A DNA stretch of 30,998 nt from a virus. Made by a program: the position numbers and the translations under genes. Positions 1 through 30,998 of this stretch are shown here, piece after piece. Numbering within the stretch: position 1 is the stretch's first letter; every line of letters starts with the position of its first letter. A model generated the notes under the pieces. The model was not told the origin of the DNA, ran no database searches, and was given only the letters and a program-made list of their open reading frames with translations. The stretch covers positions 1-30,998 of IMG/VR virus record IMGVR_UViG_3300025543_000129. One strand, written 5' to 3'.

Positions 1-2
1 TA

Positions 3-413
3 TTTAAACACTATCTAGCATTTAATAAAATTAGAGATTACAAAACTCATTTAAATTCTATTTGGGTTAATGAAATGAAACAACACGAATATAATCCTGC
101 ACACATTCATAGAGGTATGTTATTTACTGGTTTATCTTCTGTTATGATTTTAAAACTACCATCAACCTATGGTAAAGAATACTCAGCAGGACATATACAA
201 CAGAATGGTAGACTACAAATATTAGGAGCAGCTAATGGTCAGTTTGCTAAGATAGATTATCAGCCACCAATGGACCTTAGAGACTTTTATATATTTCCAT
301 ATGATATGAGACACTGTGTATATCCTTTTAATGGAACTGATGAGACTAGACGAACACTAGCTGCAAACTGTGATGTAGATTTTGATCCGATTAGAAATAG
401 AGGTGCAGTGTAA
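3..413 (+). CDS. 2OG-Fe(II) oxygenase-like protein 1 (5' partial)
   Basis: The frame is open to the left window edge, so this is the C-terminal end of a longer protein; the ATG at 75 is internal, because the in-frame sequence before it continues the fold. It ends in a double-stranded beta-helix pattern: a YNPAHIHRG segment supplying candidate metal-binding histidines, a short hydrophobic strand (LSSVMILKLP), and a distal FPYDMRHCVYPF segment with the last histidine, followed by an ETRRTLAANCDVDF strand whose arginines could bind 2-oxoglutarate. This pattern resembles Pfam 2OG-FeII_Oxy_5-like proteins of marine phages. Its stop TAA shares one base with the ATG of the next gene (TAATG), so translation is probably coupled. 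It is first of a run of five oxygenase-fold genes. The substrate is unknown. Family assignment is by pattern only. Confidence 0.7.
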   Translation, partial: FKHYLAFNKIRDYKTHLNSIWVNEMKQHEYNPAHIHRGMLFTGLSSVMILKLPSTYGKEYSAGHIQQNGRLQILGAANGQFAKIDYQPPMDLRDFYIFPYDMRHCVYPFNGTDETRRTLAANCDVDFDPIRNRGAV

Positions 414-991
414 TGGACAAACAATATTACATAGATAACCACATTGGTTTATTTAAAAACTTTATGCCAAATCAATTGATAGATGATTATACAAATTATT
501 TTAATAAGTGTGAAGAACAAGGTGCAGTGTATCCAAGGCAAGTAGATGAAACGTTAGTATCTGATAATTCAATAGATACTATTAGAGATACCAATGTTCC
601 AATGACTTATAATAACAAACCTTTTATAGATATGTTTTTTAAAGATGTATACCCTCTGTATGTACAAAAATATTCCTACCTAAAAAAATTAGCTACACAT
701 AATATATTAGAAGTAAAAATTCAAAAAACTAAAGTAGGTGAAGGTTATCATATGTGGCATTGTGAAAATGCAGAGATGAAAGCTAGAAATAGAATACTAG
801 CTTTTAGTGTTTATCTTAATGATGTGACTGAAGGTGGAGAAACAGAATTTTTATATCAAAAATGTAGATTTAAACCTGAAAAAAATACTATGTTAGTTTG
901 GCCTGCACAGTTTACACACGTTCATAGAGGCAACCCTCCTCTATCAAATGACAAATATATAATAACGGGATGGGTAGAATACGGATATTAA
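413..991 (+). CDS. 2OG-Fe(II) oxygenase, prolyl-4-hydroxylase-like (2)
   Basis: A 192 aa protein of the 2OG-Fe(II) dioxygenase superfamily, close in pattern to phage prolyl-4-hydroxylase-like proteins (2OG-FeII_Oxy_3 type). Candidate metal ligands are His116 and Glu118 (H-C-E, an HxE variant of the usual HxD) and a distal histidine at 169 or 171 in the FTHVHRGNPP segment. Lys181 in KYIITGW occupies the usual 2-oxoglutarate-binding basic position. The strand ILAFSVYLND followed by GGETEF is typical of the family. The start overlaps the previous stop by one base. Such enzymes hydroxylate protein or small-molecule substrates using 2-oxoglutarate, O2 and iron; nothing here identifies the substrate. 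Confidence 0.85.
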   Translation: MDKQYYIDNHIGLFKNFMPNQLIDDYTNYFNKCEEQGAVYPRQVDETLVSDNSIDTIRDTNVPMTYNNKPFIDMFFKDVYPLYVQKYSYLKKLATHNILEVKIQKTKVGEGYHMWHCENAEMKARNRILAFSVYLNDVTEGGETEFLYQKCRFKPEKNTMLVWPAQFTHVHRGNPPLSNDKYIITGWVEYGY

Positions 992-992
992 T

Positions 993-1577
993 ATGATAAC
1001 AGAACCACGATGGCGATCTTTTATAGTTGAAACTACACAACCAATATTTACACCAGAACAATGTAAAATGATTATTCAAGCTGGACGTGCGGAACCTAGA
1101 AATGATGCGAGTGTTGGAAGTAATAAAGGTATTAAAGGTGGAGTCGTAGATACTAAAACTAGAACCTCACACATTAGTTGGATACCATTTAAAAAAATGG
1201 CGGACATGTATAAAGACATTGAACGTATTATGAAAACCACAAACGGTAATCATTTTGGTTTTGACGGAATGACAATAACTGAAATGGCACAATACACAGA
1301 ATATCCAGAAGGAGGATTCTATGACTGGCATGTAGATAATGATGTGAACATGCAACACGAACCACCTGTAAGAAAAATATCTATGACTTGTTTATTATCA
1401 CCAGAGAATGAATTTGAAGGTGGTGATTTAGAATTAATGGCTGAGGGTAAAGTTGCAAAAATAAAACAAGGACATGCTGTGTTCTTTGCATCATTTATTA
1501 GACACAGAGTTAAACCTGTAATACGTGGCAACAGAAAATCTTTGGTTATGTGGTTTGGAGGGACACCTTTTAAATGA
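993..1577 (+). CDS. 2OG-Fe(II) oxygenase, PKHD/P4Hc-like (3)
   Basis: A 194 aa protein with a textbook 2OG dioxygenase core: FYDWHVDND (His113, Asp115), the GGDLEL turn near residue 143, and FIRHRVKPVIRGNRKSLVMW with distal His171 and Arg181 for 2-oxoglutarate. Length and motif spacing match the single-domain PKHD-type/P4Hc enzymes of bacteria and phages. It starts one base after the previous stop region and overlaps the next start by 4 nt (ATGA), so it lies in the same transcription and translation unit. All catalytic residues are present, so it is probably active. The substrate is not evident. Confidence 0.88.
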   Translation: MITEPRWRSFIVETTQPIFTPEQCKMIIQAGRAEPRNDASVGSNKGIKGGVVDTKTRTSHISWIPFKKMADMYKDIERIMKTTNGNHFGFDGMTITEMAQYTEYPEGGFYDWHVDNDVNMQHEPPVRKISMTCLLSPENEFEGGDLELMAEGKVAKIKQGHAVFFASFIRHRVKPVIRGNRKSLVMWFGGTPFK

Positions 1578-2161
1578 TGATTAAAGCTGCATACTTTCCA
1601 ACTATTATATATGCTAAAGATGTTAATCTAGACAACAGACTTTTTGAAAAAGAAGTTCTTGCTTGGGCTGATAAAGATAAAGGAATCAAACGAACTAATA
1701 TGAATGGTTGGCATAGTCAAACTAATATGCATCAAATACCAGTGTTCAAACCATTAGTTGATGAATTATTTAAAATGCAAAGTGAAGTATTTCAAGAAGA
1801 ATGGTTAGATAGTGAACCTGTTATTGGAAATATGTGGGCCAACATCAATCCACCAGGTGGATATAACCGACCACACTTACATCCTAACTCTCATTTTAGT
1901 GGTGTGTATTATATTAAGGCACCTAAAAATTCTGGACAAATAGTATTTAACGAACCAAGAGCATCGGCACATATGGTTATGCCAAGAAGAAAAGAAGGAG
2001 AACCACCTTCACATCTATGGAGAGAGGTTCGTGTAGATCCATTAGAAGGTAGAATAGTTATATTTCCAGCATGGCTTTGGCATTGTGTTGAACCAAACTT
2101 AAGTAATGAAATAAGAATATCAGTATCGTTTAATTTTTTACAGAAAGGGTTTAATGTTTAG
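1574..2161 (+). CDS. 2OG-Fe(II) oxygenase, 2OG-FeII_Oxy_5 family (4)
   Basis: A 195 aa protein matching the PF13759/TIGR02466 type in pattern: a NINPPGGYNRPHLHPNSHFSG segment with His101 and His103, the YYIKAPKNSGQIVF strand followed by an EPR motif, and IVIFPAWLWHCVEPN with distal His170, followed by Arg181. An inserted loop of roughly 20 residues (about 128-150, basic, RRKEGEPP) lies between the strands. The reading frame begins ATGATG, so translation could start at 1574 or 1577; 1574 overlaps the previous stop by 4 nt. It overlaps the next gene by 8 nt. It is the clearest family member of the cluster; the biological substrate is unknown. Confidence 0.88.
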   Translation: MMIKAAYFPTIIYAKDVNLDNRLFEKEVLAWADKDKGIKRTNMNGWHSQTNMHQIPVFKPLVDELFKMQSEVFQEEWLDSEPVIGNMWANINPPGGYNRPHLHPNSHFSGVYYIKAPKNSGQIVFNEPRASAHMVMPRRKEGEPPSHLWREVRVDPLEGRIVIFPAWLWHCVEPNLSNEIRISVSFNFLQKGFNV

Positions 2162-2801
2162 AGATCACAAATATCAAGTAATTAAGAAAGCTTTGTCTTA
2201 CGACATGGCTAATTTTATACTTAACTATTTTTTACTTAAAAGAGATGCAACAAGATTTATGTATGAAAATAACATACATTCACAGTCCCCGATCCTTGGA
2301 ACATGGACTGATCAACAGATACCTAATACTTATTCTTGTTATGGTGACTTTGTAATGGATACATTACTAGTTAAGATGTTGCCTGTAATGAAACAACATA
2401 CAGGACTAGATCTAATACCTACTTACTCTTACGCTAGAGCATATAAAAAAGGTGATGAACTACGAAGACATAAAGATAGACCTAGTTGTGAAATATCTAC
2501 GACTCTAAACTTAGGTGGAGATCCTTGGCCTATATTTATCGACGGTACGGGGGCTGACAGCGTCATAGACGAGTATAAAAACATACATAAGCCCAACGCA
2601 CCCAAAGGCACAAAAGTCTTGCTTGAAGTAGGTGATATGTTAGTATATAGTGGCTGTGAACTCGAACATTGGCGAGAGCCTTTTGACGGGAACATTTGTG
2701 GCCAAGTATTTCTACATTATAATCATGTAAACGGCCCATTTGCTGATAAAAACAGATTTGACGGAAGACCTATGTTAGGTCTACCATCATTTGTAAAATA
2801 G
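2154..2801 (+). CDS. 2OG-Fe(II) oxygenase-like protein (5)
   Basis: A 215 aa protein with candidate ligands His106 and Asp108 in ELRRHKDRPSCEISTTLNL and distal His172 in CELEHWREPF, followed by the QVFLHY strand. This is a 2OG dioxygenase pattern common in marine phages, with an atypical 2-oxoglutarate-binding end: no Arg at the usual place in GNICGQVFLHY. The stretch 2521-2640 is 55/120 G+C, clearly above the surrounding AT-rich DNA, and uses codons such as GCC, CCC and GTC that neighbours avoid, hinting at a recombined patch. It is the last of five adjacent oxygenase-fold genes; the virion module follows after 17 bases. Confidence 0.78.
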   Translation: MFRDHKYQVIKKALSYDMANFILNYFLLKRDATRFMYENNIHSQSPILGTWTDQQIPNTYSCYGDFVMDTLLVKMLPVMKQHTGLDLIPTYSYARAYKKGDELRRHKDRPSCEISTTLNLGGDPWPIFIDGTGADSVIDEYKNIHKPNAPKGTKVLLEVGDMLVYSGCELEHWREPFDGNICGQVFLHYNHVNGPFADKNRFDGRPMLGLPSFVK

Positions 2802-2818
2802 TATTATAATGGAGCCAT

Positions 2819-4993
2819 ATGTTACAAAAGATAGGATTTCAACCTGGATTCAATAAACAGATTACAGAAACCACGGCCGAAGGACAATGGGTCGGAGGAG
2901 ATAATGTACGTTTTAGATATGGCACACCAGAGAAGATAGGTGGTTGGTCACAATTAGGTGAATCAAAACTTACAGGAGCTGCAAGGGCTCTGCATCACTT
3001 AGTTAATAGATCTGGTAACAAGTTCGCTATAATAGGTACAAATAGAGTTTTATATGCATATACTGGTGGTGTATTTTATGACATACATCCTATTAAATCT
3101 ACAACAACTCTTTCTAATGCATTTAGCACGACGAATGGATCAGCAACAGTTACTATAACTTTTAGCACAGATCACAATATTCAAGAAAACGATATTATTC
3201 TTTTAGATAATTTTACGACAATTACTAATTCAAATTATTCAGCATCAGATTTTGATGATAAAAAATTTATGGTGACATCTGTGCCAACAGCAACTACCCT
3301 AACTATTACTATGCCCTCTAATGAAACAGGTTCAGGTGCAACAACATCGGGTGGTATTAGAGTTCAACATTATTATCCAGTAGGACCTGCAGAACAATTA
3401 CCTGGTTTTGGTTGGGGACTAGCTTCTTGGGGTGGAACAGTAACAGGTGAAGCAACCACTACTTTAAATGGTGGTATCAATGCTGTTACAACTACTATTG
3501 TATTAACAGATGCATCTTTGTTTCCAACTTCAGGAACAAACTTTATTCAAATAGGATCAGAAGAAATTTCATACACAGGTATAAGTAGCAACACTTTAAC
3601 AGGTGTTACAAGAGGAGTTAGAAATACAACAGCTGCAACACATTCTAATGGTGCGACCGTACTTAATAGTTCTGATTACATTGCATGGGGTGAAGCTGCA
3701 TCAGGAGATTTAGTTGTAGATCCTGGTTTATGGTCTATTGATAATTTTGGTGATAAAGTAATTGCACTAATTCATAATGCACAAGTATTTGAATGGGACT
3801 CAAATGCAACAAATGCTGTAACTAATAGAGCAACTATTATATCAGGTGCACCAACAGCATCTAGAGATATGTTAGTCTCTACACCTGACCGTCATTTAGT
3901 ATTCTTTGGAACAGAAACAACGATTGGAACACCTTCTACACAAGATGAAATGTTTATTAGATTTTCTAACCAAGAAGATATTAATACTTATCAACCAACA
4001 GCAGTTAATACTGCAGGCACACAAAGACTAGCTGACGGGTCTAAAATTGTAGGTGCTGTTAGAGGTAGGGATGCAATCTATGTTTGGACAGATACATCTT
4101 TATTTACTATGAGATTTATTGGTCAACCATTTACTTTTGGTTTTCAACAAGTAGGAACGAACTGCGGATTGATTGGACAGAATGCTGCATTAGAAGTTGA
4201 TGGAGCTGCATATTGGTTTTCAGAAAATGGTTTTTTTAAATATTCTGGTAATCTAGAAACTATGAAATGTTTAGTAGAAGATTTTGTATTTAATGATTTA
4301 AATACAACAGCCAATCAATTAATTAATGTCGGACTAAATAATTTGTTTGGTGAGATTACTTGGTTTTATTGCACTGAAAGTTCAACTGTTATTAATAGAT
4401 GTGTAACATATAACTATTTAGATTCTACTCCTCAAAGACCTGTGTGGACAACAGGAACTTTAGCAAGAGGTGCATGGCAAGATTCGTCTGTATTTGGTCT
4501 ACCTCATGCAACTAGTTTCACTGCAGACGATGATGCATCATTTGATGTAGTGGGTAATACTGAAGGAAGCACAATATACTTTGAACACGAAAAAGGAACT
4601 GATGAAGCATTAGCTAATGGCATAAATGTAATTACATCTAATATTGAATCTGGAGATTTTGATATTACTCAAGCAAGATCTAGACAAGGACAAATGACAG
4701 GTGTTTCTGATTTTAGAGGAGACGGAGAATATTTAATGAAAATACGAAGATTTGTACCAGATTTTTTATCTCAAACAGGTAATACTCAAGTAACACTACA
4801 ATTAAAGAATTACCCTAATAGTTCTCAAGCAAGTTCTCCACTAGGGCCATTTACAATTACTTCATCTACTGATAAGGTAGATACTCGTGCAAGAGCAAGA
4901 GCCATATCTTTAAAGGTAGCTAATACAGCTGTTAATCAAAGTTGGAAACTTGGCACGTTCAGATTAGATACACAACCAGATGGTAGAAGATAA
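2819..4993 (+). CDS. large beta-rich virion protein (tail/connector, stabilisation-like)
   Basis: A 724 aa protein, Thr/Ser/Asn-rich and predicted almost all beta. The N-terminus (QPGFNKQITET... W..GD.VRFRYGTPEKIGGW, residues 8-43) is a pattern I know from marine podovirus virion proteins and recalls P22 gp10-type DNA-stabilisation/tail proteins. Two beta modules seem inserted: residues about 100-182, and about 213-283 with the FPTSGTNFIQIGSEEISYTG...LTGVTRG pattern that recurs in many marine phage structural proteins. The remainder reads as repeated short strands, as in a propeller. A GGAG at 2811-2814 precedes the ATG by 4 bases. The stop overlaps the next ATG (TAATG). A role at the head-tail interface or tail nozzle is inference from position and similarity. 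Confidence 0.7.
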   Translation: MLQKIGFQPGFNKQITETTAEGQWVGGDNVRFRYGTPEKIGGWSQLGESKLTGAARALHHLVNRSGNKFAIIGTNRVLYAYTGGVFYDIHPIKSTTTLSNAFSTTNGSATVTITFSTDHNIQENDIILLDNFTTITNSNYSASDFDDKKFMVTSVPTATTLTITMPSNETGSGATTSGGIRVQHYYPVGPAEQLPGFGWGLASWGGTVTGEATTTLNGGINAVTTTIVLTDASLFPTSGTNFIQIGSEEISYTGISSNTLTGVTRGVRNTTAATHSNGATVLNSSDYIAWGEAASGDLVVDPGLWSIDNFGDKVIALIHNAQVFEWDSNATNAVTNRATIISGAPTASRDMLVSTPDRHLVFFGTETTIGTPSTQDEMFIRFSNQEDINTYQPTAVNTAGTQRLADGSKIVGAVRGRDAIYVWTDTSLFTMRFIGQPFTFGFQQVGTNCGLIGQNAALEVDGAAYWFSENGFFKYSGNLETMKCLVEDFVFNDLNTTANQLINVGLNNLFGEITWFYCTESSTVINRCVTYNYLDSTPQRPVWTTGTLARGAWQDSSVFGLPHATSFTADDDASFDVVGNTEGSTIYFEHEKGTDEALANGINVITSNIESGDFDITQARSRQGQMTGVSDFRGDGEYLMKIRRFVPDFLSQTGNTQVTLQLKNYPNSSQASSPLGPFTITSSTDKVDTRARARAISLKVANTAVNQSWKLGTFRLDTQPDGRR

Positions 4994-5844
4994 TGATAGA
5001 TAAAGGTTTATATAAAGATCAAAGATTAACTGAAAAAGAAAAAAATAAAATTAAACCTGTAAAACAAGGTGGTGGAATGAACTATCTTGGTAAACAAGAA
5101 ACTGTGACTGTTCCTAAAAAATGGTTATCAGATCCAGATCACGTTGTAGCTGAATTAGCTTACATTACTCCAAGAGAACAAAAAATTTTATTAGATGCAA
5201 ATATATATGGGTCATTAAAAGGAAAACCTAACACAGGTCCTGGTGGTATCATGTCATTACAAGGTGATCTTGGTGGTTATGATGCAAGTCCAGGTGGACC
5301 AAATGATCGTGGAAATAGAGTTGGTGATACCGATAAAAATAAACAAAGAGCTTCTGATATTATGACTGGTAAAGTTAATGTAACTTCACCAACAGGTATT
5401 ACAGAAGGATATAGAGGACCTGATCCAACAGGTAGAACAGGCCCAGATGGATTAGGAGATTTTGTTTATGAGCCTAGCGCTTTTCAAAAAGCTGTAGACT
5501 TTTATAATAAACTTCCAACTCCTTTAAATTTAGCAAAAAAATTTGCTAGTAAATTTGGTCCTATAAATAATTTAGATTTCTATAATGAAAAAGTTGTACC
5601 TGCAGGTAAAACAAATTTAAATTATGATGATTATATGTCAGCTAGAATGGCAGGTAAAATAGATGCTTATGGTAATGAAATCAATAATAGAGGAGGCGGA
5701 GATGGAGCAAGAAATAATCTAGGTATAATGGAAGTAAGCAACGTAACTCCTATTGCAGAAGATGAAAATGAAGAAACTGCAAAAAACTATGATTTTAATT
5801 ATGGTACTGCAAGCAACCCAATTTTTTATAGTGATTTAGTATAA
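4993..5844 (+). CDS. conserved virion-module protein, glycine-rich, unknown function
   Basis: A 283 aa hydrophilic protein with no enzyme motif visible. An ordered segment (about residues 35-72, VTVPKKWLSDPDHVVAELAY...REQKILLDANIYGSLKG) resembles proteins of uncultured marine phages. It is followed by glycine-rich linker sequence containing GGIMSLQGDLGG, a short tag also seen in altered form in the 664 aa protein downstream. The C-terminal third is Asn/Gly-rich and probably disordered. Its start and stop each share one base with the neighbouring genes (TAATG junctions), tying it into the structural operon. A virion or scaffold-like role is inferred from context only. Confidence 0.6.
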   Translation: MIDKGLYKDQRLTEKEKNKIKPVKQGGGMNYLGKQETVTVPKKWLSDPDHVVAELAYITPREQKILLDANIYGSLKGKPNTGPGGIMSLQGDLGGYDASPGGPNDRGNRVGDTDKNKQRASDIMTGKVNVTSPTGITEGYRGPDPTGRTGPDGLGDFVYEPSAFQKAVDFYNKLPTPLNLAKKFASKFGPINNLDFYNEKVVPAGKTNLNYDDYMSARMAGKIDAYGNEINNRGGGDGARNNLGIMEVSNVTPIAEDENEETAKNYDFNYGTASNPIFYSDLV

Positions 5845-6023
5845 TGGCAAAGATAACCGTAGTATTTACTAGACCTAATAAAGAATACAGACAACAAGAT
5901 GCTGATTCTTTAGTAAGAGATTTAGACGGATTAATTGAAAAATTAAACTCTACATTTCAACAAGATTTAAGGGATGAACAACAAAGATTTACTTGGTTCA
6001 TGAGTAGTGGAAATACAGCATAA
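5844..6023 (+). CDS. small conserved protein, 59 aa
   Basis: The protein begins MAKITVVFTRPNKEYRQQD and ends FTWFMSSGNTA. The middle (about residues 20-45) is a charged amphipathic helix, DSLVRDLDGLIEKLNSTFQQD. Both ends use TAATG stop-start overlaps, exactly filling the space between the two larger genes, which is strong support that it is translated. It sits among tail/virion genes. I recognise the type (FQQDLRDEQQRFTWF) from marine phage genomes but know no function. Confidence 0.7.
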   Translation: MAKITVVFTRPNKEYRQQDADSLVRDLDGLIEKLNSTFQQDLRDEQQRFTWFMSSGNTA

Positions 6024-6352
6024 TGGCAAATAGATACCAAAACGCAAACTTTGATTTAACTGCAACAACTGTCACAGATATTTATACTGTGCCATCTGAG
6101 TCTAGAGCCATCATACAAAATATACATGTAGCGAATGTTGGAGCAGGGAACACGGAAATAAAAGCTTTTATATATGATACCTCTGCAGGTAGAGCTTATC
6201 AATTTGCAGAGCATACTGTTAATGCAGGTAACTCTAAGTCTATATCTGATGGTACAATCATATTAGAAGAAAGTGACAAATTACAGTTACAAGCAGCCTC
6301 TGCTGATATATTTGAAGGCACTGTATCAATACTAGAATTTGACAGAACATAG
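6023..6352 (+). CDS. small beta-sandwich-like virion protein
   Basis: A 109 aa protein of alternating hydrophobic strands (YTVPSESRAIIQNIHVANV, TEIKAFIYDTS, KLQLQAASADIFEGTVSILEF). It has no cysteines or membrane segments and resembles small head/tail decoration or fibre-associated proteins that follow tail genes in marine phages. It starts through a TAATG overlap with the 59 aa gene. The following gene has its own strong AGGAGG site directly at the stop of this one, so expression of the two may be set separately. The function is inferred from context; the fold guess is weak. Confidence 0.6.
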   Translation: MANRYQNANFDLTATTVTDIYTVPSESRAIIQNIHVANVGAGNTEIKAFIYDTSAGRAYQFAEHTVNAGNSKSISDGTIILEESDKLQLQAASADIFEGTVSILEFDRT

Positions 6353-6360
6353 GAGGAAAA

Positions 6361-6531
6361 ATGCAAGTGTTAAAACCAGAAAAGATAATAGAAAAAATAA
6401 CTAACCTTAAGACAGGTGAAGAATATAAGGATGACAACGAATGGAAATCTAAAGGAGTACCTGAAGAAGATATTCGAAGAGATATAAAAGTCCTAATGCC
6501 AAGCCTTGATATTTTTGGAAAAACCAAATAG
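6361..6531 (+). CDS. small hydrophilic protein, 56 aa
   Basis: The ATG at 6361 is preceded by a near-perfect AGGAGG site (about 6352-6357), and the frame runs 56 codons to TAG. The product is charged (MQVLKPEKIIEKITNLKTGE at the start, DIRRDIKVLMPSLDIFGKTK at the end). The phrase KTGEEYKDDNEWKSKGVPEEDIRRDIKV reads like a small structured domain. It falls between two structural genes. No known function. The RBS and the exact fit in the gap make it a credible gene. Confidence 0.65.
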   Translation: MQVLKPEKIIEKITNLKTGEEYKDDNEWKSKGVPEEDIRRDIKVLMPSLDIFGKTK

Positions 6532-6543
6532 AATAGATAAACT

Positions 6544-8538
6544 ATGCCAATAACTAGATCACAAATCAGAAGACAATTAAGGAGACAAGGTGGGATTATG
6601 GATGTCACTCCAGGGACTATTGGTGGTGGTAACTATACTGGTATACCTATGGGTAGTAGAACAGGTTTTGGAATTTTAGATAAAGTAAAAGATACAGTAA
6701 GAAAAATTATACCTAATGAAATAGCAGATATTGCAGTCAAAGCAGCACCGTTCGTTGCACCTTTTAACCCTGCAGCGGCAGCAGCTATGGCAGGTATTGG
6801 CGGTTTTGATCAGACAGGTAGTATTGGTGGTTCATTAAAAAGTGCAGCACTAACATATGGTGGTGGACAACTAGCTAGATATGCAGGTGGTGCAGGATTT
6901 CAAGGTAACCCATTTACAGAAGGTGGTGCGTTCAGAGGTGGACTTGAAGGGTTTAAAGGAGGGTTTAGTTATCCTATAGGAACAAAGACAGGTTTCAAAC
7001 TTGGAAAAACTAGTCAACCTGTTACAGGTGTTCAAGAAGTTGCAACGCCAGATTCAGCAAAACTTGGAAAACAAATTGCTGATCAAAGTATAGTAAATAG
7101 ATCTAATATATTAGCTGGCCAACCTGTTCCTGGAGCAGATCCTGGAGTATTTGTAGAGCAAGCAGCATTTCCAGAAAAATTTATTCCTGTAGGTATGGGT
7201 GATACAGGTGTTATTGATACAACAATTACAGATGCTGTTGTAAAAGATTTTAGTCCAAAAACATTCTTGCAAGATATATTCTCAGGCGATCCTGCAAAAA
7301 TAGGAAATGCTCTTAAAGAAGGAGCTGCAAAAGCAGGAGATGCAATCTTTTATAAAGAAGGCCCAGGTGGCAAAAGGGTTTTAGACAAGACAGCTCTTCT
7401 TGCTGCAGGATCTTTTGGTCTTACTTATTTAGATGCTAAAAAAATAGCTGATGAAGCTGGTGTAGATTTAACTGTAGAAGAATATGACGAAGCCGCAAAA
7501 GAAGAAAAACAAAAAGAATATGAAGGTTATTTAAAGAATTTCTTTGGTGGTAGAAAAGAAGGCGGAAGAATAGGTTTTAAATTCGGTGAAAAAGTTGAAG
7601 ACAGCGAAGGTATTATGTCTATGCAAAAAGATGAAGAAGATGAAGATATGAAAATGGCAGGCATTACATTTAGTAAAGCAGAAAGAGCTTATTTATTTAA
7701 AAAACTTGGTAGCAGTGGCACATCGGGTAAAAGTAAATCAATGCCTAATTTATATTACATTTTAAATGATCCTGGATCTTATCCTGCTGATGCCAAAGTG
7801 TTAAAAGAAATTGCTATTATGGGTATGGGTAAAAAAGAAGGTGGCCGTATTGGTTTTGAAAATGGTGCCAATAAAGAGATAGCTATTAAAAATGCTATGG
7901 CAGAATTAAAAACAAAATTTCCAGAACTAAGTGATGAAAATTTATTTAACTTAGTTATGAATGGTTTTGGTGGTACTAGTAAAGAAAAAGAATTACCTAC
8001 ACCAAATATAACATTAGAAGAAGCTGAAAAAAGAAATCCAGCAATGTTTGTAGATACAACAACTTCAAATCCTATACCAGAAAACGCACCTAATATGGCT
8101 GCTGCTGAAATAGCTAAAGTTATTTTAGGTACTTCAGGAGATGATCAAGACATGACTTCTAGAAAATTTATCTTTGAAGAATATGTTATGCCTAAAAGAA
8201 ATGATTTAATGGAGAACTTTGGCTTGGATTTAAAAGAAGCTGATGATCTTATAAGAGAAGAAATGAATAAATATAAAAAACCTAAGATGGCTATGGGTGG
8301 AGAGATACCTGTTAGAGAAAATCAAGGTGGTGTAATGGAGCTAGATTACAGAGAAAATGGTGGTTTTGTACCAGTAGGTATTAAAGAAAAAGCTGACGAT
8401 GTGCCTGCAATGTTATCTAAAAATGAGTTCGTATTAACAGCTGATGCTGTTAGAGGTGTGGGTAACGGAAGTGTTGATAAAGGCGCAGAAAAGCTATATA
8501 ACTTTATGAAACAAGCAGAAAAAGTAGGACAAGCATAA
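6544..8538 (+). CDS. glycine-rich internal/virion protein with GGRIGF tags
   Basis: A 664 aa protein. The N-terminal part is Gly/Ala-rich with an apolar stretch near residues 65-88 (VKAAPFVAPFNPAAAAAMAG) and further GG-rich segments to about 145. The acidic/basic middle has two EGGRIGF tags (coded at 7558 and 7837) and an EGIMSMQ tag. The C-terminal region (about 590-655) carries NGGFVPVGIKEKADDVPAML followed by SKNEFVLTADAVRGVGNGS, a module I recognise as the conserved C-terminus of many phage virion-associated proteins. No enzymatic motif is seen. It overlaps the next gene by one base (TAATG). I infer an internal core/ejection or tail-assembly protein. Confidence 0.65.
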   Translation: MPITRSQIRRQLRRQGGIMDVTPGTIGGGNYTGIPMGSRTGFGILDKVKDTVRKIIPNEIADIAVKAAPFVAPFNPAAAAAMAGIGGFDQTGSIGGSLKSAALTYGGGQLARYAGGAGFQGNPFTEGGAFRGGLEGFKGGFSYPIGTKTGFKLGKTSQPVTGVQEVATPDSAKLGKQIADQSIVNRSNILAGQPVPGADPGVFVEQAAFPEKFIPVGMGDTGVIDTTITDAVVKDFSPKTFLQDIFSGDPAKIGNALKEGAAKAGDAIFYKEGPGGKRVLDKTALLAAGSFGLTYLDAKKIADEAGVDLTVEEYDEAAKEEKQKEYEGYLKNFFGGRKEGGRIGFKFGEKVEDSEGIMSMQKDEEDEDMKMAGITFSKAERAYLFKKLGSSGTSGKSKSMPNLYYILNDPGSYPADAKVLKEIAIMGMGKKEGGRIGFENGANKEIAIKNAMAELKTKFPELSDENLFNLVMNGFGGTSKEKELPTPNITLEEAEKRNPAMFVDTTTSNPIPENAPNMAAAEIAKVILGTSGDDQDMTSRKFIFEEYVMPKRNDLMENFGLDLKEADDLIREEMNKYKKPKMAMGGEIPVRENQGGVMELDYRENGGFVPVGIKEKADDVPAMLSKNEFVLTADAVRGVGNGSVDKGAEKLYNFMKQAEKVGQA

Positions 8539-9434
8539 TGGCCGTTCAAGATTACACAACAACCACTAGACGAGCACCTTTTTTAGAAGCGGCTCAAGAA
8601 TCATATATAGATCTACTTACACAAGGTGTTGGTAGAGCACCAGGCTCAACCGGTGTACCAACGCTCGCGGAACTTGGACCTCAAATTGCAGGAGTTGATC
8701 CCTTAACACAAGCAGCTCAACAACAAGCAGCAACACAAGCAGGATTAGGTCAATTAACATTTGATCAAACAACTGGTGCTGTAACCGGTATTGGGACAGG
8801 TACAGGTGTTGCAGGTTTTCAACCTTTCTTTGATCAAGCATCACAATACTCAGGACCAAGCGCATATCAAAGTTTTATGTCACCTTATCAACAACAAGTA
8901 ATTGATACAACTTTAGATGAATTCGATAGACAAGCTCAACAAGGTATGACTGGCATAGCAACTCAAGCTATTCAAGCAGGAGCATTTGGTGGTGGTAGAG
9001 AAGGTGTACAAAGAGCCGAGTATCAAGCAGCTTCAGACAGAAACAGAGCTGCACTACAAGCACAATTATTACAACAAGGATTTGGTCAAGCACAGACCGC
9101 AGCACAACAAGCCTTTGAACAACAAAGAGGTCTTGCATCATTACAGCCATCATTGGCGGCAACTACAACACAACAATTAGGTTCAGCAGGTACAGGAGCT
9201 CTTGCATATTCTCAAGCATTAAAAGACGCAACCCAACAACAAGCACAACTTGCTTATCAAGAACCATACACTAGATTAGGAATATTAGGATCTGGTATTG
9301 CATCACAAGCAGGCGGTGTTCCAACTACAACTCAAACACAAGCACCGGCACCTGCATCAGCAAGTCCTTTATCACAAGCTTTACAAGTTGGTTTAACAGC
9401 ATATGGTTTAGGTAGCATCTTTGGAGGTAACTAA
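8538..9434 (+). CDS. Gln/Ala-rich internal (ejection-type) virion protein
   Basis: A 298 aa protein with extreme Gln, Ala and Thr content. The region about 108-175 (SAYQSFMSPYQQQVIDTTLD ... QAIQAGAFGGGREGVQRAEY) is a pattern common in phage internal or ejection proteins, where long amphipathic helices follow an AGAFGG-R turn. The N- and C-terminal parts are low-complexity; the C-terminus ends with an apolar segment ALQVGLTAYGLGSIFGG. It is joined by TAATG overlaps on both sides. Because it uses many CAA codons, other frames and the reverse strand stay open by chance. The role in DNA ejection is inferred from composition and position. Confidence 0.7.
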   Translation: MAVQDYTTTTRRAPFLEAAQESYIDLLTQGVGRAPGSTGVPTLAELGPQIAGVDPLTQAAQQQAATQAGLGQLTFDQTTGAVTGIGTGTGVAGFQPFFDQASQYSGPSAYQSFMSPYQQQVIDTTLDEFDRQAQQGMTGIATQAIQAGAFGGGREGVQRAEYQAASDRNRAALQAQLLQQGFGQAQTAAQQAFEQQRGLASLQPSLAATTTQQLGSAGTGALAYSQALKDATQQQAQLAYQEPYTRLGILGSGIASQAGGVPTTTQTQAPAPASASPLSQALQVGLTAYGLGSIFGGN

Positions 9435-10939
9435 TGTTTTATAAAAGACCTTCGTTAAGACGTGGTGGTATGCCAACTGGAATTGAACAACTTACACCTA
9501 GAATAAAAGCATTTAATGGTTTTCCAGGATTTCAATTTTTAGAACCTGGAGTGCAACAAGAAATGAGAACTCAAATGAAACCTCCTAGTGGACAAGGACT
9601 TACTAGAGGATCAAGAGGTGCACGTTTTTTAACCCAAGTTCGTCCTATGTCTCTTCCATCTTTTAGTACAGCAGCAACTTTAGCAGCTCCTTTTATTCCA
9701 ACAGGTATAATGGCTTATGCAAATAGACCTAAAACAACTGAGGCTTTAAAAGTTATGAAAAGCGAACCTTCTTCTACGTTTGATGAAACAGGTCTTTTTG
9801 AATATGAAGACTTTGTTAAAAAAATGGATAAAGCAAATAAAGAAGGAGAAGAAATTAGTTTCTTAGATGCATTTTTAATGGATCCTGAAACAGGAACATA
9901 TCCTAAAGCTTTAGGTAGAACAAAAGATAGAGATATAAAAAAAGAAATAGAAAAAGCTGAAGAAAAAAAGTTTTTACCAAACGCAGGTCCTAAACCAGTT
10001 AACTTTGATTCAATTGCAAAAAAAGTAGTAACTAATAAAAATGAAATTAAATCAAAAGACACAGAAGTAGGAGGTGAGGTAGTAGAAGATTCATTTGACT
10101 CTGAGTATGATAAACAAATGAAAAGGTTAGAGAAATATTTAGGAACAAGTAATAGAGAAACAAAAGGTAGATTAGCTTTAGCATTATCTGATGCTGTTGG
10201 CACAGAAGGAACTATTGCAGACAAAGCAGCTGCTCTTAATAAATCATTATTAGGTATTATGGGTCAGAAAAGAAAAGACAAAAAAGATATGGCTAAAATA
10301 GCTTTTGCTGCAACAACTGAATTAGAAAAAGCAAAAATAGCTGCAGGTAAAAAAGGATTTTCAGAAAGAAGATTTGATGAATATGCTAATCTTGCTTCAA
10401 AAAAAGATAGAACTAAATCAGAAGAATCAAGATTTCAAATACTTAAAGATGGCCTTGGAATAAAAACGGGTTTAACTGGACCAAGTGCTACTACAGCAGG
10501 TAAAATAGCTAATGAAGTTAATAAAAATATTACAAGTTTACAAGATGCTGCTGAAAATGAAAAATCAATAATTCAATCAGAAATTATAGCAGGAATTAAT
10601 CAACTTCTTTTAATACAAGGGGTTACTACAGATAATGTTAGTGGAATAATTGGATATGATGTATCTCCTTATTTAGGAGTTAAAAAAGCAGAAGGCGGTA
10701 GAATTGAAATGGCTGTAGGAGGACCTACGGAAACACCTACAGAACCAGTTGCAACTAATTTAACTTTTGAACAATTAAGAACAAGACTACCAAAAGAAAT
10801 TACAGATGATGTTGTTAAACTTGTAGCAACAAGTGAAGAAGCTTTACAAGACTTTGCGTATATTAGAACACAAGGTGATGTAGAAAAATTTAATGTGAAA
10901 TATGGTGTAAATTTAATATTACCACAAAACACAGCGTAG
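9434..10939 (+). CDS. virion-associated protein, Lys/Glu-rich, with GGRIE tag
   Basis: A 501 aa protein. The basic N-terminus starts MFYKRPSLRRGGMPTGIEQL, and an apolar stretch TAATLAAPFIPTGIMAY lies near residues 80-96. A long charged central part (about 110-360) is probably helical or coiled coil. KKAEGGRIEMAVGG (coded at about 10685-10726) repeats the glycine tag of the 664 aa protein, and a compact C-terminal domain follows. The stop is embedded in TAGGAGG, which serves as RBS for the next gene. It belongs to the internal/ejection protein set by position. I recognise no specific family. Confidence 0.62.
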   Translation: MFYKRPSLRRGGMPTGIEQLTPRIKAFNGFPGFQFLEPGVQQEMRTQMKPPSGQGLTRGSRGARFLTQVRPMSLPSFSTAATLAAPFIPTGIMAYANRPKTTEALKVMKSEPSSTFDETGLFEYEDFVKKMDKANKEGEEISFLDAFLMDPETGTYPKALGRTKDRDIKKEIEKAEEKKFLPNAGPKPVNFDSIAKKVVTNKNEIKSKDTEVGGEVVEDSFDSEYDKQMKRLEKYLGTSNRETKGRLALALSDAVGTEGTIADKAAALNKSLLGIMGQKRKDKKDMAKIAFAATTELEKAKIAAGKKGFSERRFDEYANLASKKDRTKSEESRFQILKDGLGIKTGLTGPSATTAGKIANEVNKNITSLQDAAENEKSIIQSEIIAGINQLLLIQGVTTDNVSGIIGYDVSPYLGVKKAEGGRIEMAVGGPTETPTEPVATNLTFEQLRTRLPKEITDDVVKLVATSEEALQDFAYIRTQGDVEKFNVKYGVNLILPQNTA

Positions 10940-10946
10940 GAGGACT

Positions 10947-13900
10947 ATGGCTGAACCCTTCTTTAAATCTCTTTTAGAAACACCACCAGAAAAAATAGAT
11001 CCACAAGAAAAACCTGGTTTCTTAGATTATGTTACAGATGTTCCTGTTGGAATAGCAAAAGGAGCTAGTCAAGCTGTTCAAGGACTATTGACTCTTGGTG
11101 CAATGCCAATTGACTATCTTGCTGATACTAATTTAATTTCTACAATTGATAATATTTTTGAAAAAATAACACCTGAAACAGAAACAGCATTAGGGGATAT
11201 TACATCTGTTCTTACACAGTTTGGTGTGCCTGCAGCGGGTGCCGTAAAAATAGCACAAGGTATAAAAGTTTTAAAAGGTGCTAGTAAAATAACTAAATTA
11301 TCTAGTTTACCTACTATGGGTGGTAAGACCGCAGAATTAGCTAAAAGAGCAGGATTTTATGGTTCAATCGGTGGTGTTACTGATTTTGTAGTTTCTGACC
11401 CAGAAGAAAATAGAACAGTAGCTCAAACTTTAGGATATGCAGAAGATTATAAAGGTGGTGAATTAGAAGGATCTGAAAAAGCAGCAGAGGCATTTAAACA
11501 AAAAATAAAATTTGGTGCAGAAGGTGCTTTACTAGGGGGTGGTATTACTGCAGCTTTACCGGTTGCAGGCACATTAGGGTTTAGATATGGAATAAAACCT
11601 GCAGGTCAAGCAATTGGTTTTGTTGGTGGTAAAACTTTAAGAGGATTAAATTATGCTGTTATAAATCCAATGACTAAAATAATAGGCACAGAAACTTTAG
11701 GTAAAGGAGTTAAACTTGCAGGAGTTGGTTATGATAAAGCTATTGATAAGGCGATGAGATCTTTAAATATACCCAAAGCAGACTCGTGGAAATTTTTATC
11801 TTCTTCACCTAATGCTCCTCTAAAAGAAAGATTAGCTAAAAAATTAGATAATATAAAGAATGTATTTAAATCTACAGGACCACTTGATGTAGAATCAAGA
11901 AGATTGTTAGAGGAATCTGGTAATTTAGTTAATGCCAATGAAAAATCATTAATAAAATTAATGGATGATATAGATAAAAACTTTAAAGATATTGCAAATA
12001 ATTATTCAGTTAGATTCAAAGAAGGATTTAAAAGCACTCCTATTGCTCAAGCAGAAAATGATTTAATATTTAATTTTTTAAGAACTTCTGGAAAAGAAGC
12101 AGATGATATATTTAATCAATTACCTAATAAAGCAATAAAAGATTCTGCAAAAAGTCTAAAAGAATTAATGACTAAATTAGGCAAAGATTATGGTAGATTA
12201 CTAACAGAATCTACAGATGAAGCTACTAGAGATCTAGGTTCTCAAATAATAGCTAATGGTGGTGCATATTTAAAACAAGTATTTTCTGCATTTAAAAATG
12301 AATCTTACAAATTTAATCCTGAAAAAATAAAAGGTGCAAAAGAGTTTTTTAAAAATCTAACAAAAACAAATGATGATATTGCAAAAGAAGTTGATACCTT
12401 AGCTAAAACTACCGATAGAACAAGTGAAACTTGGAATAAATCTTTAGATGAATTTGCTACTAATAGAATGGAGTATTTAAAAAGACAAATTATTGAAAGC
12501 AATAGATCTCCAGACACTATTTTTAATGCAGTTGCTAAAACATTTAGAATACCAACAAAAGAATTAAAAAAAGATACTTTTGTTAAAGCAGACTCATTAT
12601 TAAAAAAAGATAAAATTGTAGAAAAAATTACTAGTGTTGAAGGAGAACTTTTAAAAAAAGGACAAACAATTCAAGATATTGTAGATGTTAGAAAATACAA
12701 ATCTATTACAGATGCTTTTCTTGAAACGTCTACAGATTACAGAGCTGCTGTTACAGATACTTTTATGCAGACAGCAAAACAGGTTTATCAAAAAGATTTT
12801 TTTGATCGAATAGCGGACACAGGATTAGAGTCTGGTTTATTTTTTAGATCTGCAAATGAAGCTACAGCAAAAGGAATTAATCCAAATAACCTACAACAAG
12901 TAGTTCCTTTAATAAAATATGGCGAAGAGTTTCAAAGTAAGATGTTTTACAATGGTATAGCAGCAGATGGTAAAATGTCTGGTTTGTATACAACACCAGA
13001 AATTGCAAATGCTATTAGGGGTGTAGACGAAACATTTGGAAGATTATATGACATACCTTTATATAAAGCTTTGATGTCAGTCAAAGCCACAGGTCAAATT
13101 GGTAAAACAGTTTTTTCACCTATGACACAAATAAGAAATGTTTCAACTGCATCTTTCTTTGCATTAGCTAGTGGGCTAGTGGGTGGTCGAACAAGTTTAG
13201 GTGATTCTTTTAAATTACTAGCAGATGATTTATTTCCAGGTAAATCAGTTTCAGCATCGAAAATGGCAGATATATTATCTGAAAGAGTTCAAAGAGGTAT
13301 TATAGATAGTAATATAGAGGTTAATGAAATTAAAACTATTTTACAACAAGCAAAAGACGGTAAATTTAGTTTATCAGCTTTAATGAATAACCCAACTGTT
13401 AAAAAAGCTTTTGATTTATATCAAGGTGGAGATAACGTTTGGAAACTATATGCAGATGATTTTTATCAAGATGCATTAGATACTGCATTTAAATACAATG
13501 GAAAAAATGTTGCAGCAGATCAAGCTTATAGAGAAAATATTATTGATTGGTATAAAACAGTTGGAAGAGAAGGTAGGAAATCAGATGAGTTGGCTGCTAT
13601 AAATCAAAAAATTTTAAACACTACAGATATAAGCCAAAAAGAAAGTTTAGTAAAACAGTTTGATAGTATTGGAAATGGAAAAGATATATCTGCTTACTTG
13701 GTTACAAACACAATACCTACCTATAGTAAAGTACCAGAAATAATTAAAGCAATTAGAAAATTACCTATTGGTAACTTTATAGCTTTTCCTGCAGAAATAT
13801 TAAGGACAAGTGCACATCTAGTTAATATTGGTGCAAGAGAATTAACTAGTTCAAATCCATTTATTAGACAAATGGGTGCAAGAAGATTAATGGGTACTTC

Positions 13901-15191
13901 TGCTGTGTTTGGTGGTATTGGATCTACAATTGCATATACTGCAGAAAAAATAACAGGTGTTAGTGATGAAAAAGTAAAAGCTTTTCAAAGATCTTCAGCT
14001 CCAGACTATCAAAAAAATGCTACACTAATTCCATTAACCGAATCTGATTTAAATGGAAACTTTAAATATTTTAATTTTTCTTACACAAATCCATATGATT
14101 CAATGATTAGACCAGTTAATGCTGTGTTTAATGCATATTCAAATGGTACATTAAATGATAAAACTGCAGATCAAATAGTGTTTGATGCTTTATTTTATGA
14201 TAGATTAACAGATACCCCTGGTGCTTTAACCGAATTTATTACTCCTTTTGTTTCAGAATCTATTGGATCTGAAGCTGTGTTTGACATTGCATTTAGAAAT
14301 GGTGAAACTAGAGATGGTAAACAAATATATTTTGATCAAGATTCTGCATTAGAAAAAATAGATAAGTCTTTAGGACATTTATTTACACAACTAGAACCTG
14401 GTGCAAACAGAAGTATTAGAAGAGTGTATAAAGGAATTACAGGAACCTTTACACAATTTGGTGCTCAACTAGATGCTAAAACTGAATTAGGTGCTTTGTT
14501 AGCTGGAGTTCGTGTTGAAGAAGCTAAACCATTAAATAGTATGCCTTTCTTAATTACATCTTATGGTAAAGATAAACAAAACATAAGAAGAGAATTTGGT
14601 AGAAATGTATTTAGAGTCGATGCTACACCAGAACAAAGATTAGCTGGTTTTAAAGAATATATTTTAGATTCTTTTGATGCACAAAAAGTATTTTATCAAG
14701 TGTTAAAAGACATGAAAACAATGGGTGTTTCTTCAAGAAAAGTAGAAGACATTTTAGAAAAACGTTTAAGAAATAAATCAGAAGTAGCACAACTTATTGA
14801 TGGAGATTTTAAAGTACCTGGATTTAGTGAAGAAACATTTGATGATCTAGTAAATAGATTAAGAATAGAAGACCCTATTCAAGCAGCTAAAGTAGCATCA
14901 GAAATAAGACAAAGTGTGAGAGCAATGGAAAGATTAAGAACAAGACTAAGAAGAATAGATCTTAATGACAGTAGAGAAGAAATAGATCAAAAAATAAACT
15001 CAATATTATTTCCAACAATATCTAGATTAAGAGGTGAAGAACCGTTAATAAATACTCAAACTACACAGACAGTTGAGCTTCCTGTACCACAAGGACTTGA
15101 TACTCCTGTAAATACTGGTATAGTAAATCAAAGTATAGGAAATGTACAAAATGATTTATTAAGACAAATTGAACTACAAAAATTAATATAA
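10947..15191 (+). CDS. very large internal virion / DNA-ejection protein
   Basis: At 1414 aa this is the largest gene here, with AGGAGG at about 10936-10941 just before the ATG. The N-terminal 300 residues contain several Gly/Ala-rich apolar segments (GVPAAGAVKIAQGIKVLKGA near 95; GALLGGGITAALPVAGTLGF near 195) that could insert in membranes. The middle is long, charged and helical. A further Gly-rich apolar patch follows near 735 (FFALASGLVGGR). Length, composition and place at the end of the structural module fit T7 gp16-like ejection proteins of podoviruses. I see no convincing lytic transglycosylase or protease motif, so only the structural/ejection role is proposed, by inference. Confidence 0.7.
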   Translation: MAEPFFKSLLETPPEKIDPQEKPGFLDYVTDVPVGIAKGASQAVQGLLTLGAMPIDYLADTNLISTIDNIFEKITPETETALGDITSVLTQFGVPAAGAVKIAQGIKVLKGASKITKLSSLPTMGGKTAELAKRAGFYGSIGGVTDFVVSDPEENRTVAQTLGYAEDYKGGELEGSEKAAEAFKQKIKFGAEGALLGGGITAALPVAGTLGFRYGIKPAGQAIGFVGGKTLRGLNYAVINPMTKIIGTETLGKGVKLAGVGYDKAIDKAMRSLNIPKADSWKFLSSSPNAPLKERLAKKLDNIKNVFKSTGPLDVESRRLLEESGNLVNANEKSLIKLMDDIDKNFKDIANNYSVRFKEGFKSTPIAQAENDLIFNFLRTSGKEADDIFNQLPNKAIKDSAKSLKELMTKLGKDYGRLLTESTDEATRDLGSQIIANGGAYLKQVFSAFKNESYKFNPEKIKGAKEFFKNLTKTNDDIAKEVDTLAKTTDRTSETWNKSLDEFATNRMEYLKRQIIESNRSPDTIFNAVAKTFRIPTKELKKDTFVKADSLLKKDKIVEKITSVEGELLKKGQTIQDIVDVRKYKSITDAFLETSTDYRAAVTDTFMQTAKQVYQKDFFDRIADTGLESGLFFRSANEATAKGINPNNLQQVVPLIKYGEEFQSKMFYNGIAADGKMSGLYTTPEIANAIRGVDETFGRLYDIPLYKALMSVKATGQIGKTVFSPMTQIRNVSTASFFALASGLVGGRTSLGDSFKLLADDLFPGKSVSASKMADILSERVQRGIIDSNIEVNEIKTILQQAKDGKFSLSALMNNPTVKKAFDLYQGGDNVWKLYADDFYQDALDTAFKYNGKNVAADQAYRENIIDWYKTVGREGRKSDELAAINQKILNTTDISQKESLVKQFDSIGNGKDISAYLVTNTIPTYSKVPEIIKAIRKLPIGNFIAFPAEILRTSAHLVNIGARELTSSNPFIRQMGARRLMGTSAVFGGIGSTIAYTAEKITGVSDEKVKAFQRSSAPDYQKNATLIPLTESDLNGNFKYFNFSYTNPYDSMIRPVNAVFNAYSNGTLNDKTADQIVFDALFYDRLTDTPGALTEFITPFVSESIGSEAVFDIAFRNGETRDGKQIYFDQDSALEKIDKSLGHLFTQLEPGANRSIRRVYKGITGTFTQFGAQLDAKTELGALLAGVRVEEAKPLNSMPFLITSYGKDKQNIRREFGRNVFRVDATPEQRLAGFKEYILDSFDAQKVFYQVLKDMKTMGVSSRKVEDILEKRLRNKSEVAQLIDGDFKVPGFSEETFDDLVNRLRIEDPIQAAKVASEIRQSVRAMERLRTRLRRIDLNDSREEIDQKINSILFPTISRLRGEEPLINTQTTQTVELPVPQGLDTPVNTGIVNQSIGNVQNDLLRQIELQKLI

Positions 15192-15370
15192 TGGCTAGAA
15201 AATCTGCATTAGAAAAAATAGAATCTCACGAAAAGCTTTGTAGAATAATGCAAAAGCAAACGTTTGAACAAATAAAAGAAATGCAGGAAAGAATAAAAAG
15301 ATTAGAATATTGGATTGTTGGTGGTATGGGAGCTGTTCTTATAACTTTACTTATGGATATGGTTAATTAA
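15191..15370 (+). CDS. small coiled-coil protein with C-terminal membrane segment (XhlA-like)
   Basis: A 59 aa product: a charged N-terminal amphipathic helix (ALEKIESHEKLCRIMQKQTF through MQERIKRLE), then one membrane segment YWIVGGMGAVLITLLMDMV. This topology resembles XhlA-type holin accessory proteins and small phage membrane proteins. It starts on the TAATG junction of the 1414 aa gene and its stop overlaps the convergent leftward gene by 4 bases, so there is no room for an intergenic terminator between the two operons. The lysis role is inference from architecture. Confidence 0.65.
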   Translation: MARKSALEKIESHEKLCRIMQKQTFEQIKEMQERIKRLEYWIVGGMGAVLITLLMDMVN

Positions 15371-15573
15371 CTACACATACATCCAATAAAATTTCCACTG
15401 CCATCATTCATTACATGAAGATTTAAACTATCTACATACCCAGATAATTTAAGTCTTAAAATATCACACAAAGCAAAACAATCTATTTCAGAAGTTACAA
15501 CTATACCCTCCATAATTTCTTTTGTTATAGGTATCAATTGATACAGTCCGTCGTTTAATATTATTAGATCCAT
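15367..15573 (-). CDS. unknown 68 aa protein, cotranscribed with Snf2 helicase
   Basis: A leftward gene starting at 15573 with a 10 bp overlap into the 3' end of the helicase gene, so it is downstream of it in the same unit. The product is compact and mixed (MDLIILNDGLYQLIPITKEI ... FIGCMCS), with Cys near the end (C-M-C) and two further internal Cys. No family recognised. It could be an accessory of the helicase or a small host-directed protein. Support comes from the overlap and from filling the space exactly up to the convergent gene. Confidence 0.55.
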   Translation of the reverse strand: MDLIILNDGLYQLIPITKEIMEGIVVTSEIDCFALCDILRLKLSGYVDSLNLHVMNDGSGNFIGCMCS

Positions 15574-16997
15574 GCTTTTAATTCTTCACCCATAATTTCA
15601 CTAGCAATGTTTTGTTTTTTATTTAAAGCTTTTACAATTTTTTCATCAACAGTATCTTCTGCAATTATATCTATATAAGTCATTTTTCTTTTTTGACCAA
15701 TACGATTAATACGAGCTTCGGACTGTGTTCTTTTCTCAAGATCATATCCATTTGAAAAATAAATCATTGTATTTGCTTCTGTAAGTGTGATACCATACCC
15801 ACCCGTTTGTGGTGTACCTACCAAGAATCTTACTTCACTATCTGGATTTTGTATTTCTTTAATAGCCTTTTGTCTATCTTCAGTGCTAGTGTCACCATAA
15901 TAAGTAACCACGGATCTTGGACCATACTCTTTTGTAATTGCTTTAATTACATTTTCAATATCATATCTCCAATGGCACCAGATAATTGATTTACCTTCTA
16001 CCTCACTTAATACATTCATCAATTCAGTGATACGAGTATTTTTTATTTGTTGAATTTTTCCGCTATCATCTTTGAAATGACCACAAGTAATTTGTTGTAG
16101 TCTCATCAGCTGCACTAATGCTGTAGCTGTAGTCATACTTTTACCATTTAAAAATGCAACAGCTTCTTTCTTCATTTGTTGATATACACTTTTTTGTTCT
16201 GCAGATAGTTGTATAGTTCTTTTCATATATGTATACGGAGGAAGATCTAAACATTCTTCTTTTAATACACGAGAAGAAAATGGTTTTATTTTTTCTGATA
16301 ACTCATCAAGATTTTTATAACCCACAACAAGTTGAAAAGACTTACCACCAAAGTTTGCAGTTCTAAGTTTGGCGTATCTAGTTCTAAATGCATAATAAGA
16401 ACTATACCCCAATAATTCTGGGTCTAAATACTCACACTGTTTAAACAGATCTAATGGTGACTTTGTAACCGGTGATCCTGTAAGGATCCTTCTATACTTA
16501 GCCATTTGACCAAGAGTGACTATATTTTTAGTTCTTTTGGCATCAGGGTTTTTTATTGTCGTAGACTCATCTATTGCCATTAAAGCATTGTTTGCATTTA
16601 AAAATTTATATGCAAATTCAACACCTTTATCTGTAGAAAAAGACTCAACATTCATAATTAAAATACGAAGATCTTCTCCTGTTGTAAACAATTCATCTAA
16701 TAGTCTTTCTTGTTGTTTGGAAATACTAGCCTTCCATAATACTGTTTTATGTTCTATGTGTTTTACAAGGTGTGTGGGAAGCTCTGAGTCGTACCAATTT
16801 TTATATACTCCTTTAGGTGCAACAATAAGAGCTGCATTAATTTTACCTGCATCATAAAGCATAGCAATATTGTCTATTAATACTTTTGATTTACCCGTAC
16901 CCATTTCCATAAAATACGCATATACTTCTCTATTATGAGACTTATTAAGAGCCTCTAATTGATGTTTGTAAGGCTTAGTTTTAAATTTATAATTCAT
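15564..16997 (-). CDS. Snf2/Swi2-type superfamily 2 helicase
   Basis: A 477 aa SF2 ATPase. Motif I is MEMGTGKS (residues 30-37), motif II DEST (143-146), motif III LTGSPV (172-177). The C-terminal half has VGTPQTGGYGITLTEA and the Snf2 motif VI segment ARINRIGQKRKMTYIDIIAE near residue 430-450. The order and the I-G-Q signature are those of phage Snf2-like helicases, used in replication, recombination or remodelling of bound proteins. It is transcribed leftwards, opposite to all other genes, from a promoter in the divergent gap (17022-17050), with a purine-rich RBS just upstream. The N-terminus begins at the Q-like motif (YKHQLEAL), so the domain is complete. Confidence 0.93.
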   Translation of the reverse strand: MNYKFKTKPYKHQLEALNKSHNREVYAYFMEMGTGKSKVLIDNIAMLYDAGKINAALIVAPKGVYKNWYDSELPTHLVKHIEHKTVLWKASISKQQERLLDELFTTGEDLRILIMNVESFSTDKGVEFAYKFLNANNALMAIDESTTIKNPDAKRTKNIVTLGQMAKYRRILTGSPVTKSPLDLFKQCEYLDPELLGYSSYYAFRTRYAKLRTANFGGKSFQLVVGYKNLDELSEKIKPFSSRVLKEECLDLPPYTYMKRTIQLSAEQKSVYQQMKKEAVAFLNGKSMTTATALVQLMRLQQITCGHFKDDSGKIQQIKNTRITELMNVLSEVEGKSIIWCHWRYDIENVIKAITKEYGPRSVVTYYGDTSTEDRQKAIKEIQNPDSEVRFLVGTPQTGGYGITLTEANTMIYFSNGYDLEKRTQSEARINRIGQKRKMTYIDIIAEDTVDEKIVKALNKKQNIASEIMGEELKAWI

Positions 16998-17021
16998 GTT
17001 TACTTCTTCTTTCTAATAAGC

Positions 17022-17050
17022 TATATAGAACGGGAAAGGAAAAAAGTCAA
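17022..17050 (-). promoter_or_regulatory. sigma70-type promoter for the leftward helicase unit
   Basis: Read on the minus strand, TTGACT (17050-17045) is followed after 17 bases by TATATA (17027-17022), close to the -35/-10 consensus. It lies in the 55 bp gap between the divergent genes, about 25 bases before the helicase ATG (16997). A purine-rich stretch (complement of 17003-17014) can serve as RBS. Its -35 box abuts the start codon of the rightward gene at 17053. Confidence 0.6.
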
Positions 17051-17052
17051 TA

Positions 17053-17457
17053 ATGAAAATTAAAGAATACAACAACAAGTTACATTATATTGAAGATGGT
17101 ACTATTCTATCTAAAGTATATGTAATTCAAGAGTTACCAGGAACTAGATTAGGTACACCTAAATTTAATATTATGGGTGCATCTAAATTTGGTGAACTAA
17201 TAACTTTACTACCAGAAAATTCACAAATAATAATGTCACCAGGCCCATTAATATTTAAACTTAGAAAGCTTCTAAAAAACTTTACTAAAGATGATTATTT
17301 ACTACTTACAGGCGATCCTGCCATAATTGGTGTAGCCTGTTCTATTGTATCTGATATAACAGTAGGACAATTTAATTTTTTAAAATGGGACAGACAAGAA
17401 AAAATGTACTATCCAATAAAAGTAAATTTATATGAGAAAGGAAAAATTGAAGAATAG
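17053..17457 (+). CDS. conserved early protein, 134 aa, unknown function
   Basis: A mixed alpha/beta protein beginning MKIKEYNNKLHYIEDGTILS. It contains the phrase YLLLTGDPAIIGVACSIVSD (about residues 83-102), followed by GQFNFLKWDRQEKMYYPIKV. I recognise this phrase from pelagiphage-like genomes, always near replication genes, but know no function. It is the first rightward gene after the leftward helicase; a GGAAAGG purine block at 17034-17040 is the likely RBS. It sits before the strong promoter at 17460, so it may be transcribed at another time than the genes behind it. Confidence 0.6.
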   Translation: MKIKEYNNKLHYIEDGTILSKVYVIQELPGTRLGTPKFNIMGASKFGELITLLPENSQIIMSPGPLIFKLRKLLKNFTKDDYLLLTGDPAIIGVACSIVSDITVGQFNFLKWDRQEKMYYPIKVNLYEKGKIEE

Positions 17458-17459
17458 CC

Positions 17460-17487
17460 TTGACATAGGATTTTATATAACTATTAA
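17460..17487 (+). promoter_or_regulatory. sigma70-type promoter before replication module
   Basis: TTGACA at 17460-17465 is followed after 16 bases by TATTAA at 17482-17487. It lies in the 60 bp gap between the 134 aa gene and the 182 aa gene, and an AAAGGAG RBS (about 17506-17512) precedes the ATG at 17518. It resembles the promoter at 29021, with the same 16 bp spacing and an AC just before the -10 box. Host RNA polymerase recognition is inferred. Confidence 0.65.
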
Positions 17488-17517
17488 TAACATACGAAAG
17501 ATAAAAAAGGAGAAAAA

Positions 17518-18066
17518 ATGAATATAAACTTTGAACAAGATAAACAAGACTCATTGACAAAAGTTGATGATGCAGCTTCGTTGTCAGAACAAGTAACTAA
17601 ACTTCAGGCAATGGAAAAAGATCTTTCTCAAAAAGAAGATGCAATTAAAAAACTAAAGAAAGATATTGAAGTAATCTCTGGAGAAGTTATTCCAACTATG
17701 ATGCAAGAGATGAATCTTTCTACATTAAAATTATCAGACGGATCTTCAGTTGAAGTTAAACCTGTCTATGGTGCCTCAATATCAGCAGCAAAAAAAGAAG
17801 AGGCATTTAACTGGCTTCGTAATAACGGCTTAGGCGATCTTATTAAAAATGAGATTACTGTTTCCTTTGGTCGTAACGAGGATAACAAGGCAGCAGATTA
17901 TGCTGTCCTTGCACAAGGTCAAGGGTATCAACCGACCCAGAAGTTAAAGGTTGAACCAATGACACTTAAAGCATTGGTTCGTGAGCGTCTCGAGTCTGGG
18001 AAAGAGATGCCCACGGATCTATTTAATGTGTTCGCAGGAAACAGAACTAAAATAACAAGTAAATAG
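17518..18066 (+). CDS. conserved phage early protein with N-terminal coiled coil
   Basis: A 182 aa protein. Residues about 22-55 form a heptad-like charged helix (EQVTKLQAMEKDLSQKEDAI). A globular part follows, IPTMMQEMNLSTLKLSDGSS then VEVKPVYGASI, and AFNWLRNNGLGDLIKNEITV then SFGR, ending PMTLKALVRERLESGKEMPT then DLFNVF. This arrangement is widely conserved in phages next to ssDNA-binding and replication genes; I do not know a proven activity. It is the first gene behind the 17460 promoter and is followed after 11 bases by the 256 aa gene, so the two are probably coexpressed and may act together on ssDNA. Confidence 0.65.
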   Translation: MNINFEQDKQDSLTKVDDAASLSEQVTKLQAMEKDLSQKEDAIKKLKKDIEVISGEVIPTMMQEMNLSTLKLSDGSSVEVKPVYGASISAAKKEEAFNWLRNNGLGDLIKNEITVSFGRNEDNKAADYAVLAQGQGYQPTQKLKVEPMTLKALVRERLESGKEMPTDLFNVFAGNRTKITSK

Positions 18067-18077
18067 GAGAACGAACG

Positions 18078-18848
18078 ATGAGCAAAGAAGAGCTAATCAA
18101 GAAAAAAGAAAATGCACTAGCAACAAATGTATTTGAAGCTGATGCGAATATGGGAATGGATAAAATAACACAAGAAGATCTTGCGTTACCATTTCTTAAA
18201 ATACTTGGACAACTATCTCCAGAAGTAAACAAAAGAGATGGCAAGTATGTTGAAGGTGCTGAACCTGGAATGATATACAATTCAGTAACAGGTGAAATCT
18301 TCAATGGTGATAAAGGTGTTAATATTATACCTTGTTACTACAAATTAGAGTATGTCGAATGGAGAGATAGAGGTAAAGATGGATCTGGTGCGCCAGTAAA
18401 CATTTATCCTTCTTCTTCAGACATCATGACCAAAACAACTAGAGGATCTGATTTCAAAGATAGATTATCGAACGGTAACTATATTGAAAAGACTGCACAA
18501 CACTTTGTGATTGTGGCAGGAAATGTTCCTACTACTGCTTTGATTGCCATGAAATCTACACAATTAAAGATTAGTAGAAAATGGAATAGCATGATGCAAA
18601 GCATAAAACTCAAAGGAAAGAATGGAATGTTTACTCCAGCTTCTTTCAGTCATCAGTATTTATTGAAGACTACTCAACAATCAAACGATAAAGGAACTTG
18701 GTTTGGTTGGGAAGTTAGTAAAGTAGGTCCCGTAGAAAATGCTGATCTTTATCATCAAGCAAAAGGTTTTGCTGAAAGTATCTCTAAAGGAGATGTTGAA
18801 GTAAAACATGGTGAAGAACAAACAGCAAGTGATTCTGCACACTACTAA
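18078..18848 (+). CDS. putative ssDNA-binding-type early protein, 256 aa
   Basis: The N-terminal segment ITQEDLALPFLKILGQLSPE with GKYVEGAEPGMIYNSVTGEI (about residues 30-75) is a strongly conserved phage pattern. Strands then follow, with IIPCYYKLEYVEWRDR near 84 and FVIVAGNVPTTALIAMKSTQ near 140, and an acidic tail EVKHGEEQTASDSAHY. An acidic C-terminus and position beside primase and polymerase suit a single-stranded-DNA-binding protein, but an OB fold cannot be proven by eye. AGGAG at 18065-18069 gives an 8-base spacer to the ATG. The alternative is an uncharacterised replication accessory protein. Confidence 0.6.
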   Translation: MSKEELIKKKENALATNVFEADANMGMDKITQEDLALPFLKILGQLSPEVNKRDGKYVEGAEPGMIYNSVTGEIFNGDKGVNIIPCYYKLEYVEWRDRGKDGSGAPVNIYPSSSDIMTKTTRGSDFKDRLSNGNYIEKTAQHFVIVAGNVPTTALIAMKSTQLKISRKWNSMMQSIKLKGKNGMFTPASFSHQYLLKTTQQSNDKGTWFGWEVSKVGPVENADLYHQAKGFAESISKGDVEVKHGEEQTASDSAHY

Positions 18849-18860
18849 TAGAATCCTAGG

Positions 18861-18893
18861 TTGTGGGCGTGGAAGCGAGAGTGGAAGCGCCCA
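18861..18893 (+). other. GC-rich inverted/direct repeat element before primase gene
   Basis: This 33-base stretch is 21/33 G+C in an AT-rich genome. It has an inverted repeat TGGGCG (18864-18869) / CGCCCA (18888-18893) and a direct repeat GTGGAAGCG (18869-18877 and 18881-18889, period 12). No poly-T follows, so it is not an ordinary terminator. A regulatory hairpin, an operator or an origin-type element are possible. It could instead be coding if translation starts upstream of the primase ATG (TTG at 18861). Confidence 0.45.
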
Positions 18894-18905
18894 TCAAAAA
18901 TTCGC

Positions 18906-20540
18906 ATGGAACAGAAATTTGTACAGATATTTGACGGTTTAAAAAGAGATTATGGATACGCAGAAGTTAGTAATGGTTACAAAGATTCAACAACAGGTAA
19001 GTTTAAAGTAAAACACGGTTGGGCAGGTAAACAACTAACATCAACGGATTATCTACAACATCTTAAGGGTGAGAAATCTATTGGCATACAGCCTTGTGAT
19101 GACAATGGTTTTGTTAGTTTTGGTGCAATTGATATAGACTCCAAAGCTTATCAAGATTTTAGTCCAAGAAAATATTTAGAGATTATAGAAAAGAATAATT
19201 TACCTGTCATACCAGTTAAATCAAAAAGTGGCGGACTTCATTTATACATTCATACAAAAGAAAAAGTCAAAGCTAGTTTTTTAAGAAATTTTTTAGACAA
19301 ACTATTATATACATTAGAATTAAATCCAACAACAGAAATATATCCAAAGCAAACGGAACTTGGAACAGGACCAGATGGTAGTTTTACAAATGGTAATTTT
19401 ATTAACCTACCATACTATAATAAAAATGAACGAGTTGCATTAAATTTAGATGGCACAGAATTTACTTTTGATCAATATATCAAAGTTGTTGATGCTAATT
19501 TAAAAACAGAAAAAGAATTAAATGAATTTATTGATGCACACATTAGTAAAATTCTTACAGGTGGTGCAGAAGAATTTGCAGATGGTCCACCATGTTTGCA
19601 AGCAATATCAAAAACAATAGATGATAGTAACAAACTACCCGATGAAAGAGATAGATTCTTATTTAATTACATGGTGTTTTGTAAAAAGAAATACCCAGAT
19701 CTTTGGGAAAAAAGAGTTTTAGAAGGTGCAAGAAAATATATTTTATATGATGAAGAGTGGGGAGATAAAAAAGTATTAGATAAAATAAAATCTTGGCGTA
19801 AACCAACTGCAGGACATTTATGTGATCAAGATCCAATAAGAAATTTTTGTATTAAATCTGAATGTGCAAAAAGACAATTTGGTTATATGTCAGATAAACA
19901 AAAGAAGTTTCCGCAGCTGTCCGCTTTAATTAGAATAGATTATCAACCTGAACCAGAATTTAGATTTACTGTAAATTTTAACGATAAACAAGATGGGGAA
20001 ATGAGTAAACAAGTTGTAGCTAGAGACATAAATTATTTAATGGACATGGAAAAATGTAGAAGACTGATTGGTGCACATACACCTATTGCTCCACCAAGAA
20101 TAAAACAAGATGAGTTTCAAACTATTATAGAAAATTTAAAAGAAACAGAGACAGTACAACCACCACCTTTAGGTACTTCTCCTAAAGAATTGTTACATAA
20201 ATATTTAGAAGAACATATTAATGGTGTACCTGCAGTAAGTGCAACTTCATTTGGTAGTGGATCTATTTTAAAAGAAGATGGATTTGCATATTTTACTATG
20301 GATGTTTTTTTTAATTATTTAAAAAATAAAGAATGGAAAATGAAATTTGAAAAGACTGGTAGAATGTTAATAGAAGAATTTAAATCAGAGTTAGGTCATT
20401 TAAAAAGATATCCTAAAAAAGATACAGATAAAAAATCACACAATCCAATTCGTTGTGTAAAAATTCCTATGACTTTCTTTGAAAGAGAAGAAGAGGATGC
20501 AGAAGAAATGCCAATGCAAGAAAAAGATAATATTCTATGA
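18906..20540 (+). CDS. archaeo-eukaryotic (AEP)-type primase with C-terminal Cys domain
   Basis: A 544 aa protein from the ATG at 18906. AEP motifs are visible: GAIDIDSKAY (Asp76, Asp78; divalent metals), KSKSGGLHLYI (His112; nucleotide binding), and the NFINLPYYN segment near 164 typical of primases of the TOTE/primase-polymerase type. Four cysteines, PPCL (Cys230) and C306, C315, C320 in HLCDQDPIRNFCIKSEC, are spaced like the C-terminal zinc or Fe-S primase domain. The frame stays open upstream to a TTG at 18861, but that codes a repeat-rich WAWKREWKRP stretch and neither start has a good RBS. It overlaps the helicase gene by 4 nt (ATGA). It probably primes replication with the UvrD-like helicase and the polymerase. 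Confidence 0.82.
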   Translation: MEQKFVQIFDGLKRDYGYAEVSNGYKDSTTGKFKVKHGWAGKQLTSTDYLQHLKGEKSIGIQPCDDNGFVSFGAIDIDSKAYQDFSPRKYLEIIEKNNLPVIPVKSKSGGLHLYIHTKEKVKASFLRNFLDKLLYTLELNPTTEIYPKQTELGTGPDGSFTNGNFINLPYYNKNERVALNLDGTEFTFDQYIKVVDANLKTEKELNEFIDAHISKILTGGAEEFADGPPCLQAISKTIDDSNKLPDERDRFLFNYMVFCKKKYPDLWEKRVLEGARKYILYDEEWGDKKVLDKIKSWRKPTAGHLCDQDPIRNFCIKSECAKRQFGYMSDKQKKFPQLSALIRIDYQPEPEFRFTVNFNDKQDGEMSKQVVARDINYLMDMEKCRRLIGAHTPIAPPRIKQDEFQTIIENLKETETVQPPPLGTSPKELLHKYLEEHINGVPAVSATSFGSGSILKEDGFAYFTMDVFFNYLKNKEWKMKFEKTGRMLIEEFKSELGHLKRYPKKDTDKKSHNPIRCVKIPMTFFEREEEDAEEMPMQEKDNIL

Positions 20541-21970
20541 TAAAAAAATTTTACGGTCCTCCAGGTACAGGTAAAACAGAAAAATTAATTAGGAGAGCAT
20601 TAGCTTATATTAGAATAGGCACACCAATAGAAAGAATAGGGTACTTTGCTTTTACTAAAAAGGCAGCTATTGAAGCTAAAGAAAGAATGTTAAATAAAAA
20701 TAAACAGTTTCAAAAAAAAGATTTAAAATATTTTCAAACACTGCATTCATTAGCTTTTCATACATTAGGTTTAAAAGAAGAAAATGTTATGCAAGATTAT
20801 CATTATGATGATTTAGGTAAAATATTAAGCATTAGTGTAAAAGCAAAAAGAGATCTAGACTCTTCACCTTATCTAACTTGTGACAATGAATACTTTCAAA
20901 TTATAACCAAGGCTAGAGAAAAAGACATAGAAGTTTGGGATGAATATTGTACCGGTGAATATGGTAAAGATATAAGACCTAACATATTAAAACATGTTGC
21001 ACTTAATTATTTAAAATACAAAAAAAATAATACCTTAATAGATTTTACAGATATGATTCATCAGTTCATACAAAAGAAACATTTATGTCCTCAATTTGAT
21101 GTAGTATTTATTGATGAAGCTCAAGATCTATCTCCAATACAATGGCAAATGTTTGATATTTTAAAATCAAATACAAAAGATATGTACCTTGCGGGAGATG
21201 ATGATCAAGCAATCTACGCTTGGGCAGGAGCGGATGTAGATAGATTTATACAAGAACCTGCAACAGAAGTAGTTTTAAAAAAATCAAGAAGGGTGCCAAT
21301 AAAAGTTCAAGATATATCTAATATTATTGTAAGTAGAATAGAAGGCTTACGAGCAATTAAAGATTATCATCCAAAAAATGAAGAGGGAAACTGCATAACA
21401 ATTAATAATATAGATAATGTAGATCTCTATAAAGATAACTGGTTAATACTTACTAGAACAATTGATAAATCTATTAAGATTGCAAAAGAACTTAGACTTA
21501 AAGGTTTATATTTTGAAAACAAATATATCAAAAGTTTTAATTCAAAATTATATAAAGCAGCTGTTTATTATTCAAGATGGTCTGAAGGACAAGAACTAGA
21601 TTCTACACAGGTAGATGATGTTGAAGATTATATGTTAGATAATAATTGGAATGAATTGTTACCTTGGTATGAGGCTTTTGATAAAGCTAATAATGAAGAA
21701 AAGAATTATATAAGATTATTACTTTCAAATAAAGAAAATTTAAATGAAGAACCCAGAATAAAAATATCTACGATTCATGCAGCAAAAGGTGGTGAATCAG
21801 AGAATGTTTTGTTGTTATTAGATAATGCTAGAAAAATAAGAGAAGCTGTGGTAAAAAGTAGTAAAAAAAGAGATGAAGAACATAGAGTATGGTATGTGGG
21901 AGTAACACGTAGCAAAAGAAATTTATACTTGATGAGAGCAAAAATAGAAAGGTATGGTTATTATTTATGA
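20537..21970 (+). CDS. UvrD/Rep-like superfamily 1 DNA helicase
   Basis: A 477 aa SF1A helicase. Walker A is GPPGTGKT (residues 7-14), motif Ia FTKKAAIEA, motif II DEAQD (193-197), motif III AGDDDQAIYAWAGAD (219-233), motif V STIHAAKGGESENVLLLL, and motif VI HRVWYVGVTRSKRNLYL near the C-terminus. It is shorter than cellular UvrD (about 720 aa), lacking much of the 1B/2B insertions, as is usual for phage versions. It is coupled to the primase by ATGA and to the next gene by ATGA. It likely unwinds DNA at the phage fork or in repair. No DnaB-like helicase is in the window, so this or the Snf2 protein may be the fork helicase. Confidence 0.93.
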   Translation: MIKKFYGPPGTGKTEKLIRRALAYIRIGTPIERIGYFAFTKKAAIEAKERMLNKNKQFQKKDLKYFQTLHSLAFHTLGLKEENVMQDYHYDDLGKILSISVKAKRDLDSSPYLTCDNEYFQIITKAREKDIEVWDEYCTGEYGKDIRPNILKHVALNYLKYKKNNTLIDFTDMIHQFIQKKHLCPQFDVVFIDEAQDLSPIQWQMFDILKSNTKDMYLAGDDDQAIYAWAGADVDRFIQEPATEVVLKKSRRVPIKVQDISNIIVSRIEGLRAIKDYHPKNEEGNCITINNIDNVDLYKDNWLILTRTIDKSIKIAKELRLKGLYFENKYIKSFNSKLYKAAVYYSRWSEGQELDSTQVDDVEDYMLDNNWNELLPWYEAFDKANNEEKNYIRLLLSNKENLNEEPRIKISTIHAAKGGESENVLLLLDNARKIREAVVKSSKKRDEEHRVWYVGVTRSKRNLYLMRAKIERYGYYL

Positions 21971-22227
21971 AAAATAAAGATACATTTAAGATAATAAATG
22001 AAACTTCTGAAAGAATTATATACGACTCATTAAACAAGCAGGTAGATGGAAAACATTATTCTAAAATGAAAATTCAACCTGCAGAATTTATTAATGAAAA
22101 CAAATTATTATTTGCTGAGGGCAATGCTATAAAATATATTTGTAGACATCAATCAAAAGGAAAAGAAAAAGATATTCAAAAAGCAATTCATTATCTTGAA
22201 ATGATATTAGAAAGAGATTATTCGTGA
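21967..22227 (+). CDS. DUF3310 family protein
   Basis: An 86 aa protein with the DUF3310 pattern: HYSKMKIQPAEFI (about residues 30-42), then FAEGNAIKYICRHQSKGKEK DIQKAIHYLEMIL (about 49-81). This small helical domain is common in phage replication modules and is often annotated as nucleotide-kinase-like; its biochemical role is unsettled. It is linked by 4-nt ATGA-type overlaps to the helicase before and to the methyltransferase after. The N-terminal 28 residues are a Lys/Asp-rich extension. Confidence 0.85.
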   Translation: MKNKDTFKIINETSERIIYDSLNKQVDGKHYSKMKIQPAEFINENKLLFAEGNAIKYICRHQSKGKEKDIQKAIHYLEMILERDYS

Positions 22228-23663
22228 ATAAAAAATTAAAAGTTCTTGATTTATTTTCTGGTATAGGTGGCTTTGCATTAGGCTTAGACTCTACAGGAAT
22301 ATTTGAGACTGTAAAATTTGTTGAAAAAGATAAATATTGCAAGAGAGTTCTACAAAAGAACTTTCCTAACATACCAATAGAGGAGGATATAAAAAATGTC
22401 GAAGGAAAAGAAGGAGACGCAGATGTCGTTGTGGGAGGGTTCCCCTGCCAACCAATGTCAGTCGCAGGTAAAAGAAAAGGAACAGATGACGACCGCTATC
22501 TCTGGCCAGAAATGTTTAGACTCATTAAACAAATCAAACCCCAATTCGTTATTGGGGAGAATGTGCAAGGAATTATTAACATCCAAAACGGCATGGTACT
22601 CAGACAGGTGCAAGACGACTTGGAAAGTGAAGGTTTCGAAGTCCAATGTTTCCTTATTCCAGCTTCAGGCATCGGTGCTTGGCACCAAAGGTACAGAGTC
22701 TGGATTGTGGGCCACTCCGAACACAATGGATTACTTACCTCCAAGATCGAAAGAAGGAACACTGAAACTACAGCAGGGACACAGGAAGGGCAGAACCAAA
22801 CCATCCAATCTGAGAGAACAAGTGGATTCAGAAACGATGAAGATGTATCCAACACCGAACGCAAGGGATTGGAAGGACTCAGTAAACAAAGTACCACCTT
22901 CAGTGGGCAAGACTCGGGGACACAGTTTAGGTCAACGAATAGCAGCAGATCAAGAGAAAAGGATGTATCCAACACCACAGAGATCAGATCATCTAGCAAA
23001 TCAATCGGAAACATTAGAAGCTTGGAAGAAGAGAGCAAAACAAAAGAAAGAGGAGAAGGGAATCAATCTTCAGTTCGCACTTCGTCACGCAGTGCAGAAG
23101 GAAGAGGAAGAGAAGAGAATGTATCCAACACCGAGATCATCGGGACAGGAGAATCCAGAAACATTGATCAAGAGGAAAGGAATCAAAGCAGCAGCTCAAC
23201 ACAATCTAACAGCAGCAGTGAAGATGTTTCCAACACCAACAGTGGGATGCGAAGAGGGTGGAGAACAATCGGAGAGAGTGGAGAGGACAAAGTCTGGAGG
23301 TTTTATTCTGAGGAAGAAGAACAAACCCGAGTCGACATTCGGAGCAAAACTATCAGACGCGATGTTATATCTGGAGAAAGAGATGTATTACAGTCCGACG
23401 ACGAACGACGGGAAGAATGTAACGTTTCCGATCAGTCAAAAGAACAGATCGTCGATAATTGGGGACATAATACGGATGGACAAAAACAAACCTGGTGGCA
23501 AATTGAATCCAACGTTTGTGGAGTTCCTAATGGGATTTCCTATGGATTGGACAAAGACAGAGCAAACAGAATAAAAACTTTAGGTAACGCAATAGTTCCT
23601 CAAATAGCAAGAGAAATAGGATTAGCAATAAAGAAAGTTTTATATGATCATACCAAGATTTGA
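22224..23663 (+). CDS. dcm: DNA (cytosine-5) methyltransferase with overprinted variable region
   Basis: A 479 aa C5-cytosine methyltransferase. Motif I is DLFSGIGG (residues 9-16; SAM binding), motif IV GFPCQPMS with catalytic Cys75, motif VI ENV (112-114), motif VIII QRYRVW (155-160), and motif X LGNAIVPQIAREIG near 453-466, preceded by a WWQIES...RVANG-like segment (VCGVPNGISYGLD). Between VIII and X, residues 160-430 are not an ordinary target-recognition domain but Ser/Glu/Arg/Thr-rich with repeated D-V-S-N-T (first at 207-211). That whole stretch is also open in the +1 frame, coding a separate protein with its own RBS. It overlaps DUF3310 by 4 nt and the polymerase gene by 20 nt. It probably protects phage DNA from host restriction; the recognition sequence is unknown. 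Confidence 0.9.
   Translation: MNKKLKVLDLFSGIGGFALGLDSTGIFETVKFVEKDKYCKRVLQKNFPNIPIEEDIKNVEGKEGDADVVVGGFPCQPMSVAGKRKGTDDDRYLWPEMFRLIKQIKPQFVIGENVQGIINIQNGMVLRQVQDDLESEGFEVQCFLIPASGIGAWHQRYRVWIVGHSEHNGLLTSKIERRNTETTAGTQEGQNQTIQSERTSGFRNDEDVSNTERKGLEGLSKQSTTFSGQDSGTQFRSTNSSRSREKDVSNTTEIRSSSKSIGNIRSLEEESKTKERGEGNQSSVRTSSRSAEGRGREENVSNTEIIGTGESRNIDQEERNQSSSSTQSNSSSEDVSNTNSGMRRGWRTIGESGEDKVWRFYSEEEEQTRVDIRSKTIRRDVISGERDVLQSDDERREECNVSDQSKEQIVDNWGHNTDGQKQTWWQIESNVCGVPNGISYGLDKDRANRIKTLGNAIVPQIAREIGLAIKKVLYDHTKI
22381..22386 (+). promoter_or_regulatory. internal consensus ribosome-binding site AGGAGG
   Basis: A perfect AGGAGG lies within the methyltransferase coding sequence, 9 bases before the ATG of the embedded frame at 22396. 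A second purine site AAGGAG at 22411-22416 precedes the in-frame ATG at 22423. These are the main start signals for the overprinted gene. Confidence 0.65.
22396..23574 (+). CDS. overprinted partner gene inside dcm: YPTP-repeat protein
   Basis: A 392 aa frame lying entirely inside the methyltransferase gene, +1 frame. It has AGGAGG 9 bases before ATG 22396, and a second in-frame ATG at 22423 with AAGGAG 6 bases before it. Residues 35-100 are compact and Cys-bearing (SGQKCLDSL, RMCKELL, SDRCKTTWKV). Six units follow, each opening with a W/Y/F-x-T/S-P motif (LWATP 104, MYPTP 150, 190, 242; MFPTP 277; MYYSP 330) and several ending in L-x-x-A-V/M. The end is LNPTFVEFLMGFPMDWT. The PTP units plus terminal GFP-x-x-W match, as I recall, a phage family often beside dcm genes. 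The function is unknown; a target-recognition or regulatory partner is speculation. Confidence 0.72.
   Translation: MSKEKKETQMSLWEGSPANQCQSQVKEKEQMTTAISGQKCLDSLNKSNPNSLLGRMCKELLTSKTAWYSDRCKTTWKVKVSKSNVSLFQLQASVLGTKGTESGLWATPNTMDYLPPRSKEGTLKLQQGHRKGRTKPSNLREQVDSETMKMYPTPNARDWKDSVNKVPPSVGKTRGHSLGQRIAADQEKRMYPTPQRSDHLANQSETLEAWKKRAKQKKEEKGINLQFALRHAVQKEEEEKRMYPTPRSSGQENPETLIKRKGIKAAAQHNLTAAVKMFPTPTVGCEEGGEQSERVERTKSGGFILRKKNKPESTFGAKLSDAMLYLEKEMYYSPTTNDGKNVTFPISQKNRSSIIGDIIRMDKNKPGGKLNPTFVEFLMGFPMDWTKTEQTE
22843..23237 (+). repeat. dispersed in-phase repeat ATGTATCCAACACC in dcm overlap
   Basis: The 14-mer ATGTATCCAACACC occurs at 22843-22856, 22963-22976 and 23119-23132, with a one-base variant ATGTTTCCAACACC at 23224-23237. 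The intervals (120, 156, 105) are all multiples of three, so each copy reads V-S-N-T in the methyltransferase frame and M-Y-P-T-P (M-F-P-T-P in the variant) in the embedded frame. Flanks differ between copies, so this is a repeating coding motif rather than a recent tandem duplication. Confidence 0.85.
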
Positions 23664-25506
23664 AGCACAAACAGAGTGGATTGAACCAGAAGAATACCCA
23701 GATCTAAGATCTTACGATGAGATTGCAATTGACTTAGAGACAAGAGATCCAGAATTAAAAACAAGAGGATCAGGTGCTGTTATTGGTTTAGGTGAAGTCG
23801 TTGGTATAGCTGTTGCTGTACCTGGTCGAAAATTTTATTTTCCAATCGCTCACGGCTCTGGACCCAACATGGATAGAAAGAGAACCTTAGAATGGTTCAA
23901 AGACATTTGTGGATCTGATGCTACAAAAATATTTCATAACGCAATGTATGACGTATGTTGGATACGCAAATTAGGTATAAAAATCAATGGTTTAATAGTA
24001 GATACTATGATTGCAGCTAGTCTTATAGATGAAAATAGATTTCAATATTCTTTAAATGCATTGTCTTGGGATTATCTTGGTCACGGTAAATCTGAAGCTG
24101 CGTTGAACGAAGCTGCAAAGTCAAGAGGATTAGATCCTAAAGCAGATATGTGGCAATTGCCTGCAATGGAAGTTGGATCTTATGCAGAGAAAGATGCAGA
24201 ACTAACTTTTGAGTTATGGCAAATATTTAAAAAAGAAATTATCTATCAAGATATTGAATCTATTTTTAATCTTGAGACAGATCTATTTCCTTGTTTGGTT
24301 GACATGCGTTTTTTAGGAGTAAGAGTAGACGTTCAACGTGCTCATAAATTAAAGCAAGACCTAGAATACCAAGAAAACCTCCTACTGTCACAGATAAAAA
24401 AAGAAAGTAACATAGACGTTCAAATATGGGCAGCAAGATCAATTGCCAAAGTTTTTGACAAATTAAAATTACCTTACGAAAGAACTTTAAAAACACAGGC
24501 ACCATCCTTTACAAAAAATTTTTTACAAGAGCATCCTCACCCAGTTGTTCAACAAATAGCTAAAGCTCGGGAGATAAATAAAGCTCACACTACATTCATT
24601 GATACCATAATTAAGTACGAACATAAAGGTAGAATTCATGCAGAGATAAATCAAATAAGATCTGATGCAGGTGGTACAGTTACAGGAAGATTCAGTTATA
24701 ATAATCCAAACTTACAGCAACTACCGGCACGGAACAAGGATCTAGGACCTATGATTAGATCTTTATTTTTACCAGAAGAAAATCATACATGGGGATGTTT
24801 TGACTATTCACAACAAGAACCAAGACTAGTAGTGCATTATGCAGCTCTACATAAATTTCCAACTGTATATGATGTTGTTGATGCCTATGAAAATGATTCA
24901 TCAACAGACTTCCATCAAACCGTAGCTGACATGGCTAAGATTCCAAGATCTCAAGCAAAGACAATTAACCTTGGATTATTTTATGGAATGGGTAAAAATA
25001 AATTACAAGCAGAATTAGGAGTATCAAAAGATAAAGCAGCAGAATTGTTTGACCAATACCATGCGAAAGTTCCCTTTGTTAAACAGTTAATGAACGCGGC
25101 ATCTAATCGTGCTCAAGAACGTGGACAAATACGTACACTTCTGGGTCGATTATGCCGTTTTCATTTATGGGAACCAAATATGTTTGGTATGCACAAAGCC
25201 ATGTCTCATGAAGATGCACTCAGGGAACATGGACCTGGGATCAAAAGAGCATACACTTACAAATCTTTAAATAAATTAATTCAAGGAAGTGCAGCTGATA
25301 TGACAAAAAAAGCAATGTTAGAATTATACAAAGAAGGTATAATAGCTCACATACAAATTCATGATGAATTAGATCTATCGGTTGAATCAGAGTCACATGC
25401 CAAAAAGATTATTGAAATCATGGAGAACGCTGTTAGTTTAGAAGTTCCCAATAAAGTTGATTACGAAAAAGGTAAAAATTGGGGAGATATATATGATAAG
25501 GATTAA
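23644..25506 (+). CDS. polA: family A DNA polymerase with 3'-5' exonuclease
   Basis: A 620 aa replicative polymerase. Exonuclease motifs are IDLET (Asp30, Glu32), FHNAMYD (Asp103) and YAEKD (Tyr180, Asp184). Polymerase motif A is DYSQQEPR (387-394), motif B is RSQAKTINLGLFYG (Lys439, Tyr447), and motif C is HDE (573-575). Both activities look intact; there is no 5' nuclease domain. The residue four after the motif B lysine, equivalent to E. coli Phe762, is Leu443. An insert around 500-545 (GRLCRFHLWEPNMF...GPGIKRAYTYK) is usual in marine phage enzymes. The start overlaps the methyltransferase end by 20 nt. It acts with the primase and helicases upstream. Confidence 0.95.
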   Translation: MIIPRFEAQTEWIEPEEYPDLRSYDEIAIDLETRDPELKTRGSGAVIGLGEVVGIAVAVPGRKFYFPIAHGSGPNMDRKRTLEWFKDICGSDATKIFHNAMYDVCWIRKLGIKINGLIVDTMIAASLIDENRFQYSLNALSWDYLGHGKSEAALNEAAKSRGLDPKADMWQLPAMEVGSYAEKDAELTFELWQIFKKEIIYQDIESIFNLETDLFPCLVDMRFLGVRVDVQRAHKLKQDLEYQENLLLSQIKKESNIDVQIWAARSIAKVFDKLKLPYERTLKTQAPSFTKNFLQEHPHPVVQQIAKAREINKAHTTFIDTIIKYEHKGRIHAEINQIRSDAGGTVTGRFSYNNPNLQQLPARNKDLGPMIRSLFLPEENHTWGCFDYSQQEPRLVVHYAALHKFPTVYDVVDAYENDSSTDFHQTVADMAKIPRSQAKTINLGLFYGMGKNKLQAELGVSKDKAAELFDQYHAKVPFVKQLMNAASNRAQERGQIRTLLGRLCRFHLWEPNMFGMHKAMSHEDALREHGPGIKRAYTYKSLNKLIQGSAADMTKKAMLELYKEGIIAHIQIHDELDLSVESESHAKKIIEIMENAVSLEVPNKVDYEKGKNWGDIYDKD

Positions 25507-25508
25507 TT

Positions 25509-26156
25509 ATGGCTTACTTAAATGCAAACATACCAGTAACTTATGCACAAATAAGAAGAGAATATTTATATGATCTTAAAAAACATCATGGAGAAGTTGA
25601 AGACTGTGTTATCTTTGGTCTTAGCTCTATTACAGGTAAGTCTATTTTATTTCATGCTATTATGGAAAATGGTGCGATCTTTTATAGACTCCCTATCACA
25701 GCATTTATCCAACGTGGATTTGAAGTTAAGGATGTACCTAAACGTAGACTTGATGAGCTTCAGCTTTGGAATTGTTTTAGTTATTATCCTTCTGTACATT
25801 CTTGGGATATCTTAGACGGACAAGCAGGAAAGTATATAGGTAAAGATAAAAAGTGGCACCCAGGTAAATATTTATTTACTGTTGATTTTGCTCATCCAGA
25901 GAGTAATATACTTGATACAGATCATTCTGAAATACCGCACGAACATAAGTGCGCTCACATAATTGCATTAGATGATGGTAATTATGCAGCACAACCTAAC
26001 AACAGATGTATATGGGACATACCTTCTTTCACTGTGAGAGATGATATACCTGACTGGAAAGTGCAAACATCTGAGTGGAACGTAGAGGATAGTAGAGCAT
26101 GGCGGACAGAAGATACCGACAAGTTCTTCTATGAAATTGAGGAGAAGAAAAAATGA
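25509..26156 (+). CDS. conserved marine-phage protein, 215 aa, unknown function
   Basis: Follows the polymerase by 2 bases. The N-terminal part (YLYDLKKHHGEVEDCVIFGL then SSITGKSILFHAIMENGAIF then YRLPITAF) is a pattern I know from marine phages directly after polA. The middle has WNCFSYYPSVHSWDIL and KYLFTVDFAHPE, and there is a His-rich segment DTDHSEIPHEHKCAHIIALD. It is rich in Trp, Tyr and His, suggesting a metal or nucleic-acid-binding protein, but no catalytic signature is clear. It overlaps the next tiny gene by 4 nt (ATGA). Confidence 0.65.
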   Translation: MAYLNANIPVTYAQIRREYLYDLKKHHGEVEDCVIFGLSSITGKSILFHAIMENGAIFYRLPITAFIQRGFEVKDVPKRRLDELQLWNCFSYYPSVHSWDILDGQAGKYIGKDKKWHPGKYLFTVDFAHPESNILDTDHSEIPHEHKCAHIIALDDGNYAAQPNNRCIWDIPSFTVRDDIPDWKVQTSEWNVEDSRAWRTEDTDKFFYEIEEKKK

Positions 26157-26287
26157 GTTTAAATATATGTATGGATTGTAGGTTTGAAAAGAAAAGGTGT
26201 CAGTGTAAACCTGTAATAAAAATGGAGGACAAAATGTTAAAAAAAATTTGGAAAAAAATTAAAAGTTGGTTTTGGATTAAAGACTAA
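26153..26287 (+). CDS. 44 aa protein: Cys cluster plus cationic amphipathic tail
   Basis: The ATG at 26153 overlaps the previous stop and the TAA shares a base with the next ATG, so it fits exactly in place. The N-terminus has CMDCRFEKKRCQC, a four-cysteine cluster that could bind one metal. The last 17 residues, MLKKIWKKIKSWFWIKD, form a strongly cationic, Trp-rich amphipathic helix. In-frame ATG codons at 26222 and 26234 allow shorter products; GGAGG at 26224-26228 lies 5 bases before 26234. A membrane-active or nucleic-acid-binding role is possible; unproven. Confidence 0.6.
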   Translation: MSLNICMDCRFEKKRCQCKPVIKMEDKMLKKIWKKIKSWFWIKD

Positions 26288-26586
26288 TGAATTTAGCGGA
26301 TCTTTTAAAAAAGAATTTTGTATTAGTTCCGGTTGTAGCATCAGTGCTAGTCGGAACTTTTACTGGCGTTCGTTATATTGTTAATCTTACAGATACTATA
26401 AACACTAATCAGCAAGAAATCGTAGATCTTAAAAGAGATTTAAAAGTTGCCGAAGACAAAATTGTAGATCAAAACACAAGACTCACGTCTGCTGAATCCA
26501 CTTGGCAGATGGCAGAAAATTTATACAGACAACTAGCAGATCAAGTCAGAGAACACGACTATGATATTAAGGATTTAAACAGGTAA
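26287..26586 (+). CDS. membrane-anchored coiled-coil protein (spanin/holin-accessory-like)
   Basis: A 99 aa product: short cytoplasmic N-terminus, one membrane segment (FVLVPVVASVLVGTFTGVRYI, about residues 11-31), then a long coiled coil (TINTNQQEIVDLKRDLKVAE...) to the end. N-terminal anchor plus periplasmic coil is the architecture of inner-membrane spanins (Rz type), and the endolysin is 1.4 kb downstream. It is coupled by TAATG to the 44 aa gene. The alternative is a virion membrane-associated protein. Confidence 0.6.
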   Translation: MNLADLLKKNFVLVPVVASVLVGTFTGVRYIVNLTDTINTNQQEIVDLKRDLKVAEDKIVDQNTRLTSAESTWQMAENLYRQLADQVREHDYDIKDLNR

Positions 26587-26604
26587 TGTATGGAGGTTCT
26601 CAGG

Positions 26605-27156
26605 ATGAATTATTATTTTACAGGATTAATTATTCTAGCTCTTACAATACTAGCTTTGTTTGTAGAACCTGCGTATCCTAGAAACGAATACCTTAACGAC
26701 TATGGTGTAAGATGTGGAGAGTTTGAAATAAGAACCGATAAAAGAGAAACTGATTATAATTATTCTGACAGTAGCACTAATGAACAACAATACTTAAGCT
26801 TTACTTATAGAAAATATTTAGGCACAGACTGTAAAACAGCAAAAGAAAACGTAGCAATCAAACAACAATTAGAGTTAATGAAGATGTGTGGTAGAGTTAA
26901 TAGTAATCCAAGTCTTGCAAACAATTCAAACTTTGATTTATTAGTATCAAAATGTAGGGGTGTAACTCCTGCAAGAGATAACACTAGACCATCTGACTCA
27001 CAAAGTTTGTGGGATGATATGAAAGATGACTATAAAAAAGAGAACCCAGAGATCAATTTAATGAATGATAAGCTTATAGGTCCTTCTAAAAGCAAATTGA
27101 AAATTCCCCCAAAAGACTATATACTTCCGCTACCAAAACCAAAAATAAATGAGTAA
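26605..27156 (+). CDS. exported protein with N-terminal signal segment, unknown function
   Basis: I choose the ATG at 26605 because GGAGG (26592-26596) lies 8 bases before it and the product then starts directly with a hydrophobic segment MNYYFTGLIILALTILALFV followed by EPAYPRNEY, a signal-peptide or anchor pattern; the in-frame ATG at 26590 would add MEVLR. The 183 aa product has four cysteines (RCGEFEIR, TDCKTAK, MCGRVN, SKCRGV) that could form periplasmic disulfides, and a proline-rich end (KIPPKDYILPLPKPK). It lies beside the spanin-like gene, so an outer/periplasmic lysis partner is possible, but no lipobox is seen. It overlaps the next gene by 8 nt. Confidence 0.6.
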   Translation: MNYYFTGLIILALTILALFVEPAYPRNEYLNDYGVRCGEFEIRTDKRETDYNYSDSSTNEQQYLSFTYRKYLGTDCKTAKENVAIKQQLELMKMCGRVNSNPSLANNSNFDLLVSKCRGVTPARDNTRPSDSQSLWDDMKDDYKKENPEINLMNDKLIGPSKSKLKIPPKDYILPLPKPKINE

Positions 27157-27529
27157 GAAACCTTTAAATATATCTGAAGAAGCTGCTGTGCAGATGCCGA
27201 TGAAAACGGTTGCCTCTCTGATTTTACTCGTCGCAGCTGGCGTGTTCGCATACACCGAGTTGACGGCCAGGTTAGTTTCATTAGAGACATCACGTGAGCT
27301 GTTTGAAAATGATTTACTCAAAAAAAGTGAGCAAATCCCTACTGATCAGGAGCAACATTTTTTACTCGAGGATCTTTATAAGAGTGTCGAGCAAATTGAA
27401 ACACGGATCGAGGACATGATGCACAATAAAGTTAACATACAATTTTTACAAAAAAATCAGGAAAAGGTTTTAGCAGATCTTGAAGCCCTGAAAGATAAGG
27501 TAAGAGCAAATGGCAACGGGACGCATTAA
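27149..27529 (+). CDS. membrane plus coiled-coil protein, 126 aa
   Basis: One membrane segment (VASLILLVAAGVFAYTELTA, about residues 21-40) follows a short charged N-terminus. The rest is a long charged coiled coil (RLVSLETSRELFENDLL ... NQEKVLADLEALKDKVRANG). This is a second spanin- or holin-accessory-like architecture within 1 kb. The stretch 27181-27300 is 62/120 G+C, well above the neighbours, with CTG, GCC and GTC codons otherwise rare here, suggesting a recently exchanged segment. It overlaps the next small gene by 20 nt. Confidence 0.65.
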   Translation: MSKKPLNISEEAAVQMPMKTVASLILLVAAGVFAYTELTARLVSLETSRELFENDLLKKSEQIPTDQEQHFLLEDLYKSVEQIETRIEDMMHNKVNIQFLQKNQEKVLADLEALKDKVRANGNGTH

Positions 27530-27680
27530 TAGACAAATTATAGATTACATCGAATCGATGGAAAGAAAAGCAAAACAAATGAGCTATGTAAAAAATTTAA
27601 AAAAAGAAGTAGAAACTGGCAAGAATGGTACACAAAAATATGTACTAAAGCAAGGTGTAAACAAAGGTAAAACAATATGA
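27510..27680 (+). CDS. small basic protein, 56 aa
   Basis: The ATG at 27510 is inside the 3' end of the previous gene; the frame ends TGA at 27678-27680, overlapping the next ATG (ATGA). The sequence MATGRINRQIIDYIESMERK followed by KAKQMSYVKNLKKEVETGKN is Lys-rich with one amphipathic helix. No family recognised; support is the tight overlap at both ends. No clear strong RBS, so it is likely translated by coupling. Confidence 0.5.
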   Translation: MATGRINRQIIDYIESMERKAKQMSYVKNLKKEVETGKNGTQKYVLKQGVNKGKTI

Positions 27681-27757
27681 TAGGTTTATTTTTTATAGGA
27701 ACTGTAGTTTCAATTATTGTATTATATATATTAATAGATGTAAGAAAATATGACTGA
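27677..27757 (+). CDS. 26 aa single-membrane-segment microprotein
   Basis: The frame ATGATAGG...TGA encodes MIGLFFIGTVVSIIVLYILI followed by DVRKYD: one transmembrane helix with a basic cytoplasmic end. It overlaps the genes on both sides (ATGA at 27677, and 8 nt into 27750). Size and position next to the endolysin would suit a pinholin-like or regulatory membrane peptide, but it could be a chance open frame; the overlapping starts and stops argue for translation. Confidence 0.45.
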   Translation: MIGLFFIGTVVSIIVLYILIDVRKYD

Positions 27758-27962
27758 GTTAGCAATAGCTTTACTTATGATTGTACACGGAGAGATCAAG
27801 GAGGCACGTTTGCAAACATCAATGTCTGATTGTTTGAAAGGGGCACGTACAGCTAGACGTGAAGCTAAATCGCACATAAAGTATCAGTGTATAAAGTCGA
27901 TGGTTGAGCTTGAAAAAAATATAGATGGATCTTTCTCAATAAAAAAATTAATATTAGAATAG
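27750..27962 (+). CDS. small exported-type protein, 70 aa
   Basis: The N-terminus MTELAIALLMIVHGEIKEAR is a short weak signal-like segment. The remainder is basic with two Cys (SDCLKGARTARREAKSHIKYQC) and the end IDGSFSIKKLILE. I recognise the type from marine phage lysis neighbourhoods; no function known. The two Cys could pair in the periplasm. It is followed by AGGA and the endolysin ATG nine bases later. Confidence 0.6.
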   Translation: MTELAIALLMIVHGEIKEARLQTSMSDCLKGARTARREAKSHIKYQCIKSMVELEKNIDGSFSIKKLILE

Positions 27963-27971
27963 GAAAAAATT

Positions 27972-28457
27972 ATGCAACTTAGTAAACACTTTACCCTTGA
28001 AGAAATGACCAAGTCGATGACAGCGACGAGGAAAAATATTGATAATACTCCAGGAGCTGGAGAGATTAAAAGTTTAGGTGACCTATGTTATGAGGTTCTT
28101 GAACCGCTACGTGCACACTTTGACAAGCCAGTTACAATTACTAGCGGATATCGTAGTGAAGCATTATGTGAAGCGATCGGCAGCAAAAAAACGTCACAGC
28201 ATGCGAAGGGTCAGGCGGTCGACCTAGAAATATTTGGCGTGCCTAATATTCAAACAGCTTACTGGCTACAAAATAACGTGGATTTTGATCAATTGATCAT
28301 GGAATTTTATGACAAAGACGATCCTGCAGGCGGATGGATCCACATAAGTTATAATGAAGAAGGATCAAATAGAAAACAAGTATTGACCTTTGATGGAAAA
28401 AAATATTCTGAAGGTCTTCCAGATATGGAATGGAAGGATGGCAAAGTTGTCGGATAA
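27972..28457 (+). CDS. endolysin, peptidase M15-type (L-Ala-D-Glu/D-Ala-D-Ala peptidase fold)
   Basis: A 161 aa protein of the Peptidase_M15_3 type. The zinc site is visible: SQHAKGQAVDLE (His77 and Asp84 of the SxHxxGxAxD motif) and WIHISYN (distal His124), with the substrate loop VTITSGYRSEALCEAIG. It cuts peptide cross-links of peptidoglycan at the end of infection. It lacks a signal peptide, so export needs a holin, for which several one-helix membrane proteins just upstream are candidates. The region 28020-28230 is somewhat GC-richer than neighbours. The gene overlaps the following zinc-ribbon gene by 20 nt. Confidence 0.9.
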   Translation: MQLSKHFTLEEMTKSMTATRKNIDNTPGAGEIKSLGDLCYEVLEPLRAHFDKPVTITSGYRSEALCEAIGSKKTSQHAKGQAVDLEIFGVPNIQTAYWLQNNVDFDQLIMEFYDKDDPAGGWIHISYNEEGSNRKQVLTFDGKKYSEGLPDMEWKDGKVVG

Positions 28458-28677
28458 AAAAATTTTAATTAAAGCTTTTAATAGTATAGATACTGTTCAA
28501 GGTATTTGTGAAAACTGTGAGGAAGAAAGTATTTTAGTTGGTATTGTAACTGATTATTATAGATGCACGAATTGTGGTGCAGATACTAGACAACATATCA
28601 ATGGATGTATTCGATATTTACAGTTAGAAGAGTCAGATAAAAAATGGTTAAAAGATAAGTATGGCGAAAAAATTTAA
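28438..28677 (+). CDS. small zinc-ribbon protein, 79 aa
   Basis: I start at ATG 28438 inside the endolysin end because the in-frame sequence further upstream is only the shadow of the lysin. MAKLSDKKILIKAFNSIDTV leads into ICENCEEESILVGIVTDYYR CTNCGA: a CxxC...CxxC zinc ribbon, then QHINGCIRYLQLEESDKKWL. Zinc ribbons of this size often contact nucleic acid or RNA polymerase, so a transcription role is possible. It overlaps the next gene by 17 nt. Marine phages carry similar proteins; the function is unknown. Confidence 0.65.
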   Translation: MAKLSDKKILIKAFNSIDTVQGICENCEEESILVGIVTDYYRCTNCGADTRQHINGCIRYLQLEESDKKWLKDKYGEKI

Positions 28678-28777
28678 AGCATTTGTAGAACGAGATAAAC
28701 CTAGGAAACGTCCAGGCCGGCATACAAAGTCGTTAAATAAACATAAGAAACGACATCTAAAACATAATGGTAGATAA
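28661..28777 (+). CDS. 38 aa highly basic protein
   Basis: The frame from ATG 28661 encodes MAKKFKAFVERDKPRKRPGR followed by HTKSLNKHKKRHLKHNGR, with 18 or so Lys, Arg and His among 38 residues. I recognise this FKAFVER...KRPGRHxK-LNK peptide from several marine phage genomes, which supports a real gene. It is likely a nucleic-acid-binding peptide, perhaps ribosomal-protein-like in character. It overlaps the zinc-ribbon gene; the next ATG follows two bases after the stop. Confidence 0.65.
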   Translation: MAKKFKAFVERDKPRKRPGRHTKSLNKHKKRHLKHNGR

Positions 28778-28779
28778 GT

Positions 28780-29019
28780 ATGAAATGGTTATTAGTAGTT
28801 TATATCTGCTCTGCAGTAGAGGGTGAATGTCGAAATCCACCACAATATCCAGCTGTTAAAAACAGTTATTATGAATGTGTCCAAGATGGGTTAGGTGATG
28901 CTTACGAGCTACTATTTGGATCTGACAGCATTTTTACACCAGAAATGATACTCAATTCACAATTGTATCCACAATACAAATGTACTCCTGTAAAAGATGA
29001 AGGAAAGATTACCATATAA
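28780..29019 (+). CDS. small exported-type Cys protein, 79 aa
   Basis: The N-terminus MKWLLVVYICSAVEGECRNP is hydrophobic and signal-like. The mature part has conserved-looking blocks SYYECVQDGLGDAYELLFG and ILNSQLYPQYKC, with four Cys that could form disulfides. It is the last gene of its unit; the stop TAA ends at 29019 and the consensus promoter begins one base later. Similar small secreted proteins occur in marine phages; the function is unknown. Confidence 0.6.
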   Translation: MKWLLVVYICSAVEGECRNPPQYPAVKNSYYECVQDGLGDAYELLFGSDSIFTPEMILNSQLYPQYKCTPVKDEGKITI

Positions 29020-29020
29020 G

Positions 29021-29048
29021 TTGACAACAATTTATATTTTACTATAAT
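29021..29048 (+). promoter_or_regulatory. perfect sigma70 consensus promoter
   Basis: TTGACA (29021-29026), 16 bases, TATAAT (29043-29048): exact -35 and -10 hexamers. It lies directly after the stop of the 79 aa gene and 36 bases before the ATG at 29084. The -35 box sits in GTTG-A-CAAC (29020-29028), and ACAT-T-ATGT (29056-29064) lies near the expected start point; both are dyads that could be operators. An AGAAAGG RBS (29071-29077) precedes the ATG. Confidence 0.75.
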
Positions 29049-29083
29049 GTCCTACACATTATGTACAAAAAGAAAGGTAATAA

Positions 29084-29260
29084 ATGACAGATTTTAGTAA
29101 ATATAAAAATGTATCTCTATCAAAAGATACCTATACTAAATTAGATCTTTTAAGAAAAGTTATAGTTCCAAACACTACTATATCAAGAGCCCAGACAGTT
29201 AATATTCTGGTCAATGAGAAAGCAGATAAGTTAAATGGAAAACTTTCTAAAAAGAAATAA
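29084..29260 (+). CDS. ribbon-helix-helix-like small regulator, 58 aa
   Basis: First gene behind the perfect promoter. The sequence MTDFSKYKNVSLSKDTYTKL DLLRKVIVPNTTISRAQTVN ILVNEKADKL has the layout of a CopG/Arc-type RHH domain: a beta strand KNVSLS, helix A DTYTKLDLLRKV, a turn, then helix B SRAQTVNILVNEKA. A basic tail LSKKK follows. Such proteins bind DNA as dimers on short dyads and usually repress their own promoter. The fold is inferred from pattern; no operator contact can be shown by eye. Confidence 0.6.
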   Translation: MTDFSKYKNVSLSKDTYTKLDLLRKVIVPNTTISRAQTVNILVNEKADKLNGKLSKKK

Positions 29261-29278
29261 TAAATATAGGAGAAAGAA

Positions 29279-29431
29279 ATGAAAAAGATATGTGAAGTGT
29301 GCAAGGGTAATGGATTCATTAGAGTTCCTTATGAACAAGCACGTGAAGAACAGTTTGCAAATTGTGAGTTTTGCAATAACCAAGGTGAAATAGAAGTTCA
29401 CGAGGAGGAGGAAGATGGAAAATACAATTGA
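29279..29431 (+). CDS. 50 aa DnaJ-type zinc-finger protein
   Basis: AGGAG at about 29269-29273 precedes the ATG. The product contains CEVCKGNGF (residues 5-13) and, about 24 residues on, CEFCNNQGEI, the paired CxxCxGxG-like motifs of half a DnaJ central domain, binding one zinc. It ends in an acidic tail (HEEEEDGKYN). It overlaps the next gene by 17 nt. Probably a zinc-binding protein-interaction module; partner unknown. Confidence 0.65.
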   Translation: MKKICEVCKGNGFIRVPYEQAREEQFANCEFCNNQGEIEVHEEEEDGKYN

Positions 29432-29612
29432 AACTTTAACTAAACAAAAAATTTATCTTCAAACTGTTTGTAGAAAAGCAGGTGCAGAGATAAAAGAATT
29501 AAAAGATACTGTTGCAAAATTAGAAAAGTTATGTGCAATCACAACTGATGATGTGGTTGATAGGTTGCGTGATGCAGACAGTAGAACAATTGATTATACG
29601 GAGGGCAAATGA
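29415..29612 (+). CDS. small coiled-coil protein, 65 aa
   Basis: Preceded by a GAGGAGGAGG purine run (29402-29411), an excellent RBS that is also coding in the previous gene. The product MENTIETLTKQKIYLQTVCR KAGAEIKELKDTVAKLEKLC is a heptad-like helix, then a charged tail DDVVDRLRDADSRTIDYTEG. The function is unknown. It ends in a 4-nt overlap with the next gene. Confidence 0.6.
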   Translation: MENTIETLTKQKIYLQTVCRKAGAEIKELKDTVAKLEKLCAITTDDVVDRLRDADSRTIDYTEGK

Positions 29613-29815
29613 CTGTTCAAAGATCTATTATTGAAGCTTTAGAAAAGAAATATGAAGCAGAGATATCTGCTGCAGATGCAACGATTAAGATATACCTGAC
29701 TCAATCAGTCGGAATTGGTGAACATCCTCAACATATAGACGAGGTTGATAAACAATTACAAAAGATTGCTGATGCTACTGAAAAATTAGATGAACTTCAA
29801 AATTTTAAACTATGA
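29609..29815 (+). CDS. small helical protein, 68 aa
   Basis: GGAGGG at about 29600-29605 is a clear RBS. The product MTVQRSIIEALEKKYEAEIS AADATIKIYLTQSVGIGEHP followed by HIDEVDKQLQKIADATEKLD is two helices around a VGIGEHPQH turn. I recognise the QSVGIGEHP phrase from other marine phages; the function is unknown. It overlaps the lipoprotein gene by 4 nt (ATGA). Confidence 0.62.
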   Translation: MTVQRSIIEALEKKYEAEISAADATIKIYLTQSVGIGEHPQHIDEVDKQLQKIADATEKLDELQNFKL

Positions 29816-29925
29816 AGTATTTGTTAATACTTTGTATTTTATTGTTAACTAGTTGTGTTAACAAGTTAGATAATTATAACCCAGGAACAACACTAGTTAG
29901 ATGGATAATTACTCATGATAAGTGA
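29812..29925 (+). CDS. 37 aa lipoprotein
   Basis: MKYLLILCILLLTSCVNKLD is a short signal peptide ending in a lipobox (L-T-S-C15), so Cys15 would be lipidated and a 23-residue mature peptide (CVNKLDNYNPGTTLVRWIIT HDK) anchored in a membrane. Tiny phage lipoproteins can be outer-membrane spanins or superinfection-exclusion factors; proline content is too low for a typical o-spanin. The ATG overlaps the previous stop (ATGA), and the endonuclease gene begins 11 bases before its end. Confidence 0.65.
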   Translation: MKYLLILCILLLTSCVNKLDNYNPGTTLVRWIITHDK

Positions 29926-30358
29926 AACTGATGCATCATACATTGCAGGTTTATTTGATGGTGAAGGAAGTATTACTTACAAACAATATACTGAAAAGAA
30001 AAAGAAGAGAGACGGCAGTCCTCGTACTTCATTTACTTGGCGTATAGTAATGGAGATCTCTATGACAGATGAATCTGTTATTCGTTTAGTCCATAATCTA
30101 CTTGGATGTGGAACCGTTAGGAAAAAGCCAAGAGAAAAATCTGGTCATTTAATGCAATGGAGATGGCGATGTGGATTTAGAGATGCATACTATGTAGCTT
30201 TATTATTACATCCATATGTTCATGTAAAATTAGAAAAGATAAACAAAATTATTAAACATTATTCTTATGTAGGTAAAGAAGATCTAAAAGCTAAAGTAAT
30301 TGATATAGCTAATCATAAATTATATAAACAGAGACATGGAAAAGAAACCGCTAGCTAG
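29915..30358 (+). CDS. LAGLIDADG-type homing endonuclease-like protein
   Basis: A 147 aa protein with a single LAGLIDADG motif near the N-terminus, YIAGLFDGEGSI (residues 9-20), in which Asp15-Gly-Glu17-Gly gives the catalytic acid. The body contains FTWRIVMEISMTDESVIRLV, then LGCGTVRKK...WRWRCGFRDAYYVALLLHPY, typical of the DNA-binding beta-saddle. One motif per chain implies a homodimer. It is free-standing, not inside an intron or intein visible here, and overlaps both neighbours (11 nt and 23 nt). It may be a mobile gene or a domesticated nuclease. Confidence 0.85.
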   Translation: MISETDASYIAGLFDGEGSITYKQYTEKKKKRDGSPRTSFTWRIVMEISMTDESVIRLVHNLLGCGTVRKKPREKSGHLMQWRWRCGFRDAYYVALLLHPYVHVKLEKINKIIKHYSYVGKEDLKAKVIDIANHKLYKQRHGKETAS

Positions 30359-30998
30359 AATCCTTTCATTAGGTGCAGGAGTACAAAGTTCAACGATGGC
30401 ATTGATGGCGGACCAAGGAGCATTTGGTGAGAAACCAACGGCAGCTATCTTTGCTGATACCGGTTGGGAACCTAGACCAGTTATCGATCATTTAAATTAT
30501 TTGAAATCTAAACTATCTTTTCCTGTATACATTTGTAAAGCAGGAAATCTTCACGATGATATTTTAAGAGCAACAGATAATGGTAAGTTTGTATCTGTGC
30601 CTTTCTTTACTATAAATGAAAAAGGTAAAAAGGGTATGGGTCGTCGCCAATGTACGAGAGAATATAAGATAACTCCGATTGCAGCTAAGATCAGAGAACT
30701 GTTAGGTATGAAAAAGTATGCTAGATTTCCAAAAGGAGAGTTTGTTGAAACCTGGGTTGGTATATCAACTGATGAAGTATTTAGAGTAAAAGAATCTAGA
30801 TTTTGGTGGCAAAAGAATAGATGGCCTTTAATTGAAAAGAAAATGTCAAGAGAAAATTGTATCGAATGGTATAATGGTAAAGATTATAAGACACCTGCTA
30901 AGTCTTCTTGTATTGGATGTCCCTATCACGACGATTCTTTTTGGTTGGATATGAAGAATAATAGACCAGATGAATTTGAAGCTGCGGTCGAGTTTGAT
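30336..30998 (+). CDS. PP-loop ATPase / PAPS-reductase-family protein (3' partial)
   Basis: The frame from ATG 30336 runs off the window after 221 codons. The PP-loop SLGAGVQSS (residues 11-19) near the N-terminus binds ATP, and FADTGWEP follows near 39-46. Cysteine motifs are RRQCTREYK (about 103-111) and SSCIGCPYHDD (about 190-200). This is the phosphoadenosine-phosphosulfate-reductase-like family found in many phages, related to enzymes that adenylate substrates, including DndC of DNA phosphorothioation. Sulfate reduction is not implied; the CxxC and RRQC cysteines suggest a metal or Fe-S site. The start overlaps the endonuclease gene by 23 nt; the start is not preceded by a clear RBS. Confidence 0.8.
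   Translation, partial: MEKKPLARILSLGAGVQSSTMALMADQGAFGEKPTAAIFADTGWEPRPVIDHLNYLKSKLSFPVYICKAGNLHDDILRATDNGKFVSVPFFTINEKGKKGMGRRQCTREYKITPIAAKIRELLGMKKYARFPKGEFVETWVGISTDEVFRVKESRFWWQKNRWPLIEKKMSRENCIEWYNGKDYKTPAKSSCIGCPYHDDSFWLDMKNNRPDEFEAAVEFD

What the first reader, a model, noticed from the sequence alone, without database searches (positions are those of the whole stretch)
22224..23663. A 392-codon gene overprinted entirely inside a C5-methyltransferase gene
The methyltransferase frame (22224-23663) has all key motifs (DLFSGIGG, catalytic PCQ, ENV, QRYRVW, GNAIVP), so it is real. The +1 frame is open from 22396 to 23574, carries AGGAGG with a 9-base spacer, and encodes an ordered product: a Cys-bearing N-domain, six P-repeat units, and a conserved-looking LNPTFVEFLMGFPMDWT end. 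From memory the same kind of protein occurs as a separate gene beside phage dcm genes. The methyltransferase stretch overlapped by the repeats (residues about 165-430) is low-complexity, as if shaped by the second frame. Long same-strand overlaps with two functional products are rare in phages.
Basis: partly seen in the sequence, partly recalled or inferred. Interest (0 to 1): 0.85.

Follow-up and report, generated by a model that had tools for sequence, protein, structure and literature searches.

The report
Two enzyme halves from overlapping frames
A phage DNA-methylation gene carries, read one base over in the same stretch, a second real gene that very probably encodes the missing target-recognising half of the same enzyme; the arrangement is conserved across distant phages, and often only one of the two genes is annotated.

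Summary
Every homologue examined keeps the +1 frame open: 22,960 codons scanned hold 2 stops in +1 against 1,827 in +2. The fixed ATG and its Shine-Dalgarno site are conserved beyond what the methyltransferase residues force. An overlap-aware dN/dS gives w(+1)=0.08 and w(MTase frame)=1.06 across the repeats. There the +1 frame is the constrained protein, and the MTase frame drifts but is never stopped (0 stop changes, 33 expected).

It is most probably not an unrelated overprinted gene but the other half of the same enzyme. The long frame (alpha) carries C5-MTase motifs I-VIII and X. The nested frame (beta) carries an N-domain, six PTP cassettes and motif IX. In actinophages the same cassettes, motif IX and motif X sit in one frame with motifs I-VIII, as a single-chain MTase. 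The split matches M.EcoHK31I as described in the literature. The cassettes are shuffled between close relatives, as expected of target-recognition units.

Nested beta was found in 160 of 160 further alphas and 52 of 52 bacterial hits; none stands alone. New are the cassette array in the nested subunit, the evidence that recognition lies in beta, and the breadth. Activity and multispecificity are inferred.

The parts
22224..23663 (+). alpha: C5-cytosine MTase long frame (479 aa), motifs I-VIII and X
   Evidence: PF00145 E=5e-50, TIGR00675 E=3e-47; translation
22224..22718 (+). alpha catalytic part, motifs I-VIII (DLFSGIGG, PCQ, ENV, QRYRVW)
   Evidence: w0 0.05-0.09 in this part
22719..23564 (+). 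alpha frame through the overlap: low-complexity stretch that evolves neutrally across the cassettes but is kept open
   Evidence: cassettes w0=1.06 [0.78-1.52]; motif IX part w0=0.55 [0.39-1.00]; 0 stop changes seen, 33 + 7 expected; 80/80 homologues open
23577..23660 (+). alpha motif X (LGNAIVPQIAREIG) and C-terminus, downstream of the beta stop
   Evidence: w0=0.029; pos3 rate recovers right after the beta stop
22381..22386 (+). Shine-Dalgarno AGGAGG of beta
   Evidence: kept in 65/80 homologues; null from synonymous codons mean 10, max 19
22396..23574 (+). beta: nested +1 gene (392 aa plus stop), probable recognition/motif IX subunit
   Evidence: phrog_1008 E=6e-29; w(+1) 0.08-0.33
22396..22704 (+). 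beta N-domain (residues 1-103), overlaps alpha motifs IV-VIII
   Evidence: w(+1) 0.22-0.33; conserved TWK..(S/T)..LFQL.(A/P)S motif
22705..22842 (+). beta cassette 1 (type C, LWATPNTMD...)
   Evidence: cassette parsing
22843..22962 (+). beta cassette 2 (type A, MYPTPNARDWKD...)
22963..23118 (+). beta cassette 3 (type J, MYPTPQRSDHLA...)
23119..23223 (+). beta cassette 4 (type D, MYPTPRSSGQEN...)
23224..23382 (+). beta cassette 5 (type B, MFPTPTVGCEEG...)
23383..23499 (+). beta cassette 6 (type A, MYYSPTTNDGKN...)
23500..23553 (+). beta motif IX-like element KLNPTFVEFLMGFPMDWT, immediately before alpha motif X
   Evidence: hhalign to the in-frame element of single-chain actinophage MTases, E=1.8e-8; w(+1)=0.083

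Best explanation
The locus encodes one heterodimeric C5-cytosine DNA methyltransferase from two overlapping frames. Alpha (frame 0) makes the AdoMet-binding catalytic part (motifs I-VIII) and, after a long unconserved linker, motif X. Beta is started independently from its own ATG and Shine-Dalgarno site inside alpha. It supplies an N-domain, an array of 27-58 aa PTP cassettes that act as target-recognition units, and motif IX. The two chains assemble into a complete MTase that protects phage DNA from host restriction. Gain, loss and shuffling of cassettes would change which sequences are methylated. Shown: both frames are selected, the independent start is conserved, motifs are divided between the frames, cassettes are shuffled, and a single-chain homologue exists. 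Inferred: physical assembly, activity, DNA recognition by cassettes, multispecificity and the anti-restriction role.
For: Selection: +1 open in all homologues. Rates by codon position switch exactly at the beta borders. Overlap-aware dN/dS: catalytic overlap w0 .06/w+1 .27; cassettes w0 1.06/w+1 .083; motif IX w+1 .083; outside the overlap w+1 about 0.8-0.9, not distinguishable from 1. Initiation: ATG at the fixed site 72/80 (null mean 31, max 43) and SD 65/80 (null mean 10, max 19). Non-overlapped evidence: in 15 distinct homologues beta runs about 130 codons past alpha's stop and is protein-like there, with one more PTP cassette. Function: motif IX-like end in beta and motif X in alpha are adjacent in the DNA. 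Actinophage MTases carry cassettes + IX + X in one frame with I-VIII. In Vash, Abidatro and L197 frame 0 ends after motif VIII and the +1 ORF carries cassettes + IX + X. Profile match beta to single-chain form E=1.6e-8. phrog_1008 joins beta and those C-terminal halves. The single-chain model matches M.HhaI over 12-325, Z 23.4, rmsd 3.3, 233 aligned. PMC3404938 describes M.EcoHK31I as large subunit I-VIII+X, small subunit motif IX.
Against: No experiment. AlphaFold2 of beta alone is unusable (pLDDT 50), and in the single-chain model the cassettes have pLDDT below 50, so no structure supports DNA recognition by cassettes. The cassettes have no sequence match in the PDB. Motif IX is assigned by position, pattern and the single-chain homologue; its profile did not itself find C5-MTases of known structure convincingly. 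For M.EcoHK31I the TRD was predicted in the large subunit, contrary to what the rates show here. No EcoHK31I sequence could be compared.
Confidence: 0.85

Rival explanations
1. Shadow conservation: the +1 similarity and openness are by-products of conserved MTase residues and codon bias; no second protein.
For: Some +1 motifs do mirror alpha motifs (VAD/VSNT gives WPTP/YPTP; VADGIP gives WLMGFP), so similarity of +1 translations alone proves little.
Against: Openness is far beyond synonymous shuffles; cassettes have w0=1.06 and w+1=0.08, so alpha cannot be forcing them; beta continues conserved beyond alpha's stop; SD and ATG are kept beyond null.
Confidence: 0.02
2. Programmed frameshifting: alpha's ribosomes shift +1 after motif VIII to make one chain with motifs I-VIII, cassettes and motif IX, rather than a separately initiated beta.
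For: Actinophage single-chain forms show that such a chain is a sensible enzyme.
Against: Beta has its own conserved ATG and SD; the +1 frame is already constrained from the beta start (w+1 0.33 over alpha residues 58-90); alpha's frame is kept open to a strongly conserved motif X (w0 0.029), which a single shift would lose.
Confidence: 0.05
3. Beta is a functionally independent protein (for example an anti-restriction factor or nuclease) that only happens to overlap dcm.
For: No enzymatic domain or solved relative is recognised for beta; its N-domain has no counterpart in single-chain MTases.
Against: Never found without alpha in 52 bacterial and 160 viral hits; alpha's frame carries no constrained recognition region or motif IX of its own; beta's cassettes and motif IX are in-frame MTase parts in actinophages.
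Confidence: 0.08

Closest known systems
M.EcoHK31I (YGGCCR), two-polypeptide C5-MTase (Lee, Kam & Shaw 1995; described in PMC3404938)
   Same: Large subunit with motifs I-VIII and X; motif IX in a smaller polypeptide. From memory, not checked here: the small gene is nested in the large one in another frame.
   Different: There the TRD was predicted in the large subunit; here the recognition region of the large frame evolves neutrally and the cassettes sit in the small one. Here beta carries an array of several cassettes and is phage-borne.
Multispecific C5-MTases of Bacillus phages SPR, phi3T, rho11, SPbeta (Guenthert 1986; Trautner 1996, cited in PMC4190342 and PMC12707154)
   Same: Several recognition units of roughly 40 aa in tandem between motifs VIII and IX (unit size from memory); phage self-protection.
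   Different: There one chain and one frame; here the array is in a nested out-of-frame subunit.
M.AquI, split C5-MTase (PMC3404938)
   Same: Two polypeptides; the smaller carries the C-terminal recognition part with motif IX. The Vash/Abidatro layout (IX and X in the smaller chain) is like AquI.
   Different: In the window motif X stays in the large chain and the small gene is fully nested.
Single-chain PTP-cassette C5-MTases of mycobacteriophages (L174-L192 here)
   Same: Same cassette type, motif IX element and shuffling of cassettes.
   Different: All in one frame; no separate beta.

Membership tests
C5-cytosine DNA methyltransferase (PF00145), alpha | Motifs I, IV (PCQ), VI (ENV), VIII (QxRxR) and X in order | tested here: met
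C5-cytosine DNA methyltransferase (PF00145), alpha | Own motif IX and constrained TRD in the same chain | tested here: not met
   No canonical motif IX seen in the alpha translation; cassettes region w0=1.06
M.EcoHK31I-type split C5-MTase | Large subunit with motifs I-VIII and X | tested here: met
   against description
M.EcoHK31I-type split C5-MTase | Motif IX in a second, smaller polypeptide | tested here: met
   by pattern, position and profile match to single-chain forms
M.EcoHK31I-type split C5-MTase | TRD in the large subunit (a prediction in the literature) | tested here: not met
   the large frame is neutral there, the small frame constrained
M.EcoHK31I-type split C5-MTase | Both polypeptides needed for methylation | not testable with these tools
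   needs expression
M.EcoHK31I-type split C5-MTase | Sequence homology to the EcoHK31I subunits | not tested
   sequence not found in the collections at hand; primary paper not held
Multispecific C5-MTase | Tandem variable recognition cassettes between motifs VIII and IX | tested here: met
   (position and modularity only)
Multispecific C5-MTase | Each cassette recognises its own DNA target | not testable with these tools
   needs methylome data
phrog_1008 | Profile match | tested here: met
   E=5.8e-29; all betas tested match

The most novel reading that the evidence does not exclude
A very widespread class of phage C5-MTases keeps its specificity in a fully nested +1 gene that carries a shuffling array of target-recognition cassettes, making a multispecific heterodimeric enzyme. 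The overlapped part of the catalytic subunit is a neutrally drifting linker whose only constraint is to contain no stop.
Probability: 0.6. Interest if true: 0.82.

Novelty: new variant of a known kind. Interest (0 to 1): 0.72.

Why it matters
A long same-strand nested gene under strong selection in both frames, conserved from marine phages to phages and prophages of Proteobacteria and Firmicutes (with an overlapping split form in actinophages), is rare. It offers a clean, replicated natural experiment on overlapping coding: one frame fully constrained, the other free except for stops. It also suggests that many phage 'DNA methyltransferase' annotations list half of an enzyme, that specificity should be predicted from the unannotated half, and that cloning the annotated frame with recoded codons would probably give an inactive protein. 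The cassette arrays may be a large untapped set of methylation specificities.

Tried and rejected
AlphaFold2 of beta alone: pLDDT 50, pTM 0.19, not interpretable. Beta profile against PDB sequences: no hit. The motif IX-X profile of single-chain forms against the PDB gave only weak hits, the best to unrelated chains. Search for papers describing nested beta genes in phage dcm genes: none found in the held library; the EcoHK31I primary paper and Meister 2010 are not held. 'Mte8-like' (annotation of beta in phage K1G) leads to no description of function. Considered and rejected: shadow conservation, frameshifting and an independent function (see rivals).

Full report
CHECK OF THE OBSERVATION. 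The window is a 30,998-base virus record. The MTase frame 22224-23663 and the +1 ORF 22396-23574 are as described. AGGAGG at 22381-22386 precedes the ATG at 22396 by 9 bases, and an in-frame TAA at 22390 closes the +1 frame just upstream. Alpha is a C5-MTase by Pfam and NCBIfam. The 392 aa product has no Pfam or NCBIfam hit but matches phrog_1008, labelled DNA methyltransferase.

NOT CHANCE. Shuffling alpha's own synonymous codons leaves on average 14.8 stops in the +1 stretch and never fewer than 6 in 4000 trials; with the codon usage of other window genes the mean is 21.9. Other window genes of 477-1414 codons carry 42-143 +1 stops each. Among 120 distinct IMG/VR homologues, fetched with either protein, 80 run from motif I to motif X. 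Over 22,960 codons these have 2 stops in +1 (both in L076/L077, just upstream of their beta start) and 1,827 in +2.

WHICH FRAME IS SELECTED. Substitutions by codon position change abruptly at the beta borders. Before and after the overlap, frame-0 position 3 is fastest, as in any gene. Over the catalytic overlap it is slowed two- to three-fold. Over the cassettes frame-0 position 1, which is +1 position 3, becomes the fastest. I fitted dN/dS for both frames together on 36 disjoint pairs. Before the overlap: w0=.051, w+1=.77 (not distinguishable from 1). Catalytic overlap.058/.27. Cassettes: w0=1.06 [0.78-1.52], w+1=.083 [0.061-0.114]. Motif IX: w0=.55, w+1=.083. After the overlap.029/.94. Frame-0 stop-creating changes over the cassettes: 0 seen, 33 expected. 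Of 80 complete betas, collected without regard to alpha, 80 have alpha's frame open throughout. So alpha is read through a stretch whose residues drift freely, to a strongly conserved motif X.

INDEPENDENT START. The beta ATG is at the same site in 72 of 80 homologues and an SD in 65 of 80. With the same alpha residues and random synonymous codons the means are 31 and 10 (maxima 43 and 19). The SD survives although alpha's residues differ there (EED, EGD).

EVIDENCE FREE OF OVERLAP. In 15 distinct homologues beta runs about 130 codons past alpha's stop. There nothing overlaps, the other two frames are full of stops, and rates are those of a protein (.12-.24.06-.17.34-.37 for positions 1-3). 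This extension carries a further PTP cassette (FYRTPTAMDKGDNS...), so PTP units are a true protein feature and not a shadow of alpha.

BREADTH. The same +1 nested protein lies in dcm genes of Paenibacillus, Lacticaseibacillus, Vibrio, Guernseyvirinae, Pseudomonas, Xanthomonas and Peduoviridae phages and a cyanophage. In phage K1G both frames are annotated. Alpha-only queries from the K1G and Tadhana lineages fetched 80 and 80 loci: all 160 carry beta in +1. A beta query of bacterial genomes gave 52 loci: all overlap alpha in +1 and none stands alone. The position-specific slowing is seen in these groups as well.

WHAT BETA IS. In mycobacteriophages such as Fancypants, one frame encodes motifs I-VIII, then PTP cassettes (LLPTPSAADG...), then PRLAAAFPEWMMGWPAGWV, then GNGVVP. 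In Streptomyces phage Vash, Arthrobacter phage Abidatro and L197, frame 0 ends after motif VIII, and a +1 ORF overlapping it carries cassettes, that motif and GNGVVP. Beta therefore corresponds to the C-terminal recognition half of a C5-MTase. Profile comparison aligns beta's cassettes and end to the single-chain form at E=1.6e-8, and the end alone at 1.8e-8. PHROGs place both in phrog_1008. The single-chain AlphaFold model aligns to M.HhaI over 12-325 (Z 23.4, rmsd 3.3, 233 aligned), with the cassettes at low confidence.

CASSETTES. 73 betas give 319 units, mostly 27-58 aa, in 30 clusters. The window reads C-A-J-D-B-A. Relatives read CDBA, CDJKOBA, CEADBAL, EDBAF and so on, the same units in other combinations. 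Single-chain actinophage MTases with near-identical catalytic parts likewise differ by whole cassettes. This is how recognition units behave in multispecific phage C5-MTases (established knowledge; Trautner 1996 cited in PMC12707154). That each unit reads its own DNA target is inference.

COMPARISON WITH THE KNOWN. PMC3404938 states that M.EcoHK31I has motifs I-VIII and X in the large subunit and motif IX in the small one, with the TRD predicted in the large. The window has the same division of motifs, but the rates place the constrained recognition region in the small frame. I recall, but could not check here, that the EcoHK31I small gene is also nested out of frame. I therefore say that it works like M.EcoHK31I; membership by sequence is untested. 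Novelty lies in the cassette array in a nested subunit, the neutral linker and the breadth.

LIMITS. No expression, binding or methylation data. Beta alone cannot be modelled. The linker result rests on marine relatives of this window. The likely reason beta is so often unannotated (gene callers limiting same-strand overlap) is from general knowledge and was not tested.

Noticed in passing
L171 (Propionibacterium phage B22) 590-2689: The MTase of phage B22 has an intein-like insertion exactly between P-C and C-Q of the catalytic motif IV (SPC|FVAGTSVLTHDG ... VVHN|CQDLS).
   Followed up: no
L024 1700-2206, L049, L058, L129 and others: Beta's C-terminal extension ends in a conserved TT(I)DHWLRSDHCFAYPTVEYWNxIKPYLK domain of about 60 aa, without a Pfam or PHROG match of its own; from memory a similar HWFRxD..YPS..W motif occurs in phage adenine MTases.
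   Followed up: partly
L001 (KT997847) 2291-3216 and L162 (Mycobacterium phage Ochi17) 2058-2817: Alpha is broken by frame changes (annotated as several 'methylase' pieces) while the +1 ORF looks intact or nearly so.
   Followed up: no
L170 (phage Fancypants) 1500-2075: Besides the in-frame cassettes, a +1 ORF with a beta-like N-domain and one PTP unit persists over motifs IV-VIII: a possible intermediate between the nested and the single-chain form.
   Followed up: no
window 25509-26156: Gene matching phrog_3704 'ferredoxin' (E=3e-73), an auxiliary metabolic gene candidate, downstream of the family A DNA polymerase.
   Followed up: no
window 18861-20540: Primase of the AEP/TOTE type (PF22548, phrog_21866) next to a UvrD-like helicase (20537-21970) and a DUF3310 protein (21967-22227) directly before alpha.
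   Followed up: no
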